Below, piece by piece: positions 1-64,000 of a DNA stretch of 64,000 nt. A program made the translations under genes and the position numbers. Within the stretch, counting starts at the first letter, position 1, and every line of letters begins with the position of its first letter. The DNA is from a virus. Under the pieces are notes generated by a model, which did no database searches, was not told the origin of the DNA, and saw only the letters and a program-made list of their open reading frames with translations. The stretch spans positions 55,479-119,478 of IMG/VR virus record IMGVR_UViG_3300045051_000172; one strand, given 5' to 3'.

Positions 1-188
1 CCGACTTTGATTGAAAATCCCGTCACTTTTCTCCAGTTCCATCCGAGCACTCCCCCAACTAACATGCATAAAAGTGTTCTAGTTCCAGAGGGTTGCATCA
101 AGTTGTTGATAACCATTCCCGTCAAAAGACATGCAATTGTCAACGATGCGAAGTGTGATAGTCCGTGAAGAAATCCATTTTGCTTCAT
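1..188 (-). CDS. Partial small membrane protein (runs off the left edge)
   Basis: The frame is open from an ATG at 188 to the window edge and encodes 62 residues with no stop, so the C-terminus is missing. Two hydrophobic stretches (about residues 12-29 and 37-50) suggest two membrane helices. It is too short for a family call. It has no Shine-Dalgarno sequence. Instead a TTGACA (218-223), 17-bp spacer and TAACCT (195-200) promoter lies 6 nt before the ATG, which fits a leaderless transcript. That is seen in sequence; expression is inferred. Confidence 0.55.
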   Translation of the reverse strand, partial: MKQNGFLHGLSHFASLTIACLLTGMVINNLMQPSGTRTLLCMLVGGVLGWNWRKVTGFSIKV

Positions 189-194
189 GCATTC

Positions 195-223
195 AGGTTA
201 ATGCACTTGATTCTTTTTGTCAA
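195..223 (-). promoter_or_regulatory. Promoter for the partial membrane protein gene
   Basis: On the minus strand, TTGACA (223-218), a 17-bp spacer and TAACCT (200-195). It interleaves with the plus-strand promoter at 207-235, so the two probably exclude each other. Confidence 0.5.
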
Positions 224-235
224 TCGGGGTATTCT
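207..235 (+). promoter_or_regulatory. Sigma70-type promoter for the structured RNA
   Basis: TTGATT (207-212), a 17-bp spacer and TATTCT (230-235). The predicted start near 242 sits at the 5' strand of the closing helix of the downstream RNA, so promoter and RNA 5' end agree. Confidence 0.55.
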
Positions 236-241
236 AAAAAA

Positions 242-600
242 GTTCGGTGCCTTGGGACTAGGTGCGAATCCTAGCTTGCCTCATGAGGTGAAAACATTGT
301 GAGGTACTGGTACAGGCGAATAGCTTGTGCTGAGGAACTAACCAAGAGGCACGTTAAATACTTTCTACCGCAGTTGACTACTGTGCGGTTAGAAGTACGC
401 TCCAATGAGGTAACTCAAAGGAGTAGAATAGGCGAAGAGCTGATTGGTTCCATATCCTCAGTGTTAAGGGCTTTACTCTTAGGAACATATTTCCCTAAGA
501 TCCTAGACATCAGTTCCCAAACTTATGAAGTAATTTCATGAGGTTAGGGAGCTTTTGTCTTTAAGGCTAGTAAACCTAAGCGGGACCAAGGGACACCACA
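242..600 (+). ncRNA. Candidate large structured non-coding RNA
   Basis: About 360 nt with no credible gene and many helices. A long-range helix pairs 246-255 with 586-597 (10 pairs, two bulges) and closes the element. Inside are a 5-bp hairpin 258-274 with a T-loop-like 7-nt loop, helix 278-283/300-305, helix 327-331/348-352, and a long bulged hairpin 359-397. Then come 400-423 with a GUAA tetraloop and a 3x3 internal loop, hairpin 478-499, and nested hairpins 544-579. The loop at 334-345 can pair with 444-451, a possible pseudoknot. Phages carry large ornate RNAs such as GOLLD and ROOL, often near tRNA genes; I cannot assign this one to either. It does not fit tmRNA, RNase P RNA or group I intron consensus by eye. 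The 3' end is uncertain because a small minus-strand gene starts its coverage at 662. Confidence 0.55.
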
Positions 601-661
601 TGATAAATCGAAGGGTTGGAAGTTAGAGTTTACTGATGCGTCGGGCCATAGTGTCAAAATC

Positions 662-820
662 CTAACGGGACACACTTTCAAGAATGTGGGCTAGTCTCCA
701 AGCATTCAGATTCTTCCGATTGATCCTCTTTTTGATTTCTTTCTTCACCCGAGCCAGGGTGACTTCTTTTAAAGTAATCTTTAATTTCTTTGCGAAATAA
801 TATTTAGATTCAAGAGTCAT
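662..820 (-). CDS. Small basic protein, 52 aa, unknown
   Basis: This short ORF starts with an ATGA overlap on the stop of the upstream 87-aa gene, the usual sign of translational coupling. The product is Lys/Arg-rich (KKEIKKRINRK near residues 26-36) and probably helical. No family is recognised. It is third in a minus-strand operon with the genes at 817-1080 and 1077-1481. Confidence 0.55.
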   Translation of the reverse strand: MTLESKYYFAKKLKITLKEVTLARVKKEIKKRINRKNLNAWRLAHILESVSR

Positions 821-1080
821 TTATCACCCCAATCGGCCCAATAGGACATCCAGTTCTCCTTCACAAACGGCTTATGTCCTCCTGAGTGAATGATGCAATC
901 GCATTTTCTTTCCTTGGCTTCCTCGTCCGTCGCGATATCCGTGATGTCGTAATTCGCGAACTCGGATTGACCTGTTTTCATTTGACCGTACATTTTCTTG
1001 TGTCGCTCTATTTGAGCCAAGCGTTTCTTCCTCGTCATGGGAGCAACATTAGGCAGAGCCTTAGCTGATAAAACTTTCAT
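817..1080 (-). CDS. Hypothetical protein, 87 aa
   Basis: Second gene of the minus-strand operon; its ATG overlaps the upstream stop (ATGA). The N-terminal half is basic. The C-terminal half carries CDC and two His residues (CDCIIHSGGH), which could bind a metal but match no family I know. Function unknown. Confidence 0.6.
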   Translation of the reverse strand: MKVLSAKALPNVAPMTRKKRLAQIERHKKMYGQMKTGQSEFANYDITDIATDEEAKERKCDCIIHSGGHKPFVKENWMSYWADWGDK

Positions 1081-1481
1081 TCAAATCGTAGTCCTAACTT
1101 TCTCAAAATAATGTGCGAATTCGTGAGAATCAAATTCATCACGTCTTCCTCTAAGTTAGGAGAAATCTTACGATTTTTCGAAATCACTTCTTTTGCCGTG
1201 TCCCGAATGGCCTCTAAAATCTCAACATCACTGAGAATCTTTTTGAGAGGTTCTGCCGGTTTAAGTTCGTAATCAGTCGCCTCGATATATTCGACGGACA
1301 TAGATTCAATCTGACGATTATCCCCGTAGGCGATCCAGCGCATCCCATCTTTTTCTATTACTCGAAAGTAAGAGTCGTCACCGGGGCGCTTGAAAGGGAC
1401 TCCAGTTTTGAGGGCTTCAAGAAAGGTAAGTCCAGGGCCCGGGCCCTCAGTTATTCCATATTGTGTAAGTTGTCGTCGCAT
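1077..1481 (-). CDS. Hypothetical protein, 134 aa
   Basis: An upstream in-frame ATG at 1487 directly abuts the AAAGGAGG site. The ATG at 1481 has the normal 6-nt spacing and is preferred. The N-terminal part resembles small phage proteins with an L-x-F-LEALKTG-PFKRP-D motif, a common phage hypothetical pattern. The C-terminal part is helical. First gene of the operon, behind the promoter at 1609-1637. Confidence 0.6.
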   Translation of the reverse strand: MRRQLTQYGITEGPGPGLTFLEALKTGVPFKRPGDDSYFRVIEKDGMRWIAYGDNRQIESMSVEYIEATDYELKPAEPLKKILSDVEILEAIRDTAKEVISKNRKISPNLEEDVMNLILTNSHIILRKLGLRFE

Positions 1482-1608
1482 GTGCATCCTCCTTTATCAA
1501 TCTTGACTCAACTGATCTAGGAAGTAAAGAGGGGGTGTCGGAGAGAACTATGCATCTTTTATAGGGGGAGGGGAAAGCTGCGAAAGAATTTCCTCTCCGA
1601 CTGTTTTC

Positions 1609-1637
1609 AGAATATCAAAACTTTGACATAAATGCAA
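1609..1637 (-). promoter_or_regulatory. Promoter of the 1481-662 operon
   Basis: Minus strand: TTGCAT (1637-1632), 17-bp spacer, TATTCT (1614-1609). It would give a leader of about 115 nt before the ATG at 1481. The -35 region lies beside the direct repeats TGCGCAAAAT. Confidence 0.45.
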
Positions 1638-1844
1638 TGCGCAAAATAAGGAGAATTCTGCGCAAAATTTGACACAAAATGCGGAAGTTTATGTCATTTA
1701 CTTCCGAGCAACGGGAAGTTCTTAAAGTTAACCTTTTGAATAGATTAGGAAATTTGAAAGCCATAGTTATATAATTTACTACACGCAAGATACCCGCCAA
1801 ATACCCATAATCATTGGGGCTTTAAGGTATCTCACTCTCTAGCC

Positions 1845-1873
1845 TTGACCGGGCCTGGTCCCCGTGAGAAAAT
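1845..1873 (+). promoter_or_regulatory. Promoter directly ahead of the PQ-loop gene
   Basis: TTGACC (1845-1850), a 17-bp spacer and extended -10 TGAGAAAAT (hexamer 1868-1873). Only 6 nt separate the -10 hexamer from the ATG at 1880, which predicts a leaderless mRNA. Confidence 0.45.
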
Positions 1874-1879
1874 GAGGGT

Positions 1880-2188
1880 ATGGAACTCGTAATGGAAATC
1901 ATAGGCTGGATCGGATCGATGGCCTTCGCAGTGTGCGCCGTTCCTCAGGCTTACGATTCTTGGAAGAAAGGTCACTCGCGAGGAATTACTTGGGGCTTCT
2001 ATCTTCTTTGGGTCATCGGCGAAATCTTCACGCTTCTCTATATCATCCCGACTGGCAAAGTTCCCCTCCTCGTAAATTATCTCGTCAATTTGGTTTTCCT
2101 CACAATCATCGGATATTACAAAGCCTACCCACGAAAAAGAACCCGGAAGAGTCACTCTCGCAGATCTCATTTAACTGTGGTGAAATAG
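1880..2188 (+). CDS. PQ-loop (SemiSWEET-like) membrane protein
   Basis: The 102-aa protein has three hydrophobic helices (about residues 6-23, 36-55 and 61-80) with the diagnostic Pro-Gln pair (VPQAYDSWK, residues 21-29) at the end of helix 1, followed by a basic tail. That is the three-helix PQ-loop unit of bacterial SemiSWEET sugar transporters, which work as dimers. The family call comes from architecture and motif; a transport substrate cannot be inferred. A small PQ-loop metabolite carrier would be unusual phage cargo. The gene stands alone behind its own promoter. Confidence 0.7.
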   Translation: MELVMEIIGWIGSMAFAVCAVPQAYDSWKKGHSRGITWGFYLLWVIGEIFTLLYIIPTGKVPLLVNYLVNLVFLTIIGYYKAYPRKRTRKSHSRRSHLTVVK

Positions 2189-2272
2189 GGCCCTACTGAA
2201 AGAGTTGCACTTTCGCCTTCGGAATCCCATAGTATCCGACGTGCCGCTTCACACCGAGTAGGGACTTCCATA

Positions 2273-2302
2273 TTGACATGAAGAGGTCTCAGACGTTATT
2301 CT
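2273..2302 (+). promoter_or_regulatory. Promoter upstream of 2313
   Basis: TTGACA (2273-2278), an 18-bp spacer and TATTCT (2297-2302). It would give a leader of only about 3-4 nt. Confidence 0.5.
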
Positions 2303-2312
2303 AAAGGCATCC

Positions 2313-3014
2313 ATGCGCATCATAAGTAACTTCAAAGATTTCTATGACGGTATCAGTCATCAGTATTTAGATAAAGAAATCCTATACTTGCGCAGCAGTG
2401 TCGAAGAATCGCCGGAGCGCGCGAAGGTTCCCGAAGTGAGCAAGTTCGAAATCATCGACTCTCCGAATAATGTGACTTATTTCTTCAGCTTAGAGCTTCT
2501 CGGATTCTGCGGAAAGATCTACCCCATGGCCGTTGTGCGCACGACAGGGATCGAATATAAGCCCACAGAGTTCAATCAATACTCCCAAGGATTCTTCAGC
2601 TACGACAAGCTCGTCGATTTCGTGAACCTCAAAAAGATTCCCATCAAAGAGGGTCGCCGATATCGCTGGTTCAACTTTTCCTACCAAGATAGTTTGGCGG
2701 ATATCGCTCGCTTTTTCGAAACTACTACTGATTACAATAAGTTAGATAAGGTCTTTCAAAGACTCAATACGCCGGTATTCGTCCTGCGCGAGACGGGCCG
2801 CCGCGAGCGAAAGCTGATTACGAATCCCATGCTTAAGAACTTCTCGTTCCAAAAGTTTAAGGACCCGTTCACGACGCACCAAGAACTTTTCATGTATGTG
2901 GGAGGAATCCTCCGACAGCCGGATCGGGAAATGGTCAAGCTTACAGATAAACAAAAACTTGAAAAGAGAGGCTTCGACAAATGGAGCTTCAGAAAACCCC
3001 CGGAGGGAAAATGA
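2313..3014 (+). CDS. Conserved phage protein of unknown function, 233 aa
   Basis: The N-terminus (MRIISNFKDFYDGISH) matches the opening pattern of a conserved hypothetical family in large phages and some bacteria, in which the protein seems to describe a phage-wide housekeeping role that is not known. The sequence looks globular, with no membrane segment and no Cys cluster. It is first in a coupled run with 3011-3202 and 3199-3489, joined by ATGA overlaps. The family resemblance is from memory and not proven. Confidence 0.6.
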   Translation: MRIISNFKDFYDGISHQYLDKEILYLRSSVEESPERAKVPEVSKFEIIDSPNNVTYFFSLELLGFCGKIYPMAVVRTTGIEYKPTEFNQYSQGFFSYDKLVDFVNLKKIPIKEGRRYRWFNFSYQDSLADIARFFETTTDYNKLDKVFQRLNTPVFVLRETGRRERKLITNPMLKNFSFQKFKDPFTTHQELFMYVGGILRQPDREMVKLTDKQKLEKRGFDKWSFRKPPEGK

Positions 3015-3202
3015 ATCGACTCATAATGCACCTGATCGGATTAGCCTTAATTCCTTTGATTTTAGCGATCTCAGTTCTGGCTGCGGGACTTGCTTTAGTC
3101 CTCGGAGTTTTTGTTAGTTTGGCCTTGCTAGTTGTGCCCGGACAAGTTAAATTCAATGGAGAGAAACTCAGCAGCATTCTACGAAAGGTAAAACGAGCAT
3201 GA
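3011..3202 (+). CDS. Small membrane protein, 63 aa
   Basis: The ATG at 3011 overlaps the upstream TGA (ATGA) and sits 4 nt after GGAGG. Two closely spaced hydrophobic stretches (about residues 5-24 and 27-43) make a hairpin or one long helix, then a short basic tail. Family unknown. A holin role is possible on size alone, but it lies far from the transglycosylase gene. Confidence 0.55.
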   Translation: MNRLIMHLIGLALIPLILAISVLAAGLALVLGVFVSLALLVVPGQVKFNGEKLSSILRKVKRA

Positions 3203-3489
3203 AAATCAGTCCTCAGCAATTTGTTCAAAATTTACGAAATGGTGGCCTAAATGCCCAGGCTTCTTTGACTTTAGCGGAAGCTTCTTTAAAGAGCGTTACC
3301 GGCGGAAAGCAAGGCTGGACCTATGCTGATCTTCCGAACTACCTTCAACTTGCTCAGGATTCTCACTATTCAGACTCGATGCGAAAACAGCTTATTCAAA
3401 TGGAACGTGATAAGCCAAAACAGCTTGCCAAACTTCAAGGTTTCTATTCTCAAGTTGTTGGCATTTTGAAGAAACAAGTCAAAGCATAA
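3199..3489 (+). CDS. Hypothetical protein, 96 aa
   Basis: Starts with an ATGA overlap on the previous gene. Soluble, helical, Gln- and Lys-rich, no Cys. No family recognised. It precedes the chaperonin gene but is separated from it by a promoter, so the two are probably independent transcripts. Confidence 0.55.
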   Translation: MKISPQQFVQNLRNGGLNAQASLTLAEASLKSVTGGKQGWTYADLPNYLQLAQDSHYSDSMRKQLIQMERDKPKQLAKLQGFYSQVVGILKKQVKA

Positions 3490-3490
3490 T

Positions 3491-3519
3491 TTGACAATTT
3501 GCCCTGTTCCCGATACATT
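3491..3519 (+). promoter_or_regulatory. Promoter of the chaperonin gene
   Basis: A consensus -35 TTGACA (3491-3496), 17-bp spacer and TACATT (3514-3519). Predicted initiation near 3526 would fall within the GGGAG element, leaving a very short leader before the ATG at 3532. Confidence 0.55.
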
Positions 3520-3531
3520 TTAGGGAGACTT

Positions 3532-5199
3532 ATGACTTTAAATCCAAAGAAAATTGCTCAAAAAAACGAGATGGCCGACAAAATGAAAGTTGGCATTTCC
3601 CTCGTTGCTTCCATCGTTAAACGTACTTTAGGGCCCGGAGGTCTTCCGATCCTAATCGAACGAAATGGACAGAACTTAGAAGGTGATCCTCTTGAGCCCA
3701 TGATTACGAAAGACGGAGTCACCGTCGCAAACGAATGTGCCTCAGACGACCCCGAAGTTGATCTCACTATTCAAACCGTCAAAGCAATTTGTAAGAAAAC
3801 AAATCGAATCGCTGGAGATGGAACTACGACCGCGATTGTTTTAGGTGAGGCTTTATATCTTGAAACTCTCAAAGAGCTGGATGCTGATTCAAATTTGAAT
3901 CCTCAGATTGTTCGAGAAGAATTAGAATTGGCAATCAAAGACGTAGTGGCTGAACTTGAAAAAGTTGCAGTACCTGTAAAAGATTTCGCACGCATTGAAC
4001 AAGTTGCAAACATTTCTGCAAACGGTGAAAAAGAAATCGGCTCAGTAATTCGGGCCGCTTTCGAACACGTTGGAGCTGAAGGCGTCGTCACTATCGATGA
4101 AGGTTCCTCAATTGAAACCACGATTGATCGAGTTGAAGGTTTTCAATTTGCTCGCGGAGCCGAATCTCAAGATCGTTTTTTCAATAACAAAGAGAGAACT
4201 AAGTTCGAAGCCAAAGATGCTTTGGTAATTATCTATGACGGCAAGATCGACCACAATGGAAAACTGGTCGCGGTCATGAATACGATTTCAAAAGAATTCG
4301 CAACTGCCGGAGGCGGCATCGGAGCCTTCCCGCCAATTTTAATCATTGCGAATGATTTCAGTTTAGATACTCTTCAACTCCTTCTAATCAATAAAGCCGA
4401 ATCAGGATTAAATTTCTGTGCGGTTCGAAGTCCCAACACGACTACGATTCGTTCCTTGATGCTTGACGATCTGGCGGTATATCTCGGCGGAACCAAGCTG
4501 GGCAATGGAGGCAAAGACCTTCAATCAGCCGAATTTAAGATTTCCAAGGACCAAAACGGAAAGATGGTTTTTACGGGCGACATCGGATTTGTCTCTTCAG
4601 TTATTGTGGATCGCTACAATACAACCCTATTCGGAGGCGGAGGAACTGAACAAGCCGTCACTGAAAGAGTAGACCAATTGAATGCCTCCAAAGAAGCCGC
4701 CTTCAGTGAATACGACCGCTCGATGATTAATGATCGAGTTGCTTCCCTCACAGGTGGAATCGCCAAGATTGGCGTAGGTGGACGGACAGAGTTAGAAATC
4801 AAAGAAAAATATCATCGCATTGAAGATGCCTTGAATGCTTCCCGAGCCGCCATTGAAGCCGGAGTTATCCCAGGAGGAGGCGCGGCCCTTTTCCGAATTG
4901 CCGATCAATTGAGTAAGTCCGACACTGTTGGCCATAGAATTCTTTCGAAGGCTCTCAAGTCTCCCATATTCCAAATCTTGGATAATATCGGGATCGCTCA
5001 TGAGAGTCTAAATTTAGATCAGCTTAAATCTGATCCTACTTTAATTTTCGATGCCCGCAACAAAAAGTTTGTTGATGCATTTGAGGCCGGAATTATCGAT
5101 CCCTTAAAAGTAACCGTAACTGCACTTGAGAATGCCGCATCCATTGCCGGACTTCTTTCGACTTGCGGCGGCGGGATTACTTATCTGAGAAAGGTTTAA
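3532..5199 (+). CDS. groEL: GroEL-like (group I) chaperonin
   Basis: An ATP-driven folding chamber subunit, 555 aa against about 540-550 for bacterial GroEL. Seen: TLGPGG (32-37), TKDGVTVA (59-66), GDGTTTA (95-101, the ATP loop), RIEDAL (about 430, equivalent to the catalytic Asp of GroEL) and IPGGGAAL (about 446-453). The Gly-Gly-Met tail of many host GroELs is absent; the protein ends GGGITYLRKV. The start follows GGGAG. Phage-encoded chaperonins are known in a few large phages such as EL, OBP and AR9. A GroES-like gene at 28303 completes the pair. Clients are probably the capsid protein or other phage products; that is inference. Confidence 0.95.
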   Translation: MTLNPKKIAQKNEMADKMKVGISLVASIVKRTLGPGGLPILIERNGQNLEGDPLEPMITKDGVTVANECASDDPEVDLTIQTVKAICKKTNRIAGDGTTTAIVLGEALYLETLKELDADSNLNPQIVREELELAIKDVVAELEKVAVPVKDFARIEQVANISANGEKEIGSVIRAAFEHVGAEGVVTIDEGSSIETTIDRVEGFQFARGAESQDRFFNNKERTKFEAKDALVIIYDGKIDHNGKLVAVMNTISKEFATAGGGIGAFPPILIIANDFSLDTLQLLLINKAESGLNFCAVRSPNTTTIRSLMLDDLAVYLGGTKLGNGGKDLQSAEFKISKDQNGKMVFTGDIGFVSSVIVDRYNTTLFGGGGTEQAVTERVDQLNASKEAAFSEYDRSMINDRVASLTGGIAKIGVGGRTELEIKEKYHRIEDALNASRAAIEAGVIPGGGAALFRIADQLSKSDTVGHRILSKALKSPIFQILDNIGIAHESLNLDQLKSDPTLIFDARNKKFVDAFEAGIIDPLKVTVTALENAASIAGLLSTCGGGITYLRKV

Positions 5200-5201
5200 T
5201 C

Positions 5202-5780
5202 ATGGAAGAGTTGATGAAATATTTTACTCTGCCTCTGGACAAAGAAGACGGCACTATTACCTACCTCGTCAACAAGATTGAGACTTACGAGAACGGTGAA
5301 TTGCGTATTCTTCTTTTGCATCCCTTGGCCAAGAAGATTTTAATTCCTGTCATTGCAGCCTCTGAGAACGACATGCTTTTGACGCAGACTCAGACTCAAG
5401 GTAAGAGCAACCTCCAGAAATGGATTGAATACGTCATCAAGAATGGCAACATCCTCTCTTTCTCGTCTCGCGAAGACGCGGAGTCCCTCGCAATGATCTT
5501 TGTGGTTAATCGTCGTCTCACTCGTCGACAAAAGTCCAAACTCTCTTCTTTGACTGGAGAGATCTCCATAAACTATTTCAATGGTGATTTGAATATAGCG
5601 ATTCGAACCATCAATGAAAATGAAGTCCTCCTGGATGAATGGAATCGATCCTGGTTCGAGAAATTCTTAGATAAGACCAAGCAAAAGAATAAGTACGGTC
5701 GCCCTAAGCCCTTATCCCCACAAGAACGAGAAGGTCTCTTCCGCATAGCCGGATTTGTTCTTTCTCAATTGGAGGTGTAA
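5202..5780 (+). CDS. Hypothetical protein, 192 aa
   Basis: Starts 2 nt after the chaperonin stop with GAGAAAGG upstream. Soluble, mixed alpha/beta, with a basic stretch RRLTRRQKSK in the middle that could contact nucleic acid. No motif identifies a family. Its place between chaperonin and dUTPase suggests co-transcription with both. Confidence 0.6.
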   Translation: MEELMKYFTLPLDKEDGTITYLVNKIETYENGELRILLLHPLAKKILIPVIAASENDMLLTQTQTQGKSNLQKWIEYVIKNGNILSFSSREDAESLAMIFVVNRRLTRRQKSKLSSLTGEISINYFNGDLNIAIRTINENEVLLDEWNRSWFEKFLDKTKQKNKYGRPKPLSPQEREGLFRIAGFVLSQLEV

Positions 5781-5781
5781 T

Positions 5782-6312
5782 TTGAGTCTATCCGGAACCA
5801 ACACTGGAGAAGCAGTTACTCTGCAGATGCCAGGATATCCCGTAGTGCAAATCAAGAAGCTCTCTGAGAATGCAATATTGCCGGAAAAAAAGTCAGTCGG
5901 GGCCGCAGCCTTCGATATGTACGCAACAGAAGTCGTAATGGACCGATTTCAAGATTGTCAAATTGTTTATAAGACTGGAATTGCAATGTCGATTCCTGAA
6001 GGTCATGTCGGATTGATTTATCCTCGTTCGAGCATTCGAGATACTTTTCTATCCTTGACTAATGCAGTTGGAGTAATTGACTCTGACTATCGCGGTGAAA
6101 TTACTTTCACTTTCAACTATCGAGGACCCTTGACAAAAATGGTCAGCGGAAAATTAGGAATTCCGATTGATTCCAAAGACAAAATTTATAAGTCAGGAGA
6201 TCGCATAGGTCAAATAATTGTCATGCCGATCCCTTTGGTGTATTATAAAGAAGTGCAGGAACTCAGCCCTACCCTCAGAGGTAGCCAAGGACTTGGATCA
6301 ACCGGGAGATAA
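5782..6312 (+). CDS. dut: dUTPase (deoxyuridine triphosphatase)
   Basis: Hydrolyses dUTP to dUMP and pyrophosphate, keeping uracil out of phage DNA. All five motifs of trimeric dUTPases are visible: AAAFDMYA, PRSSIRDT, GVIDSDYRGEI, RIGQIIVMPI and RGSQGLGSTGR at the C-terminus. The chosen start is a TTG at 5782, 6 nt after GGAGG; no ATG lies near. Length 176 aa is normal, with a modest insertion before motif 4. Confidence 0.93.
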   Translation: MSLSGTNTGEAVTLQMPGYPVVQIKKLSENAILPEKKSVGAAAFDMYATEVVMDRFQDCQIVYKTGIAMSIPEGHVGLIYPRSSIRDTFLSLTNAVGVIDSDYRGEITFTFNYRGPLTKMVSGKLGIPIDSKDKIYKSGDRIGQIIVMPIPLVYYKEVQELSPTLRGSQGLGSTGR

Positions 6313-6316
6313 CTGA

Positions 6317-7984
6317 ATGAGTAAACGCAAATTACCAAAAAAACCTTCCATTAAAAAAGTAGAAAAAGAAAAAGCTAAGGCGAAAAAGAAAGTTCTCAAG
6401 ACGTACACCTCGTTCGTAAAGAAACAAGGGCGTCACCCGACAACTTCCGAAATGCTTCAACTCGGGGTCACCCGAAATACCATTCGTCATCACTATGGAT
6501 CTATTAGTGTTTTGAAAGAATTGGCTCGTGAAGAATTTCCGAAAGTGTTCAGAGACATTATCGATGGAGACTATTTCACCGAACAGCGTTATGAAAAACT
6601 TCAGAACGATGTAAAGAATTATTCTCGTTTCGTAATCACTACCGCAGTAGTGGGTTCTCCTGTTCATAAAAAGTTCTTAGCTGCGATTGAAAATTATTGC
6701 AGTAGAAATCGGGCGCTCCTTTTGGTTCTCCCGTCTGCAGACCCTGCCAAATCTTCTGATTGGGTTTTAGATCGTGTTCTAGCCCAGAAACAAATTCACT
6801 TGGTATTTAAGAACTTGAGCTTGAATTCTAATTTCTTTGTAAGTTCCATTAAAACCAGTGCAAAGCAGCTAAAGCCCATGACTGGCTTGGAGCGCATTGG
6901 AAACCGAAATGGATCTTTCGTATTCGCCTCACCGAAACAAGATCTTGATTTCGTTGCAACTTCCAACACTAAGTTTCCCCACGCTCTCATGACGACGGGC
7001 GCAATCACTCTTCCAGATTATGAAACCGATGAATATATGTCGGAGCGCACCGCGTATCTTGCAAAAGAAGATCACGTTATGGGCGCGCTCATTGTCGAAA
7101 TCGAAGATGACAAGATTTATCACTTCCGTCAAATCCAGGCAGAGTCAACCTCAGGTAACTTTGTGGATTTAGGAGATTATTACAAATCTACCGGCGAAGT
7201 GGAACAGATGGATGCCGAAGCTCTTGTAATGGGGGATTACCACGCTGGAGAAACTGATCCTACCGCAAAACAAGCTTGGAAAGAAGTTGTTCAGGCTGTT
7301 CGAGCAAAAGACTTAGTTCTTCATGACATGTTCAACGGAAAATCGATTTCCCATCATGATAAGAAACGAAAAGTCAAAATGGCTATCAAGTTTAAAGAAA
7401 ATCACTTGTCTCTGCAGGATGAAGCTAAGATCACTGCGGATGAAGCAAATGACCTGGCTTCTTGGATTAAATCCCGAGATGGAAAATTGTTCTGGGTTAA
7501 GTCGAATCATGATGACTTCCTAGCTCGTCTCCTTGAAGACGGAGGTTGGATTGACGATCCGATCAATATGGTTCTTTGTTCGTCTTTAATTGAACCCATG
7601 TCTGAAGGTAAAGATCCTTTGACGGTTTTAATGGAGAAGCAAAAGAATTTGAAGGCAGATACCAAAAGTCGAATTGTTTGGTTGAAAAGAACTCAAGATT
7701 ATAAGATTGCTGGGCATCAAATCGCTGCTCACGGGGATTTAGGTTCGCACGGTTATAGAAACCCTACTCTTGAGAACTTAGAGAATTCTTATGGAAGCTC
7801 GGTTTCCGGCCACTCCCATACTCCTGCGATTCGCAGAAATGCTTGGAGAGTCGGAACCTCAAGTATGCTCAAGCTGGACTACAATGAAGGTCCTTCTGCT
7901 TGGTTGCACACTTCCTGTATCATCTATCCTAACGGCGCTCGACAGCTTGTTAACGCCTTCCAAGGAAAGTGGAGAAAAAAATAG
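6317..7984 (+). CDS. MRE11/SbcD-type metallophosphoesterase, T5 A1-like nuclease candidate
   Basis: 555 aa. The C-terminal half has the two-metal phosphoesterase motifs: GDYHAGE (about 306-312), SNHDD (about 396-400), HGDLGSHG (about 472-479) and SGHSHTP (about 497-503). The N-terminus is very Lys-rich and then carries a helix-turn-helix-like region (TSEMLQLGVTRNTIRHHYG). Phage T5 A1, a protein of almost the same length with the same motif set, degrades host DNA early in infection. By analogy this is a DNase candidate. The analogy rests on length and motif order recalled from knowledge, so the role is inference. Confidence 0.65.
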   Translation: MSKRKLPKKPSIKKVEKEKAKAKKKVLKTYTSFVKKQGRHPTTSEMLQLGVTRNTIRHHYGSISVLKELAREEFPKVFRDIIDGDYFTEQRYEKLQNDVKNYSRFVITTAVVGSPVHKKFLAAIENYCSRNRALLLVLPSADPAKSSDWVLDRVLAQKQIHLVFKNLSLNSNFFVSSIKTSAKQLKPMTGLERIGNRNGSFVFASPKQDLDFVATSNTKFPHALMTTGAITLPDYETDEYMSERTAYLAKEDHVMGALIVEIEDDKIYHFRQIQAESTSGNFVDLGDYYKSTGEVEQMDAEALVMGDYHAGETDPTAKQAWKEVVQAVRAKDLVLHDMFNGKSISHHDKKRKVKMAIKFKENHLSLQDEAKITADEANDLASWIKSRDGKLFWVKSNHDDFLARLLEDGGWIDDPINMVLCSSLIEPMSEGKDPLTVLMEKQKNLKADTKSRIVWLKRTQDYKIAGHQIAAHGDLGSHGYRNPTLENLENSYGSSVSGHSHTPAIRRNAWRVGTSSMLKLDYNEGPSAWLHTSCIIYPNGARQLVNAFQGKWRKK

Positions 7985-7991
7985 TTTCCAC

Positions 7992-8020
7992 TTGACGTTT
8001 GTTTTCTTCGACTGTAAAGT
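7992..8020 (+). promoter_or_regulatory. Promoter upstream of 8043
   Basis: TTGACG (7992-7997), a 17-bp spacer and TAAAGT (8015-8020). A GGAG ribosome site follows at about 8030, so this transcript has a normal leader. Confidence 0.5.
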
Positions 8021-8042
8021 TGAACCATAGGAGAACATTCAC

Positions 8043-8615
8043 ATGCAAGTAGAATACAAATTAAAATTGGGTCAAGAAGAATTCACTCTTAAGACGGAAG
8101 TCCAAAACGAGATCGAATTTTTCCAAAAGATGGCTTTCTATTCAGGTCTTCCAAAGACTGGTCCGAATGGAGAGAATGACCTTAAGCTCGTTCACAGAAC
8201 TACCAAGAAAGGCGATTACTACTCAATCGTTTCAGTTTCGGCTGGACAAGAGTATCGTCTCGGAATTTTAAAAGAAGGCGGCCTCTTTCCTAAAGGTTGG
8301 GCTCCCATCTACGGCACAAGCGAAGACGCAGAAGAAACTGCTACGTCTACGGCTCAAGCCACAGTAGCCTCGGTTGAAACTCAAATTGCCGCCGCTACCG
8401 CAGCTCCAAAGGCTGCAGCCGCAACTGCGACTGCCGCTCCGAAAGCAGCAGCTCCCGCAGCCGCTGCACCTAAGGCCGCACCAGCCCAGCGTTCAACGGC
8501 AGACATCATTAATCAGTATGCCGTCGGAAACACCGCAACTAAACCCGCAGCAGCCTCGGCGGCCCCCGCAACCGCCCCAGCAACTGGAAATGTGAACTCA
8601 CTACTTAGGAGATAA
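8043..8615 (+). CDS. Protein with folded N-domain, Ala/Pro linker and short C-terminal tail
   Basis: 190 aa. Residues 1-95 form a mixed domain. Residues 96-155 are almost wholly Ala, Pro, Thr and Lys (repeats such as APKAAA). Then come STADIINQYAVGN, a second Ala/Pro stretch and the ending NVNSLLRR. The layout of fold, flexible linker and tail peptide recalls single-strand DNA binding proteins that recruit partners by the tail, but the tail here is not acidic. It heads the replication block just before the primase-helicase. Function unknown. Confidence 0.55.
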   Translation: MQVEYKLKLGQEEFTLKTEVQNEIEFFQKMAFYSGLPKTGPNGENDLKLVHRTTKKGDYYSIVSVSAGQEYRLGILKEGGLFPKGWAPIYGTSEDAEETATSTAQATVASVETQIAAATAAPKAAAATATAAPKAAAPAAAAPKAAPAQRSTADIINQYAVGNTATKPAAASAAPATAPATGNVNSLLRR

Positions 8616-8617
8616 AT

Positions 8618-8920
8618 ATGTCAGATCAAGCTCAACCCAAAAAACGTATCCGAAAGATCGCAAGCGTTTGTTTGTCCGATAAGGCCAATCAAGATGGCTC
8701 GCCAAATCTGTACCTGAAAATCAATGATTATCCAGGGCAGCTTCTCTTTGTGGATAAAGAGACTCAACAAGTTTACGTCGTAAAGACGGCAAGTATTCGA
8801 AAGCCTTATAACGACAATGCTCCAGCATTTGTTCAACAGGAATTGACGATTAATCTGGACAATCCTAAGAGTGCGGAACTCTTGTCTCAGACTAAAGCGG
8901 ACACTGCTGCTAGTGAGTGA
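8618..8920 (+). CDS. Hypothetical protein, 100 aa
   Basis: Starts 2 nt after the previous stop, with AGGAG upstream. Basic N-terminus (KKRIRK), beta-rich middle and Ala/Ser-rich tail. No family recognised. It is coupled to the Ala/Pro-linker protein and may act with it. Confidence 0.55.
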   Translation: MSDQAQPKKRIRKIASVCLSDKANQDGSPNLYLKINDYPGQLLFVDKETQQVYVVKTASIRKPYNDNAPAFVQQELTINLDNPKSAELLSQTKADTAASE

Positions 8921-8960
8921 ATAGACCCTCCTATAGTTCACACCCCTGCACTAGAGGACC

Positions 8961-8992
8961 TGAGCATGTCTCAGAAACTGCTCATTCTTTTT
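8961..8992 (+). terminator. Weak terminator or attenuator
   Basis: Stem TGAGCA (8961-8966) with TGCTCA (8979-8984), a 12-nt loop, then TTCTTTTT. The stem is only 6 bp, so read-through into the primase-helicase gene is likely. Confidence 0.4.
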
Positions 8993-9003
8993 AGGAGATT
9001 TGA

Positions 9004-10986
9004 ATGCGTTATAAGCTTCTTAAACCTGATTGGGCTCAACCTTATATAAAAGGTAAGGATCGAAAACCCAATCCGGCGTTCATACAAGAAATTCCAGGAT
9101 CTGAAGATACACTCGAAGGTGACTTCACTGAGGAATTCCTTGCGCAAAAAAATCAAGAAGGTTACAACGTCTACTTCTTTCCAAACTTTCCAAAGACTCT
9201 ACATCCAGAAATTAAGTACGCTCGCGGAGAGCATATCGATGTTTTTGATTTCGTTTTTGTAGACATGGATTTAAAAGAAGGGGTTTATCCGACTAAAGAA
9301 GCCTTCTTGAGCAAACTTAGAGAATTTCCCATCCAACCATTTTTGGTAGTTGATTCGGGACATGGAATCCATGCTTATTGGAAGATCTCCAATTTGACTC
9401 GAAACGATTTCGTTTTTACTCAATTACAATTGATTCAAACTTTCACCACAGATGATTCGATCTGGACTGTCAAACAAATCATGCGCGCCCCTGGATACAA
9501 CAATACTAAACGATTCGGGGAATTTGTTCCCGCTGCCGTAGTTCCAGGATTCCAAGGAATAGAGGTTTCTCTTGAGACTCTACGCTCTGCCTTAAGCCCT
9601 TTGACGGCTGATAATAAAACTCGCGGACAACGTCACTTGGACAAAATGGATGGTATTGAATCAGACGAAGATCTGGAAGATTTAGATGTCTCTGAACTTC
9701 CTGAAAAATTTAAAGACGATATCGCCAAAGATCCTTTCTTGAAACAGATTTGGGAAGATCCTAAATCCTATCGAGGAGATCGATCTTCTGCTGACATGAA
9801 GTTAGCCAATATGCTGTTCAACTTAGATTACGACCGAACCGAGGCTTATACCGTTCTAATGAATACGGAGAAAGCTCGAAGTCGAGATGCCCACAATCGA
9901 CACACATACGCATTCACAGTCGTAGACAAAGTTTATAAAGATCGACCTAAATTTTACGAGGACACTGTTGCTGATTATGTTAAGACAGAAGGGGACTTTA
10001 TTGAACTCGGAAAAGAAGTTCGAGGTCCAGAGTGGATGGATGTTCAAGAAGAGAAATGGAGACGCGGACAAGTTCTGGGTCTCGTTCTAGGAACGGGTAT
10101 GGGTAAATCAACCCTATCCTTAGACATCATTAAACACATTCTTCAAAATAATCCCAAGGGACGTTTCGTTTACTTCTCTCTTGAAATGTCTAAGAAGAGC
10201 ATGATTGATAAGTGGCTTCGACTGACGAGAAATGATATGGCCCTTGCGGCTCGGCTTCATATCGTAGCAAATGAAACTAAGTCAAACGACATTCGTCACA
10301 TTGGTCTTCAAGAAGTTGTTTGGATCACTAAAGATATCAAGAAAGTCACTGGCGATGAAATTATCGGCATCGGAATAGATCACATGGGAGAACTCTCTAA
10401 TGTGGTTGACTTGACTAAAAACCCGGCATTCAACGCAAAGGGCGAGCTGGGACAAGGTGCAGGAGATAAGCGTTTCCGAGCATTGGGATACCAATCATTA
10501 TGTTCTAAAGTTAAAGACATCGCCAAGATGCTCAACGTATTTGTAATCATGCAATCACAAACAAGCCGCTTGTATGACATTATGGGCGATATTCCAATTC
10601 CAAAGTCTGGAGCTTTCGGTGCATCTAATTTCGAAAAGATGGTTCACTGGATGGTTACGGGCTGGCAACCGCTGCTCCGTGTTTATACCAAAACCAACAT
10701 GAGAGTCACGGCTTGGCAATATTGCAAATTAAGAACGGTAGGCGAAAGAGATCCGATTAAATTAAATGATCCTCGTCTGCTACTTTTTGATATGAAGATG
10801 GGAGCCTATAGAACTCTCACCGATGACGAAATGGAAGAAGTTAAGCTTTTAACCGAAGAGGCGGACAAACTTCGTTTAGCCCAAGAAAAGAATAAAGGTG
10901 GAGGAGTAGTTTATGGAAACTCTCCCGGAAAACTTTTAGAGCTTGTAGCTCAATACGAACGGTTGAAATCAAATGGTAAAGTTTGA
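9004..10986 (+). CDS. Bifunctional primase-helicase (AEP primase fused to DnaB-like helicase)
   Basis: 660 aa. N-terminal archaeo-eukaryotic primase (RepB/PrimPol type): catalytic VDMDL (about 86-90), SGHGIHAYW (118-126) and RAPGYNNTK. The C-terminal RecA-fold helicase has Walker A GTGMGKST (363-370), Walker B with GIDHMGEL (about 458-465) and a VIMQSQTSR segment like DnaB-family motif H3. One protein thus primes and unwinds, as T7 gp4 does with a different primase fold. The final 14 bp overlap the polymerase gene, so the two replisome subunits are co-translated. Confidence 0.88.
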   Translation: MRYKLLKPDWAQPYIKGKDRKPNPAFIQEIPGSEDTLEGDFTEEFLAQKNQEGYNVYFFPNFPKTLHPEIKYARGEHIDVFDFVFVDMDLKEGVYPTKEAFLSKLREFPIQPFLVVDSGHGIHAYWKISNLTRNDFVFTQLQLIQTFTTDDSIWTVKQIMRAPGYNNTKRFGEFVPAAVVPGFQGIEVSLETLRSALSPLTADNKTRGQRHLDKMDGIESDEDLEDLDVSELPEKFKDDIAKDPFLKQIWEDPKSYRGDRSSADMKLANMLFNLDYDRTEAYTVLMNTEKARSRDAHNRHTYAFTVVDKVYKDRPKFYEDTVADYVKTEGDFIELGKEVRGPEWMDVQEEKWRRGQVLGLVLGTGMGKSTLSLDIIKHILQNNPKGRFVYFSLEMSKKSMIDKWLRLTRNDMALAARLHIVANETKSNDIRHIGLQEVVWITKDIKKVTGDEIIGIGIDHMGELSNVVDLTKNPAFNAKGELGQGAGDKRFRALGYQSLCSKVKDIAKMLNVFVIMQSQTSRLYDIMGDIPIPKSGAFGASNFEKMVHWMVTGWQPLLRVYTKTNMRVTAWQYCKLRTVGERDPIKLNDPRLLLFDMKMGAYRTLTDDEMEEVKLLTEEADKLRLAQEKNKGGGVVYGNSPGKLLELVAQYERLKSNGKV

Positions 10987-13678
10987 AGATCATCAATACG
11001 TCAACACAGAAGCCAAGTTAGCTAAGTTGGATCAAATCCTCATGGATGGGGATTCTCCTCGATTCAGTGTCCTCGCGTTCGATACAGAATCAAACGGGGT
11101 TGAATTTCACGAGAAGGTTGTCATTGGATTTTCCATTGCAACTGATCGCTACCACGGATATTACGTTCCCCTCCTTGAATGGAAGAGAGACGAAACTTTC
11201 TTTAAGAAAGATAAAAAGTTCGGGGAACTGGGTTCCATAGATGTATTTCCCAAAGGCAATTTAGTTGATGTTTGGACTGGAGAAGTTCTACCAGAGTTCG
11301 TAACTTCCAAAGAATGGAAGATGCCCGAGATGATTCGAGGGTTCTTAGAGCGTTGGACTAAAACCAACCTCATTATGCACAACGCGGCCTTTGACTGTAA
11401 CATTGTTGCGTATAATACCGGGATCGACCTTACACCCAATCTGTTCTGTGACACTATTCTTTTGAAACATGCCATCGATGAAAATCCCCCTCATGGTTTG
11501 AAAGAAGTTGCCAGTTCCTGGAAGAAAGAAATTGGATTTAATCCAGACGAAGACGCAGCTTCTGAAATGAAAGAACTTGGAGTTTCGATCATTCGCAATG
11601 GAGGAAAGTTCTCCAAGATGATTCGATTTGTCTGGAGAGGCGACGGACCCTTGGTAGCCAAGTATGCTGCAGCCGATGCCGCGCTCACATTCGGAGTCTA
11701 CGAAGTTGGACTTCAAAAGTTTCAAGAAGCATTCACTCCGAAGCACTTAGATTGGTTCTTTGGTAAAGAAATTATGCCTCTGGCTCGCGAAGTCGTAATT
11801 CCTATGACTTGTGGGGGAATGTACATCGACTCCCAATACTATAAAGAACTCATTGAGGAAACTGAAAAGATTCTGCTCCGACTAGAAGACGAGGCAATCA
11901 ATGCCCTGGGCCCTATGGCTTACGAATGTCCTTATGGAGATGAACCTGAGAAGGCCGTTTCTAAGAAGGCTTTAAATGAAAAGATTTTAGAACTTGAAGG
12001 TCTCACCTACCCTACGATTACCAAAAAGGGAGAGACGAAACAAAGTCTAGCCAAAGATGCAATTAAGTTAGCTTACGAGTCCACTGGACATTGGTTCTAT
12101 GAATACCTCCTCGGAGAGGGAACCATGAGGTACTCCGATCAAAAATTGGAAGATCTCAAGGATGAAATCTATTACGAAGAAAATGAAAAGGCTCGCCCCA
12201 GATACAAATTCAATATCCGATCTGGGAAGCAACTGAGATGGGTTCTGTTCGATAAGCTTGGAAACAATGCAGCGGACTTCCCTCAGACGGACAAGGCCAC
12301 AGATGAAAACCCAGAAGCTTCTCTCGCGGGAGAAATCCTAGAGGAACACTTCAAGGGTAAGTACGAATTCATCAATCCAATTATTAAATATTTGAAATTA
12401 CACAAGATGATTTCAACTTATGCCAAACCTCTGTTCAAGAAACAGCACGGCGGCTACGTCCACATGGACATGCGTCAATACGGTACAACTTCCGGACGAT
12501 TCGCCTGCCGACGCCCGAACATGCAAAACCTCCCCGCCGTCAAAGATTTCGGTATATGTGGTTCTTGTGAGTCTAAGAACGTCACAGTTGAGAACCCAGC
12601 CATGCTTCTTGCCAATATAAAATGCAAAGATTGCGGGCATGAAGTATTCGAAGTTCGAGACCCCTCGGCAATCAAGAAGGGCTTTATTGCCCCTCCAGGA
12701 CAAAAGATCGTCAATGCCGACTTTGAGTCTCTGGAACCTAAATGCTTTGCATTCATGAGCGGAGACGAAGGTTTGAAGGCGGTTTATAAACAAGGTCTGG
12801 ATCTTTACTCCAAAGTTTACTGCGATATGTTCGACCCGAAGTTCGAGAAGTATTCAGCAAGTAAAAAAGATCCCAACTACCTCGGCAAGGTTGCTCCTGA
12901 TAAACGTAAGGAAATTAAGCCCATAGTATTGGGAATTCCTTACGGAGAAGATGATTGGAAAGTAGCGGATACTCTCGGTCTTAAGATTAAGAAAAGATTT
13001 TTCAATGAAGCTCTTCGAACCTGGGAAGAAAAAGAAATCGTAGATGTAGAAAAAGGAAACTTCTATCGAACTCTGTACCTAGAGGCCTATCCCAGACTCA
13101 AAGATTATATGTACCAATGTGAGTTTGATGCTTTGAACCTGGGCTATGTTGAGACGCTCGTAGGCCGCCGAAGACACTTTAAAGTGGCCCCAGCGATGAA
13201 CAAACTGTTCTTGCACTACGGTGTTGGATTTCAGGAATTCATGAAGCTTTCGAATTCCAAGTTGAAATGGTCGACTCCAAGAGATCTTCCTTTCACTAAA
13301 GAGGATCTGTTCAATGTTTGCACGGATTCCGGCATACCCTACTACATTGTCAAAGAAAATGACAACTGGGCATTCTTGAAATCGAAGCTCAAGAACGAGC
13401 TGAACAATGCCAAAAACTTCCCAATTCAAGGTCTAGCGGCCCATATAACCAATACTGCGATGATTGACATTATGAGAGCTTTTAGGCAGAATGGCATTGA
13501 TGGCTACGTTTGTTGCCAAGTCCATGACGAAATCACTTGTTACGTTCGAGAAGATCAAGCGCAACAAGCTAAAGAGATCGTTCAGGAATGTATGGAGCGA
13601 AATGAAGTGACGGCCCTTTTGGATATACCAATGAGAGCTGAACCTTTGATTGCAAACAACCTCAAGGAAGCGAAATGA
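10973..13678 (+). CDS. polA: Family A DNA polymerase with 3'-5' exonuclease and an inserted zinc ribbon
   Basis: 901 aa replicative polymerase. Exonuclease: FDTESNG (about 35-41), NAAFDCN and YAAADAALTF. Polymerase: motif A as NADFESLEPKCFAF (581-594), motif B around KPIVLGIPYGEDDWK, and motif C QVHDEI (about 849-854). Between the conserved MQNLPAV segment and motif A lies an insertion with CGSC and CKDC pairs (about 526-557), a probable zinc ribbon not usual in PolA. No 5'-3' exonuclease domain. It overlaps the helicase gene at the start and the 13675 gene at the end. Confidence 0.93.
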   Translation: MVKFEDHQYVNTEAKLAKLDQILMDGDSPRFSVLAFDTESNGVEFHEKVVIGFSIATDRYHGYYVPLLEWKRDETFFKKDKKFGELGSIDVFPKGNLVDVWTGEVLPEFVTSKEWKMPEMIRGFLERWTKTNLIMHNAAFDCNIVAYNTGIDLTPNLFCDTILLKHAIDENPPHGLKEVASSWKKEIGFNPDEDAASEMKELGVSIIRNGGKFSKMIRFVWRGDGPLVAKYAAADAALTFGVYEVGLQKFQEAFTPKHLDWFFGKEIMPLAREVVIPMTCGGMYIDSQYYKELIEETEKILLRLEDEAINALGPMAYECPYGDEPEKAVSKKALNEKILELEGLTYPTITKKGETKQSLAKDAIKLAYESTGHWFYEYLLGEGTMRYSDQKLEDLKDEIYYEENEKARPRYKFNIRSGKQLRWVLFDKLGNNAADFPQTDKATDENPEASLAGEILEEHFKGKYEFINPIIKYLKLHKMISTYAKPLFKKQHGGYVHMDMRQYGTTSGRFACRRPNMQNLPAVKDFGICGSCESKNVTVENPAMLLANIKCKDCGHEVFEVRDPSAIKKGFIAPPGQKIVNADFESLEPKCFAFMSGDEGLKAVYKQGLDLYSKVYCDMFDPKFEKYSASKKDPNYLGKVAPDKRKEIKPIVLGIPYGEDDWKVADTLGLKIKKRFFNEALRTWEEKEIVDVEKGNFYRTLYLEAYPRLKDYMYQCEFDALNLGYVETLVGRRRHFKVAPAMNKLFLHYGVGFQEFMKLSNSKLKWSTPRDLPFTKEDLFNVCTDSGIPYYIVKENDNWAFLKSKLKNELNNAKNFPIQGLAAHITNTAMIDIMRAFRQNGIDGYVCCQVHDEITCYVREDQAQQAKEIVQECMERNEVTALLDIPMRAEPLIANNLKEAK

Positions 13679-13941
13679 GAAAATTCATTATCAATTCAGG
13701 TTTGATCTACGCTTTTCCCATAGTTATGTCTTTGGGAGGGGTAATACTCAGTATTAGTGCAGTTCTGGCGATCAACGCAATCTTCATGGATAACGAACAC
13801 CTAGTCGCCAAACTTCTTAGCTTTGCAATTGGATCTTTCGGAGCCACTTATTGCATCCGAGCCACTATGAATATGTTTGAAGAAATTCCTGAAATTCGAC
13901 GTTTACAAAAAGTCCTAGATGACATGGAGAAACGAATATGA
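13675..13941 (+). CDS. Small two-helix membrane protein, 88 aa
   Basis: Starts with an ATGA overlap on the polymerase stop. Two hydrophobic helices (about residues 9-33 and 44-62) and a charged C-terminal helix with Glu/Arg heptads. Family unknown. Its position inside the replication operon suggests early expression. Confidence 0.6.
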   Translation: MRKFIINSGLIYAFPIVMSLGGVILSISAVLAINAIFMDNEHLVAKLLSFAIGSFGATYCIRATMNMFEEIPEIRRLQKVLDDMEKRI

Positions 13942-14600
13942 TCTTTATCGCATTCACTGGAGTAAAAGGTTCTGGAAAAACTACCGCAAGCGGATTCTTA
14001 AAAGAACTCGTACCAGACATGCAAGAGGTCACGTTGGCAAAGCGTCTCAAAGATGCCTCTTCTGTGGTGCTCGGAATCCCTCGTGATGACTTTGACAATC
14101 CCGCCGTAAAGGAAAAAGAATTGGCCACTCCAGTTTATCTGGATGAAAAAAATGTTGCTGCTCTTTTTGACTTCTTCAAAGTAACCCCAGACTACGACAA
14201 ACACATTCGTCCGCATATCAGTAAGGTTCTTCATAGCCCGCGCAGAGTGGCTCAATACGTTGGTACGGAAGTTCTTCGAAACTTCGACGAAGATATTCAT
14301 TGCACCGGAGCCGTCATAGATGTGACCGAAGGCGGAATCTACGTCGTAACTGACATGAGATTCACCGGAGAGTACGATTTCTTCAAAACTCGTTACGGAA
14401 CAAATTTCTATCCCTACTACATTCAAAACGGTTTGGCTGAGAAGAAGGTGGACAATCATCCATCAGAAATGCAAGTCTTTGAAGTCGCCAAAAAATGTGT
14501 CAAGTTGGACAATAATGGAACCCTAGAAGATTTGAGAAATAGAGTCTCTCAAGTTTATCAAGAAGTTATGAATACGAGACTCAGCAAAGTTGGAGGATAA
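13938..14600 (+). CDS. Deoxynucleoside monophosphate kinase
   Basis: 220 aa, T4 gene 1/T5 dNMP kinase type: phosphorylates dNMPs to dNDPs for phage DNA synthesis. P-loop GVKGSGKTT (8-16), the LAKRLKDASS segment after strand 2, RRVAQYVGTEVLR (a family signature), VTDMRFTGEYDFFK and DNHPSE near the C-terminus. Overlaps the previous gene by ATGA. Fits with the dUTPase in nucleotide supply. Confidence 0.85.
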   Translation: MIFIAFTGVKGSGKTTASGFLKELVPDMQEVTLAKRLKDASSVVLGIPRDDFDNPAVKEKELATPVYLDEKNVAALFDFFKVTPDYDKHIRPHISKVLHSPRRVAQYVGTEVLRNFDEDIHCTGAVIDVTEGGIYVVTDMRFTGEYDFFKTRYGTNFYPYYIQNGLAEKKVDNHPSEMQVFEVAKKCVKLDNNGTLEDLRNRVSQVYQEVMNTRLSKVGG

Positions 14601-14604
14601 ATTT

Positions 14605-15045
14605 ATGGATAATCTTAAATTAATTGGACTCGGAATTGTTTTAGTGATTGCCGGATATGGAATCGGATACTTCGCCGCTCCGGATAAAATCAAGATCGAA
14701 GAAAAGATCATTGAAAAAGAAAAAACGGTCAAGGAAGAAAATAAGAAAGTCACCGAAGAGTACGATCCGAACACTGGGAAGGTGACCAAACGAATTGAAG
14801 AGACCGGCAAAAAGGAAACGAACACAAATTCCACTCAGAAGGATAAGACCACAGAGAAGGAAAAGACCCGCAAGATGTGGGCCCTTAAAGGCGGAGTTGC
14901 TTTAGATCCCCGCAAAGACATGAAGTTGACTCCTAGAGTCGGGGGCGAAGTAAGGCTTCCTATTTTTAACAGTTGGGTTGGAGTTGAAGCCGACATAAAT
15001 ATCGACCGACCGTTGGTTGGTGCGTACCTCAGATTGGAGTTCTAA
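14605..15045 (+). CDS. Membrane-anchored coiled-coil protein, 146 aa
   Basis: The ATG at 14605 follows GGAGG; an upstream TTG at 14590 is less likely. One N-terminal helix (about residues 5-23, Gly-rich), then a long Lys/Glu coiled-coil and Thr/Lys linker. A beta-rich C-terminal part (GGVALDPRKDMKLTPRVGGEVRLP) ends in a terminal Phe. The layout would suit a periplasm-facing or spanin-like role, but no family is recognised. Confidence 0.6.
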   Translation: MDNLKLIGLGIVLVIAGYGIGYFAAPDKIKIEEKIIEKEKTVKEENKKVTEEYDPNTGKVTKRIEETGKKETNTNSTQKDKTTEKEKTRKMWALKGGVALDPRKDMKLTPRVGGEVRLPIFNSWVGVEADINIDRPLVGAYLRLEF

Positions 15046-15046
15046 T

Positions 15047-15436
15047 ATGGAATTGCAAGAGATTAAAGGAAAAGTAATGCCGTTCTTGGAAAAGATTTTA
15101 ACCAAGACCCGAACCTCGGAGCAATCAGAAGAGCTTTCAAATGAGTTCATCATTGTTCGATCTCTTCTCGCAGATGAATATGAAGCTGCTGAACGATTAG
15201 CCGGAGCCTTGGAAGCTGAAAAGAAAGCTACCTACGCTCAAGCAGTATTCGCCTCTGGGGAAAAAACGGCAGGCCTAAAAGAATATGATGCAGATCGAAA
15301 TGAATCCGTCGTTCAGATTCGAGCCGCAGTTGCTGAAGCTAATTCCCGAATGAACTGGCTTGAGAATCATTTGAAGATTTTTAATGACGCTACTGTTGGA
15401 TTCAGACAAAAGGCAGATCGTCAAGGGAGAACCTAA
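15047..15436 (+). CDS. Helical protein upstream of the recombinase, 129 aa
   Basis: Almost wholly helical, Glu/Ala-rich with heptads (about residues 35-75 and 90-115). No Cys. Its last base pair overlaps the recombinase ATG. An accessory role in recombination, such as a loader, is possible by position only. Confidence 0.55.
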   Translation: MELQEIKGKVMPFLEKILTKTRTSEQSEELSNEFIIVRSLLADEYEAAERLAGALEAEKKATYAQAVFASGEKTAGLKEYDADRNESVVQIRAAVAEANSRMNWLENHLKIFNDATVGFRQKADRQGRT

Positions 15437-16395
15437 TGGACTTGAAAGACACAATTGCAAAGCTCCGAGAAGGCATCAATAAAGATCTAGGTAAGAAGGT
15501 AGCGCTCGATTTAAACGTCGAAGACCTTCTTCAAGTAGACCAATGGATCAACATGCCAGACTGGTTTACGTTCTTGACCGGCAAAGGAACAGGTATCCCA
15601 TGTGGTCATTTCGGCCAAGTTATCGGTGAACCTGATTCGGGCAAAACTTCCCTGATTATCGCAATGATGATTGCCTGCCAAAAACAAGGCGGGGTTGTCT
15701 TCATGATTGATTCTGAACACAAATTTCCAGTAGATCGATTTGTACGCTTCGGTGGACAGAAAGAACTTCTTCTCCCTCTCGTAGCGGATACCTTGGAAGA
15801 AGCCTGGACTAACTTCGACGCGGTTATTGAACAAGTGAAAGTCCTTCGCAAGAAAGACCCTACAATGCCAATCCTGCTTGTTTGGGATAGTATTGCAGCT
15901 TCAGTTCCGGATGCGATTAAAGAATCCGAAGCTGGACAAGCCCACGTTGCGGTTCAAGCCAAGATCAACAATCAGCAGGTCATTAAGTTTCGCCAAGAAG
16001 TTCGAAAGAACAATATTGCCGCAGTGCTTATCAACCACAGTTATTTTGAAATGAATGGGTATGGCGCTCCGAAAGAAATTTTAAAAGGTGGAAAAGAACT
16101 CACCTTCCATAGTACCTACGTCATCAAGGCAGCCAAGATGGGCTGGATTGATCGTGAGAAAGATGGACGTAAACAAATTATTGGAGTCAAAACCAAGCTT
16201 TCTCCCTACAAGAATCACTTAAGTGACCTTAAGGGAGTTTCTGAAATCGCAATGATCGGGGATACGATTTGTTTCTTAGACGACACGGACGCTATCAAAG
16301 CTACAAGAGAGAGAATCGACGAGATCTTCTCTGGCATCAAGGTGGACACCGTTGAAGAGAAAGAAGCAGCAGAGAACCTCAGAAAGAAAAAATAA
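15436..16395 (+). CDS. RecA/UvsX-like recombinase
   Basis: 319 aa ATP-dependent strand-exchange protein. Walker A GEPDSGKTS (64-72), Walker B ILLVWDS (about 146-152), a conserved Gln-rich helix and an INHSYF segment. It is shorter than E. coli RecA (353 aa), close to phage UvsX and Sak4-like forms, with an acidic then basic C-terminus. Directly followed by SbcD and SbcC genes, so it likely drives recombination-dependent replication and repair. Confidence 0.88.
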   Translation: MDLKDTIAKLREGINKDLGKKVALDLNVEDLLQVDQWINMPDWFTFLTGKGTGIPCGHFGQVIGEPDSGKTSLIIAMMIACQKQGGVVFMIDSEHKFPVDRFVRFGGQKELLLPLVADTLEEAWTNFDAVIEQVKVLRKKDPTMPILLVWDSIAASVPDAIKESEAGQAHVAVQAKINNQQVIKFRQEVRKNNIAAVLINHSYFEMNGYGAPKEILKGGKELTFHSTYVIKAAKMGWIDREKDGRKQIIGVKTKLSPYKNHLSDLKGVSEIAMIGDTICFLDDTDAIKATRERIDEIFSGIKVDTVEEKEAAENLRKKK

Positions 16396-17363
16396 TGTTT
16401 TCTTTAAGAGAAGAACCTATCATTTGCGGAGATCCGCACAATAGGCTTAATGAACTTCCTAAGGCCAACTTGTTGTACGACATGCTGGAAGCCTTTCATC
16501 GTGACGTAATTCATCTGGGGGACATCTTCCACACAAAAGAGAAACTTAGTTCGAAGACTTTGAATCTTGTTTACCGCAAATTAAAGGCCTCGAAACTCAA
16601 TCACGTTATCTTGGTTGGGAATCACGATTGGCACTCTCTTGAATGCACTGAACACTCGCTTGAACTTTTTAAAGACCTCCCGAATGTCTTAGTTGTGGAC
16701 AAGCCCACTATTCTTCCAGTTGGGAATAGAGCTGCATTATTCCTTCCGTATTATCATGATTTGCAAAAGTTTAAGAATGCTTTGACTTTCCCTAAAAGAG
16801 AGAAGACTCCTTGTAGTGTCTTATTCATGCATCAAGGAGTTACTGGCTTTGATTATGGAAACGGATTCATAGCAGTTGATGAACTTGATTTTGAGGCCGT
16901 CTCTGGATTTGTAAAGGTTATTTCCGGGCATTTCCACAAGTATCAAGAAAAAGGAAATCTCGTATACCTTGGTACGCCCTACACTCAAGACCATGGAGAA
17001 TCCAATCAAAAGAAATTTTTAGGAATTCTCAAGCCAGACCTATCCCTTGAGTTGATTGAAACTGATTCAGTTTTCCCAAAACACACTACTCACACGCTTC
17101 AATGCCCAGTGACTGAATTTCCAGATATCTCGAAACCTGGATATTACCGTTTCATCCTCACTGGATCTCAAGAGGCGGTAGATGCTTTTCCCAAGGATCA
17201 ATTTCCAGGAGTCAAAATTATTCCCCGTCCCAACGTGTCTGCAAATACTCTTAAGTTGACGGAGAAGCTTTCGAACGAAGGTAAGTTTCAGTTATGGGCT
17301 AAAGACAAGTTAGATAACGAGACAACCAAGTTGGGATTAGAACTTCTGTCGGAGGTCAAATGA
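16395..17363 (+). CDS. sbcD: SbcD/Mre11-like nuclease (T4 gp47 type)
   Basis: 322 aa. Phosphoesterase motifs CGDPHNRL (11-18), HLGDIFH (40-46), GNHDWHS (75-81), MHQGVTGF and SGHFHK (177-182) supply the two metal sites. The partner ATPase gene follows with a 4-bp overlap. In T4 the gp46/gp47 pair resects ends for recombination-dependent replication. Confidence 0.9.
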   Translation: MFSLREEPIICGDPHNRLNELPKANLLYDMLEAFHRDVIHLGDIFHTKEKLSSKTLNLVYRKLKASKLNHVILVGNHDWHSLECTEHSLELFKDLPNVLVVDKPTILPVGNRAALFLPYYHDLQKFKNALTFPKREKTPCSVLFMHQGVTGFDYGNGFIAVDELDFEAVSGFVKVISGHFHKYQEKGNLVYLGTPYTQDHGESNQKKFLGILKPDLSLELIETDSVFPKHTTHTLQCPVTEFPDISKPGYYRFILTGSQEAVDAFPKDQFPGVKIIPRPNVSANTLKLTEKLSNEGKFQLWAKDKLDNETTKLGLELLSEVK

Positions 17364-19276
17364 TTGCCTCAGTTCGCGCTAAGAATTTATTTTCATTTAA
17401 AGAGCTTGAGGTCCCCTTCGAGCCCGGCATTACTATGTATGAGGGATTCAACCATGACGATGGAACTGAGGAGGCCGTAGGAAAATCTTCGATTCTGAAT
17501 ATCGTTTCATGGGTTCTATATGGCGAAATTCCCAAAGATGTAAAGATTGACGATGTAGTTCGCATTGGAGAGAAGAGCGGATCGGGAATGGTCGATCTTA
17601 AAAACGGATTCTCGGTCTTTCGATCAAGAAGACCAAATGATCTTTACTTATTCGATTCGGCTACTCAAGAGAAGATCAAAGGTAAGGACGCCAAAGAAAC
17701 TCAAGAAATGATTATCCAAAAGGTTGGAATGAGTTTTAAGACTTTTTGTCAAGCAGTTTATTTTGCTCAGAATTATCCAAATAAGTTTATTACGGCTACG
17801 GAAGAAGACAAGGCTAAGATTTTAGCTGAGATTGATGACTTAAGTCAGTTCGACCGGGCCCGCAAAGAGGCTACTCAGAAAGTTAAGACTTTAGAAGCGG
17901 AATTATCGACTACAGCATTAAAGCTGTCTCATGCGATTCAATCCAGGGACACGGCCCAGCAACAAGTGACTTCTTTGAGAAAGCTGATCTCAGTTCAAGC
18001 TCAAGAGAGGGAACAGAAGTTGGCCAAGCTCACGGAAGATCTTAAGTCGGCTGAATCTTTAGTAGAGGCCCGAGAGAATTCCTTGAAGTCCATGGAAGAG
18101 AGTTTGACGGATCTTCAGGCCGAGAAGGATCATATCAATTCGGCTACGCCAGTGATTACTTCCAAGAAATATGAAATCGAAAGATCCCTGAAAGAGGTAG
18201 ATGCCTTAAAGATTAAAGTCATGAGAGCTAAGGAAAAAGAGAAGGCCGCTGCGAGAGCCGCAGAACTCCTCAATTCTAAGATCATGAAACTTCAGACCCC
18301 AGTAAAGGGTCAATCTTGCCCAACTTGTGGTACTGATCTATCAAAGGCTGATGAAGCCACATTGAACAAACATATCGAGGAATTGAAGCTGGCCTTTCAA
18401 GAGAAAGATAAAGAGACTTTAGCCGCCTCTCAGGAAGCGTATGAATTAGAAGCTTCCATCCCGGATACGGAAGAATCTAAAGGTTTGATTGAACAATTGA
18501 ATTCTGATTTCAAATTGCTAATGGATCGAGGACGAGAAATTGATAAAGCTTTAATGGATGTTCAAAAAGCCGCGTATGAGCTTGAAATGCTTAGAAAGTC
18601 CGTTTCGAATATTTCGAATGATCTTCAAAAGTCAGAAACTTCAATTCAATCAGAAGAGACTCAAAAGCTTCTCTCAGAGGCTGAGTACCAGCAATCTAAG
18701 TTTATCTTGGATGCAGAAAGACTGGAAGACGAGAAATCGAAGGTTTCTTCCGATCTCGCTAAATATTCTGCCCTTAAAGACGCTTTCAAAGAAGTGAAGT
18801 CTTTCGCCTTTAGAAATACCTTGGCGGAGCTTACTCACAAATCTAATTTCTATATGTCTCAACTCTTTAATCAAGAAGTTCGAATTGAATTCTCAAATGA
18901 AGGGGACGCTGGAGAATTATCGAAAATCCTTTGCAAGGTTTCCATCGATGGAGATGAACGACCGTTGGGTCTTTACTCCGGAGGACAGTTCCGCAGAATT
19001 CAACTATCCGTTGACTTAGCCTTATCCGATTTGATTTCAAGCAGAAACCAGGGTAATCTTGGAATTCGATTCTTTGATGAATATTTCAAGGATCTTAGCG
19101 AAACTAGCATGGAGAACTGTCTCCGTTTGTTCCAGACTTTAAAAGGGACTACGATTCTAATCGAGCACAATAGCCTGTTCAAAAGTATCGTAAACCAGAC
19201 AGTCCACATTGAATTAACCGACGGCGTGTCGAGAATAGTAGAATCAGAGTATGGCTCTAAGATATTGGAAATGTAA
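17360..19276 (+). CDS. sbcC: SbcC/Rad50-like ATPase (T4 gp46 type)
   Basis: 638 aa SMC-type ATPase. Walker A AVGKSS (39-44), two coiled-coil arms around a zinc hook CPTCG (320-324), ABC signature YSGGQFRR (about 539-546), Walker B region IRFFDEYFKDL and an H-loop TILIEHN. The arms are short compared with E. coli SbcC (1048 aa), as in phage gp46. ATG overlaps the nuclease stop. Confidence 0.92.
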   Translation: MIASVRAKNLFSFKELEVPFEPGITMYEGFNHDDGTEEAVGKSSILNIVSWVLYGEIPKDVKIDDVVRIGEKSGSGMVDLKNGFSVFRSRRPNDLYLFDSATQEKIKGKDAKETQEMIIQKVGMSFKTFCQAVYFAQNYPNKFITATEEDKAKILAEIDDLSQFDRARKEATQKVKTLEAELSTTALKLSHAIQSRDTAQQQVTSLRKLISVQAQEREQKLAKLTEDLKSAESLVEARENSLKSMEESLTDLQAEKDHINSATPVITSKKYEIERSLKEVDALKIKVMRAKEKEKAAARAAELLNSKIMKLQTPVKGQSCPTCGTDLSKADEATLNKHIEELKLAFQEKDKETLAASQEAYELEASIPDTEESKGLIEQLNSDFKLLMDRGREIDKALMDVQKAAYELEMLRKSVSNISNDLQKSETSIQSEETQKLLSEAEYQQSKFILDAERLEDEKSKVSSDLAKYSALKDAFKEVKSFAFRNTLAELTHKSNFYMSQLFNQEVRIEFSNEGDAGELSKILCKVSIDGDERPLGLYSGGQFRRIQLSVDLALSDLISSRNQGNLGIRFFDEYFKDLSETSMENCLRLFQTLKGTTILIEHNSLFKSIVNQTVHIELTDGVSRIVESEYGSKILEM

Positions 19277-19565
19277 TAAATGCGAAGAAGTGATTCGCAG
19301 CCTGGAAGACGGGCCTACGCATTGTGAACTCCCCATGGAGATGCAATTGGTTGCGCCCAAAGCCAAATTCATGGAGCCGAGACATAAAGCCAAGGGTAAG
19401 TCGGTTCTTAAAGATCAGAACAAAATGCTTAAGGCCAGAACCCGAGAACATACTCGGGATTTCGAACTTGATGAACTCATTGCCAACAATAGTTTGGACA
19501 TGGCCAAAAAGAACAAATGGATTACGGACAAAGGAAAACGAAGGACTAGGATCGATGACTTATGA
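19251..19565 (+). CDS. Small zinc-ribbon protein, 104 aa
   Basis: N-terminal CNKC with a later HCELPM segment, resembling an FmdB-type ribbon, then a basic, probably helical tail. Overlaps SbcC by 26 bp and the resolvase by 4 bp, so it is embedded in the recombination operon. Role unknown; nucleic acid contact is plausible. Confidence 0.6.
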   Translation: MALRYWKCNKCEEVIRSLEDGPTHCELPMEMQLVAPKAKFMEPRHKAKGKSVLKDQNKMLKARTREHTRDFELDELIANNSLDMAKKNKWITDKGKRRTRIDDL

Positions 19566-20185
19566 AGAAATATCTCCTAGCTTTAGATTTGTCTACCAAT
19601 TCCACCGGATGGGCTCTGTTTAACACCGAGTCCAAAGTGCTCGTAGAATTTGGAGTCTTGAAGCCCTCTCTTAAGGGGATCAGCAAATTAGTTTATCCAA
19701 AACTGCAACTCATGAAAATCAAAGCCTTCTCAGCAGAAGTTGCAGATCTCGTCAAAAGATTCAAAAACGATCTTCAATCTATTGTGGTTGAGGAAATCAA
19801 CATGGGCCGCAATCGTATGGGCCAGAAGACCCTAGACGCCTTCCACTTCTTCGTAATGGATGCCCTCGGGGGAATGATTGATTTGGTAGTTTATCGGGAC
19901 TCAGACGGGGCCGACGGCTGGCGCAGGCAACTGGGTCACTTATTGACCGATGCAGATAAAGAGAAAAATAAGCAAGCAAGACTCGACAATAAGAAACTTC
20001 GTCAAAAAGATCAAATAGTTATCCTGACTAAAAAACATGTCACTGCTCGCTGGGTGAACAAAAAGTTCAATAAAAACTTCAACATAGACGAAAACGCATC
20101 GGACAACGATATATGTGATGCCATAGGACTTGGTTGGGCCGGTTTGGAAAAACTGACAGCAAATCAAGGACTTATGCGGGATTGA
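19562..20185 (+). CDS. RuvC-like Holliday junction resolvase
   Basis: 207 aa, RNase H fold. First catalytic Asp in LALDLSTNSTGWALF (D9), an acidic pair in VVEEINMG (about 77-78) and C-terminal Asp residues in ASDNDICDAIGLG (about 179-190). Basic middle region (KKLRQKDQ). It would cut four-way junctions before packaging and closes the recombination operon. A related RNase H-fold nuclease of other specificity cannot be excluded. Confidence 0.8.
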   Translation: MKKYLLALDLSTNSTGWALFNTESKVLVEFGVLKPSLKGISKLVYPKLQLMKIKAFSAEVADLVKRFKNDLQSIVVEEINMGRNRMGQKTLDAFHFFVMDALGGMIDLVVYRDSDGADGWRRQLGHLLTDADKEKNKQARLDNKKLRQKDQIVILTKKHVTARWVNKKFNKNFNIDENASDNDICDAIGLGWAGLEKLTANQGLMRD

Positions 20186-20210
20186 CCTGACAAAGAATCC
20201 TTGGTACATT
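20182..20210 (+). promoter_or_regulatory. Promoter at the replication/morphogenesis boundary
   Basis: TTGACC (20182-20187), 17-bp spacer and extended -10 TGGTACATT (hexamer 20205-20210). It starts the transcript covering the transglycosylase and terminase genes. Confidence 0.5.
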
Positions 20211-20230
20211 GTATATTGAGGTAGTAGAGA

Positions 20231-20719
20231 ATGGCTGACGATAATAAAAAATTCTCAACTGAAGATCGGGCTGAATATTTGGGCCAGGGAGTAGAGTGGC
20301 TGCTCAAGATCGGCTATTTGGAATCTCCTGACGTTCAGATCGCTCTGACGGCGAATATCTACCGGGTATCCGAGCGCATTGAGGACGCCTCGCTGGTTGC
20401 TGACACCGAGCAACAAAAACTTTTGGTTTATCTGAAACTCAGTCCAATTCCGGAACCCCGCCTTTACAATAAGGTTTTTTCTTTCATTCGAAACATCTTT
20501 GGGATGGAAAGAACCGGCATTGACGATTTGACCCAAGAAGAGGTTGGATCTTTAGTCGCGGATATGATTCATCAAGTTTTGCCAGATTACGAACTCAGAG
20601 TTATTTTTGACCACGCTCTTTATTTGAAGGCCAAGGATATGTCCGAAAAGCTTCAAAAAATCCGAGCGGAGACTTTGCTTATGAGAGATAAAGCAAAAGC
20701 TAAGGAAAAGAAAACATGA
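20231..20719 (+). CDS. Hypothetical protein, 162 aa
   Basis: First gene after the promoter at 20182. Helical, acidic N-half and Lys-rich C-terminus. No Cys, no membrane helix. A conserved-looking segment GIDDLTQEEVGSLVADMIHQ is seen, but no family is recognised. Confidence 0.55.
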   Translation: MADDNKKFSTEDRAEYLGQGVEWLLKIGYLESPDVQIALTANIYRVSERIEDASLVADTEQQKLLVYLKLSPIPEPRLYNKVFSFIRNIFGMERTGIDDLTQEEVGSLVADMIHQVLPDYELRVIFDHALYLKAKDMSEKLQKIRAETLLMRDKAKAKEKKT

Positions 20720-21312
20720 CTTCAACCCTCCTAGCGTTATGCTTGGTCGGGCAGTTCGAAATCAAAGATGTAGAACAAGCCAACAAAGTCATCAACGCGC
20801 TCCAACCAGAACTCACGGATGAACAGGCAATGGACCTTTCTTGGGCCGTTGTCGTAAATGCGCCCAAAGCTGGAATTCCATGGACCAAGTTCCTCGCGGT
20901 CCTCTTCCAAGAATCCTCATTGTGGTTAGATCCTAAAGGCTGCATGGAAGGCAAGAAATGCCATGACTACGGAGTCGGCCAGGTTAATTGGCGAACTTGG
21001 GGAGAAGAACTGAATTTAGATCGATACAAATTACTCACCGATTATGCGTATTCGGTCAAAGTGAGTGCCGAAGTTTTCGCGCATTATCACGCAAAATATA
21101 GCAAAAAAGACCCTAAGAATTGGTGGGGTTTCTACCATTCTAAGACTCCTAGCCTTAAACGGGCTTATCAGGCAAGGGTTCGGGGCGTACATGCTAAAAT
21201 AGTCGGAGAACTAGAGGTAGAGCCAAATGAATCAAGAGTTTTCGACATTTCCGAATCAGACCGTTGCGTATTTGGACCAGGAGAAAAAACATCCTTACGT
21301 TCAGCTCCGTAA
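20716..21312 (+). CDS. Lytic transglycosylase (SLT fold), probable endolysin or virion lysozyme
   Basis: 198 aa. Catalytic Glu in FQESSLW (E66) and the GVGQVNW segment (86-92) match the SLT lysozyme fold, which cleaves glycan strands without water. The N-terminal stretch TSTLLALCLVGQ is hydrophobic and may be a weak signal or anchor. A Cys pair at about 76 and 82 could form a disulfide. Its C-terminus overlaps the next gene by 86 bp. Lysis from the cytoplasm or cell-wall opening at entry are both possible. Confidence 0.75.
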   Translation: MTSTLLALCLVGQFEIKDVEQANKVINALQPELTDEQAMDLSWAVVVNAPKAGIPWTKFLAVLFQESSLWLDPKGCMEGKKCHDYGVGQVNWRTWGEELNLDRYKLLTDYAYSVKVSAEVFAHYHAKYSKKDPKNWWGFYHSKTPSLKRAYQARVRGVHAKIVGELEVEPNESRVFDISESDRCVFGPGEKTSLRSAP

Positions 21313-21811
21313 CCATTTCATCAAGTCCGACGAGACTCCTGAAGAATTTGCCATTAACCGAGGCCTGTCTGAATCAGCTTTAGAGATCATTAAAACCGAA
21401 CGCTGGGTAGCCTTGCGCGACACGCTCCGATCCCAACATGAGGATGTCTATAAGACCGTCGCGGCGTATTACGTCGACAGCTCCCTGAAGTACGAAATCG
21501 AACTCTATGAACTCAAAGCTGCCCAACTGATGGACGAGGTCAATTATTTCCGACGATACAAAGAAAAGTACGGGGACCTCTTCAAAAGAAACGCAGAAGG
21601 TGACTTGGTCTTAGACCATTACGGAAGACCTCTGACTCATGACATCCCTTCTGGGTTAGCCGACCGCTCCGCGCACATCATGGAGTATCTTGAGAATTTA
21701 GGAAAGATCGATAACGTGCATCGAAGATTAAGAGGGGAGATTATAGAAATCGATGCCAGCACTTCGACGGTCGATCCTCTAGCCGGATTACTTGAAAGCC
21801 GAAAAATATGA
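21227..21811 (+). CDS. Putative terminase small subunit
   Basis: 194 aa, directly upstream of and overlapping the large subunit by 4 bp, the usual order. The N-half has a helix-turn-helix-like segment (TPEEFAINRGLSESALEIIK) and the C-half is helical. GAGG lies 10 nt before the ATG. Assigned mainly from position and predicted fold; it would recognise phage DNA for packaging. Confidence 0.6.
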   Translation: MNQEFSTFPNQTVAYLDQEKKHPYVQLRNHFIKSDETPEEFAINRGLSESALEIIKTERWVALRDTLRSQHEDVYKTVAAYYVDSSLKYEIELYELKAAQLMDEVNYFRRYKEKYGDLFKRNAEGDLVLDHYGRPLTHDIPSGLADRSAHIMEYLENLGKIDNVHRRLRGEIIEIDASTSTVDPLAGLLESRKI

Positions 21812-23670
21812 GCGTAATGCCCCTAAAAGAATTAGTCGACAAACTTTCGGACATTGAGTTTGCTCGAACCTTCGCAAAGCATCGAGAAAGAATCTTAAGT
21901 GATCCCATTGCATTTTTCATTAAGGGAACTGGATATCTTGATTTCCTTCCCAGTGCTGCGCAATCCGTAGCGTTGAAACTTGCATTCGGACAAACCCTTG
22001 ATGACACGGTCAAATATTTAGTTCCTCAAGAACGAATGACGGCTGATGGAACTTTTTGCTTAATGGATTCTGAAATGACGGAATTCGAACTCTATAACTA
22101 CATGACCGACATAAATTATGACAAGACTAAAAATCCTGTTCTGAATTATTTGGATTTCATCGTCGGTCGTCGGGGCGGGAAAACTACCCTAGCTGCGGCA
22201 CTTTCATGCTTTTGTTCTATCAAGGAAGATTGGTCTAAATACCTAGAAAAGACGCCAGTAGCTACCATTTTGATCTTGTCACCCACAAAGGAACTTTCTC
22301 AGGAAATTCTTGAAATTGTTCGGAACATGTACCAGAACTCTCCAGTCTTGAATCGTTTAATCGACACCAAGAAGAGAAATACTCAGAGCACGTTCAATAT
22401 CAAAGTGCCATTCATCGAAATTGTGGATGGCAAGGAACAAGTTCATTTTTCCAGAGTTCAAATTAAAGTAGGGGCCGCGAGTAAGAAGACTACTCGGGGT
22501 ATCGCAGCTTGCGCGGTGATATGCGACGAAATTTCATTCTGGGGAACCGACGAAAAGTTCGCTGAAACTGACGTTGATATTTTGCGAGCCGTTAAGCCAG
22601 CTCAAGCTCAGTTCAAAGACAAATTCTTACTTATTAAGCTTTCATCTCCCGGGATCAAGCAAGGGGTTCTCTACGATGAATATCAAAAACGATTTGAACT
22701 TCCAGAAAGCTACGCAGTATTTAAAGCCCCATCTTGGGTTTGGAACCCTTCGAAATTTACTGAAGGATTCCTTCGAACGGAATTGGACTTAGATCCAACA
22801 GGATTCGCGTCAGAATATCGCGGCGACTTCGTTGACTCCTTGTCCGACTTTATTTCTCCGGAAAGCTTGGATGCGACGATTCTCAAGGGTAAAACCTTTC
22901 TTACGCCTGAAGCCAAAGGCGAAGACGCTGTATATACAGCAGCAATCGACGCGGCCTTTAAGGGGGACCGTTTTGCCTTTACGGTCATGGGACAACATGG
23001 CGCGCGCATCAAGCAGTACGTCATGAACACCTGGCAAGGTACTCGAAAAGATCCAGTTAAGTCGAGGGAAGTGGCTCAGTACATTTCCACAGTTTGCAAA
23101 GAATTCGGAATCTCAAGGGTCCATGCGGACCAATACGCATTTCAACCCTTGAAGGAAATCTTCGAACAATACGGAGTGAATCTCATAGAAACTCCGTTCA
23201 CGAATACTTTCAAGAAGCAAATTTATTACAACCTGAAGCAAATGATCCATAATTTAAAGATTGACCTTCTTGATAATCACATAAACATTAGTGAAATCAA
23301 ACAGTTAAAGGTTGAACAGACCTCAACGGGTCTGGTTAGAATTGGTCACCCTCCGGGCGGACATGATGACTGCGCGGACGTTACTGCGATTTCGACCTAC
23401 ATTTTGGCCATGAATATGAACAAGGGCGGAGTCCTCGATGTGGCTGAGATTGCAGGAGACTTTGGTATGGATTACAATCCAGATGCGAATACGATTAGCC
23501 AGGCCCCTTCGGCGGAAATGCTGGGAGCGATGTATGGCTATGAAATTTTCAATAATTCTGCGATGTACGTTAGGGACCCAAAAGACGGCCAAATGAAGCG
23601 ATATGACGAAATGGAAGAGGCCGATGAAGATAAATCAGGGGAAGTCGGCGGAGACTTTGTTTTTGCCTAA
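21808..23670 (+). CDS. terL: Terminase large subunit (packaging ATPase and nuclease)
   Basis: 620 aa. Walker A GRRGGKTT (about 120-127), Walker B CAVICDE (about 235-241), and a C-terminal RNase H-like nuclease with Asp in AAIDAAF (about 378-384), a middle HADQ and HDDCADV (about 519-525). It pumps DNA through the portal and cuts it. The portal gene follows after one small structural gene. Confidence 0.92.
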   Translation: MSVMPLKELVDKLSDIEFARTFAKHRERILSDPIAFFIKGTGYLDFLPSAAQSVALKLAFGQTLDDTVKYLVPQERMTADGTFCLMDSEMTEFELYNYMTDINYDKTKNPVLNYLDFIVGRRGGKTTLAAALSCFCSIKEDWSKYLEKTPVATILILSPTKELSQEILEIVRNMYQNSPVLNRLIDTKKRNTQSTFNIKVPFIEIVDGKEQVHFSRVQIKVGAASKKTTRGIAACAVICDEISFWGTDEKFAETDVDILRAVKPAQAQFKDKFLLIKLSSPGIKQGVLYDEYQKRFELPESYAVFKAPSWVWNPSKFTEGFLRTELDLDPTGFASEYRGDFVDSLSDFISPESLDATILKGKTFLTPEAKGEDAVYTAAIDAAFKGDRFAFTVMGQHGARIKQYVMNTWQGTRKDPVKSREVAQYISTVCKEFGISRVHADQYAFQPLKEIFEQYGVNLIETPFTNTFKKQIYYNLKQMIHNLKIDLLDNHINISEIKQLKVEQTSTGLVRIGHPPGGHDDCADVTAISTYILAMNMNKGGVLDVAEIAGDFGMDYNPDANTISQAPSAEMLGAMYGYEIFNNSAMYVRDPKDGQMKRYDEMEEADEDKSGEVGGDFVFA

Positions 23671-23685
23671 AACAGCCCCGTATGC

Positions 23686-23691
23686 TAAGAT
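23686..23691 (+). promoter_or_regulatory. Extended -10 promoter upstream of 23723
   Basis: TGCTAAGAT, an extended -10 element without a recognisable -35. A GGAG ribosome site follows. Confidence 0.35.
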
Positions 23692-23722
23692 AAAGGTTGA
23701 AATTCTTCGGTTATAGGAGCTT

Positions 23723-24112
23723 ATGATGTCTAAATTTTTGGATTTACAACTCAAATTCTTGTCTTACGATAGTTCTGCCGAATCCAACGACCCAGCCGAT
23801 GCGATTAAACTCGCCACTAAGGTGCAAGAATCGGCGGTCACTGAAGTGTTTCGCATTCAGACTTCCATTCCTACGGCAACGGTAGATCAAGCCGTGACCC
23901 TTCCAGATGCGGCAACGGATTATTTAATCATCTTGTCGGATCGAGAGATTTCAGTCAAGCTGAATGGAAACTCCGATGTTCAAGTTTTAAAGCCCAAAAC
24001 TCCAGGCAAAAAATGTCTGGTACTCATGATTAGAGGGACTGTTTCCGGATTGAGCATTTCAAATGCTTCTGGAACTGCAGCGAACTTAGATCTAATCATG
24101 GTTAATATTTAA
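23723..24112 (+). CDS. Probable small virion protein, 129 aa
   Basis: Two adjacent ATGs (23723 and 23726) follow TAGGAG. Beta-rich, Thr/Ala/Val-rich, ending in LDLIMVNI, like small capsid decoration or connector proteins. Sits between terminase and portal. Assigned by composition and place only. Confidence 0.5.
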   Translation: MMSKFLDLQLKFLSYDSSAESNDPADAIKLATKVQESAVTEVFRIQTSIPTATVDQAVTLPDAATDYLIILSDREISVKLNGNSDVQVLKPKTPGKKCLVLMIRGTVSGLSISNASGTAANLDLIMVNI

Positions 24113-24120
24113 GGAATTCT

Positions 24121-26094
24121 ATGGCAGACGGCGACAACAAAGAAGGTATCCTTTCGAAAGCCTTGAATGCTTTTGAAAATTACTTGGACAATCGGATGGA
24201 GAAGGGCGCTAAAGTAGAGCCTGATTTTGCTCCAGTCGAAGAAGACGTACTTTATCGAAAAAGTGCTTACAAAGATCCGAGCTACTCAATCGGAGCCCAA
24301 GGATACCAAGATAAGACCGCTCGCTTGAGCTTCAACTTGCTCAGAGAAATGGCCGTTCGAGATACCGTCGTTTCCGCAATCATTCAAAATTATCAAAACG
24401 ATGTTTCAGACTTCGCGAAGCCCGCCAAAGCAAAATACGAAAAAGGCTTCAAAATTGTTCCGAAGAACGAAAGACAAAAGATTTTAAAACTCATTGCAGA
24501 ACTCTTTCCTGAACAAAAGTCTGAGAAGAAAGAAGAGAAAGACTTTAATAAAGCCTCTGATCCTCTTTTAAACAAAGAAGAAGCGATGGACAAAGAGGAC
24601 AACAATCTGAGCGAAGATTTGATTGATGATGCGATCAATGAAGCCAGCCAAGTAGTAGCCGAACCTCTTACTCTCCGTGAAAAAGAACGGATTGCCAAGG
24701 AAGAACTTGTTCGAAGAAATCTTGAGAAGATTGAAAAGCTCAAAGACTTAGTCATGAGCTGCGGAAATTTAGAGAATCGAAGTTTTGAAGATCGACGATG
24801 GAACTTTGAAGGTCTCCTTCGAGCCATTGTTCGAGATACCCTTACCTTCGATCAGTATGCAATTGAACGTATTCCAAACAATGAAGGCAAGCTCAATCAC
24901 TGGGTTCCAGTTGACGGAGCGACTATTCGATTTGCAACTCCGGCTTTAAAACAACAAAAGGGTCAAATAGCCAGCGAATTCGGTTACGATATTCTTTTTC
25001 CTGAGAAGGAATTAGAAGCTATGCAACAATCAGACGCGATTCAATTGGACGAAAAGAAACTTGAAAACGACGAGTATAAATGGGTTCAAGTTATTAGAGG
25101 CAAGATCGAGCGCGGCTTCACAGAACAAGAACTTGTGGTTGGTATGCGTAACCCTACGACCAATGTTTATTCAAACGGTTACTCTGTCCCTGAATTAGAA
25201 GTGCTGGTCAATACGATTTCCTCACATATTTTCACTGAAAACTACAACCGAATGTATTTCACCCAAGGGTTTTCAGCCAAAGGTATCCTGCACATTAAGG
25301 CTCCACTTCCTCGACGTAAGTTAGAAGCTTTCCGCCTTCAATGGAATCACCTTTTGAAAGGTAATAAGAACTCCTTCCAAACTCCGATTGTTTCTGGTAT
25401 GGACGAGATTCAATGGATTCCTTTGACTCAGAATCATTCTGATATGGAATTTTCCAATTGGATGAACTACCTCATTAAGATTATTTGTTCTTTGTTCCAA
25501 ATTGATCCAATGGAAATTGGCTTCGGAATGAAAGAAGAAGGCCGAACCGGCGGGAACATGGGCGGAGACAACACTCAAGAGAAGCTCAAGCTTTCTCGCG
25601 AAAAGGGTCTCAAGCCAATGATGACTCATCTTCAAAACTTCTTCAATCAAAATATTATCAATCAAATCGATCCTGAATTTGAATTGGTATTCGTAGGTTT
25701 AGACGATGAATCTCAACAAGAAGCTATTAGTCGTCAAGAAAAAGAAGTTAAGTTCAAGAAGACTGTAAACGAGATTCGAGCGGAAGACGAACTTCCTCCT
25801 CTCGACGGATGCGACAAGTTATTGCTCGATCCAAACTACATGCAGTATTACATGAACATGAGTCCAGACGGTCTCAAAGCCAAGCAACAAATGAATGAAC
25901 AGCAAATGCAAATGCAATCGATGCAAGATGGCACTTTGGCTGATCCGAAAGTTGGAGAAGAGCTTGAGAATCAAAAAGATCAACCGGAAGAAGAAGAAGT
26001 TGGCACGGCTTCGGTCAATCCACAAAAAGCTCCCGAAGAAGAAGTACAGAAGTCACTCCTAACCATCGAGCACTATACGCTCCCTAAGGAGTAA
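24121..26094 (+). CDS. Portal protein
   Basis: 657 aa. The core has the portal-type segment FSNWMNYLIKIICSLFQIDP followed by MEIGFGMKEEG, plus the earlier RDTVVSAIIQNYQNDV helix. The N-terminal third holds a long Lys/Glu insertion (about residues 120-210), and the tail is acidic and Gln-rich. It forms the dodecameric DNA gate at one capsid vertex. Position after terminase and before MuF supports the call. Confidence 0.85.
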   Translation: MADGDNKEGILSKALNAFENYLDNRMEKGAKVEPDFAPVEEDVLYRKSAYKDPSYSIGAQGYQDKTARLSFNLLREMAVRDTVVSAIIQNYQNDVSDFAKPAKAKYEKGFKIVPKNERQKILKLIAELFPEQKSEKKEEKDFNKASDPLLNKEEAMDKEDNNLSEDLIDDAINEASQVVAEPLTLREKERIAKEELVRRNLEKIEKLKDLVMSCGNLENRSFEDRRWNFEGLLRAIVRDTLTFDQYAIERIPNNEGKLNHWVPVDGATIRFATPALKQQKGQIASEFGYDILFPEKELEAMQQSDAIQLDEKKLENDEYKWVQVIRGKIERGFTEQELVVGMRNPTTNVYSNGYSVPELEVLVNTISSHIFTENYNRMYFTQGFSAKGILHIKAPLPRRKLEAFRLQWNHLLKGNKNSFQTPIVSGMDEIQWIPLTQNHSDMEFSNWMNYLIKIICSLFQIDPMEIGFGMKEEGRTGGNMGGDNTQEKLKLSREKGLKPMMTHLQNFFNQNIINQIDPEFELVFVGLDDESQQEAISRQEKEVKFKKTVNEIRAEDELPPLDGCDKLLLDPNYMQYYMNMSPDGLKAKQQMNEQQMQMQSMQDGTLADPKVGEELENQKDQPEEEEVGTASVNPQKAPEEEVQKSLLTIEHYTLPKE

Positions 26095-26095
26095 A

Positions 26096-26329
26096 ATGGA
26101 CTCGGAACTAAAAATTAAGATCGAACGTCCTGAAGGAATGACCCAAGAGGAAGCCGAAGAGCTTATCTATAAAGCTTTGTCTATGCCCCGTCAAGGTGAA
26201 GCCCATCAAGAAGAATTTCAAGATCCAGCGATGCAGAGCGTAGTAGACATCATGACTAAGCTGCATAAAAATATTGCCAAAGACATTGCGGCTGAAATTT
26301 TCTCCCAACTTGATAAGGAAGAATTCTAA
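26096..26329 (+). CDS. Hypothetical protein, 77 aa
   Basis: Starts one base after the portal stop; its stop shares a base with the next ATG. Acidic and helical. Probably a small head-assembly factor by location; no family seen. Confidence 0.5.
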   Translation: MDSELKIKIERPEGMTQEEAEELIYKALSMPRQGEAHQEEFQDPAMQSVVDIMTKLHKNIAKDIAAEIFSQLDKEEF

Positions 26330-27222
26330 TGGTTATCAATAACGAGACCATTGAAGCGATCAGAAAGATCATTGCGAAGAACTATAATCGTCTCGCAATT
26401 GCGGTTCTTGGGCGCAATAATGTTCCCGAAGAAGTTCGAGAGCAATTTCCAGACTTGGATTCAAATCCTCTTTTGGCCATGGTTTACTATCATAATTATT
26501 TGAACGAACAGGGTTCTGCAGATGCCCCGACTGATTATTCGGAAATGCAAGCCCAGCAACAGCCAGATAATCTCCCTCAAGGAGAAGCCCATAGACAGTC
26601 AGTTGACTTTGTCAATTCCAATATTTATCAATTGATTGAAAAGCAAAAGGCTGAAGTTGAATCCCGGGTTGTCGGTTTAGTACGAGACAACAACAATCAG
26701 TATAAGGCTGACGCCCTCCAAAACCTGGATCGAACCGAATATGGCGATTCGGTCGCGAAGGAAAGAACCGTCCCAGAGCTTAAAAAACGTATCGAAAATT
26801 ATCTTGAAACGGATGCCAAGAGAGACTGGAATCGAATTACCAACACAGAAGTCAGCAATGCGCTCGGACAGGGTTCAGTTGACCGAGTCGTATCTCAGAA
26901 CAAGGATAAGAACCTATTTGAAGTTTTTGTCTATAGGGTCAATCCAGACGATGGACGAACCTGCAAATATTGTCGCAAATTTTATATAGACAATGACTCG
27001 TCCCCTAAAGTTTACAGACTATCGACCCTCCTATCCAATGGGACAAACTATGGCAAGAAGGCCGTAGACTGGCGTCCAGTGCCCACTTCAACCCATCCCA
27101 ACTGCCGCGACTCCCAGATTGTGGAACTTCGTCCAGGCTGGGCCGTAAAGCCGGGAGGCAAGGTTACCTACATCGGCATGGAAAAATGGCCGGAATACAT
27201 TCGATCCAAAGTCACAGCTTGA
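26329..27222 (+). CDS. MuF/SPP1 gp7-like head morphogenesis protein
   Basis: 297 aa. The C-terminal MuF domain is recognisable: ITNTEVSNALGQGSVDRV, then NPDDGRTCKYCRKFY and THPNCRDSQIVEL, whose Cys and His residues likely bind zinc. The N-terminus is helical. MuF proteins are minor head proteins bound to the portal. No toxin domain is appended here. Confidence 0.8.
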   Translation: MVINNETIEAIRKIIAKNYNRLAIAVLGRNNVPEEVREQFPDLDSNPLLAMVYYHNYLNEQGSADAPTDYSEMQAQQQPDNLPQGEAHRQSVDFVNSNIYQLIEKQKAEVESRVVGLVRDNNNQYKADALQNLDRTEYGDSVAKERTVPELKKRIENYLETDAKRDWNRITNTEVSNALGQGSVDRVVSQNKDKNLFEVFVYRVNPDDGRTCKYCRKFYIDNDSSPKVYRLSTLLSNGTNYGKKAVDWRPVPTSTHPNCRDSQIVELRPGWAVKPGGKVTYIGMEKWPEYIRSKVTA

Positions 27223-27247
27223 CACTTATAAAGCCCTTTGATACGCT
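27219..27247 (+). promoter_or_regulatory. Promoter giving a leaderless mRNA for 27254
   Basis: TTGACA (27219-27224), 17-bp spacer and extended -10 TGATACGCT (hexamer 27242-27247). Six bases separate it from the ATG at 27254, and no Shine-Dalgarno sequence exists. Confidence 0.55.
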
Positions 27248-27253
27248 ATTCTC

Positions 27254-27769
27254 ATGGCAGCAGATCAGAGTTCATTCAATCAAACTCTTCAAAATAATAT
27301 TCAGAATTTGAAGAAGAAACAACGTGAGTTGGAACTTATCGCTAAAGTAGTTGATTTCGTTGGCAAACTTCCTGATGAAGAAGCTGATTTCAAAGACACG
27401 GCTGAGAAGGTTCGAGATCTTTTTACTCAATTCTCCGCAAAAACCATTGAGCTTATCGAAGCCGGGGCCCTAACAGGTCGAAGACTCCCAAAGCCAACAC
27501 AAGCTGCCTTACCTGATTTGCAAGAAGCTCCCCGTCCAGAAGACAACGGAGCCACCGTTTCTAAACTCCCTACTCCCCAACCTGACAAACTCCAATTCTT
27601 AATTGCTTGGAGGCACATGGATGGAAAGCGCGTCAAGATCGGCGAAGAGATGGGAACGGTCAGAGGTTGCGATGCCCCTGAGTTAGTCGTTGCATTAGAC
27701 AATGGAACCACAGCAAGAGTTAGACCTGAAACTTTACAGATGAATCAGCAAGCAGGAAAAGGAAAATAA
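27254..27769 (+). CDS. Hypothetical protein with C-terminal SH3/KOW-like segment, 171 aa
   Basis: Helical N-half (about 1-75), Pro-rich linker (80-115), then GKRVKIGEEMGTVRGCDAPE and a following VALDNGTTARVRPE, which look like a small beta barrel of KOW/SH3 type. First gene of a transcript leading to the co-chaperonin. Function unknown. Confidence 0.55.
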   Translation: MAADQSSFNQTLQNNIQNLKKKQRELELIAKVVDFVGKLPDEEADFKDTAEKVRDLFTQFSAKTIELIEAGALTGRRLPKPTQAALPDLQEAPRPEDNGATVSKLPTPQPDKLQFLIAWRHMDGKRVKIGEEMGTVRGCDAPELVVALDNGTTARVRPETLQMNQQAGKGK

Positions 27770-27770
27770 C

Positions 27771-28328
27771 ATGAGCGGAAAACACCCTACAAATAGTTTT
27801 GCAAACTTAGTCGCACAAACCGCGAATAAACAAGCCAAAGATCATTTGGAACCGTTTATTCAAGCCACTGTCATCAAGAATGTTGCTCAAGCGGCGGGAA
27901 TCGTCGAAGGCAATTTGAAGCGATTCTTGGCAAACGCTCTGACTCGATTGGCTGTTTTGGAAAAGATCGCGATCTCCAAGGGTTTAATCTCTGAAGAAGA
28001 GATCAGCGAAGGCATCTTGAATCAAGAAGATGAAAGCTGGGGATATGCTAAGACTTCAGAAGCCGCCTCTGAAAAAAGTTTAGTTCGACTTGTTGTTCGC
28101 AAAAAAGGTAAAGACCAAACTGAGTTTGCTCTCCCTTACAATCTTCTTGTTCCTTCAGTTGGACAAGGCGCATCAGAACTTTCAAAAGAAGTAGAGACCG
28201 CTTTAGTCGGATTGGCTGTTGGAGATAAAAAAGAAATTCAAGATGGAGATACGACTTTAGAAGTTACCGTCACCCGAGTTTCTAAGAAAAAGGAAGAAGC
28301 TAATGTCGAACAAAGTCAAAAAAATTAA
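27771..28328 (+). CDS. Hypothetical protein, 185 aa
   Basis: Helical N-half, beta-rich C-half with a GLAVGDKKEI segment that resembles part of FKBP-type folding domains; the likeness is too weak for a call. Its end overlaps the GroES-like gene by 26 bp, and a chaperone-linked role is conceivable. Confidence 0.5.
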   Translation: MSGKHPTNSFANLVAQTANKQAKDHLEPFIQATVIKNVAQAAGIVEGNLKRFLANALTRLAVLEKIAISKGLISEEEISEGILNQEDESWGYAKTSEAASEKSLVRLVVRKKGKDQTEFALPYNLLVPSVGQGASELSKEVETALVGLAVGDKKEIQDGDTTLEVTVTRVSKKKEEANVEQSQKN

Positions 28329-28572
28329 GGGAAATCGAGTAGTCCTCGTTAAGCCTACTGCGACTCAGAAACGAGATGGAGCCTTTTTCGTTCCTGAAGT
28401 TTCTACGAATGTCGGAGTAGTTAAGTTCATTGGAGACGAAGTAGCCGAAAGCTACGGCCTCAAAGTTGGCATGAGAGTGATTTATCTTACTCAGCATGAA
28501 CAAGTTCAAATGGAGAACGAGACCGTTTTCATCATGGAACCTTCCAACATTGTTGCTGAGTTGGAGGACTAA
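28303..28572 (+). CDS. groES: GroES-like co-chaperonin
   Basis: 89 aa, near the 97 aa of E. coli GroES. KIKGNRVVLVKP at the N-terminus matches the opening strand. The mobile loop region (about 17-32) ends in GAFFVPE, where the hydrophobic tripeptide docks GroEL. The middle VGVVKFIGDE and GLKVGMRVIYL, and the end IMEPSNIVAELED, match the co-chaperonin barrel. It should cap the phage chaperonin at 3532 or the host GroEL, as T4 gp31 does for capsid folding. Confidence 0.85.
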   Translation: MSNKVKKIKGNRVVLVKPTATQKRDGAFFVPEVSTNVGVVKFIGDEVAESYGLKVGMRVIYLTQHEQVQMENETVFIMEPSNIVAELED

Positions 28573-28575
28573 ACT

Positions 28576-29430
28576 TTGAAAGCCAAATCTACGATTCACC
28601 GGGATCAGAGTGCCCTAGAGAACTATCTGGTCTACGGAATTCATATCTCAAACCGAAAGATATACTTTGGTACGGCTTCCCCTACGGAAGGAGAGCCGGG
28701 GGATCAGTCTGATTTCGGACACAATTCAGTTGCCCTTTATATACGGGCCATCGATCTCATGGTTGAGATGTCCAGCAAACCAATAGAGCTTCACATGACT
28801 TCATACGGCGGAGACCCGTACTTCATGCTCGCGCTCAAGGATAAGATTCTCGAATCCCCAGTCAAGTTTAAATTCTACGGTCGGGGCCGGATCGCCTCAG
28901 CCGCGACCTGGATTATGGCGGTCTGTGACGAGCGCTATCTTTCTGAGGATACTGTGGTCATGATCCATAACGGGTCTACCTATTATCAAGATTTCTCCGG
29001 CAAGGTTCCAATGACCGATGCCAGCATTATGGCTGAACACGACGAGATCCTCCAAGATCGTTTGAATACGATTTTCGCTGAGAACTCTCGAATGCCTAAA
29101 GAATTTTATGACATGATCGTGAAGCGAGATTGCTTCATGACAGCCAAAGAAACAATCATGCTTGGATTGGCCGATGAAATCATCCCTCACCGCAAGAGAG
29201 CCAGTCTACGACAAAGGCGTATCGAGAATCTCAAAGACGCTCCCAGAGCCATTGACATTCAGAGATTAGTCAATCGCTTGGTCAAGAGAACTCACATTGA
29301 CAATGCGGCGCTTAAATTCACCTTTAATATTCAAAAAGAGAAATCAGAAGAATTACCGGATTACGATAATTCGATAAACGAGCTGGGTAAGCTTGGAATC
29401 TCGGAGACTCCGGATGAATCTGATAAGTAA
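28576..29430 (+). CDS. ClpP-like serine protease
   Basis: 284 aa, TTG start at 28576 behind GGAGG, next to the co-chaperonin. ClpP/crotonase fold: TSYGGDPYFML (oxyanion region), the nucleophile Ser in RIASAATW (about S107), His in VMIHNGS (about 131) and Asp in GLADEII (about 199). A 70-aa charged C-terminal extension follows. No Clp ATPase is present. It could process head proteins or work with host ClpX/ClpA; neither is shown. Confidence 0.8.
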   Translation: MKAKSTIHRDQSALENYLVYGIHISNRKIYFGTASPTEGEPGDQSDFGHNSVALYIRAIDLMVEMSSKPIELHMTSYGGDPYFMLALKDKILESPVKFKFYGRGRIASAATWIMAVCDERYLSEDTVVMIHNGSTYYQDFSGKVPMTDASIMAEHDEILQDRLNTIFAENSRMPKEFYDMIVKRDCFMTAKETIMLGLADEIIPHRKRASLRQRRIENLKDAPRAIDIQRLVNRLVKRTHIDNAALKFTFNIQKEKSEELPDYDNSINELGKLGISETPDESDK

Positions 29431-30196
29431 ATTGATCGAAAAACATCTCAAAGACAAGGATGTTCAAGCCTTTTCTAAGCCTGGCAAAAATTTCTCATTA
29501 AATCCCTCGGTCCTCGGAGACGATTGTCTTCGAAAGAAATACTTCTCATATTTTCGAATGCCCCAGAAGGCCAAAGAGATTGACAATATTTTGATTCTTG
29601 AGAGCGGAAACACCGTTCATGAGCGAGTTCAAGACTGGCTCGGAGATCTGGGAATAGCCATAGATTATCTCGATCCCAAGACTGGAAAAGTGCCAGTAAA
29701 TTACTATACGGGTAAGAAAGATATAGAATTTCCAATCTCAATTCCTCAACTTTTAATTCAAAAAGGTAAGATAGATCGAGTCTGCCTTATGGATGACGAA
29801 CTATGGCTTATTGAGGTCAAATCCATAGGTAGCGAGCAATATAAGAAATTGGATGAACCCAAATTTGACCATACAATTCAAGGAACCGTTTATTTATTTG
29901 GATTCGAAATGTGTCTTCAAGCTGGCAATTACGACCACATTCCAAAGTTGCGCCGAGACATGGTTCCGAAGGGTTTGAAATTCATTTACGTCAATCGAGA
30001 TACTGGTCAGATGAAGGAATATTTCCTAGAAAGAAATGAATCTCTTTTTGTGAGAATTTGTAAGGATATTCAAGAGTTAGCTTATTACATTTTGAACAAA
30101 GAACTTCCGCCTCCACCCAAAGGTGGCATGTGTAAGTTTTGTCCGTATCCAGAATTGTGCGGTAAAAATTTGAATCCCCCTGGAGAAAATAAGTAG
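29414..30196 (+). CDS. Cas4/RecB-like PD-(D/E)XK nuclease with Fe-S cluster
   Basis: 260 aa; ATG at 29414 behind CGGAG, inside the end of the ClpP gene (17-bp overlap). First cluster Cys in GDDCLRKKYF (C38), catalytic GKIDRV and LIEVKS (about 130-137), and a C-terminal CKFCPYPELC triad. These match Cas4-type exonucleases that are common in phages. It may trim DNA ends in recombination. No CRISPR components are nearby. Confidence 0.82.
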   Translation: MNLISKLIEKHLKDKDVQAFSKPGKNFSLNPSVLGDDCLRKKYFSYFRMPQKAKEIDNILILESGNTVHERVQDWLGDLGIAIDYLDPKTGKVPVNYYTGKKDIEFPISIPQLLIQKGKIDRVCLMDDELWLIEVKSIGSEQYKKLDEPKFDHTIQGTVYLFGFEMCLQAGNYDHIPKLRRDMVPKGLKFIYVNRDTGQMKEYFLERNESLFVRICKDIQELAYYILNKELPPPPKGGMCKFCPYPELCGKNLNPPGENK

Positions 30197-30227
30197 GGGA
30201 ATCCAACAGTATATCATGGGCCTGCGG

Positions 30228-30256
30228 TTGAATCCGACGCAGAATCTTGGTATGCT
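30228..30256 (+). promoter_or_regulatory. Promoter giving a leaderless mRNA for 30264
   Basis: TTGAAT (30228-30233), 17-bp spacer and extended -10 TGGTATGCT (hexamer 30251-30256), then 7 nt and the ATG. Confidence 0.5.
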
Positions 30257-30263
30257 TTATAAT

Positions 30264-30473
30264 ATGAGTAGAGACTCGACGGAAGTCAAATTATTAACGA
30301 TTCGGCAGAGGTACAGAGATGCCTTGGACTTTTACACAAGTTCTCGTGTTCTCCCTTTGAAACGGGTTCACTACCTCCGAACACAGTTAGAAGTTTGCAC
30401 CGAACTCCTGACTCTTTATCAGAACGCGAAACTAGAAAGGGTCAAACATGGAAAAACTAATCAAGCTTCTTAA
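30264..30473 (+). CDS. Hypothetical protein, 69 aa
   Basis: The ATG at 30264 is preferred over an upstream in-frame ATG at 30216, because the promoter -10 box at 30251-30256 lies between them. Helical and basic. No Shine-Dalgarno. It overlaps the membrane protease gene by 26 bp. Confidence 0.5.
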   Translation: MSRDSTEVKLLTIRQRYRDALDFYTSSRVLPLKRVHYLRTQLEVCTELLTLYQNAKLERVKHGKTNQAS

Positions 30474-31536
30474 AGGTTTAACAAAGGCTTCAATCGTCAC
30501 TTCAATCTTGATTGGCGGCGCGATTACTCTCCTAGCCTACGTTAAGTATCCTTTCGAAAGCACACTTGGACCCCTTCAACAAGAAACTAAAATTGTTGAA
30601 AAAGAAGTTCCCGCAAAAGAAACAGCCACAAATACGGCTACCGCGAAAATCAAAGAGCTTCTTTACACTCCAGCGAATGGAACTCCGGCCAATGATGTGA
30701 AGATTCTTCCAGTGAAACCTTCTCCTGCAAAAACCGAAAAGCAACAAACAATTATTTTGGGCAAGAAAAATACTTTGGTTTTGAAAGGCGTAGTCAATAT
30801 GCTCTCCGTCTCAAAGCTTCAACAAGAAGCAATTTTGATGTCGGCGAAACTTGATAAGAACACCCCGATCTATCTGGTCCTTGACACTCCCGGCGGCTCC
30901 GTCACTGCAGGTCAGATCCTTGTGGATACTCTTAAAGCCCTCCCAAATAAAGTTCACACGATTACCCTTTTCTCGGCATCCATGGGTTATCACATCGTTC
31001 AACGACTTGATGATCGATTGATTCTCCCCTCAGGTACTCTTATGAGTCACCGTATGCGAGTTGGCGGAATCGAAGGACAAGTCCCTGGAGAAGCCGTTAC
31101 CGCAATGAATGATACGATTCGTCTCGCGAATAAACTTGACCGAGAAGTTTCCGAAAGAATCAATATGCCTTTCGAAGAATATAGAGCCGCAATCCGAGAT
31201 GAACTTTGGTTAGATGGTTCTGATTCAGTTGCTCAAAACATGGCAGATAAAGAAATTCTGGCCCTTTGCGGACAAGACATGATGGGCACCTATGAAGAAA
31301 AGATCGACCTCCTGTTCTTTGTCATCAAAGCCACTTGGTCCGAATGCCCTTTGATTCGATTTCCAGTCAAGGTAGAAATGGCCGATCTGACCAGATCTCG
31401 ACAGATTTTCGGAATCCAAGCAGCGGCAAAACAAGCTGAATATGAAAAATTTATCAATACTTTAATGTACGATAAAGCCAAATTTGTCCATGAATACATC
31501 GTTACGGACAAATACAAAGAATTCATATCACAATAA
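30448..31536 (+). CDS. Membrane-anchored ClpP/SppA-like serine protease
   Basis: 362 aa. An N-terminal helix (about 14-34) anchors it. A Lys/Thr/Pro linker (50-105) follows, then a ClpP-fold domain: LDTPGGSVTAG (about 146-156), nucleophile Ser in FSASMGYH (about 178) and His in LMSHRM (about 202). A 110-aa C-terminal region is helical. This second ClpP-type enzyme differs from the soluble one at 28576. Membrane topology and target are unknown. It resembles membrane-bound S49/ClpP relatives. Confidence 0.75.
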   Translation: MEKLIKLLKGLTKASIVTSILIGGAITLLAYVKYPFESTLGPLQQETKIVEKEVPAKETATNTATAKIKELLYTPANGTPANDVKILPVKPSPAKTEKQQTIILGKKNTLVLKGVVNMLSVSKLQQEAILMSAKLDKNTPIYLVLDTPGGSVTAGQILVDTLKALPNKVHTITLFSASMGYHIVQRLDDRLILPSGTLMSHRMRVGGIEGQVPGEAVTAMNDTIRLANKLDREVSERINMPFEEYRAAIRDELWLDGSDSVAQNMADKEILALCGQDMMGTYEEKIDLLFFVIKATWSECPLIRFPVKVEMADLTRSRQIFGIQAAAKQAEYEKFINTLMYDKAKFVHEYIVTDKYKEFISQ

Positions 31537-31553
31537 GCCTTGACATTATTGCG

Positions 31554-31575
31554 TACTTCTGTCACAACTGAAGTA
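31554..31575. repeat. Inverted repeat TACTTC/GAAGTA
   Basis: Perfect 6-bp arms (31554-31559, 31570-31575) with 10-nt spacing, just downstream of a TTGACA at 31540-31545 that lacks a clear -10 partner. Possible operator ahead of the 31646 gene. Confidence 0.35.
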
Positions 31576-31645
31576 TGTAACAAAGGAGTTGAGATACTCG
31601 ACCCCGCCAAAATAACCGTGCCTTATTGCACAAAGCGGATAGAGT

Positions 31646-32200
31646 ATGAACAATTCCAAACGAGAGGTTCTCAAACGCCTCGAAAAAACCCAACCTAGAA
31701 ATTACTGGAATACCAGCGGTAAAGACCGTCAGTTCATGCGCTCTGCAAAAGATCCAGATCCGACTTGCGAGCCGGAAAAACAAATAGTTCCCTGCCAAAA
31801 ATGTCAATCAACTGACTTAGAAATCACCCGAGTAAAGGGCCCAGCGTTTGACGTGAAATGTAGAACGTGCAGTCATGAAATGCTCGGAGTTCATGGAAGA
31901 ATCACAAAAGAACCAGAAAATGAATGGTGGATTGATTCCCCGGAACACGGATACTGCTTTTGGAAGTTTATTCAGGATAAATCGACTCCGGACGGCAAAA
32001 TGGAGCCAATGCAGCAAAATGAGATTGCCAAGTATTTTGGCTGTTCTGCCACTAAAATTCACTTTATTCTGAAGCAAGCAATTGCCAAGATCAAAGCCCA
32101 AGGGCTGGATGAGGTCTTAAAGGACTTCACTTCAATTGAGCCGACCGGCGAAGCTATCCGCCCCACTATCACTAATTACGACTCTGATTCCGAAGATTAA
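31646..32200 (+). CDS. Zinc-ribbon protein with sigma-region-4-like helix-turn-helix
   Basis: 184 aa. A zinc ribbon (Cys 50, 53, 72, 75) is followed by a Trp-rich segment and a helix-turn-helix at about 122-152 (QNEIAKYFGCSATKIHFILK), whose spacing recalls sigma70 region 4. The acidic tail is short. No region 2 is present, so it is not a full sigma factor. It lies just before the head genes that have extended -10 promoters, so a late transcription factor role is a fair inference, not shown. Confidence 0.6.
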   Translation: MNNSKREVLKRLEKTQPRNYWNTSGKDRQFMRSAKDPDPTCEPEKQIVPCQKCQSTDLEITRVKGPAFDVKCRTCSHEMLGVHGRITKEPENEWWIDSPEHGYCFWKFIQDKSTPDGKMEPMQQNEIAKYFGCSATKIHFILKQAIAKIKAQGLDEVLKDFTSIEPTGEAIRPTITNYDSDSED

Positions 32201-32216
32201 AAAGCTAATCTTTCCC

Positions 32217-32222
32217 TATGGT
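32217..32222 (+). promoter_or_regulatory. -10 element of the prohead protease gene
   Basis: TATGGT lies 11 nt before the ATG at 32234, and no Shine-Dalgarno is visible. A very short leader is predicted. Confidence 0.35.
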
Positions 32223-32233
32223 AGACTGAAACA

Positions 32234-33076
32234 ATGGAAACAGTGTTCAAGGCTATTATTCCGGTTGAAATCGATAAAAGTTCAACCGAAGGGGAATGGA
32301 AAATCAGGGGATTAGCCAGTACCTCCTCAAGAGATCAACAAGGCGAAGTCGTACTTCAAGAAGGTCTTGACATCTCTCCCATCGAGCAGAAAAAAGGCTA
32401 TTTCAATTTCGACCATAAAGTCGGACCTGAGAATATGGTCGGTTTGATCGATGGAGGTCGCAAGACTCCAGAAGGATTTTTCGTAGAAGGTCGACTCTTC
32501 AAAAACCACGATAAGGCTAAAGCTTTATACCAAATCATGTCTTCTCTCGGCAAGTCCGATAGAGGCCGAGTTGGGATGTCGGTTGAAGGTGTCATCCGCG
32601 AGCGCGCGGGCCAAGATGGCAAGATCATCAAACGAGCCATGATTAAGGCCGTAGCCCTCACTATGAACCCAGTCAATCAGGACACTTATGTGGATATCGC
32701 TAAGTCCCTGAATGCTGAAGGTATCGATATGGAAGAGAGTTTCAACCTCGGAGTCAGTGAAGATCTGAGTAATGTTCTCTCTGAAGAAGTTCACAAAGCT
32801 TTAGGCGTATCAAGTGCTTATGCCACTAGTACCCCTGCCCAATTAGAAGGCGGGGATGCTCTGGCTCAAGAAAGCCTCGATTCCAAAAAGAAGAAGAAAA
32901 AGAAGCTTAAGAAGATGGACGCCACCATGGCAAAATCCATGATTGGGACGGTTTTGGAGAAACTCCAGATCCTCTATCCTGACTTCTCAAGAACCCAACT
33001 TTTCGAACTCTTCAAGGATCGCCTGAACCAAAGATTCCCCGATTTAACAGGTTCTAAAGAAAACAAAATTAATTAA
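32234..33076 (+). CDS. Prohead maturation protease (S78/XkdF type) with capsid-like tail segment
   Basis: 280 aa. The protease core carries GLASTSSRDQQGEVV, the His in NFDHK (about 57-61) and the Ser in GRVGMSVEG (about 112-119), then AVALTMNPVN, which matches HK97-type prohead proteases. The C-terminal 90 residues are scaffold-like. Residues 187-216 (HKALGVSSAYATSTP onward) resemble residues 26-55 of the capsid protein. A poly-Lys stretch follows. It should cleave scaffold and capsid arms during maturation. Confidence 0.8.
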   Translation: METVFKAIIPVEIDKSSTEGEWKIRGLASTSSRDQQGEVVLQEGLDISPIEQKKGYFNFDHKVGPENMVGLIDGGRKTPEGFFVEGRLFKNHDKAKALYQIMSSLGKSDRGRVGMSVEGVIRERAGQDGKIIKRAMIKAVALTMNPVNQDTYVDIAKSLNAEGIDMEESFNLGVSEDLSNVLSEEVHKALGVSSAYATSTPAQLEGGDALAQESLDSKKKKKKKLKKMDATMAKSMIGTVLEKLQILYPDFSRTQLFELFKDRLNQRFPDLTGSKENKIN

Positions 33077-33079
33077 AAG

Positions 33080-33088
33080 TGCTATGAT
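33080..33088 (+). promoter_or_regulatory. Extended -10 promoter upstream of 33130
   Basis: TGCTATGAT without a recognisable -35, followed by an AAGGAG ribosome site. The same form (TGCTACGAT) precedes the capsid gene. Confidence 0.4.
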
Positions 33089-33129
33089 AAGGCATAGATT
33101 TAACCGCTAGGTAACAAGGAGATTTTCAA

Positions 33130-33345
33130 ATGGCGCTATCAAAAGGTCGACGACAAGGACGAAGTTTACGAAAGACGAATACCATTAAGCCAAAATCGGC
33201 TGAACAAGGTATGCTCATCAATCAAGATTCTCTTATTGATGTATTGAATGCAATCAAAGAAGCAGTTGCTGACGCGACTGATCTTGCTACGCTTCAATCT
33301 GGAATTGCAGCGATTTCTATTCCAAGCAAACTGAGACTTCGATAA
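33130..33345 (+). CDS. Small basic protein, 71 aa
   Basis: Arg/Lys-rich N-terminus (SKGRRQGRSLRKTN), then a helical segment. Strong AAGGAG upstream. Sits between protease and scaffold, so it may be a minor or internal head protein. Family unknown. Confidence 0.5.
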   Translation: MALSKGRRQGRSLRKTNTIKPKSAEQGMLINQDSLIDVLNAIKEAVADATDLATLQSGIAAISIPSKLRLR

Positions 33346-33376
33346 TTTTTAGAAAAGTTTTAACGGAGGCGTTATC

Positions 33377-34288
33377 ATGGCAGATCAAGTTCAAAATACA
33401 GAAGAACTCAAAAAATCAATGGATCAATTGATCGAAGAGTTTTTTGCGGAAGAAGAGGCCACTGCCTCCGAAGAAGTTAAAAAATCTGAGCCCAAGGCTG
33501 AGGAAAAGAAGGAAGAGGGTACGGCCACTTTAGAAAAAGCATCTGATGCTATTTCTCAAATCATCGGCGAACCCAAACAAGCTAAGGAAGAAAGTGACCC
33601 GAACAAAACTCCGGCCACTTTAGCTGACTCTTCAGATAACAACATCAAAGAGAAATCTGAAGATGATGAAAAGAACGGCAAAAAACGCGGTCGTCCAAAT
33701 GACCTTTCTCAAATGTCAATGCGAGATATGTCTACTGGCGAAAGCAAGGGCTCTTATGATGCTTCTATCGCAGAAGCGGCTGTTTCTCCTGCCAAAGCAG
33801 AAGACAGCCAAGTTTCTCCTCCTGAGCACATGAAAAAAGCTGAGACTGTTGAAATCTCCAAAGAAGAATACGAAGCTCTTAAGAAATCTGCTGAAGAAAA
33901 TAAAAAGGCAGAAGAACTTAAGAAAGCTGAAGTAGTCAAAGCTGACACTGAGCGACTTGTTAAGTCTGCCGTTGAAAGCGCTACTGCTGAAATTCGAAAA
34001 GAAAAAGACGAAATCGCCAAGAAACTTGAAGAAACTACTATTCTTGTCAAATCGTTCTTGAAACAACCGAAACCTCGTAAATCGATCTCTTCTGTGGCCG
34101 CTCTCGAAAAAGGCGGATACGAAGGCGAACAAGCCAAAGTGTTCAGCAAGTCAGAAATGCTTGATGCCGCTGAAGAACTTGTTAAGTCGAAAGAACTTAC
34201 GATGGAAGACGTTATTGAACTCGAAAACACGGGCACGATTCACGATAAGTCGAAGCGCGCTGCTGTTGAACGAAAACTTCGTTCTTAA
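33377..34288 (+). CDS. Probable scaffold protein, 303 aa
   Basis: Highly charged, Glu/Lys/Ser-rich, with long helical coiled-coil stretches (about 155-225), no Cys and no hydrophobic core, as in phage scaffolds. An AT-hook-like KKRGRPND lies near residue 100. Located between protease and capsid genes, the classic scaffold place. Many Lys-Ser pairs recur. Called from composition and location. Confidence 0.65.
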   Translation: MADQVQNTEELKKSMDQLIEEFFAEEEATASEEVKKSEPKAEEKKEEGTATLEKASDAISQIIGEPKQAKEESDPNKTPATLADSSDNNIKEKSEDDEKNGKKRGRPNDLSQMSMRDMSTGESKGSYDASIAEAAVSPAKAEDSQVSPPEHMKKAETVEISKEEYEALKKSAEENKKAEELKKAEVVKADTERLVKSAVESATAEIRKEKDEIAKKLEETTILVKSFLKQPKPRKSISSVAALEKGGYEGEQAKVFSKSEMLDAAEELVKSKELTMEDVIELENTGTIHDKSKRAAVERKLRS

Positions 34289-34313
34289 TTTCTAAAAGTT
34301 CAATTTAAGTTTG

Positions 34314-34322
34314 TGCTACGAT
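34314..34322 (+). promoter_or_regulatory. Extended -10 promoter of the major capsid gene
   Basis: TGCTACGAT with no clear -35. It gives the capsid mRNA a leader of about 95 nt. Confidence 0.45.
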
Positions 34323-34339
34323 AGGTTATCCAATACCCT

Positions 34340-34380
34340 GGACTCAACCTCAACCGAGTCCTACAGCCAGTTTACCGGCT
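34340..34380 (+). promoter_or_regulatory. Structured 5' leader of the capsid mRNA
   Basis: Two hairpins: GGACTC (34340-34345) with GAGTCC (34356-34361), and AGCC (34365-34368) with GGCT (34377-34380). They precede an AAGGAG ribosome site. They may stabilise this high-level message. Confidence 0.4.
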
Positions 34381-34422
34381 AAAGTCCCACAAAGGACACA
34401 TTCCACTAAGGAGTATTTTAAA

Positions 34423-35856
34423 ATGGATAGTCTTAATCAACTACCCCAAGATCTTACTGGCTTTGGTGCTGCTAATGCTCAAGAAATCGAACAACTTCAA
34501 AAAGCGTTGTCAATCGGTTCTGAATATGCTACGCAAACCCCTGGGACATTAACCCAAGGTGCTGCGCTTGCTGTTGAAGACCTTGACCGTACTTTGAAAC
34601 TCGTTACCCACAGCATGGAACACATCAAGCTTTGGAAAGATATTGGTAAAGAAAAAGTGAGCCAAACGGTTCATGAATTTAACGTGCAAAACAGCTATGG
34701 AAATGAAGTTCCCGTATTTTTTCAAATGGGCGGAACTCCATCTTCAACCGATGCTAAATATGCTCGCGATGTCGCGATTGTAAAGTATCTTGGAACCCAA
34801 GGACAAGTTCAACACAACTTGACCCTTATCCAAGCCGCTCACGGTCCCGTTATCGCTCGCGAAGTCAAGAACAAGACGATTGAACTCTTGTCGCGTAATG
34901 AACGCGCCATGTTCAGCGCTGATTCTTCGATCAACTCGCTTGAGTATGATGGTATCGAAGCTCAAATCGCTTCAAAAGAAGGTCAAGCTAAGTACAAATC
35001 GACTGCTTTCGCAGGATATGATGGTCTCGGCGTTGACGATTCCGTATTTATCGACATGCGAAGCCGTGACGATATCTTGGATGAAGACTCTTGTGAAGAA
35101 GCCTGCTTGAGAGCAGTGAATAACTTTGGTATGCCAATGGATATGTACTTGGCCACCGACGTTCACTCTGATTTCAGCCGCGCTTTCTACGCAAAGCAAG
35201 TTACTCGTCCTGGAGATCGATCTGCTGCTGGTTACTTGGTTCCTGAATTCGTTGGAACTTTGAATTTCCGATTCAAAGCTAACTTGTTCAACCGAGCCCG
35301 CAAATCGCCTCTCGCTTCTGCGGTTTCTGCTTCTGCAGCTCCCACTCTCGCTTCGCCACTCAGCCCTGCTGACGCGGCTTCCGAGTTTGCTTCTGACGAC
35401 GCTGGTACCTATGGCTACAAGATTTCTGCAGTATATTCGGATGGCGAAACCCTTCCGTCTTCTGAGTCTTCTTTGGCTGTTGCCGCTGGCGACAAAGTAA
35501 CGCTTGCAATCACCTACTCAGGCTCGCCTGTTTACTTGAATGCATTCCGTTCTGCGAAAGATGCTGCTGGTTCTAATTGGCAATTCATTGGTCGAATCGC
35601 ACCTGCTGGTTCGGGCAATGCTCATAACGTCGATTACAACAAAAAGCTTCCTGGACGCAGTTCAGCTTTCTTACTTATGCATGATCCGGATGCGCTTGTT
35701 TTCAAGCAACTCGGCTCTATGATTAAGTATGACTTGGCTGTTACTGACACTTCGTACAAATGGTTACAACTGTTGTACGGAATGGTCGTTATCCAAGCTC
35801 CTCGTAAACACATTATTCTTGAGAATATTGCGTTGTCGAGAGATGTTTCGGCTTAA
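34423..35856 (+). CDS. Major capsid protein
   Basis: 477 aa, probable HK97 fold. Placed after protease and scaffold, behind its own promoter and a strong ribosome site, and followed by the strongest terminator in the window. Residues 1-60 form a helical N-arm likely removed in maturation. About residues 290-410 are Ala/Ser-rich, with GTYGYKISAVYSDGETLPSS and later VYLNAFRSA, which looks like an inserted Ig/FN3-type domain. The C-terminal KWLQLLYGMVVIQAPRKH segment fits the P-domain end. Confidence 0.82.
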   Translation: MDSLNQLPQDLTGFGAANAQEIEQLQKALSIGSEYATQTPGTLTQGAALAVEDLDRTLKLVTHSMEHIKLWKDIGKEKVSQTVHEFNVQNSYGNEVPVFFQMGGTPSSTDAKYARDVAIVKYLGTQGQVQHNLTLIQAAHGPVIAREVKNKTIELLSRNERAMFSADSSINSLEYDGIEAQIASKEGQAKYKSTAFAGYDGLGVDDSVFIDMRSRDDILDEDSCEEACLRAVNNFGMPMDMYLATDVHSDFSRAFYAKQVTRPGDRSAAGYLVPEFVGTLNFRFKANLFNRARKSPLASAVSASAAPTLASPLSPADAASEFASDDAGTYGYKISAVYSDGETLPSSESSLAVAAGDKVTLAITYSGSPVYLNAFRSAKDAAGSNWQFIGRIAPAGSGNAHNVDYNKKLPGRSSAFLLMHDPDALVFKQLGSMIKYDLAVTDTSYKWLQLLYGMVVIQAPRKHIILENIALSRDVSA

Positions 35857-35887
35857 TTCTAAACCTCAGTAAGTCCTGAGTAAGAGA

Positions 35888-35924
35888 GGCTCCTAGGTGA
35901 AAACTTAGGGGCCTTTTCTTTTTT
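35888..35924 (+). terminator. Strong Rho-independent terminator after the capsid gene
   Basis: A 10-bp stem GGCTCCTAGG (35888-35897) with CTTAGGGGCC (35904-35913), including two G-U pairs, a 6-nt loop and a TTTTCTTTTTT tract. Confidence 0.85.
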
Positions 35925-35946
35925 GTGCGAAAGAAAATAAATCCAA

Positions 35947-35955
35947 TGATATACT
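35947..35955 (+). promoter_or_regulatory. Extended -10 promoter upstream of 35978
   Basis: TGATATACT (hexamer 35950-35955). The core GATATACT recurs ahead of the genes at 45834, 51379 and 51839. Confidence 0.45.
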
Positions 35956-35977
35956 GTAGTTAGAAAGAGGTGTTTAT

Positions 35978-36319
35978 ATGGGGATTTCACAATTTTTAAT
36001 CAATTTAGCGAATCAAGCCGACCCTAGAGATAAGGTTTCGGGCGAAATTCTTCTTATTTCGGAAATGATGAAGATTATGGCGGGAGATCAGTCTCTTGCT
36101 TTGGATCATTTCATTTCCAAAGCTCAAGCGGAAAGCGACGATGAAACTTATAATTTCTTGTCGAATATCAAATCTGCTTGCGAAGAATTAAGCGAGAAGC
36201 AAGATGGAGCCTTTGTTCCTGGAACTCCAGCGAACTGGGCAGTTGCTCCTACTAGCGTTCAAGAAGCTATCGATATGTTGGCTGAGAAAGTATCCGACGG
36301 CGGAGTTGATCCTGTCTAA
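35978..36319 (+). CDS. Hypothetical protein, 113 aa
   Basis: Helical and acidic, with no Cys; the tail ends DGGVDPV. It lies alone between the capsid terminator and a convergent minus-strand gene, whose stop it overlaps. It may be a capsid accessory protein by place. Confidence 0.5.
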   Translation: MGISQFLINLANQADPRDKVSGEILLISEMMKIMAGDQSLALDHFISKAQAESDDETYNFLSNIKSACEELSEKQDGAFVPGTPANWAVAPTSVQEAIDMLAEKVSDGGVDPV

Positions 36320-36891
36320 GGTTCAGTTCTAGGTTCTTCTTGAAGATACCCATCAAGTTCGGTTTTAGTTCCGAACATCTTCAGGATTTCTAAAGCTTTT
36401 AACATGGTGAGACCGTCTAGGTAGGAAGTTCTTACGAGACGGTCTCTCACGTTATCAAAGTCATTATCATCATCTACACAGACAAACTTATCCCGAGGAA
36501 CATTGTTCTCTTGGGCCCATTTGAGGCAGAGATCTCCTCGTTGAAGTATATTTGGATTGCCCCAGCTCGTGCGACCTTCCATTTTGTCTCCTGTTAAAAC
36601 TTCAGTCATAGCGATCAATTTCTCTTGTGGAACTCCGTGTTTCTTAAGAATCCATTTGATTTGATCTAAGGTAAAGTGCTTCCTCCAACTGGAAGAAATT
36701 ACGATTCGAATTTCTTTATCTTCTGAGAGAATGAACTTCAGGGCTTCCACACAATAGGGGTTGATGCTCCTAGAAGCAGCCCTCTTCGCTCGATCCTTTG
36801 CCGTCGAATAAAGACTCGGAAAGGAATTCCTGTGAAGATCATGGGCAACATTATTTAAAACTCCATCAAAATCTAAGAATAGAATCTTCAT
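36316..36891 (-). CDS. HAD-family phosphatase-like protein
   Basis: 191 aa. Motif I FLDFDGVLNN (D7 and D9), motif II VISSSWRK and motif III/IV region CVDDDNDFDNV. This matches the HAD domain found in phage and Swiss-army-knife RNA repair proteins. It may act as a nucleotide or nucleic acid 5'/3' phosphatase; the substrate is unknown. Last gene of a four-gene minus-strand cassette. Confidence 0.75.
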   Translation of the reverse strand: MKILFLDFDGVLNNVAHDLHRNSFPSLYSTAKDRAKRAASRSINPYCVEALKFILSEDKEIRIVISSSWRKHFTLDQIKWILKKHGVPQEKLIAMTEVLTGDKMEGRTSWGNPNILQRGDLCLKWAQENNVPRDKFVCVDDDNDFDNVRDRLVRTSYLDGLTMLKALEILKMFGTKTELDGYLQEEPRTEP

Positions 36892-37063
36892 TTTTCACCC
36901 TATCAGTCCAGGCATGTTTGCAAGTTAAGCAGTCATAATGTCGATAAGTTCGAATTAATACGGGCCGAATAATACTTTCAGCGCAGATTTCAGTATTGGG
37001 AGTTTTGGTTTCTGGCCAAACCATCGAAGAGGTCCATTGACTGTTACATTTAGGACAATTCAT
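36866..37063 (-). CDS. Zinc-ribbon protein, 65 aa
   Basis: CPKC (3-6) and CLTC pairs make a four-Cys ribbon around a long beta hairpin, similar in layout to the zinc ribbon of NrdR. Overlaps the HAD gene by 26 bp and the upstream gene by 4 bp. Confidence 0.6.
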   Translation of the reverse strand: MNCPKCNSQWTSSMVWPETKTPNTEICAESIIRPVLIRTYRHYDCLTCKHAWTDRVKNEDSILRF

Positions 37064-37500
37064 TTTATTTCCTGATCTACTGGAACGAATATATCGAAGC
37101 CGGTGTCATCTTCTGGAGCTTCAACTGAATCCGGGAATACAATTCCGAATTTATATCTTTGGTATTCGAATCTGTTTCCAGTCCATATAGCCTCTTCGGC
37201 GTTCCGGCAATGACCATAATAAGTTCTTCCCACTACATAATCTGACTTGGGGATCATTCCAGCTTCATAGGCTTTTTTAAGACAACCCTCTTTATCGGCT
37301 TTCATGTCTCCTGGACGGAGGAAGGTGTGATAGATCTCGTGAGCTTTCAATCGAAAATCTTTCTTGTCCTGGCATTTTTTACTGCAGAAATGTTCTTCAA
37401 ATCCATCTCTGAATCGTTTGAGCCAGATAGTATTGTCTGCAGTGTAGAAATCTAAAAAGGCCCGACAAGTATCGCAGGTATATCCGTCATCTCTTTCCAT
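37060..37500 (-). CDS. Conserved phage protein with zinc-finger-like Cys pairs, 146 aa
   Basis: The ATG at 37500 follows GGAG; an upstream start at 37563 lacks a ribosome site. N-terminal CDTC and CSKKC pairs. The C-half shows GRTYYGHCRNAEEAIWTG, a KFGIVFPD segment and DTGFDIFVPV, a pattern shared with a hypothetical family in T4-like phages. Function unknown. Confidence 0.6.
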   Translation of the reverse strand: MERDDGYTCDTCRAFLDFYTADNTIWLKRFRDGFEEHFCSKKCQDKKDFRLKAHEIYHTFLRPGDMKADKEGCLKKAYEAGMIPKSDYVVGRTYYGHCRNAEEAIWTGNRFEYQRYKFGIVFPDSVEAPEDDTGFDIFVPVDQEIK

Positions 37501-38044
37501 CGATAATCTCCATGATTTGATCGATTGAAACAGGATAGTAATCCCAAACGTCAACTCCAACATTAATCATGCGTCCGTTGACTTTCCAAGAACCATGAAC
37601 GTGTCCATGAATCAACCATTGACCTTGATCTTTAGGGCGGCGCTCGGCGTAGCGAACTTTATAGTTATTCCTCTCGGCATCCGCCTGTTCTCCAGAGAGG
37701 TAGGGATAGTGGCAGAGAATAGCCTTGTGACCGTTTGGAAGGGCATATTGGGCGCGGGTCACGATAGTCTCGAAGCAATCTCTCGGAATATTCTTCTCTT
37801 TATCGTGGTTACCTTGGATCAAAACTTTGGTTCCATTGAGATCCTGGAGCACTTTACGAGTGCTGGAGGATTGCATGAAGGAGAAGTCGCCGACGATCAT
37901 TACACGATCTCTAGGGGCAACCCGTTCGTTCCAGCGGCGTTTTAACTCACGGTGCATCTCTTCAAGGTCAGCAAAGGGCCTGTTCGATAACTGAAGAATG
38001 TTTTTGTGCCCGAAATGTTCGTCGGACGAGAACCAGTCAGCCAT
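37487..38044 (-). CDS. Calcineurin-like phosphoesterase
   Basis: 185 aa. FSSDEHFGHKN, VGDFSF, QGNHDKEK, LCHYPY and IHGHVHGSW give the full two-metal site. This compact form is common in phages and is thought to act on small phosphoesters or cyclic nucleotides. A TATTCT box lies 5 nt before the ATG, so the mRNA may be leaderless. It heads the cassette. Confidence 0.82.
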   Translation of the reverse strand: MADWFSSDEHFGHKNILQLSNRPFADLEEMHRELKRRWNERVAPRDRVMIVGDFSFMQSSSTRKVLQDLNGTKVLIQGNHDKEKNIPRDCFETIVTRAQYALPNGHKAILCHYPYLSGEQADAERNNYKVRYAERRPKDQGQWLIHGHVHGSWKVNGRMINVGVDVWDYYPVSIDQIMEIIDGKR

Positions 38045-38049
38045 AAGCC

Positions 38050-38078
38050 AGAATACTCCAATTTTATCTATTTTTCAA
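38050..38078 (-). promoter_or_regulatory. Promoter giving a leaderless mRNA for 38044
   Basis: Minus strand: TTGAAA (38078-38073), 17-bp spacer and TATTCT (38055-38050), then 5 nt to the ATG. Confidence 0.5.
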
Positions 38079-38106
38079 TTGTTGCCCCTGAGGCAATTTA
38101 TGTCAA
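38078..38106 (-). promoter_or_regulatory. Second minus-strand promoter of the cassette
   Basis: Minus strand: TTGACA (38106-38101), 17-bp spacer and AACAAT (38083-38078). The spacer contains the inverted repeat TTGCC/GGCAA, which could be a repressor site. Confidence 0.45.
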
Positions 38107-38112
38107 GTAAAA

Positions 38113-38163
38113 TGCATGAAAAACTTGACTCTTTTACATGAAACGTGATTAAAATTTCATGCA
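38113..38163. repeat. CATGAAA inverted repeat array
   Basis: TGCATGAAA (38113-38121) and its inverse TTTCATGCA (38155-38163), with a further ACATGAAA at 38136-38143. Lies between divergent promoters, so it is a likely operator. Confidence 0.5.
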
Positions 38164-38196
38164 CTTAGTCTCATAAGTTATTGAAATCATTGACGG

Positions 38197-38224
38197 TTGA
38201 CTTTCTCTACCAATTTAGTATACT
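38197..38224 (+). promoter_or_regulatory. Promoter of the 38243 operon
   Basis: TTGACT (38197-38202), 16-bp spacer and TATACT (38219-38224), followed by AGGAGG. Confidence 0.55.
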
Positions 38225-38242
38225 GACTTTAGGAGGAAAGCT

Positions 38243-38431
38243 ATGAACACAAATATCAAATCAAATCACAGTCACCTGATTGGTCAAGCCGTGAAAGGTT
38301 TCCGCAAATCCAAGATTCTCTCGATCAACGAAGACCATGAAATCACTTTTGAGTATGAAGTGCTTCCTGGAGTTGTTAAGCAAGACACCCGAGATTTAGC
38401 TCAGGTTGAAGTGCTTACTATCGGAGGATAA
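38243..38431 (+). CDS. Hypothetical protein, 62 aa
   Basis: First gene of a dense run of small genes, with promoter and AGGAGG directly upstream. Looks like a small beta-rich domain. No family recognised. Confidence 0.6.
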   Translation: MNTNIKSNHSHLIGQAVKGFRKSKILSINEDHEITFEYEVLPGVVKQDTRDLAQVEVLTIGG

Positions 38432-38459
38432 CTTGAGCGAATTAGCCAGGAGACGTGAA

Positions 38460-38654
38460 ATGAAAAGTATGTATATCGGAAATGCTTATCCAGTTCCCCA
38501 CGAGTGCAAGACTTGCAAGTTCGAATGGAACGAAGGAATGTACTACGAACGAGATACAAACTACGAAGGTTACGTTCTCGAAGACGGCGGAACTTGCCCT
38601 AATTGCGGCGAAGAAGATGAAAAATTAGTTGGAAAAAAGGAGAATCTTAAATGA
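38460..38654 (+). CDS. Zinc-ribbon protein, 64 aa
   Basis: The ATG at 38460 has CAGGAG 7 nt upstream; earlier in-frame starts lack a site. Cys pairs CKTC and CPNC about 35 residues apart form a ribbon. Acidic. Overlaps the next gene by 4 bp. Confidence 0.6.
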   Translation: MKSMYIGNAYPVPHECKTCKFEWNEGMYYERDTNYEGYVLEDGGTCPNCGEEDEKLVGKKENLK

Positions 38655-38929
38655 AAACTACTTTATTGGCTCTCGTAATTTTAGCTTTAGGTGGAGCGGT
38701 TGGTTATCAACAACTTCAAATCAAAGCTTTGAAGGAAGATCACGTTTATCTCAAGGACGCGACTTTGAAAGTCATACAACGCATTGACGAGGAGTTCGTT
38801 CTTATGAATGATAATTACACTAGCCGCCAAAATCGATTGCAAGATTCTCTCGAAGAGCGAATCGGAACTTTGGAACGAGATTTAGAAGATCTTAAGTTTT
38901 TATTTGGTACGAAGAAAAAGAGAAAGTAA
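38651..38929 (+). CDS. Membrane-anchored coiled-coil protein, 92 aa
   Basis: Hydrophobic N-terminus (about 3-19), then a heptad coiled coil to about residue 85 and a Lys-rich tail. Topology resembles an inner-membrane spanin subunit or a structural anchor. Family unknown. Confidence 0.55.
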   Translation: MKTTLLALVILALGGAVGYQQLQIKALKEDHVYLKDATLKVIQRIDEEFVLMNDNYTSRQNRLQDSLEERIGTLERDLEDLKFLFGTKKKRK

Positions 38930-39030
38930 TGACTAACGAAGAATGGCTTCGAATTCTTCTGTTTACAATCGGATTCCTAGCCGGGGTTGCTTTCGAAAGG
39001 CTTCCAGATTTTGATAAGGACGAGGAATGA
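38929..39030 (+). CDS. Tiny membrane protein, 33 aa
   Basis: Joined to its neighbours by TAATG at the start and ATGA at the end, which supports translation. One helix (WLRILLFTIGFLAGVAF) is followed by an acidic tail. Function unknown. Confidence 0.5.
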   Translation: MTNEEWLRILLFTIGFLAGVAFERLPDFDKDEE

Positions 39031-39455
39031 AAGACAAGGACAAACGGTCAGACATTAGAATTCCCTTGCTATCCGAAACGGTAGCAATTTCTTCGGATTT
39101 CTATTTTGATCGCCTTGATGTGGCTGATATTTGTTCAGGAGGAATTTTCGTCAAGATAAAAGAACCTAACCAATTTTTGAAAGCCAAGACTAAAGTTAAG
39201 ATCATTTTCACGTTACCAGGGGATCTCGGAGACCTAGATCTGACTGGAGAAGTTTGTCGAGTTAATTGGATGTTGAGTAAGAAAAAGAACATTACAGTTT
39301 TGGGAATGGCTATTAAATTTGACCCAATGGATGCTGGTCGCAAGAAGATTATGGATGCTTACAGAATTTATTTGAGGAATAAACAAATAATTACCGTCTC
39401 CAAAAGAATCATTGAAGAATTTTTTGGAGATCAAGGACCTAAGAAACTCCTATGA
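39027..39455 (+). CDS. PilZ-domain protein (putative c-di-GMP receptor)
   Basis: 142 aa. The N-terminus has a basic stretch KDKRSDIRIP at the place of the RxxxR loop, and the barrel shows VADICSGGIFVKIKEP, matching the D-x-S-x-G-G binding motif. The remaining beta strands and a closing helix fit the fold. PilZ proteins bind cyclic di-GMP and control motility, polysaccharide or transcription. In this context it could sense host c-di-GMP. The RxxxR spacing is imperfect, so binding is not certain. Confidence 0.7.
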   Translation: MKDKDKRSDIRIPLLSETVAISSDFYFDRLDVADICSGGIFVKIKEPNQFLKAKTKVKIIFTLPGDLGDLDLTGEVCRVNWMLSKKKNITVLGMAIKFDPMDAGRKKIMDAYRIYLRNKQIITVSKRIIEEFFGDQGPKKLL

Positions 39456-41239
39456 AACTAAGCGATGGAAAAACTACGAAGAATGGATCGACTTTCTATA
39501 AGGTCGCGGGACTTCCAGCTAAAGAGATCTTCCGACGCCACTTAGGTATTGGAAAATTGGCTGAGGTCGTTCGGGGGCATAGCACGGACAAAGAAGAGAC
39601 TTTCGCTGACTTCCCCAAATCAGTTGGAATTTTTGTTCACGAGAAAAAGATGGTCTTCATTGCGTATAAGATGCGCTTGAATGTCGGAGCCAATGCGAAA
39701 CCTAGAATTTTCGCCGATTCCAAACGATTTACAATCTCTTTTAAGAATGGAAAAGCTTTTATTTACAAGGTCCAAGTGGGACGAGAGCAAACTCCCGTTG
39801 CTAACTACACTTTTAAACCAGAGGCCTTGGTTGAGTTTCTTGCTCGGGAATTGAAGCATTACGATGTTAAAAAGATCAAGCATAAGATTTACAATCAGGT
39901 AGCCAACTTGATTTTCCGAGAAGCTAAGAAGCATGGAATTTTCAAAAAGCATCCTCCTAAAAAAGTGTTTAAACTTTCCAACGTGATGCTTGCGTTAGCC
40001 TATCCGGAACTCATTCCTTTCTGGATGGAAGGCTTTAATCTGAACAATATTCAGAACGATCAAGAAGTTATCAAGCTTTTCAGATCTCTTCCGGCTCCTT
40101 CCGTCACGAGAAAGTTCGTTGAGATCAAAGGAAAGAAGAAGGGACTCATTCGAGAGATCTTAGAGGGAACCAAACTTTACGGCAGTCACGATAAATATCT
40201 GACTACACTTCCCTTCTATGTGGCGAGATTTTTCCAAGGACTTTTGTCTGAGGACCACATTCAGAACGTGCTTAAGTTAACCCGCTCTACTCTTCAGGAG
40301 TCTCTTAAAGATCCCAAATTGGTTCTGACGACTACAGAGCCTTTCGAAAGAGGATGGACTAAAACGGAGCAAAAGCATTATGTCGAAGGCCTGATTTCTT
40401 TCGGCCAGGAATTGAAGACCCATAATTCTAAGATTGAGACTCAGGCTGCAGGTAAAAAGAAAGCCGTAATAGTTAAGATTCCAAACCCGGATACGGTTCG
40501 ACTCAAGGCTTTCTTGGCTAATTTCAAGCCGGAGACTATTCTTTCTCTTTGGGGCGAGATGTTAAATTTCTCGAAGCAAGGACCTCTGGGAAGCCCGCAA
40601 ATGTCCATGTTTGATCTCCGCGACGCTGCCCGACAATGGTTTGAGCGTAAGGAAGAAATCTCTTTAGATTTTGATTTCAGGGGCCTCAAAGAACTTCATG
40701 ACCATATTTCCAGATTGTATCGAAACCTTAAAGATAAGGATTTCCAAATCGAGGTTACGGAGCGTTGCGCCAGTGTTGAGAAGATCCCAGTATCGGAAAA
40801 ATTCCCCGCCGAGATCGTATTTCCCCGTTCTCGATACCAATTGAATGACTGGGGACATGATCTAAGTCATTGTATTGCCAGTTATTCTGAGCGCGCACGC
40901 CGCAAGGAACTCTTGTTGATCGGGGTTGTCAACGAAGGAAAATTGTTGTATACCTTAGAGGTAGACAAGAGTGGAAGGCTGGTTCAATTTAGGGGAAAAC
41001 ATAATGCATCCGCCCCCAAAGAACATCAAGAACCAGTTATGGAGTTTCTGTCTAAGAATGGAATTACCGGGGAAAGACGGGTACGAGTTTATCGTCCTGA
41101 TCCCGCCAGTCCAGGGTTTACTTTACTCGGACCAGGAGATTTTCCAACTACGACGGATTCTAAGTATGAAGAGTTTGCTCCCTGGGAAGTTCCCTTGGAG
41201 AAAAAAGAGGAAGAAGAAAAAGGAGTAGCACATGGCTAA
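39452..41239 (+). CDS. PcfJ-like protein, 595 aa
   Basis: The C-terminal part (about 455-530) shows DWGHDLSHCIASYSERARR, LLYTLEVDKSGRLVQFRGKH and then NASAPKEH. This is the conserved core of PcfJ-like proteins from conjugative plasmids and phages, whose function is not known. The N-terminal 400 residues are basic and mixed. A Lys/Glu-rich tail ends the protein. Overlaps PilZ by 4 bp and the next gene by 8 bp. Confidence 0.65.
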   Translation: MKLSDGKTTKNGSTFYKVAGLPAKEIFRRHLGIGKLAEVVRGHSTDKEETFADFPKSVGIFVHEKKMVFIAYKMRLNVGANAKPRIFADSKRFTISFKNGKAFIYKVQVGREQTPVANYTFKPEALVEFLARELKHYDVKKIKHKIYNQVANLIFREAKKHGIFKKHPPKKVFKLSNVMLALAYPELIPFWMEGFNLNNIQNDQEVIKLFRSLPAPSVTRKFVEIKGKKKGLIREILEGTKLYGSHDKYLTTLPFYVARFFQGLLSEDHIQNVLKLTRSTLQESLKDPKLVLTTTEPFERGWTKTEQKHYVEGLISFGQELKTHNSKIETQAAGKKKAVIVKIPNPDTVRLKAFLANFKPETILSLWGEMLNFSKQGPLGSPQMSMFDLRDAARQWFERKEEISLDFDFRGLKELHDHISRLYRNLKDKDFQIEVTERCASVEKIPVSEKFPAEIVFPRSRYQLNDWGHDLSHCIASYSERARRKELLLIGVVNEGKLLYTLEVDKSGRLVQFRGKHNASAPKEHQEPVMEFLSKNGITGERRVRVYRPDPASPGFTLLGPGDFPTTTDSKYEEFAPWEVPLEKKEEEEKGVAHG

Positions 41240-41624
41240 GAAATCTAAGAAAAAGGTGAAATCGAAGGCACGGAAAGCTGCTCCTAAAAAAGCAGTCCAA
41301 CTTCCAGAGATTTCAAAAAATGAAATGTATGCCTATAAACTCAAACTGGGCAATGGTCAAGAAATCGAAGTTTATTCTTCGAAAGTCGGAACTCATGCTG
41401 CGATTGCAAGAGGTTCGAGAGCTGGGGCAGGAGATATCGCGGCCAATAAAGCAGAAGCCGAAAAACTGGTTGCGGGAATGAAGGCAATTGCCGCATTCAA
41501 GGATATGACTTTCGAAGTTGTTGAAGTTAACTCAGTTGAAATTATTAAACAAGACGGAAGCCGCGAAGAAGTTAAGCCCAGTCTTTGGAAACGAATTTTA
41601 GGATTATTCGGAAAGAAGAAGTAA
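41232..41624 (+). CDS. Hypothetical basic-tailed protein, 130 aa
   Basis: The first 22 residues are almost all Lys, Ala, Ser and Arg, like a nucleic acid binding tail. The rest is a mixed domain with a Lys-rich end (KRILGLFGKKK) that may touch membrane. No family recognised. Confidence 0.55.
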   Translation: MAKKSKKKVKSKARKAAPKKAVQLPEISKNEMYAYKLKLGNGQEIEVYSSKVGTHAAIARGSRAGAGDIAANKAEAEKLVAGMKAIAAFKDMTFEVVEVNSVEIIKQDGSREEVKPSLWKRILGLFGKKK

Positions 41625-41945
41625 ATGAAGTTTCACCGTGATGAAGAATTAGCTTTTAACCTGCTCGACATTTTGGGGCGCTCAGACGAGTTCCACAAAG
41701 TAAGAGATCTGGTTGGCGAGCTGCAGACGACAGAATTATTCATATATTCCATCGTACTCAAGCTCAAGAAAGCTAAACTTGTGGAGACCTTACCCGGAGT
41801 ATCGGGAGGAATCAAGAGAGTCAACGGACCAGTCACGGCTTATTTGGTTATGAAAGCTCTTAATCGACTTCCTAAAAAGTTGTCAGGAAAGAGCGCAGAG
41901 CTTGCAACAAACATCGTCACCCTTCTTCAGAAGGAACAACTGTAA
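41625..41945 (+). CDS. Rrf2-like winged-helix protein, 106 aa
   Basis: The order of elements (AFNLLDILG helix, LVGELQTTELFIYSIVLKLK recognition region, then LPGVSGGIKRV wing) matches Rrf2-type winged helix regulators, without the Fe-S cysteines. Likely a DNA-binding regulator. Targets unknown; the nearby CATGAAA sites are candidates only by place. Confidence 0.55.
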   Translation: MKFHRDEELAFNLLDILGRSDEFHKVRDLVGELQTTELFIYSIVLKLKKAKLVETLPGVSGGIKRVNGPVTAYLVMKALNRLPKKLSGKSAELATNIVTLLQKEQL

Positions 41946-41961
41946 CGATGGAGGAAGGAAT

Positions 41962-41989
41962 GGGTTCGGGCGTTTTCACGTCCGGACCC
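41962..41989 (+). other. Strong hairpin upstream of 42009
   Basis: An 11-bp stem (arms 41962-41972 and 41979-41989, two G-U pairs) with a 6-nt loop and no T tract. It sits 11 nt before the GGAGG of the next gene. Could be an mRNA processing or stability element. Confidence 0.5.
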
Positions 41990-42008
41990 TACTTCAATTG
42001 GAGGTTTG

Positions 42009-42542
42009 ATGTACGGTCACGGTAGCATGGGAAAATGGTGTCCAGTTTGCGGAAGATCCTGCGAAAAATACATTATGTTCCAACACGAATGGTACTGGAG
42101 ATGTCCATCCTGTAAAATCGATGCTGACAATCCCCCCAAAGCCCAATTGAAACCCCCAAAAGCTTATGTTAAGGCTCACGACGACGAGATGACTGATCCC
42201 GCTTTTCGAGGAATGTACAGCTCAGTAATTCTTGATTTTCAAGCCGACGATTGCATGATGAATAACATCATGATTACGAATGATCCTCACACTGGGAATC
42301 CTACGGCAGAGATTAAGATTGCAGCTCAGGGCCGAGTTAATGGAATTCCTAAAGTGGAAATTTTTACAGAAATTTTTAATGTATCTCCCGGCTGTCCTGG
42401 ATTTGAGAATGAGCTTTGGGAAGAATTGGCAGTTAGAGTTCTTCATTTGAATTTCGCCGCGAATGTCCATGACGTGAAAATTGAATATTTGAAATCTAGG
42501 CTAGGACATAACTATCCGAATAGCAAGATGAATATCTCATGA
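42009..42542 (+). CDS. Hypothetical zinc-ribbon protein, 177 aa
   Basis: ATG at 42009 follows GGAGG. N-terminal CPVC and CPSC pairs (a zinc ribbon of about 30 residues), then a mixed domain with many Met and Asn. No family recognised. Followed by a 4-bp overlap. Confidence 0.6.
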   Translation: MYGHGSMGKWCPVCGRSCEKYIMFQHEWYWRCPSCKIDADNPPKAQLKPPKAYVKAHDDEMTDPAFRGMYSSVILDFQADDCMMNNIMITNDPHTGNPTAEIKIAAQGRVNGIPKVEIFTEIFNVSPGCPGFENELWEELAVRVLHLNFAANVHDVKIEYLKSRLGHNYPNSKMNIS

Positions 42543-42799
42543 CTGAAGTGGATGCCATTAAAAAGTCTTTGCTCCTGTCTGGTTTCGTAAATGGAGGCTT
42601 GCATTTCTTTTTTGAGCAAACCTATAATGCAGTTTATATTCCCACAGACCAAATGACTTCCTTCGAAAACGTAATCGAATATATGCAGACATTCGCCTTC
42701 CATCGTTACCCGACAGTTGAGGAGAGAAAAATTTACTACCGCACTGCCCGAAAGCTGGAGAAGTTTCGTGACAAATTCCGACAATCAAGCAGCATTTAG
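42539..42799 (+). CDS. Hypothetical protein, 86 aa
   Basis: Starts by ATGA overlap. Aromatic-rich with a basic helical C-terminus. Its end overlaps the DUF1643 gene by 32 bp. Confidence 0.5.
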   Translation: MTEVDAIKKSLLLSGFVNGGLHFFFEQTYNAVYIPTDQMTSFENVIEYMQTFAFHRYPTVEERKIYYRTARKLEKFRDKFRQSSSI

Positions 42800-43277
42800 C
42801 GAGTGCGGACAATATCGTTACTCTCTCACCCGTTATTGGGATTACGAAAAACCTGCCGTCACTTTCGTAATGCTGAACCCCAGCACCGCAGATCACATTA
42901 AAAACGACCCCACGGTTGAAAGATGCCAAAGACGTGCAGTCGAATTAGGATTCGGAGGACTTATTGTGGTTAATCTTTTCGCATTAAGGTCAACTGATCC
43001 CAAGCTTCTTTACAAACATCCCAATCCTGTCGGCGAACACAATGATGAATATATCCAATTGGCTATAAGAAACTCGAAGCAAACGATCTGCGCTTGGGGA
43101 AAGCACGGGCATCTTTACGGTCGGGGTTACGAAGTGTTGAATCTCATGAAAGAGACCCTTCACTACACTGAAAGAGAAATTTATTATCTGAAAATGAATA
43201 AGGATGGAACCCCGGCTCACCCTTTGTACCTTCCTTATGGGGTTAAACCCGCTCTAATGGACCTGGGAGGGCGCTGA
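42768..43277 (+). CDS. DUF1643 family protein
   Basis: 169 aa. GTG start at 42768 behind GGAG gives the typical DUF1643 opening FSECGQYRYSLTRYWD. Then FVMLNPSTADHIKNDPTVER, the family hallmark, a NLFALRSTDP segment and AWGKHG. DUF1643 proteins are widespread in phages and bacteria with unknown function. Confidence 0.85.
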   Translation: MTNSDNQAAFSECGQYRYSLTRYWDYEKPAVTFVMLNPSTADHIKNDPTVERCQRRAVELGFGGLIVVNLFALRSTDPKLLYKHPNPVGEHNDEYIQLAIRNSKQTICAWGKHGHLYGRGYEVLNLMKETLHYTEREIYYLKMNKDGTPAHPLYLPYGVKPALMDLGGR

Positions 43278-43283
43278 TACAAT
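43274..43283 (+). promoter_or_regulatory. Extended -10 promoter for a leaderless mRNA
   Basis: TGATACAAT (hexamer 43278-43283) ends 6 nt before the ATG at 43290. No -35 and no Shine-Dalgarno. Confidence 0.45.
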
Positions 43284-43289
43284 GAACGT

Positions 43290-43589
43290 ATGTATAGAAG
43301 CGTTTTTTATAGGGTTTTTAAGAGGGGAACCAAGGGACCGGCTGTCTTCAGGGCTTATATTGAGGAACCAGACGATCAAGACTCCCATATTCACGTTTTT
43401 GATGAACTTTTGGTCCAAGGATACGAATGTGAGATGACTCCCATCGTTTTGGACGGCAAATTGTTCGATTTTCTTTTTCACTATACCCTCTTGGAAGCAC
43501 AGAGGTTTTGTGAGACATTAGGTTATGAGATCAACCCTCACTATCCTTTTGAGGCGATCTGGAAACGAAAGCTTTTTAGGGTGAAATGA
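43290..43589 (+). CDS. Hypothetical protein, 99 aa
   Basis: Aromatic-rich mixed protein with no Cys cluster. Starts immediately after an extended -10 box. Next gene overlaps by 4 bp. Family unknown. Confidence 0.5.
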   Translation: MYRSVFYRVFKRGTKGPAVFRAYIEEPDDQDSHIHVFDELLVQGYECEMTPIVLDGKLFDFLFHYTLLEAQRFCETLGYEINPHYPFEAIWKRKLFRVK

Positions 43590-43945
43590 TGGAAAGCCTG
43601 TACGCAAAAGCTAAAGCCCTCCTAGAAAGAATGATGTTCCGCAACACCGAAACCAAGATGCATGAGTATGAACAGTTCCTCAAAAATGAGATAAAACCTG
43701 AGGATTTGGTTCACTTTTTCAGTACCCAAGACCTGGCCGAAATTCATTCAAAAGCCTGTCACTTGGCCTCGACAACTTCTTATGGGGAAGAGGTCAATGG
43801 GGAGAGAATTTTCAGTAATCCGGCCCTCTTACAGTCCTACTGCTATTTTCAGGCGGTGTACGGACAGCTCCGAGCCCGGGGTTTAATTCCGCATCAAGTC
43901 CAACTCGGCGATCAGAAAGATCAAAACCGCAAGAACTCGATTTAG
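43586..43945 (+). CDS. Hypothetical protein, 119 aa
   Basis: Two possible ATGs, 43586 and 43589. Helical, with a conserved-looking HLASTTSYGEEV segment. No family recognised. Confidence 0.5.
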   Translation: MMESLYAKAKALLERMMFRNTETKMHEYEQFLKNEIKPEDLVHFFSTQDLAEIHSKACHLASTTSYGEEVNGERIFSNPALLQSYCYFQAVYGQLRARGLIPHQVQLGDQKDQNRKNSI

Positions 43946-43951
43946 CTAGGC

Positions 43952-43957
43952 TATAAT
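43952..43957 (+). promoter_or_regulatory. -10 element TATAAT upstream of 43979
   Basis: Consensus TATAAT, no -35 seen, followed by AAGGAG. Confidence 0.4.
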
Positions 43958-43978
43958 ATCTCTTATAAGGAGATTGAC

Positions 43979-44191
43979 ATGGCAGAACGAGCTAAATGTA
44001 AATGCGGTAAAGCGGAAATGAACTTCCCCAATTTGAAGCAAGAACAAATTGATGGCAAATGGGAAAGCGAATGTTGTTTAGAAGCTCCTAAGGCTGAAAA
44101 AGCCCCGGAACCTAAAGAAGAAAAACCCGCTGAACAAAAGGCTGATAAATCATCCAAAAAGAAGAAAAAGGATGAATCAGAAGCCAAGTAA
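43979..44191 (+). CDS. Small Cys- and Lys-rich protein, 70 aa
   Basis: The N-terminal CKCG and ECC residues may bind a metal. Residues 38-70 are a Glu/Lys/Pro disordered tail. Overlaps the next gene by 20 bp. Unknown. Confidence 0.5.
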   Translation: MAERAKCKCGKAEMNFPNLKQEQIDGKWESECCLEAPKAEKAPEPKEEKPAEQKADKSSKKKKKDESEAK

Positions 44192-44462
44192 AATCTATGA
44201 AACTGCGGATGTCGACTTGGCCTCATTTTTGTGCCTTCACGACATTCAATACCTGGATTGCCGGGTAGAAAGTGATCCTCGGTCTGGAAGAGCCCGAGCC
44301 ATCATCAGATTTGTGGATGATAAGCAAAACGCAAGGGATCTCGAAAGAGTTTTTCTTACGTCGGAGTTCAAGAAGTATCGGGACATAAATAAATTTCTTC
44401 TTAAAGAGGTTCACAAGGCTTGTGACCAAATTAAGAAACAAGTGATAGGTGAAGGAAGCTAA
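44172..44462 (+). CDS. DUF5659-like protein, 96 aa
   Basis: YETADVDLASFLCLHDIQYL followed by RAIIRFVDDKQNARDLERVF matches the pattern of DUF5659, a small domain frequent in phages. Function unknown. Confidence 0.6.
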   Translation: MNQKPSKIYETADVDLASFLCLHDIQYLDCRVESDPRSGRARAIIRFVDDKQNARDLERVFLTSEFKKYRDINKFLLKEVHKACDQIKKQVIGEGS

Positions 44463-44464
44463 AT

Positions 44465-44815
44465 ATGAATAAAACTACAGGACCAAATTCAATTGCCCAA
44501 GAAAAGTTCATTGATGATTGCGGTGCAGACAAAATGTCTGACGTTATTTCAGTAGGAACGGCTACTTCGGCTAACATGGCTACTTCTTCACTTCAAGTTG
44601 GAAAAGGCAGCGTCCTTCGAGTTCGAGTCGGGGCAGCCACTTTCATAGCTTTCAGTAACGATAAGACGGCCTTAGACGCCGCGACGATTGATGCAGCCTA
44701 TGTTGCGTCTCCTTGTATTGAGTTACCGGCTGCTGGAACGTATGTGATTGCAAGTCCTGCAAAATGGGCTCGTGCAAGTGCAGATCCAGTTCGCAAAGAA
44801 TTAATTACCGCTTAA
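44465..44815 (+). CDS. Probable small virion (decoration-type) protein, 116 aa
   Basis: Ala/Thr/Ser-rich and beta-rich (SSLQVGKGSVLRVRVGAATF), no charged clusters. First of the virion block. Resembles trimeric decoration or head-fibre proteins in composition only. Confidence 0.5.
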   Translation: MNKTTGPNSIAQEKFIDDCGADKMSDVISVGTATSANMATSSLQVGKGSVLRVRVGAATFIAFSNDKTALDAATIDAAYVASPCIELPAAGTYVIASPAKWARASADPVRKELITA

Positions 44816-44824
44816 GTTTTAAGC

Positions 44825-44846
44825 CTCTTCTGAAGGGTCAGAAGAG
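44825..44846 (+). other. Perfect 9-bp hairpin between virion genes
   Basis: CTCTTCTGA (44825-44833) with TCAGAAGAG (44838-44846) and a 4-nt loop AGGG, no T tract. Possible processing or attenuation element ahead of 44865. Confidence 0.5.
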
Positions 44847-44864
44847 TAGGTTTGGTGAGGCAAA

Positions 44865-45794
44865 ATGATTTACGAAAAAAGGTGGAAAGCTGTTTCCCCG
44901 CGTACATTCACGTCAAGTGGAACTTCTCTCGGAGTAGTTTCAATCTCGTCAACCAAGGGATTTTATGTTAAACAGAAAGTCCTAGTCCAACAAGCCGGAG
45001 TTTCAACGGCATTTCAAGTTCAAGAAGTTCTCTCCAAAACCCAGTTAGTTTTAGGCCCAGTCGGTTCAGATCTTAAGCAAGTTTCTGATCTTTCTGCATA
45101 CACGACGGCTGCTACGATTCGAGCAGATAAGCAAACTCGCCCGGCCATTGAAGCCAAAGAGTACGAGCGTGCGGTATTTGAGGAAGAACCAGTTGTCGCC
45201 AAACGAGTCGTATTGGTCGACGAAGTCGGGGATAAATATGCCAAGGACAATCCCCTTCCAGTTCAACTCTCTGACGGCTCGATCAACATCGGAACAGTCA
45301 ACGCAGAGTTAGAAGTCCAACTCTCCCACAAAGATGACACACCTAATCCTGGAGATGTGGCTGACTCCGTCCGAATCGGAGACGGAACTTACGAACTTGA
45401 TGTGAACCCAGACGGATCTATCAACGTCAATGTTCAAAATAGTTCAGGCGGAAATGATGTAATTTCGGAGTTCGCAGAGATCACTTCCGTCCCATTAAGT
45501 ACGATGACGGACATCCTGACTTATACAGTTCCAGCAGGATTTACTCTAAAATTAGCCAAAATCGAAGTCAGCGGAAGCAACATAGCCACTTATGAGGTTA
45601 CTGTCGATGGGACCTTAGAGGCCCGCAAAAGAACATGGTTTAGTGGGCCCATTTCCGAGACTTTCAATTTTGAGACCGCAGCCGCTGGGGGATTTCCGGT
45701 TCTCGCTGGAAGTGTCATAAAAGTGCGCGTCATCCATGGACGGCCCATGTTGGGAGATTTCGAAGCCCGCCTAATAGGTGAGTTGGATCAATAA
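44865..45794 (+). CDS. Virion structural protein, 309 aa
   Basis: Beta-rich with no Cys. Contains KDNPLPVQLSDGSINIG and DVNPDGSINVNV, short modules shared with the 46036 protein, so both likely belong to one fibre or collar structure. The C-terminal 110 residues look like a jelly-roll domain (YTVPAGFTLKLAKIEVSG). Confidence 0.6.
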   Translation: MIYEKRWKAVSPRTFTSSGTSLGVVSISSTKGFYVKQKVLVQQAGVSTAFQVQEVLSKTQLVLGPVGSDLKQVSDLSAYTTAATIRADKQTRPAIEAKEYERAVFEEEPVVAKRVVLVDEVGDKYAKDNPLPVQLSDGSINIGTVNAELEVQLSHKDDTPNPGDVADSVRIGDGTYELDVNPDGSINVNVQNSSGGNDVISEFAEITSVPLSTMTDILTYTVPAGFTLKLAKIEVSGSNIATYEVTVDGTLEARKRTWFSGPISETFNFETAAAGGFPVLAGSVIKVRVIHGRPMLGDFEARLIGELDQ

Positions 45795-45814
45795 TTTAAT
45801 CAACTAGACTCAGA

Positions 45815-45820
45815 TATACT
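45815..45820 (+). promoter_or_regulatory. -10 element TATACT (GATATACT) upstream of 45834
   Basis: Part of the repeated GATATACT late promoter core; an AGAGG ribosome site follows. Confidence 0.4.
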
Positions 45821-45833
45821 GAAAAGAGGTTTT

Positions 45834-46007
45834 ATGGCAGATTTAGAAACAAAAAGATCAAAACTTGAATTAATGAGAGTTCAGACGGCTAAAGCCGAGC
45901 TTGAATTCAAAATTGAAGAACGTCTTGAAGAGATTGGTCGCCTTAAAGAAGCGATTATAAAGCAAGATGCCCGAGCCGAAGAACTTAAGAAAATTTTAGG
46001 GGAATAA
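45834..46007 (+). CDS. Small coiled-coil protein, 57 aa
   Basis: Own promoter and AGAGG. Highly charged heptad helix throughout, no Cys. Lies between two virion genes. Unknown. Confidence 0.6.
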   Translation: MADLETKRSKLELMRVQTAKAELEFKIEERLEEIGRLKEAIIKQDARAEELKKILGE

Positions 46008-46035
46008 GCGTAAACCGCTTTTAAGGAGATAGCAA

Positions 46036-46926
46036 ATGGCCGATCAAAACACAAGCCTACCAGTCCGTACAGAAGCCGCCGGGGATGTAATCGTAAAGAT
46101 TGCGGATGCTTCGATACCAGCGCAGCAGTTAACCGTAAACCCAGATGGGTCTATAAATGTTAATGTTGCCGAACCTGTCACAGTTGATGCGACCGATTTC
46201 GATATTCGAGATCTTACTTTCGCGACAGACTCTGTCGACGTTTCTGGTTCTGCAGTAAGTATTACCGGCTCAGTCGTTGTTACTGCAACGGATTTAGATA
46301 TCCGCAATTTAGTTTTTGCAACCGATAAGGTTGATGTTTCAGGATCGTCTGTTACGGTTTCTGGAACGGTCACAGTTGTCGCTACTGATCTTGATATCAG
46401 AGATTTAGCCTTTGCGACGGATAAAGTCGATGTTTCCGGATCTACCGTCGATGTCACCGCGACGGATCTCGATATTCGAGATTTAGACGCGGCGCAAGAT
46501 AGTGTAGAAGCCTGGATTAAAGATGCAACTGGAAATGCGTTTAGTCCATCTAACCCTTTACCTGTGGTTATGGTTTCAGATCTTCCCGGAGATGAAATCA
46601 ATGACCCCAATACTGCAACAGTTGCAGGAGCCGGATCTAATAACCACGATTACACGGTCACTGCCTTAAAAACTCTCTTACTGCATCAAATTGAAGCCTC
46701 TGCTTCTGGAAAAATAAAGCTTCAAGTTCAGATAGAAACTGCAGTGGCTTCGGGAACCTTCATAACTAGATTTGTTAAATTCAACTCTACGGCGAATCCG
46801 AACATCAGTATCATCTTAAAATCCCCGATCACAGTGGCGGCTGGAGTACGAGTTAGGGTTGTAAGATCAAATCTTGAAAATCAAGCTCAAGATGTTTACA
46901 GCACAATTTCAGGCCAAGAAGTATAA
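46036..46926 (+). CDS. Repeat-containing virion protein, 296 aa
   Basis: After VNPDGSINVNVAEP come tandem repeats from residue 52: two 32-residue units (ATDLDIRDLxFATDKVDVSG plus a Val/Thr strand), one of 26 and a partial one. They look like stacked beta strands of a fibre. The C-terminal half (SPSNPLPVVM, then a beta domain) resembles that of the 44865 protein. A probable head or tail fibre or collar component. Confidence 0.65.
   Translation: MADQNTSLPVRTEAAGDVIVKIADASIPAQQLTVNPDGSINVNVAEPVTVDATDFDIRDLTFATDSVDVSGSAVSITGSVVVTATDLDIRNLVFATDKVDVSGSSVTVSGTVTVVATDLDIRDLAFATDKVDVSGSTVDVTATDLDIRDLDAAQDSVEAWIKDATGNAFSPSNPLPVVMVSDLPGDEINDPNTATVAGAGSNNHDYTVTALKTLLLHQIEASASGKIKLQVQIETAVASGTFITRFVKFNSTANPNISIILKSPITVAAGVRVRVVRSNLENQAQDVYSTISGQEV
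46189..46500 (+). repeat. Tandem coding repeat, 96-bp unit
   Basis: Units at 46189-46284, 46285-46380, 46381-46458 (shortened) and a partial copy from 46459. They begin with a GCNACNGATyTNGATATy-type motif encoding ATDxDIR. Confidence 0.8.
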
Positions 46927-46962
46927 TTAGAATCCCTGGTCTGCAACAGCTTGCTAGGAATT

Positions 46963-46990
46963 AAAGGGGGTCAATAAAGGCCCCCTTTTT
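46963..46990 (+). terminator. Rho-independent terminator after 46926
   Basis: AAAGGGGG (46963-46970) pairs with CCCCCTTT (46981-46988), 10-nt loop, T tract to 46990. Also works in reverse by symmetry. Confidence 0.75.
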
Positions 46991-46994
46991 ACTG

Positions 46995-47000
46995 TATAAT
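46995..47000 (+). promoter_or_regulatory. -10 element TATAAT ahead of 47009
   Basis: Consensus TATAAT 8 nt before the ATG at 47009. No Shine-Dalgarno of normal form; a 1-2 nt leader is predicted. Confidence 0.45.
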
Positions 47001-47008
47001 GAGGCAAT

Positions 47009-48967
47009 ATGGCAGATTTAAACGAAAAAGACTCCTCACTAGCCGTTAAAATCACCGGGGCCGACCCGTCAACTGGTATTGAGTCCAACTTTGCCCAAAT
47101 TGACTCTGCGGGAAATGTTCAAGCCATTATAAATAATGCCGCAGGAGCCGCCGCAGTCAATATCCAAGACGGTGGAAACTCAATTACGGTAGACCAACCT
47201 ACCGCAGCCAACCTAAATGCACAAGTTGTTGGTAATGTTGCCGCAGGTGCAACTGACTCTGGAAATCCAGTAAAAACTGGAGGGATTTATAAATCTAGCT
47301 TGCCAACCCTAACTGATGGTCAACGCGGAGATATTCAACTTGACCTTAATAGCAAGCAAATAGTAAAGAGTGAACAAAGAGATGCTCAAACTCTCGAAAA
47401 TGCCAATATTACTCTTAGAAATGAACTCAGAGTATCTGAGGCCATACGGCTAGTTGGAGCCGAACAAGTAGGAACAGTTCTGGATATCAATATGTGGGAG
47501 TCCACTGTCACCGGCAGCGGAGCTGTAACTTCTGGAAGTGGATTAAATCAACTTTCAACAGGCGTCACTGCTAACTCGTCTTCCTTTTTAGCTTCTCGAA
47601 ATCGGGCTCGGTTTATTAACGGCTCAGTAAATGCCTTTTTTGCTGGAGTGAGACTCGGAGATACGGGAGTAGCAAATAATGTCAGGCGTTGGGGCGCGTA
47701 TGATTCAGCCAATGGAGTGTTCTTTCAATTGAATGGAACTACTATTGGAATTGGAATTCGACAAAATTCATCCGACACAATAGTCACGAGTTTCAATGGT
47801 CCCAATGCTTTTACTTTAGATACTAATTTTCATTCTTACGAGATTCAATATAATCCGGGCGGAGCTTATTTTTATCAAGATAGAAAATTAATTCATACTT
47901 TTATCTCAACTACTACTGCATTGACGGATTCACCGCATAATAAATTAGGGTTTGAGTCTACCAATTCCGGAGGCGGAACTTCAAATGCTTCGATTTATAT
48001 TAGAGGTTCTTCGATTCTCAGATACGGTTCGTATCATGCAAAGCCAAGATATTTTCATCCGTTCTTCGTTTCGAGAGTTCAATTTGCATCCGCTTCATCT
48101 AACGGGGCCCAAACTTCAGTAACAGTCACTCTACCGGCTCCCACTACTGCTGGAAATCTTTTGGTCGTCACTGCGATTGCACAAGCCGGAACGGCAACGG
48201 TCTCCGATAGTGCAGCGCAGAGTTACTCAACCGCTGTGAATCAAACTTCAGGAGCATTTAACGGATATCAATTTTACAAGGCCAATACTGTAGGAGGGGT
48301 TACCACGGTGACTCTTACTAGATCTGCCGGAACAGATCGTATGTCAATAATCGTTACTGAGTATGCAAATATTTTGGCATCTTCACCTTTGGATCAAACT
48401 GCATCACAAGCTCAAACTGGAGTTACTTCTTGGACTACGCCTGCGACAGCAACTACGACACAAGCAATAGAATTGTTGGTCGGTTCTGCTATCGATATTT
48501 CAAGAAACAATGCTCCGTTTACTGCTGGGTCTGAATATACTGCGGTGACTACCCAAAACGGAACCGGAGGCGGACACACCTCGACTGTTTTCTCTGAAGA
48601 TAGATATGTCGTAGCGACCGGGGCATATACGGCAAGTGGAACAGTCGGTGCTTCTGATACGGTCATATCAATGATCGGAACCTATAAATTAGATACTTCA
48701 GGCCTTTCCACTGGATTCACAGTCCCAAATACTCCTACTTTGATTGCAATCGGAGTAGGTGTCTTGAGAAAAGTCATAATTAATAATCCGGGAACCAGCG
48801 GAGCCACAGCTACATTTTATGACAACACAACGAATTCAGGCAACCCAATAGCAGTCGTATCTCTGACTTCGGGACAGAATGAATTGGAATATGAATTGAA
48901 TTTTAATACGGGCCTCACAATGGTTTTAAATTCAACGTCTGCAGATATTACGGTAATCTACGATTAA
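47009..48967 (+). CDS. Large virion fibre-type protein, 652 aa
   Basis: Beta-rich. N-terminal attachment-like segment (SSLAVKITGADPSTG, VNIQDGGNSITVDQP), a middle lectin or laminin-like domain (about 160-340, with SYEIQYNPGGAYFYQDRKL) and a C-terminal Ser/Thr-rich region. Candidate receptor-binding or adhesion protein. Specificity cannot be read from sequence. Confidence 0.6.
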   Translation: MADLNEKDSSLAVKITGADPSTGIESNFAQIDSAGNVQAIINNAAGAAAVNIQDGGNSITVDQPTAANLNAQVVGNVAAGATDSGNPVKTGGIYKSSLPTLTDGQRGDIQLDLNSKQIVKSEQRDAQTLENANITLRNELRVSEAIRLVGAEQVGTVLDINMWESTVTGSGAVTSGSGLNQLSTGVTANSSSFLASRNRARFINGSVNAFFAGVRLGDTGVANNVRRWGAYDSANGVFFQLNGTTIGIGIRQNSSDTIVTSFNGPNAFTLDTNFHSYEIQYNPGGAYFYQDRKLIHTFISTTTALTDSPHNKLGFESTNSGGGTSNASIYIRGSSILRYGSYHAKPRYFHPFFVSRVQFASASSNGAQTSVTVTLPAPTTAGNLLVVTAIAQAGTATVSDSAAQSYSTAVNQTSGAFNGYQFYKANTVGGVTTVTLTRSAGTDRMSIIVTEYANILASSPLDQTASQAQTGVTSWTTPATATTTQAIELLVGSAIDISRNNAPFTAGSEYTAVTTQNGTGGGHTSTVFSEDRYVVATGAYTASGTVGASDTVISMIGTYKLDTSGLSTGFTVPNTPTLIAIGVGVLRKVIINNPGTSGATATFYDNTTNSGNPIAVVSLTSGQNELEYELNFNTGLTMVLNSTSADITVIYD

Positions 48968-48976
48968 GGGTGGAAA

Positions 48977-49741
48977 ATGAATTCGCATAAGGTTGATTGG
49001 CAAACATTTAAAGCTTTCGTAACGGCAAGAAACCTGTCTATTCAATGGATAAGCGTGAATAGCTGCTATCACCTTAATGCCATTGACGGACCATTTTCTT
49101 TGCAATGCGAAATACCACAGGACGGAAGTCAGTCTGGCAACCAATCTGATTTCGAAACTAACTATAAAACTGCAGGTAATGCTTCTTTTTCCGACATAGA
49201 TGGAACTCCTTTAGCCAGACAAAAAGCTTCTAAAAAAGGATGGAGTTTTTGGGCCGTGCCAATTGAAATCACGACTTCTACTTTAGGAGGTTCATTGTAT
49301 TGCAAAGATGTTTCTGGTACGGATATTCCTGGTATGACTTGTAAGATTTACGATTCCAATGATGCAGAGATTACGTCCGGAGGATTGGCTGGAATCAATT
49401 TAACTCAATGTGTGAAGACAGTCTTAGATTTTGAGCCAGCTTTCGATTACGAAATGATCGGCGGAACTTTGAGAATAAATAGTAACCCGGGCTCAGATAT
49501 CAGATTGTGGATCATAGGTGCTCCAGACATTCCTGCAATCTATGGAGGTTCCAAGGAATTTGCTAGTGGGGTTAACTTGAAATTCCTCTCAGCAGACAAT
49601 GCATTTGAAATCGATGGACGAGTTACAAAATATGTGACCTACAGTGCGACTACCCATTCCGGAAAATTGAGAATAGTTCTTAAGCATCCGGCTGGAACAA
49701 ACTTAAATTTACAAGCGGTAATTCATACTTATAAGGCCTAA
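48977..49741 (+). CDS. Virion-region protein, 254 aa
   Basis: Beta-rich, mixed, with VDWQTFKAFVTARNLSIQWI at the start and a C-terminal KLRIVLKHPAGTNLNLQAVI strand pair. Likely structural from its place behind the fibre protein. GGTGG upstream. Confidence 0.5.
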   Translation: MNSHKVDWQTFKAFVTARNLSIQWISVNSCYHLNAIDGPFSLQCEIPQDGSQSGNQSDFETNYKTAGNASFSDIDGTPLARQKASKKGWSFWAVPIEITTSTLGGSLYCKDVSGTDIPGMTCKIYDSNDAEITSGGLAGINLTQCVKTVLDFEPAFDYEMIGGTLRINSNPGSDIRLWIIGAPDIPAIYGGSKEFASGVNLKFLSADNAFEIDGRVTKYVTYSATTHSGKLRIVLKHPAGTNLNLQAVIHTYKA

Positions 49742-49742
49742 T

Positions 49743-49907
49743 ATGAGCATCTTAAATAAAGTCACAACTTTGAGAAAAACTGATGGAATATCTGACGCAG
49801 ACATTCAAGCGCATATCGATGCCGAAAATGCAGACAGTTGGTATTTGGTTGGAGTAGATAATCTAATTGGTTGGTATAGATTCTTTTGGGCCAAAGAGAG
49901 TGAATAA
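49743..49907 (+). CDS. Small protein, 54 aa
   Basis: Shares TAATG with the next gene. Short helical protein with Trp-rich C-terminus (WYRFFWAKESE). Unknown. Confidence 0.5.
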   Translation: MSILNKVTTLRKTDGISDADIQAHIDAENADSWYLVGVDNLIGWYRFFWAKESE

Positions 49908-50437
49908 TGGATTCCCAAATCTACATCGGATTCTCCACGCATAAGGGCTTCAATCTTACTTCCATTTTGATTCGATGGTTTCTTTCGACTCCATACTCTC
50001 ACGTCTATGTTCGAATTCCTTCTGAAACTCTTCAAAGAGATTTGATCTATGAAGCCAGCGGACTCAAAGTTCATTTCGTTGGTAAAATTAAGTTCTTAGA
50101 GAAATCCAGAGTTGTAAAAGAATACGCAATTGCAGTTTCTTCTGAAGTAAAAACTAAAGTGCTTCAATTTGCAATTGATAATCTTGAAAAACCTTACGGA
50201 CTCAAACAGTTGATCGGAATGATTTGGGTACTTATGGGTAAGAAATTGGGTAAGAACTGGAGAAATCCTTTTCCAAATGGAGAGATGGATTTCATTTGTT
50301 CTGAATTAGCCTGGGACGTTCTTGAAGATTTAGGCTATGAAGAAACTGAAGAACAAGATGCGGACTCGATCTCGCCGTTAGACGTAGATCAATTTCTTAT
50401 GAATTCGCAGCTTTCTTTGTCTTCTTGGCCGGTTTAG
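49907..50437 (+). CDS. Permuted NlpC/P60-like (papain-fold) hydrolase
   Basis: 176 aa. The catalytic His comes first in PYSHVYV (H32) and the Cys later in FICSELAW (C131), the circularly permuted order of YiiX/YebB-type enzymes. These cut peptide or amide bonds in cell wall or lipids. In the virion region it may help cell-wall passage or lysis. Its end overlaps a convergent gene by 41 bp. Confidence 0.75.
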   Translation: MDSQIYIGFSTHKGFNLTSILIRWFLSTPYSHVYVRIPSETLQRDLIYEASGLKVHFVGKIKFLEKSRVVKEYAIAVSSEVKTKVLQFAIDNLEKPYGLKQLIGMIWVLMGKKLGKNWRNPFPNGEMDFICSELAWDVLEDLGYEETEEQDADSISPLDVDQFLMNSQLSLSSWPV

Positions 50438-50900
50438 CTTCGCCTTCAGCCGCCGCAGTTTCAACTGCTTTGGGAGACTTGGTAGTCTTACCTTCTGAAT
50501 CAATCAAATTCTCAAGACAATTTAATTCTGGAAGACTGAGATTTAAGCTGCCATCTTGAGCTTCTTTGGACTCCAAAACCATACTGATTTTGAGAGTATT
50601 GAGAACTGGAAGAGCTGAAGATTCGAGGGAATGAAGTTCATTCAAATCGGCAAGGAATGCAGCACTATCGGTTAATTGATAGGATTTTCCACCGTCGGTG
50701 CTAATCTTGTTTCCGGCTTCATCTTTCTTGGCATGTTTTTCCAAGATCACTGCGTAAAGTTCTTCGTACTTCTTGACTTCTGCAGCAAAGGCATTCAAGA
50801 ATTCTCGAAGTTGGTAGGTAGTTCGCACTGGATACGAAAGCATTCGGATCTTAGAAAGTGCAGTTTGAAGGGCAGGATTAGCGAGTTCATTAAAAATCAT
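50397..50900 (-). CDS. DUF1617-like phage protein, 167 aa
   Basis: ATG at 50900 follows AAGGAG. The pattern (YPVRTTYQLREFLNAFAAEV, then a KKDEAGNKIS hairpin and LPELNCLENLI) resembles DUF1617 of phage tail-region genes. The C-terminus is Ala/Lys-rich and disordered. It is the only minus-strand gene within the virion block. Confidence 0.55.
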   Translation of the reverse strand: MIFNELANPALQTALSKIRMLSYPVRTTYQLREFLNAFAAEVKKYEELYAVILEKHAKKDEAGNKISTDGGKSYQLTDSAAFLADLNELHSLESSALPVLNTLKISMVLESKEAQDGSLNLSLPELNCLENLIDSEGKTTKSPKAVETAAAEGEAKPAKKTKKAANS

Positions 50901-50955
50901 GTGAGATCTCCTTACCCTCAAAGCTATCAAAACCCGAAAGGAAAGTCAATAGGCC

Positions 50956-50964
50956 TGGTATTCT
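50956..50964 (+). promoter_or_regulatory. Extended -10 promoter for a leaderless mRNA
   Basis: TGGTATTCT (hexamer 50959-50964), 5 nt before the ATG at 50970. No -35 or Shine-Dalgarno. Confidence 0.45.
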
Positions 50965-50969
50965 AGGCT

Positions 50970-51305
50970 ATGGACGAATTTAAAGACCTATTCAAAAGAA
51001 TGAATAAATATGGGATTTATCTTCCTCTCGTCTGCGACCCAAAAACAGGCCGAGGCTCGGTCTCTTTGACTCTGGTATTCCTGAGTTCGATCTGGGTTCA
51101 ACTCTCACTTGTGGGCAAAGTCGTTACTGCATTTGGGGGCCTTGACACGGAATCGGCTATTTACTGGTTCCTAAGCTGCTCTGCGCTCTATTTTGGCCGT
51201 AAATTGTCAGGTAGCAAGGGCGCTGCAGAGCTGTCTAAGCTTGACTCCGAAGGTGAACCCCTCATGAAATCTGAGCCAAAGCCCAAAGTCGATAACCCGG
51301 ACTAA
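50970..51305 (+). CDS. Membrane protein, 111 aa, possible holin
   Basis: Two hydrophobic helices (about 31-53 and 63-77) between a basic N-terminus and a charged tail. A KTGRGSVSLTLVFLSSIW segment and ALYFGRKLSG recall phage membrane proteins found near lysis genes. Holin function is possible, not shown. Confidence 0.5.
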   Translation: MDEFKDLFKRMNKYGIYLPLVCDPKTGRGSVSLTLVFLSSIWVQLSLVGKVVTAFGGLDTESAIYWFLSCSALYFGRKLSGSKGAAELSKLDSEGEPLMKSEPKPKVDNPD

Positions 51306-51338
51306 ATCAGTCCAATAAAGAATTCTCAAGAATATCGA

Positions 51339-51344
51339 TATACT
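51339..51344 (+). promoter_or_regulatory. -10 element TATACT (GATATACT) upstream of 51379
   Basis: Part of the repeated GATATACT core, with GGGG before the ATG. Confidence 0.4.
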
Positions 51345-51378
51345 GGATAGAGATGTAAACCTTTACCCGGGGAATGGC

Positions 51379-51783
51379 ATGAAAGACAATGATCTTTTAA
51401 TTCAGATAGCGGCAAACCTGACGGATTTCCGTAAGGAAATCAACAACAAAGTGGACTCACTAGCCACTAAAGTTGCCAATTTAGATAAGCAAACAGCCCT
51501 CCAAGCCAAAGACATTGAATTCATCAAACAAGAAGACGCCCAACAAAATAAACTTCTCGAAGAGCACATTGCCGGGGTCAAAGAAGTTCGGAATCAAAAC
51601 ATCCTCCTCAAAGAACAACTTTGGATGGAAATTCAAAGTAAAAATGAAGCCCTAGAAAAAAGAGTTAAGAAACTTGAAAAGCCAGGAGAGTGGCTAAAAA
51701 CTACTATCTGGCTCATGGTAACTCTCGGCGGCGCGGCCTACGGTATCTATCAAATTCTCGAATTCCTTCAGATTCTAAAGTAA
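51379..51783 (+). CDS. Coiled-coil protein with C-terminal membrane helix, 134 aa
   Basis: Residues 1-105 are heptad-rich; a single helix (about 108-128, TTIWLMVTLGGAAYGIYQIL) ends it. This layout is common in phage holin or pinholin-like accessory proteins and tail-anchored proteins. Confidence 0.55.
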   Translation: MKDNDLLIQIAANLTDFRKEINNKVDSLATKVANLDKQTALQAKDIEFIKQEDAQQNKLLEEHIAGVKEVRNQNILLKEQLWMEIQSKNEALEKRVKKLEKPGEWLKTTIWLMVTLGGAAYGIYQILEFLQILK

Positions 51784-51803
51784 TAACCTCAAAATCAGCC
51801 CTC

Positions 51804-51812
51804 TGATATACT
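51804..51812 (+). promoter_or_regulatory. Extended -10 promoter upstream of 51839
   Basis: TGATATACT (hexamer 51807-51812), no -35, AGGAG before the ATG. Confidence 0.45.
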
Positions 51813-51838
51813 TTATGTAGGAATCAGGAGGCTTTTTC

Positions 51839-52222
51839 ATGGTACTAACGGCGAAAATTCTGAATAGTGATGCGTCCTTAAACTCGTTTTACGAGATTTC
51901 CTCCTTGGATTTTCTTCCAGGAGGCCCCGCAGATTTGGTTATCCGCATCTTCAATCCTCAATCTGAGATTCGATATGTTCCTGGAATTGATGCGAAACTC
52001 ACGATTATTTTGAACAACACAGATGGAACCAACTTGGAAAAGGCAGCCACGGTTGTTGATGCAGGCGACCGATCTATGTGGAAGGTTTCCCTAACTGCAG
52101 AAGAAACCGAAAACCTCTTAGGAGGCAATTTTACGTTTGAGCTGGACACTGAAGGCGATGATTCGATAGTATGGACTGGCCTAGTGACCAACGGAATTAG
52201 AAGTCTCTCCGGAGATTGCTAA
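51839..52222 (+). CDS. Virion-region beta protein, 127 aa
   Basis: Beta-rich, acidic, no motifs. Heads a run leading to connector proteins. Ig-like fold plausible (AKLTIILNN, WKVSLTAEE). Confidence 0.5.
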   Translation: MVLTAKILNSDASLNSFYEISSLDFLPGGPADLVIRIFNPQSEIRYVPGIDAKLTIILNNTDGTNLEKAATVVDAGDRSMWKVSLTAEETENLLGGNFTFELDTEGDDSIVWTGLVTNGIRSLSGDC

Positions 52223-52519
52223 GTGAAGAAAATTTTTAACGTGAGCAAGGACACAGTTGTGCTTCCTAAAGAAAGCGAATATCGCCAACAGCTCATGGAC
52301 AATGTTGAGAAGGTCATTGACGAGAAAAAGATCTTCTGTGCCACGGTTGAGGCATTAATTGAAGGCCTGGAAGATTCTAGGCTTGCAACCCAAAGAGGAA
52401 CGATAGACGCTCTGAATGAGCATCATCGCTACTCGACGATAATGAAGCAAAACAAGGTCGTTTGGATTAATCACGCCAAGGACCGAGAAGGCTTCACTAA
52501 AATTTACTTTGAGGTTTAA
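52223..52519 (+). CDS. Hypothetical protein, 98 aa
   Basis: GTG start directly after the previous stop, CGGAG upstream. Helical. May be a small connector factor. Unknown. Confidence 0.5.
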   Translation: MKKIFNVSKDTVVLPKESEYRQQLMDNVEKVIDEKKIFCATVEALIEGLEDSRLATQRGTIDALNEHHRYSTIMKQNKVVWINHAKDREGFTKIYFEV

Positions 52520-52520
52520 G

Positions 52521-53354
52521 ATGTCGATAGAACGAGATGGAATCAAAGAATGTAACGAAATTGAAAATGCGGTTGAACCGCTAATCAATGTCGACGAGCT
52601 TAAGAAGCGTTGGCTATTTGGTATCGTCCCGATTAAAGACGAAACTGGAAATGATTTGCCTGATGAAAGCCTTCAGGCCTTCATCGATACTGCGATTTCG
52701 ATGCTTGAGCATGACTTAGATATTTCAATCATTCCTCGTCGAGTTGTTGAGCCCAAGGATTACTCCGAGACTGACTACTTCGAGTGGGGTTATTTCCATT
52801 TAAACAATATTCCGGTCATCAAGATCAATTCCCTCAAGGTCGTGTACCTTATCGACGAAGACGGAACAGAAGAAACTGTACTTGATATTCCTAAATCTTG
52901 GTTTAGGCTCACGGATCATGCGGGCGAGCTTCGATTGATTCCTAACAATAAGTTTCCAGCTAACCTCGCAATTGACTCAGCGGGCGCATTCTTTCCTGAG
53001 CTGTTTCGCCGTCACGGAATGGTCCCGCATCTGTGGAGAATTGATTATGAATACGGATTCAAGAATGGCAAAGTGCCAAAGCTTGTGAACGCTGCGATTG
53101 GTATGCTTGCTTCTATTATGGCAATGAACATCGCGGGCGATTTGAAGATCGGATCTGGTATTGCATCCACGTCATTGAACTTGGATGGACTTTCTCAAAC
53201 GATTAACTCAACGGCTTCTGCTGAGAATCACACTTACTCTGCAAAAGTCAAAGCTTATGGTGATACTCTGTTCGGTCAACCTGGCGGAAGAAATAACGGA
53301 GTCATTAAGATGCTCCGAGATTACTACAAAGGCTCCAGCTTCAATATCATCTAA
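52521..53354 (+). CDS. Putative head-tail adaptor protein, 277 aa
   Basis: ATG at 52521 follows GAGG. SLQAFIDTAISMLEHDLDI near the N-terminus looks like the helical face of gp6/gp15-type adaptors, and a long beta insert (about 85-150) follows. C-terminal Gly/Asn-rich tail. Called from predicted shape and neighbours (56541). Confidence 0.55.
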   Translation: MSIERDGIKECNEIENAVEPLINVDELKKRWLFGIVPIKDETGNDLPDESLQAFIDTAISMLEHDLDISIIPRRVVEPKDYSETDYFEWGYFHLNNIPVIKINSLKVVYLIDEDGTEETVLDIPKSWFRLTDHAGELRLIPNNKFPANLAIDSAGAFFPELFRRHGMVPHLWRIDYEYGFKNGKVPKLVNAAIGMLASIMAMNIAGDLKIGSGIASTSLNLDGLSQTINSTASAENHTYSAKVKAYGDTLFGQPGGRNNGVIKMLRDYYKGSSFNII

Positions 53355-53362
53355 GGTGAAAT

Positions 53363-55084
53363 ATGAATTTAGATTTACTCAAAAGTTTAGAAGAAGCACT
53401 GAAGAAGGGAGAAGACTCTCCTTTTTACGTCGGCGTCGTTCTCTTGAACAGAACGCAAGATCTTATTCTTTTGGGCAAACGAACTGAAGACGGTCAATGG
53501 ACCGGACCCGGCGGAGGCGCTAGAGTTGGAGAGAATCCAAGAGATGCAGCTTGCCGAGAAGTATTCGAAGAGACTGGAATTCAAATTTCCCCGTCCCAAT
53601 TGGTAGATTTACCAAGCATGATGGCCCGCAACAATAAAGCGGTTCATTGCTATATGGTCACTGACTTTTCAATGGCCGAACCGACTCCCGCAAATGATCC
53701 CGACAACGAAGTTAAGAAATGGGTTTGGCATTCAATTGAAGAGAAGCTTCCTGAACCTATGACTGAAGGCCGAAAGACTAGCATTGTAAATGCAAAGCTT
53801 AAACTTCGAGGTCTTTTGAAATCTATCGTTTCGAATGAGAATATCCCAGGCGTTGATCTCAATACCGCTGAATACTCGATGGATGCCATGGCTGCCCGAG
53901 GCAGTGCCAAACTCAAGATGATGGAACAGATGATTGAGAACCTCAATCTCGGAAAGTTCGGAAGCGAGCCAGGCTCCTTTAATCTGGGTAATCAGAATCA
54001 GATTCACCTCTCCAAAGTAGACGAGGGAACTTTCTCAGGTTGGGTCAAGAATGCTGACAGTGAAGTCGTTCTGAAACTCGAAAAAATGCCGATCCCAAGT
54101 ATCCTCCAAGCCCTTGAAGCTAAACAACTTATTGATGATTCTTTCGCTCCGACAGCCGATCTTTCTGCCGACGTTGAACAGATTGTCGAGCAGCATGAAA
54201 AAGAATGGGAAGGCCAAGAAGGAACTCCTGCCGAGCAACAAGCGGACGCCGCTGCGTTCGAGCAAATTGAAGACTTAGTCCGTAAAGAAGAACCAATGGA
54301 ACAGCTTGGATCTTTACTCTCTGCCTTGAATGGTCCGAGAGAAGTTCATATTCATTTGCATAAAGCCGTGAATGAACTTGAAGACGCCCTAATTAAAGCT
54401 GACGACCGACCCAAAGATAAGGGCGGATTTCCCATTGGAACAGTTCGAATGCACGCTGACGGTGAAAAATACCGCAAGATTTCAGCCGGTCATTGGATGC
54501 GCGTAGTCGATCCAAAACAAGGAGAAGGCTCAGATAAGAAAGCCAAGGAAGGCGAAAAAGCTTCTCCCGTAACTAACCCTACGGCTCCCGCTGACAAAGC
54601 CGGTAAAGCGATGAAGATCTCGAAAGATGAACTCGAAATCAGCCTAACTCAAGGAAAGTTCGGAATGATCTCTTCGGGCCGCAACCCTAATTCTCCTAAG
54701 GATAAGCACATGAATTCCGAGGAATTATCGAAGCGCCACGAGAATCTGAAGAAAGATCTTGAATACGCAGGCCTTCATTATGTGGAAATGGAAGGCAACT
54801 ACGGAGAGAAAGAACCCTCTCTTTTAGTGCTCAATGGGGATAAACAACGCTTACAAGAGCTGGGCAAGAAGTATAACCAAGATTCCGTTATTTATGGAAA
54901 CAAGGGAACTCAGCAAATGATCTATACGACTGGCGAAAATGAGGGTAAAGCCCACTATGGTGAGGGCTTCAAAGAGACCCCCGACGCCAAGGAATACTAC
55001 TCCGAAATTCCCCTCAAAGGCGGCAAGAAAATGAAGTTTAGTTTGAATTTTGATTTTAATAGCATGAAAGACGCCAAGGATTAA
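53363..55084 (+). CDS. Nudix hydrolase fused to a virion-region protein with DUF3293-like end
   Basis: 573 aa. Residues 1-150 are a Nudix domain with a perfect Nudix box (G51-x5-E57-x7-REVFEETGI, to 73). The middle (160-370) is charged and helical. GFPIGTVRMHADGEKYRKIS (about 355) resembles short modules of phage structural proteins. The C-terminal domain (ISSGRNPNSPKDKHMNSEEL, then VEMEGNYGEKEPSLLVL) resembles DUF3293. The enzyme may be packaged or act on host nucleotides such as caps or (p)ppGpp; that is inference. Confidence 0.7.
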   Translation: MNLDLLKSLEEALKKGEDSPFYVGVVLLNRTQDLILLGKRTEDGQWTGPGGGARVGENPRDAACREVFEETGIQISPSQLVDLPSMMARNNKAVHCYMVTDFSMAEPTPANDPDNEVKKWVWHSIEEKLPEPMTEGRKTSIVNAKLKLRGLLKSIVSNENIPGVDLNTAEYSMDAMAARGSAKLKMMEQMIENLNLGKFGSEPGSFNLGNQNQIHLSKVDEGTFSGWVKNADSEVVLKLEKMPIPSILQALEAKQLIDDSFAPTADLSADVEQIVEQHEKEWEGQEGTPAEQQADAAAFEQIEDLVRKEEPMEQLGSLLSALNGPREVHIHLHKAVNELEDALIKADDRPKDKGGFPIGTVRMHADGEKYRKISAGHWMRVVDPKQGEGSDKKAKEGEKASPVTNPTAPADKAGKAMKISKDELEISLTQGKFGMISSGRNPNSPKDKHMNSEELSKRHENLKKDLEYAGLHYVEMEGNYGEKEPSLLVLNGDKQRLQELGKKYNQDSVIYGNKGTQQMIYTTGENEGKAHYGEGFKETPDAKEYYSEIPLKGGKKMKFSLNFDFNSMKDAKD

Positions 55085-55104
55085 AGAAAGCCCGGGTTTG
55101 CCGG

Positions 55105-55110
55105 TATAAT
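55105..55110 (+). promoter_or_regulatory. -10 element TATAAT upstream of 55136
   Basis: Consensus TATAAT, no -35, AGGAG downstream. Confidence 0.4.
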
Positions 55111-55135
55111 CAGAGATGCTAGGAGTTGCTTGATT

Positions 55136-56530
55136 ATGAGCGATAAGATCGAAAAAGAGATTGAACAGTTAGCAGAAAGCCTTGAAAAAGCGGGCGCGTT
55201 AGCCGGTGAGGGCGTTAGAGGAGGCCAAATTATGGGCCATACTCCAACAGGCCAGCCAATCTATGAAAGCAATTTGCAAGCTCAAAAGCAATGGCGAGAG
55301 CAACATAAGAAGCCTTCCGCAAAAATCAAGAAGAACGAAAGTCCTGAAGATAAAGAAGAAGGCAAAGAAAAAGTTAAGAAATCCGAAGGGGAACTGACTA
55401 TGGAAGTTAAAGACACACTCAAAGGTATTTTGGCCCGAATTAATGAACTTGGACCCGATGGTCTCAAGAAAGCTGCGGCCCTTTTAACTCCTGAGCAAAA
55501 TGCACTGCTCAATAAGATTTTGACTAAGGCCCTTTCAATGGATAAAGAAGCCGTCAAAAAGCCCAAGAATGTTAAAGACCTTAATTCTCACGAGATTCCT
55601 AAGCAAGAAGGAGGCATAGATGAAGAAGATGAAAAATTGGTTAAACCGGAAGCGGACAGCCATCGTGCGCAAGGCGACAACTCTCCTGAAGGCATTGAAG
55701 GTCAAGTCATTAAAAGCGAAAAACCTGCTGTGCAAGGCGATCAAAAAGCTTATGGCGGTAAAGATGCTTCTTCGAACTATGTCGAAAAGTCTGAAGATGA
55801 AGTTGAAATGCCTAAGAAAAAGTTTAAAGAAGAGCATAAAAAGCTCGTTGAAGTCCTTGAAAGCCCTTCTCGCGAAGATGACAAAGAAGAAGCTAAAAAG
55901 CAAAAGAAAGAACTCAAGGAAGAAATGAATAAACCTGAGAAGGAAGACAAGAAAATGAAGAAGTCTGAAGTTTTAGAAGAAATCTATAAGTCGGATGAAA
56001 AACTCTCTGAGCTTTGCAGCAAATGTATGAGCAAAGGAATGAAGAAAGAAAAGTTCCTTGAAAAAGCCAGTGAAATGGGCTGGGATGTTAAGAAATGTGA
56101 TATGGCTTGGAGCCGATCTGAAAAAGCCGCTCAAAAGCCTATGAAGAAATCTATTGAATGGAACGATTGGACTGCTGATGCTTTTGGTATCGGTGCCAAA
56201 CGAGGCCGCAATTTCCATGTGTCGGGTAACGACGTTGAAATTGAAAAACAAGAGACTTCGACTAAAGAAACTCTCAAAAAAGGTGAATATCTTAATGAGT
56301 TCACCCACGAAGTATTTGCCAAATCTGACAACAAGAAAGTTTCGATCAATGATTTGATCGAGAAGAGTCTTGATCGTGATTCTTGCACAGTTGAAGAGAT
56401 TTACCAACACGTTACTGGTAAGAAAGCTCCCAAGACTGCAGTTCTGACCAAGAGCTTTGATGATTCTGAAATCGAAGCAGCTCTCGGAATTGATTCCAAG
56501 AAAGCGGAAGAGATTTTAGGTAAAAAATAA
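55136..56530 (+). CDS. Lys/Glu-rich virion-region protein, 464 aa
   Basis: ATG at 55136 behind AGGAG. The N-terminal GGQIMGHTPTGQPIYESN module is typical of phage internal or head proteins. Most of the rest is charged and disordered, with many KS and KSE steps, then a Cys-bearing helical unit (CSKCMSKGMKKEKFLEKASE) and further helical segments. Perhaps an internal virion or scaffold-like protein. Confidence 0.55.
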   Translation: MSDKIEKEIEQLAESLEKAGALAGEGVRGGQIMGHTPTGQPIYESNLQAQKQWREQHKKPSAKIKKNESPEDKEEGKEKVKKSEGELTMEVKDTLKGILARINELGPDGLKKAAALLTPEQNALLNKILTKALSMDKEAVKKPKNVKDLNSHEIPKQEGGIDEEDEKLVKPEADSHRAQGDNSPEGIEGQVIKSEKPAVQGDQKAYGGKDASSNYVEKSEDEVEMPKKKFKEEHKKLVEVLESPSREDDKEEAKKQKKELKEEMNKPEKEDKKMKKSEVLEEIYKSDEKLSELCSKCMSKGMKKEKFLEKASEMGWDVKKCDMAWSRSEKAAQKPMKKSIEWNDWTADAFGIGAKRGRNFHVSGNDVEIEKQETSTKETLKKGEYLNEFTHEVFAKSDNKKVSINDLIEKSLDRDSCTVEEIYQHVTGKKAPKTAVLTKSFDDSEIEAALGIDSKKAEEILGKK

Positions 56531-56540
56531 GGAGTGAGCC

Positions 56541-57356
56541 ATGGCCCCTCCAAATAAGCCAAATCCTCCCGGATGGCCCTCCAGCGGTTCCAAACCGGCT
56601 GCGACTTTGCCTAACAATGCAGTTCCCAATACCAAGCGCGTCGACTTTAGACTTGAAGACTTTGACTTGTTCATCAAGCAAAAAGGTATTCGAGTTAAAG
56701 TTTATCGTTCATTGCTTTGCCCTAATGTGAAATCCATTGACTCCGCTGAACATGAGATTGATTGTCCCCTCTGTCTTGGAATGCAATTCATTGACGTGAA
56801 TCCAATTGATTGCTGGGCTGCCCCTCAATCAGACGACCTCAAGAAGAAACAATTCTCTGAGGGTCTATATGACAAGAACATGATTACCCTCACGTTCGAG
56901 CGCGGCATCGACCTGCAATATTTCACTCTTGTGGAGCTTTGTGACTTCACGGATATCTTCTTTGAGAGAGTCAAACGCCAACGCGGTCAAACTGATGTGC
57001 TCAAGTACAAAGCAACCTGTGTCAATGTGTTGGTTGATTCCGAAGGAAAACAACACTACAATGGTCAAGACTTTGATTTAGATCCTAACGGTTCTATCAA
57101 ATGGAGAGTCGATAAGGGCCCTGAGTCTGGCTCAATCTATTCAGTTCACTATCACATGCGAAAACAATACCGCGCAGTTGAAGCTCAACACGTTGATCGA
57201 TACACCCAAGTGTTAAATAAAAACAACGGGGGCAAGATTGAGATGCTTAAACTCTACGAAGAGTGGAAGTTACAGAAGGAATATTTTGTTGAGCGTAAAG
57301 ATCTCAAGGGCAATCCCCTGTCTCCCAATCTCATTCGAGATGAAGACGAAGATTAA
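56541..57356 (+). CDS. Putative connector or tail-completion protein, 271 aa
   Basis: VDFRLEDFDLFIKQKGIRVK, then YRSLLCPNV and CPLCLGMQFID (Cys pairs, zinc possible) form a pattern I associate with phage neck proteins. A FERGIDLQYFTLVELCDFTD segment follows. Pro-rich N-terminus, charged tail. Its stop overlaps a convergent minus-strand gene. Confidence 0.6.
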   Translation: MAPPNKPNPPGWPSSGSKPAATLPNNAVPNTKRVDFRLEDFDLFIKQKGIRVKVYRSLLCPNVKSIDSAEHEIDCPLCLGMQFIDVNPIDCWAAPQSDDLKKKQFSEGLYDKNMITLTFERGIDLQYFTLVELCDFTDIFFERVKRQRGQTDVLKYKATCVNVLVDSEGKQHYNGQDFDLDPNGSIKWRVDKGPESGSIYSVHYHMRKQYRAVEAQHVDRYTQVLNKNNGGKIEMLKLYEEWKLQKEYFVERKDLKGNPLSPNLIRDEDED

Positions 57357-57553
57357 TAGCCCCTACTAGGATCTAAATTAACTTCCCGTTCCCCATCTAA
57401 CTCGTCTTGAATGATTTCGTTTAGACTTCCATCTCGAATACTTAAAACTTTCATTCCGTGCCAGGTTTCTTTTCGTTGATGAGCAAACCAAACAATATTT
57501 GCATCGGTTTGATCCTGTATTTCAAAGCTGACAGTTATTTTACGTTTCTTCAT
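57353..57553 (-). CDS. Hypothetical protein, 66 aa
   Basis: Last gene of the minus-strand accessory run, overlapping the upstream gene by 14 bp. Mixed, acidic C-terminus. Unknown. Confidence 0.5.
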   Translation of the reverse strand: MKKRKITVSFEIQDQTDANIVWFAHQRKETWHGMKVLSIRDGSLNEIIQDELDGEREVNLDPSRGY

Positions 57554-57788
57554 TTGTACTCCTATCTTTGACGACGGCTATTGATGGATTAGTTACAGTT
57601 ATAAATTTGTATTTGCTTCCACATTCGGGGCAAGTTTCTGACTCTCTTCCAATTAAATCTTTTGATATGTCAGAAGGGACATCGTAGAGATTATATGCAT
57701 GAAGAGTGCAGTCTCCTGATTTGGACTGCTCCTCAATCTCGTGATTGCAATTAGGGCAATTAAAGTAAATTGAATCATACATTCCCAT
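57540..57788 (-). CDS. Zinc-ribbon protein, 82 aa
   Basis: ATG at 57788 has AAAGGAG 7 nt upstream. YFNCPNCNHEI and ETCPECGSKY supply two Cys pairs about 35 residues apart. Similar small ribbons are common in phages. Unknown role. Confidence 0.65.
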   Translation of the reverse strand: MGMYDSIYFNCPNCNHEIEEQSKSGDCTLHAYNLYDVPSDISKDLIGRESETCPECGSKYKFITVTNPSIAVVKDRSTNEET

Positions 57789-57789
57789 G

Positions 57790-58281
57790 TCATGCTCCTT
57801 TCGAAAACAATTCCTGAATGTACCAAGGTTTGTTGGGGCCGTAAACATTCTTGAGATAAGCCGGATACATCAAGCTGTACGGCTCGATGCAAACATTTCC
57901 ATTGCGAACTCGGCAACGCTCGTCGTGAGGTAAATTCAGCAAACAATGGCCCAGCTCATGGTAAAGCAATCCTTCTTTATCTTCATCGGAGGCCTCATAA
58001 AAAAACTTATCCTCAATGACTATCTGTCTCAGACCTGCGGAATTCTGAAAACAATAGCCAATACGCTTAGGAGCATCGGGGGTAGCCGTCACACCGAAAA
58101 CAACAGTCAAATCTCTCAACTTAACTGTGCGCCCAACTGAGTCAGCATCTTGAACAAAACGAGTGACGTACTCAACAAGAATAGGATCTCCGTCAATAAT
58201 GGGAGATCGGAACTCATTTGAATTGTCAGGTCCGCACGCCGACAAACTTACAACAAATGAGGCTAGATAAATCCATTGCAT
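57790..58281 (-). CDS. Lipoprotein zinc metalloprotease (metzincin-like)
   Basis: 163 aa. Signal peptide with lipobox SLSAC (C16) behind a hydrophobic stretch. HELGHCLLNLPHD (108-120) gives HExxH plus the third His at the metzincin spacing, and SLMYP (136-140) resembles the Met-turn. ATG at 58281 follows GGGAG. It should be an exported, membrane-tethered protease, acting in the periplasm or at the surface. It may alter host surface proteins or block superinfection; that is inference. Confidence 0.75.
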   Translation of the reverse strand: MQWIYLASFVVSLSACGPDNSNEFRSPIIDGDPILVEYVTRFVQDADSVGRTVKLRDLTVVFGVTATPDAPKRIGYCFQNSAGLRQIVIEDKFFYEASDEDKEGLLYHELGHCLLNLPHDERCRVRNGNVCIEPYSLMYPAYLKNVYGPNKPWYIQELFSKGA

Positions 58282-58314
58282 GTTATATCTCCCAGAAATT
58301 AAGTTCAACAAAAC

Positions 58315-58327
58315 GGAAAACAATAGA
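58315..58327. repeat. 13-bp repeat GGAAAACAATAGA, copy 1
   Basis: Identical to 58951-58963 and 59001-59013. On the minus strand it lies about 45 nt before the metzincin ATG. Confidence 0.8.
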
Positions 58328-58347
58328 CGAAAGTGATTGAACTAATT

Positions 58348-58917
58348 TCATTGTATTTTCCTATTTGGAATCTGTTGGAAGTTTGGATTCCTATTCGAAA
58401 ATCTCCCAACAACTGAAGTTGAATAGAGTAGAACTGGAATCTTAACATCAGGGCCCGCGCCCTCAAGAATTGCAGCAACTCTATGGTGACCGTCCATAAT
58501 ATGACGGTTGACCACAATGATTGGCCCCGCTGCGCGTTTCGCCACATGATATGGATCGAACTCGGCAATAGCGACTCTCATTCTGTGGTGTTCATGGTCT
58601 ACTAGTACGTCGTGACTCGCAATTAGATCGCCCACTCGAACGCTAGTTTCGTAACAGTGAAAGACATTTACTTCTCGGTTGAGCACTCGGAAGTATTGCA
58701 ACGCGAGTGTTGGCTTCTTGACGATGAAGACCATACGTTGCAGAAGATCCCGAGTTGTGTAACGTGCGACTGCGATGCGCAAGTTCTCTAAGAAGCCAAA
58801 GGTATAAGGGAGACGATAAGAGTTCTTTCGCCCCAAGCCTGCCCATCTGAGAATCAACGCGAGGCTAAGTTGGGCCGCACCGAATAGTATCAAGCCTATG
58901 TTACTAAACAATTTCAT
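58348..58917 (-). CDS. Membrane protein with ParB/sulfiredoxin-like domain, 189 aa
   Basis: ATG at 58917 follows GGAGG. One N-terminal helix (about 5-26), then a domain with VVNRHIMDGHHRVAAILEG (about 135-153). Its D-G-x-H-R core marks ParB-like nuclease or sulfiredoxin folds. A membrane-anchored ParB-like protein is unusual. Role unknown. Confidence 0.6.
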   Translation of the reverse strand: MKLFSNIGLILFGAAQLSLALILRWAGLGRKNSYRLPYTFGFLENLRIAVARYTTRDLLQRMVFIVKKPTLALQYFRVLNREVNVFHCYETSVRVGDLIASHDVLVDHEHHRMRVAIAEFDPYHVAKRAAGPIIVVNRHIMDGHHRVAAILEGAGPDVKIPVLLYSTSVVGRFSNRNPNFQQIPNRKIQ

Positions 58918-58950
58918 TGTTACAATCCTCCAATAAAGTGAAAACAATTC

Positions 58951-58963
58951 GGAAAACAATAGA
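58951..58963. repeat. 13-bp repeat GGAAAACAATAGA, copy 2
   Basis: Lies about 35 nt before the ParB-like ATG on the minus strand. The following bases (CGwwTTGTT on the minus strand) are also shared with copy 1. Confidence 0.8.
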
Positions 58964-59000
58964 TAACTGGGAGCCCTCTCGAATTGTTTGTTAGGTTTTT

Positions 59001-59013
59001 GGAAAACAATAGA
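59001..59013. repeat. 13-bp repeat GGAAAACAATAGA, copy 3
   Basis: In the gap between the 59021 gene and the ParB-like gene. Exact copy, different flank. Confidence 0.8.
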
Positions 59014-59020
59014 TTCATGG

Positions 59021-59236
59021 TCAAATTTCCTCTGCAGTTACTTTAAAAATTTTGAACTTGCAGTTTGAAACTACAATTCCGTTTTCGATATCAAACTTAA
59101 TAACCTCTTTGACTTCCTTGGCCGTCTTGTGTAGGGTAAGGCCCTGGATCGCGTAATATTCTTCAATCGTATGCTCCAAAGATTCAGAAGCAATTCGATA
59201 ACCAAATCCCAAAACTTTCTTTTTAGTGCGTTTCAT
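59021..59236 (-). CDS. Hypothetical protein, 71 aa
   Basis: AAAGGAGG before the ATG. Basic N-terminus (MKRTKKK), beta-rich end. Overlaps the upstream gene by 14 bp. Unknown. Confidence 0.55.
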   Translation of the reverse strand: MKRTKKKVLGFGYRIASESLEHTIEEYYAIQGLTLHKTAKEVKEVIKFDIENGIVVSNCKFKIFKVTAEEI

Positions 59237-59477
59237 AATTGAGGCCTCCTTTAGTCGACTCCAATTTCTTGACTTCGACCACGCTATGATTCTTTAAAAA
59301 GAGAGTTGCTTCAAAAATATGGTTGCCAGAAACCTCTTCGTAAAATTGACTCAACTCTGCATATTTTTCAAACTTAAATTTTAAAGTCTGACCTTTTTGC
59401 ATACCTCGCAGCGTCAAAAAAGCTTCACTGGCTGTTGCAAAGGTTGGGATCTTGGGGAGTTCAATTAAGTTGCTCAC
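59223..59477 (-). CDS. Hypothetical protein, 84 aa
   Basis: ATGA overlap with the upstream gene. Mixed alpha/beta with no special motif. Part of the minus-strand operon 61803 to 59021. Confidence 0.5.
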   Translation of the reverse strand: MSNLIELPKIPTFATASEAFLTLRGMQKGQTLKFKFEKYAELSQFYEEVSGNHIFEATLFLKNHSVVEVKKLESTKGGLNYETH

Positions 59478-59680
59478 GCTTCAGTCTCCTTGTACTCGTT
59501 CGCAACCTGGCACATATTCCAGTACATTCGGGCGCTAATATCATAGGCCTTAAGTACATTCTTTAGTGCGATAGCGCCGGGATATCCGTCACGTTTCAGT
59601 GCTGCTTGTTCAATATCAATCCGGGCAAGTAAATCAACTTGACGCTCTAATGCTAACTTGTGTCCTAAATCAAAGTTCAT
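59474..59680 (-). CDS. Hypothetical protein, 68 aa
   Basis: ATGA overlap with the upstream gene. Helical; no family recognised. Confidence 0.5.
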   Translation of the reverse strand: MNFDLGHKLALERQVDLLARIDIEQAALKRDGYPGAIALKNVLKAYDISARMYWNMCQVANEYKETEA

Positions 59681-59925
59681 TGTTCTGTCTCCTCTTCAGT
59701 TTCGTGAATCTCTCCGCAGTCTTCGCAGATGCCTGACTCTTGTATAATCACTTGACAGACTGATTCCACAATCGCTTTTGCATTGAAGAACGGGCCCGCC
59801 GCGATTATAGTTTCCATCCTTGCGGCGTCTGAGTTATCTATCATTCGATTGAAACTCTCGATTGACTGCTCAAGGATGTTAGACACTGACGCTTTGATTA
59901 GTTCTTTCTCTTCTTTAGAATTCAT
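59677..59925 (-). CDS. Hypothetical protein, 82 aa
   Basis: Helical and acidic, with a C-terminal CEDCGEIHE that could bind metal. Starts 2 nt after the upstream stop. Unknown. Confidence 0.5.
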   Translation of the reverse strand: MNSKEEKELIKASVSNILEQSIESFNRMIDNSDAARMETIIAAGPFFNAKAIVESVCQVIIQESGICEDCGEIHETEEETEQ

Positions 59926-59927
59926 GA

Positions 59928-60884
59928 TTAGGCACCTTTCACTAGTCTAAGGTTGTTCAGACCTTGGTTGAATCTCGAAACGAACTTCTTTACTTCTGGG
60001 ACCTCTTCAGCTCGCACGGAAAATTTACGGTCATGACTGTAATAGCCGGGCTCTTCGGCGTCGATATCTGTCAACTTAACGAACTTCGGGCCTTTATTTA
60101 CTTTCGTCAGAGTAAACTTGAGAATAGACGGGTGACTTGAATAGGTTGAGTTAGACATTTTCCCAATCTCAAGAGTCGTCTCGGTTTCGTTCACAAACTT
60201 AGGGAATACATAGGACCGAAAGTTATAATCGAAAATCTCAAGTAAAGTGAGGCCAACATTTGCGAAAACAACAGTCAACTTGTCGCGATCCCCGTTCCAA
60301 ATTGTGTCAACTAAAGCACGATAAGGCTTCAATTGCTTCTCTTGATATCTAGCCCAAATTCGGTCAACTCGTCTCTCTTCTTGTGGAGTTTGGTTTTTCT
60401 CATGGAATACATTCGGGCGTTCTAATCCAGCGGGGTCGAATATCTCGTTTAGTCGACTGCGAAGATCGCTAAAAAATCCAATCTCATTGTCGACGTTATG
60501 AATATTTTTAGGGATTGAGACATTTTGAATCTTGCCTTTTGCATCACGATATCGAATCAAAATCTCGTCACGCAACTGCACGTCGAAATAGCCCCGGTCT
60601 CTTAGATCGGGATGCGTTCTAAGATTTGCATAGATTTCGAGCGTGTCGCAGCTTCGACCGTTTCCTTTAAAAAGCCGCAAATCTTTCACGTCAAAAATAT
60701 CAGTGCGCAAAGTCATGCCAAGCGTGTCACCGTTGAAATCCTGGTCAATCCCATGGGCGGGCTCAAAGCGGGTATATTCCACACTCAGGGCATTCAATCC
60801 ATCCCAACTATTGATGCTCTCAGTCAAGCGGGCTTGGATCTTCTTTAGGTTGTTTGCTTTCAAAGTTTCGTGTAAGTTTCTCAT
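59928..60884 (-). CDS. Hypothetical protein, 318 aa
   Basis: AAAGGAG before the ATG. Soluble, mixed, with no Cys cluster or membrane helix; a EEVPEVKKFVSRFNQG helix closes it. Largest gene of the accessory operon. No family recognised. Confidence 0.6.
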   Translation of the reverse strand: MRNLHETLKANNLKKIQARLTESINSWDGLNALSVEYTRFEPAHGIDQDFNGDTLGMTLRTDIFDVKDLRLFKGNGRSCDTLEIYANLRTHPDLRDRGYFDVQLRDEILIRYRDAKGKIQNVSIPKNIHNVDNEIGFFSDLRSRLNEIFDPAGLERPNVFHEKNQTPQEERRVDRIWARYQEKQLKPYRALVDTIWNGDRDKLTVVFANVGLTLLEIFDYNFRSYVFPKFVNETETTLEIGKMSNSTYSSHPSILKFTLTKVNKGPKFVKLTDIDAEEPGYYSHDRKFSVRAEEVPEVKKFVSRFNQGLNNLRLVKGA

Positions 60885-60908
60885 GGTTACGTCTCCTTTA
60901 AAGTTAGA

Positions 60909-61565
60909 TTATCCGGGGTAGTACTGGGCAGCTTCTTTAGTGATCTTCTTTAAAAATGCTGCAAGTTTTTTGGGGTCTAAAGTTTCAATTTCGAAAGTCT
61001 TTACTTGGTCATAACCTCGGTGATAAGGCGCATCGTCGAATTCAAACATGATATCGACCGTAAAGGTGCCCTCTCCGTCATACATGACGCGCGCTTCGTG
61101 AAAGGTGCGGGCCCCGTCGTATTGTTCTAAAAATTCCAGCTCATAACTCGCAAACTCTTCTGCAAGTTGAAATGAAGCCTTTTCAATTCCGTGATAATTC
61201 ACGTCTTCATTCTTTACGCCTAAATCTGAGAGGGTTTCAGCATACTTTTCAAGGAATGCCTCTTTTGCATCTTCCAATAGTGAATCAATGCGGGCCTGAA
61301 CTTTCTTTTCGACTCCCTTGTCAAGTAAGACCGTATAGAGCGGGTCACCAATGTGGAAGTCGTAAAGGCTCTTGAATGTGGTTACATGCAAGCCGCCCCT
61401 ATTCCAAGAGTGCGGAATGAAGCCCGAACGGCTTCGACACTCAAGCTCTTCAGTCTCTCCGCCGAACGTGTCTTCTAACCAATTTTTGACCACGTCTTGA
61501 GTTACTTGGGGGAGTTGATCGAAATAGTCTGCTTCGTTTGAAAGTTTTTTGAGGTTTGAACGCAT
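60909..61565 (-). CDS. Hypothetical protein, 218 aa
   Basis: Acidic, with a DTFGGETEELECRSRSG segment and Glu-rich helices. No family. One base separates its ATG from the 61567 stop. Confidence 0.55.
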   Translation of the reverse strand: MRSNLKKLSNEADYFDQLPQVTQDVVKNWLEDTFGGETEELECRSRSGFIPHSWNRGGLHVTTFKSLYDFHIGDPLYTVLLDKGVEKKVQARIDSLLEDAKEAFLEKYAETLSDLGVKNEDVNYHGIEKASFQLAEEFASYELEFLEQYDGARTFHEARVMYDGEGTFTVDIMFEFDDAPYHRGYDQVKTFEIETLDPKKLAAFLKKITKEAAQYYPG

Positions 61566-61566
61566 G

Positions 61567-61803
61567 TTACTCTCCTAATCCTGCGACTCGGTTGGCCGCG
61601 ATAGTGTTGACGGTTGCGTACACAATCGAATGAAACTTGGTAGTGCCCCAGCGATAGTCTTTAGAGAATCTGAAGCCCGTGACGTAAAGCACGGGAGAGA
61701 TTGCCACGCCTAAAGCGGTCTTCGCTAAATAGGCCCAATCTTCGGGGGTCTTTAGATATTCACTTGCGATCTTAAGTTCTAGTTTGGCTTGCGTTAAGTT
61801 CAT
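61567..61803 (-). CDS. Hypothetical protein, 78 aa
   Basis: First gene of the operon that runs to 59021. Amphipathic with a short hydrophobic stretch (LGVAISPVLYVTGF). Ribosome site weak. Unknown. Confidence 0.5.
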   Translation of the reverse strand: MNLTQAKLELKIASEYLKTPEDWAYLAKTALGVAISPVLYVTGFRFSKDYRWGTTKFHSIVYATVNTIAANRVAGLGE

Positions 61804-62119
61804 GCCCTTAGTTATGCAAAGCTCGTGCCAAGCGCCCAGTCACATGAGGTTACACCCTAACTAATCGAATTCATTGAGAACTTAAGTTTTGCCTAAATTT
61901 TCGTCACATGAATTGTGACAAAAAATGTCCCAATATTTCGTTATTAGTTCGAATCCGAATGCAGTTTAGTGCGCATTCGTGAGTGATTCTCATTGATTAG
62001 GAATTGGGACAATTTGCGCGCTATTTGGGACAAAAAATGTCCCAATTCAGGCCAAATAAAAAGCCCCGGCTGGGAGTTCGCCGGGGCAGTATGGGGTATT
62101 AGGGAGACAACTTTAAAAT
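61804..62119. promoter_or_regulatory. Regulatory region with TGTCCCAAT repeats
   Basis: No gene. An 18-bp exact direct repeat (61917-61934 and 62029-62046) ends in TGTCCCAAT. Inverted half-sites ATTGGGACA (62003-62011) and TTTGGGACA (62024-62032) lie between, and an imperfect palindrome GTCACA/TGTGAC is at 61903-61919. It separates two minus-strand operons and probably holds the promoter and operators for the left one. Confidence 0.6.
62053..62087 (-). terminator. Rho-independent terminator of the right-hand minus operon
   Basis: Stem GCCCCGGC (62063-62070) with GCCGGGGC (62080-62087), 9-nt loop; the minus-strand T tract is CTTTTTATTT (62062-62053). Confidence 0.85.
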
Positions 62120-62431
62120 CTATTTAGCGCGCATTAGGCGGGCCTTGGCTTCATTCAAGGCGCTTCCTGGGGCCGTAACTGATCCCTGCTCATATAAGCT
62201 CAATGCATAGGCTAAATTTCCAAACTTGACGCCTTGCTTCATTCCATCGTCAACGGTTTCCTTAGCGGCGCTTCCGAGCACTTCGACTGTGTCTAACAGG
62301 GCCAAAATCTCATTGACCACAACTTCGGCTTTCTCAAAATTCTTTCCAGTAAAGAGCATGGTGCTCTGATTCACTTCTTTCAAGTTCTTTCTCGCGGCTT
62401 CTAGTTTGCTTCTGATCTCTTGTGCTTTCAT
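62120..62431 (-). CDS. Hypothetical protein, 103 aa
   Basis: ATG at 62431 follows GGGAG. Helical, Ala/Leu-rich. Last gene before the terminator. Unknown. Confidence 0.55.
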   Translation of the reverse strand: MKAQEIRSKLEAARKNLKEVNQSTMLFTGKNFEKAEVVVNEILALLDTVEVLGSAAKETVDDGMKQGVKFGNLAYALSLYEQGSVTAPGSALNEAKARLMRAK

Positions 62432-62495
62432 GTTGATCTCTCCCATGACTTCAGTTTACGCCTCTCGCGTCTGGAGTCAAGCCTAGGAAAATCAG

Positions 62496-62702
62496 CTAGT
62501 TAGCCTCGTTTTTGCCGCCCCTAATGATTCTCAATCGGGCCGGGCTATCCTTTGCGATGCCATGGTCGTCTAGCTTGCGCTCTAAATGAGCTTGGGCCGT
62601 TAGGGCCTTGTGCAGCAGATCTTTAAAGATCCGATCCGCAGTCTTAAGGTCGTTTGAGGCAGTTGCATTGTGGAGTGCTTTGATCTTATCTTGTGTGTCC
62701 AT
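62496..62702 (-). CDS. Hypothetical protein, 68 aa
   Basis: GAGGAG upstream. Helical and basic with an IRGGKNEAN tail. Unknown. Confidence 0.5.
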   Translation of the reverse strand: MDTQDKIKALHNATASNDLKTADRIFKDLLHKALTAQAHLERKLDDHGIAKDSPARLRIIRGGKNEAN

Positions 62703-62717
62703 GGCTTGATTCTCCTC

Positions 62718-62906
62718 TCATTTTAAAGCCCTGGCTAGTACCCGGCTAATTGCTTGACATTCTTCAGGATTTTCACAATTCTTTTGCATTCTCTCTAATT
62801 CCTGAACATATTCAGATTTAGGGGCCGCGCTCGGTTGAAAGCCAAGGTGCAAAAGTGTAATGATTCCAAGGCCAAAGGCTAAACCTATGATTTTATTGAT
62901 ATTCAT
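62718..62906 (-). CDS. Small secreted or membrane-anchored protein, 62 aa
   Basis: A hydrophobic N-terminus (about 6-22) reads as a signal peptide or anchor; PSAAPKS follows. Two Cys (in NCENPEEC) may form a disulfide. ATGA overlap with the upstream gene. Exported role plausible. Confidence 0.55.
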   Translation of the reverse strand: MNINKIIGLAFGLGIITLLHLGFQPSAAPKSEYVQELERMQKNCENPEECQAISRVLARALK

Positions 62907-63442
62907 GACGCATATCCTCTCAAGTTGGATGCCTCTTTAGGCAGTTTCAGAGTGTTGGCCTTATAATCTCCGCGAGTCACCACATAGCCGTTAGCCTCAT
63001 TCTGATAAATGTAGTCTGGCTTCTGATCGGTCCAATCGCTCTCGGTGAAAATCTCGAATCCCTCTCGAATAGTGAAAGGGCCTGACTTCACGTTGGCACT
63101 GAATCCGAAGCGGGTCAATATGGCATTTAGGGCATCATTGAATTCGACGCGCTGATCCCATGAGGGCAGGTTAGTGCGTCTTAAGTGTCCGGGGCGGCAT
63201 TGGGTGTTATATCCGAGCTTGTCGGTATCGATGCGAAATTGTGACTTGTTCCAATCGACCTTTAAAGCGGTCGAATTGACGATGTTGGCCTCGCACTTGA
63301 AGCCTAAAGATCGCATGTGATTCTCAATTTCGTCACATACCAGCTCTAATTCAATGGCCAAAGGCTTTCGAAGTTCCCCGTGAGATTTGATTTTAGAGCC
63401 CAAAATGTGTTTATTTACAACTCGAATTTTCGTGATTTTCAT
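62903..63442 (-). CDS. Hypothetical protein, 179 aa
   Basis: Mixed alpha/beta. Segments LRKPLAIELELVCDEIENHM and RVEFNDALNAILTRFGF suggest a compact fold. No family recognised. Confidence 0.55.
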   Translation of the reverse strand: MKITKIRVVNKHILGSKIKSHGELRKPLAIELELVCDEIENHMRSLGFKCEANIVNSTALKVDWNKSQFRIDTDKLGYNTQCRPGHLRRTNLPSWDQRVEFNDALNAILTRFGFSANVKSGPFTIREGFEIFTESDWTDQKPDYIYQNEANGYVVTRGDYKANTLKLPKEASNLRGYAS

Positions 63443-63445
63443 GGC

Positions 63446-63661
63446 TTATTTTCCTTTCGCTGTATACACGTTTTTGATATCCCAAACCTGGGGCTTTCGT
63501 TCGAAGTCACATTTTCTCTTGATCTCTCCGCGTTCCAGTACTTCCACAATGGGAATGATGGTTAGGGCATCTGCTCGCACGTCGAAGACTTCCCAAAGGC
63601 CCTTTTGATAACGGAGAGTTTCACCCTCTTTGAACTCTTTATTGAAGTTGGTTACTTTCAT
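63446..63661 (-). CDS. Hypothetical protein, 71 aa
   Basis: ATG at 63661 follows GGAG; the upstream ATG at 63685 overlaps the previous gene's end. Small beta-rich protein. Unknown. Confidence 0.5.
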   Translation of the reverse strand: MKVTNFNKEFKEGETLRYQKGLWEVFDVRADALTIIPIVEVLERGEIKRKCDFERKPQVWDIKNVYTAKGK

Positions 63662-63662
63662 T

Positions 63663-63863
63663 TTATTTTCTCCTAATGATTTCAAACTCTTGCAGTTGCT
63701 CTTCTAGCGCAGCATCGTCTAAATCCTCGAATTCATTCAATAAAGCTTCGTGCGCATCCTCAAAGGTCTTGAATTCGCCGTAATAGCCGGTCTTGTCATT
63801 CCCGGCCCAATCGACGATGTACCAGATTTCATGCTTCACTTGATATGCGTTGTAAAGCTTCAT
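63663..63863 (-). CDS. Hypothetical protein, 66 aa
   Basis: Acidic, aromatic-rich; TAATG junction with the upstream partial gene. Unknown. Confidence 0.5.
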   Translation of the reverse strand: MKLYNAYQVKHEIWYIVDWAGNDKTGYYGEFKTFEDAHEALLNEFEDLDDAALEEQLQEFEIIRRK

Positions 63864-64000
63864 TAGAACGCCCTCGAAAGGATGATATTTTGACCGTTAA
63901 AGATTAGTTGAAAGCCTCGGCTGATGTAGTATCGGATCGTTTCTTTACTCATGGCTTTGAATCCGACTCTCTGACCTGTTACTCTAATTTCGACTTGTCT
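63863..64000 (-). CDS. Partial hypothetical protein (runs off the right edge)
   Basis: Open frame from the window edge to a TAA at 63863-63865, with 45 residues visible. It is basic with VTGQRVGFKAMSKETIRYYI. The N-terminus is outside the window. An internal ATG exists but lacks a ribosome site. Confidence 0.5.
   Translation of the reverse strand, partial: RQVEIRVTGQRVGFKAMSKETIRYYISRGFQLIFNGQNIILSRAF

What the first reader, a model, noticed from the sequence alone, without database searches (positions are those of the whole stretch)
32789..34587. Capsid N-arm-like segment repeated in the prohead protease
Protease residues 187-216 (HKALGVSSAYATSTP onward) resemble capsid residues 26-55 (QKALSIGSEYATQTP onward), with about 17 of 30 identical, continuing to a shared ALA-x-E-x-LD end. 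The protease may use a capsid-arm mimic to enter the prohead or to control its own activity.
Basis: seen in the sequence. Interest (0 to 1): 0.7.

Follow-up and report, generated by a model that had tools for sequence, protein, structure and literature searches.

The report
Capsid-arm copy in a phage protease
In SPO1-type phages the enzyme that trims the growing virus head carries in its tail a copy of the very piece of the shell protein it trims; the two copies stay matched to each other over deep evolution, which suggests the enzyme uses the shell's own arm to get into the head and then cuts itself loose.

Summary
Protease residues 187-216 match capsid (MCP) residues 26-55 at 17 of 30, far above shuffles (z=10.8), and the pair are the only two copies in the 119-kb record. 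The match recurs in 47 of 51 protease/MCP pairs, and in two Gram-negative phages. One protease-arm peptide gives 1092 places in 556 phage records. The segment starts at a Lys-Ser/Ala bond; deposited mature phi812-type MCP chains begin exactly there. So the shared piece is the maturation site plus the retained N-arm, not the discarded propeptide. The two arms evolve in concert: cognate arms score 80 against 38 for non-cognate ones; a single protease-arm clade is rejected (AU p=0.001). Shared residues use identical codons only as often as codon usage predicts (296 of 694; expected 298), so protein-level selection, not recent gene conversion. Best reading: an arm-shaped docking tag that anchors the protease in the prohead and is freed by the same cut that matures the capsid. 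Docking and self-cutting are inferred. I found no published description, but the key SPO1 and A511 papers were not available.

The parts
32234..33076 (+). Prohead (head maturation) protease, 280 aa
   Evidence: phrog_1028 head maturation protease E=2.3e-44; AlphaFold model matches herpesvirus assemblins (E 1e-5) and T4 gp21 (5jbl, TMt 0.55-0.57, rmsd about 3 A)
32291..32704 (+). Catalytic domain, residues about 20-157; invariant H61 (32414-32416) and S116 (32579-32581) are the likely catalytic pair
   Evidence: pLDDT 85-97 over most of it; H61 and S116 invariant in 32 sequences; catalytic role inferred from fold
32702..32707 (+). K157-S158, candidate self-cleavage site at the end of the catalytic domain
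   Evidence: K157 invariant and S158 at least 90% in 32 proteases; a K-S lies at the same place in HK97 gp4; cleavage itself not shown
32795..32881 (+). Protease copy of the capsid arm, residues 188-216, starting with the candidate K188|A189 site
   Evidence: 17/30 identity, z=10.8; K188, L190, P201, G206, G207 near-invariant; unstructured in the model (pLDDT under 50)
32885..32914 (+). Lysine-rich linker, residues 218-227
   Evidence: read directly from the sequence; common in window-like relatives
32918..33058 (+). C-terminal helical domain of the protease, residues 229-275
   Evidence: helices 230-247 and 253-267; pLDDT 83-92 over residues 231-270; conserved in window-like relatives
33377..34288 (+). 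Probable head scaffold protein, 303 aa, rich in K-[SA] dipeptides, without an arm
   Evidence: position between protease and MCP as SPO1 gp3.3; K[SA] 17 vs 9.7 expected, p=0.0095; no arm-profile hit
34423..35856 (+). Major capsid protein, 477 aa
   Evidence: phrog_752 major head protein E=7.6e-60; SPO1 gp6.1 (PDB 9vel) E=8.4e-49
34423..34503 (+). Predicted MCP propeptide, residues 1-27
   Evidence: homologous phi812-type MCP chains in 9row/9rox/9roz begin right after the aligned Lys24
34501..34587 (+). MCP arm, residues 27-55: K27|A28 site followed by the retained N-arm
   Evidence: alignment with protease arm and with the solved mature chain

Best explanation
The protease tail carries a working copy of the capsid protein's maturation segment: a K|[SA] cleavage site followed by the mature N-arm. 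Most likely the tail binds, inside the prohead, the same site on the shell that an MCP arm binds. This brings the low-copy protease into the prohead and holds it against the inner surface. When proteolysis starts, the protease cuts its own K|[SA] site(s) (K157, K188) as it cuts the MCP at K27, frees its catalytic domain, and leaves the arm fragment with the shell. Shown: the duplication, its position at the MCP maturation site, its breadth, its concerted evolution and the lack of recent gene conversion. Inferred: shell docking, self-cleavage at K157/K188, and the fate of the fragment.
For: 1) Found in 47 of 51 pairs; 1092 places in 556 phage records; also in Morganella and Yersinia phages. 2) The shared segment begins at the MCP maturation bond, and the arm is what remains in the virion (chain 9row starts at Ser25). 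3) Concerted evolution: cognate arm scores 79.6 vs 37.9 non-cognate in 12 deep lineages, none of 20,000 permutations as high; one protease-arm clade rejected, delta lnL 88.6, AU p=0.00096. Brochothrix A9 shares YxHGGTDQ and Yersinia fHe-Yen8-01 shares GGGAxGVQSLDT in both of its proteins. 4) Identical codons 296/694 vs 298 expected: selection, not recent copying. 5) Scaffolds have K-[SA] sites but no arm, so the arm serves something beyond cleavage. 6) The arm is not docked on the enzyme in two models. 7) Protease is detected in virions: CKA15 29.5% coverage (PMC12282133), Bc431v3 12% (PMC3601020), and annotated as particle-associated in fHe-Yen8-01. 8) Precedent: SPN3US and phiKZ proteases are auto-processed at the C-terminus, which the authors infer targets the enzyme to the prohead (PMC5694885).
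Against: No experiment shows docking or self-cleavage in this lineage. The site bound by the MCP arm was not examined (no coordinates available). Bacteroides phage DAC19 keeps the MCP arm but its protease shows no copy, so the tag is not universal. The arm could instead bind the scaffold or the protease itself. AlphaFold was run on monomers with only 30-32 sequences, so absence of docking is weak evidence. The K-[SA] excess in scaffolds is strong in SPO1, EalM132 and Porthos but weak for the plain dipeptide in Twort, phiSA12, AG20 and SBSphiJ3. Independent duplication in each lineage, old enough to lose codon identity, is not excluded.
Confidence: 0.5

Rival explanations
1. Substrate mimic for timing: the arm is a cis pseudo-substrate. 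It occupies an exosite or the active site of its own or a neighbouring protease, keeps the enzyme quiet, and is displaced by or cut together with the MCP arms in the assembled prohead. The two arms match because both must fit the same enzyme surface.
For: The K site is shared and aligned with the MCP cleavage site. K157 and K188 are strongly conserved. Co-evolution is expected if both bind the protease.
Against: The matched part runs 25 to 40 residues past the cut, longer than usual protease subsites. The scaffold is rich in K-[SA] sites without any arm. Two models leave the arm undocked. DAC19 lacks the protease arm.
Confidence: 0.23
2. Common binding to the scaffold (or another core protein): the MCP and the protease both use the arm to bind the scaffold before maturation, which recruits both to the growing prohead.
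For: The scaffold gene lies between the two in most of these phages. Both proteins must be co-assembled with the core. It explains co-evolution equally well.
Against: The arm remains in the mature MCP after the scaffold is gone, so it needs a partner in the shell too. No arm-scaffold interaction could be tested here.
Confidence: 0.17
3. Repeated copying: the protease arm is re-acquired from the MCP gene by gene conversion or duplication in separate lineages, with little function of its own beyond a cleavage site.
For: Arms group by lineage rather than by protein.
Against: Codon identity at shared residues equals the chance level from codon usage, 296 vs 298.0. Near-invariant residues in the protease copy show it is under constraint.
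Confidence: 0.07
4. Chance or composition artefact in one phage.
For: Only 30 residues, with Ala/Gly/Thr-rich stretches.
Against: z=10.8 against shuffles; present in hundreds of phages; a search of all PDB sequences with the SPO1 protease hits only the SPO1 capsid protein (E=2.3e-6).
Confidence: 0.01

Closest known systems
SPO1-type head module (Herelleviridae: SPO1 gp3.2 protease, gp3.3 scaffold, gp6.1 MCP)
   Same: Same gene order portal-protease-scaffold-MCP, homologous protease and MCP, and the same arm pair in SPO1, A511-like, Twort, K-like, Enterococcus and Bacillus phages.
   Different: The window phage is a divergent relative (MCP about 22-32% identity to isolates) with a lysine-rich linker after the arm and a different C-terminal helical domain; its record is an uncultivated virus.
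C-terminally auto-processed prohead proteases of T4 (gp21), phiKZ (gp175) and SPN3US (gp245)
   Same: Same fold (5jbl hit); a C-terminal extension that in SPN3US and phiKZ is cut off by the enzyme itself and is thought to target it into the prohead (PMC5694885).
   Different: Those enzymes cut after Glu in a short motif; here the inferred cut is after Lys. I know of no capsid-arm copy in those proteases (not tested).
T4 capsid targeting sequences (CTS) of internal proteins and Alt
   Same: Short segments ending in a protease site that bring cargo into the prohead (described in PMC5694885).
   Different: CTS are removed and lost; the arm here lies downstream of the cut and is, in the MCP, the part retained in the shell.
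HK97 gp4 protease and gp5 capsid
   Same: Same protease superfamily and capsid fold; gp4 has a K-S at the end of the catalytic domain and gp5 reads FNK-SLG at its maturation site (the gp5 cut site is recalled, not tested).
   Different: No capsid-arm copy in gp4: best alignment does not exceed shuffles.
Herpesvirus assemblin (pUL26 / pUL80a)
   Same: Closest solved folds to the protease model; the herpes protease also enters the capsid through a C-terminal part that binds the major capsid protein (from memory).
   Different: In herpesviruses that part is the scaffold itself fused to the protease, not a copy of a capsid arm.

Membership tests
SPO1-type (Herelleviridae-like) head maturation protease | Sequence match to the phage head maturation protease family | tested here: met
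   phrog_1028 E=2.3e-44 over residues 2-218
SPO1-type (Herelleviridae-like) head maturation protease | Assemblin/prohead protease fold with His and Ser in place | tested here: met
   Foldseek hits herpes assemblins and T4 gp21; H61 and S116 invariant. Catalysis not tested
SPO1-type (Herelleviridae-like) head maturation protease | Gene between portal and scaffold/MCP | tested here: met
   portal 24121-26094 (Pfam Phage_portal), protease 32234, scaffold-like 33377, MCP 34423; several extra genes lie between portal and protease
SPO1-type major capsid protein | Homology to SPO1 gp6.1 / phage K MCP | tested here: met
   9vel E=8.4e-49, 5lii E=7.9e-16
Co-evolving protease/capsid arm pair (the class described here) | Arm present in both proteins of one phage above chance | tested here: met
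   window z=10.8
Co-evolving protease/capsid arm pair (the class described here) | Arm begins at the capsid maturation cleavage site | tested here: met
   by alignment to 9row, which starts at Ser25 after Lys24; not measured in the window phage
C-terminally auto-processed prohead protease | Enzyme cuts its own tail | not testable with these tools
   conserved K157-S158 and K188 are candidates only
T4-type capsid targeting sequence | Propeptide removed at an (I/L)xE site | tested here: not met
   site is K|[SA] and the shared segment is on the retained side

The most novel reading that the evidence does not exclude
A viral assembly enzyme is targeted by molecular mimicry of its own substrate's structural arm: the protease takes an MCP-arm site in the prohead lattice and leaves by the same cut that matures the capsid, so recruitment, timing and release are one coupled switch conserved in a whole phage lineage.
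Probability: 0.4. Interest if true: 0.8.

Novelty: new variant of a known kind. Interest (0 to 1): 0.62.

Why it matters
How prohead proteases get into the head and how their activity is timed is an open question in tailed phages and herpesviruses. Here is a conserved handle on it in lab-tractable phages (SPO1) and in widely used therapy phages (K-like, A511/P100-like). It predicts a binding site on the inner shell, self-cleavage sites in the protease, and a way of addressing cargo into SPO1-type heads. It also explains why protease and capsid profiles cross-hit in annotation.

Tried and rejected
Third copies of the arm: none in the 119-kb record or in SPO1. Gene conversion as cause of the match: not supported by codons. 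HK97 gp4/gp5 as a more distant case: no copy. Docking of the arm on its own catalytic domain: not seen in two AlphaFold models. No bacterial genome contig held a confirmed MCP relative by this search. Literature: no paper in the library describes the match; the SPO1 2009, A511 1995 and A511 2008 papers are not held, so earlier notice cannot be excluded. Chryseobacterium MA9V-3: the gene tested is probably not its protease, so it is not counted.

Full report
Observation. The two ORFs are at 32234-33076 (protease, 280 aa) and 34423-35856 (MCP, 477 aa) on the + strand. Families: protease phrog_1028 head maturation protease, MCP phrog_752 major head protein. The quoted segments share 17 of 30 residues without a gap. 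The best local alignment between the protease tail and the MCP N-terminus scores 85; 300 shuffles give mean 28 and maximum 53 (z=10.8). In the whole 119,478-base record a protease query finds only itself and the MCP arm, and an arm profile finds only the same two genes. That profile was trained on arms including these, so its E-values for them are favourable, but the absence of third copies stands.

Relatives. SPO1, Exiguobacterium EalM-132, Listeria AG20, Twort, phiSA12, Enterococcus Porthos and Bacillus SBSphiJ3 all show the pair. With IMG/VR loci I obtained 51 distinct protease/MCP pairs; 47 score above all shuffles. The exceptions are DAC19 (Bacteroides), L024 (weak but visible), L025 (the MCP start was not in the reading frame used) and L075. 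Further checks: A9 (z=20.9), PMS3, SIOphi, Goe8, LP65, LfeInf, AVP and, outside Herelleviridae, Morganella Mecenats66 (z=6.2) and Yersinia fHe-Yen8-01 (z=13.2) are positive; DAC19 is negative again. A 38-residue protease-arm peptide from phiSA12 gives 1092 places in 556 records of the phage collection, about two per phage. A search of all PDB sequences with the SPO1 protease returns only the SPO1 capsid protein (E=2.3e-6); with the phiSA12 protease the significant hits are only phage K-type capsid proteins.

What the segment is. The arm begins with Lys followed by Ser, Ala, Gly or Thr. In PDB entries 9row, 9rox and 9roz the phage 812/K-type MCP chain runs from residue 25 to 463, directly after Lys24, which is the first residue of the shared segment. 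So the shared segment is the maturation site and the N-arm that stays in the shell. Scaffold proteins, the other expected substrate, are enriched in K-[SA] in SPO1 (14 vs 4.8 expected), EalM-132 (16 vs 4.7), Porthos (14 vs 5.8) and the window (17 vs 9.7), weakly in others, and never carry the arm. Hence the arm is probably not needed for cleavage as such (inference).

Evolution. If one ancient duplication had been followed by independent drift, protease arms should resemble each other more than they resemble capsid arms, and pairing by phage should not matter. Instead, cognate pairs in 12 deep lineages score 79.6 on average against 37.9 for non-cognate pairs, with no permutation of 20,000 as high, while protease arms of different lineages score only 38.2 with each other. 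A tree of 40 arms groups them by lineage in the window group (100/99), in A9 (96/87) and in L016 (99/91), and the tree with all protease arms in one clade is rejected (delta lnL 88.6, AU p=0.00096); with 37 columns many forks are unresolved. At residues identical between cognate arms the codons are identical in 296 of 694 cases, against 298.0 expected from codon usage. Recent gene conversion is therefore not the cause; matching selection on the two proteins is the simplest cause. Old independent duplications in several lineages are not excluded, but would equally need selection to keep the copies matched.

Anatomy of the protease. AlphaFold2 with 32 relatives gives a confident catalytic domain (about 20-157), an unstructured arm (pLDDT under 50) and a confident C-terminal helical domain (about 229-275). 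A second model from the SPO1-like group again leaves the arm undocked. The fold matches herpesvirus assemblins and T4 gp21. K157, H61 and S116 are invariant, and S158, K188, L190, P201, G206 and G207 nearly so. In Twort-type proteases the arm follows directly on the catalytic domain. HK97 gp4 has a K-S at the end of its catalytic domain but no arm, so the arm looks like an addition behind an old candidate self-cleavage site (inference).

Mechanism. I favour a docking tag: the tail binds where an MCP arm binds, brings the protease into the prohead, and is released by self-cleavage at K|[SA]. Support: the arm stays in the mature shell in the MCP, so it has a partner there; the scaffold sites lack it; the protease is detected in virions of CKA15 (29.5% coverage, PMC12282133) and Bc431v3 (12%, PMC3601020) and is annotated as particle-associated in fHe-Yen8-01; and in SPN3US the authors infer that the auto-cleaved C-terminal region targets the enzyme (PMC5694885). 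Rivals are a pseudo-substrate timer and shared binding to the scaffold. The data here cannot separate these fully; all three predict co-evolution.

Comparison with the known. C-terminal self-processing of prohead proteases and short targeting segments in T4 are known kinds. A protease tail that copies, and co-evolves with, the retained arm of its own capsid substrate is a variant I did not find described. The most relevant older papers (SPO1 genome 2009; A511 capsid 1995; A511 genome 2008) were not readable here, so novelty is provisional. Recalled and not tested: the 23-residue N-terminal removal from A511 Cps, and the HK97 gp5 cut after Lys103.

Noticed in passing
window 28576-29430 and 30448-31536: Two ClpP/SppA-like serine protease genes lie in the same head module (both match phrog_94 head maturation protease; the second matches Pfam CLP_protease, E=9.4e-14), in addition to the assemblin-type protease. 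Why one head module would carry three proteases is unexplained.
   Followed up: no
L004 (Bacteroides phage DAC19) 7461-8309 and 8974-10452: The MCP keeps a recognisable arm (LQKAMEAG...ATLKVEDLE) but the protease has no detectable copy, so the pair can be uncoupled.
   Followed up: partly
L025 5923-6243 and 6499-7692: The MCP of this soil virus contig is split over two open frames about 255 bases apart; an intron, an insertion or an assembly error.
   Followed up: no
L018 3259-4506 and L014 5947-7059: Protease ORFs lengthened by extra charged segments: in L018 about 90 residues inserted just before the arm, in L014 a long extension after the C-terminal helical domain.
   Followed up: no
L075 5974-7533: A 520-aa protease ORF with a long C-terminal extension in which no arm copy could be aligned, although the MCP arm is present.
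   Followed up: no
window 32885-32914: Run of lysines (KKKKKKKLKK) right behind the protease arm, also present in many window-like relatives; possibly a nucleic-acid or scaffold contact.
   Followed up: no
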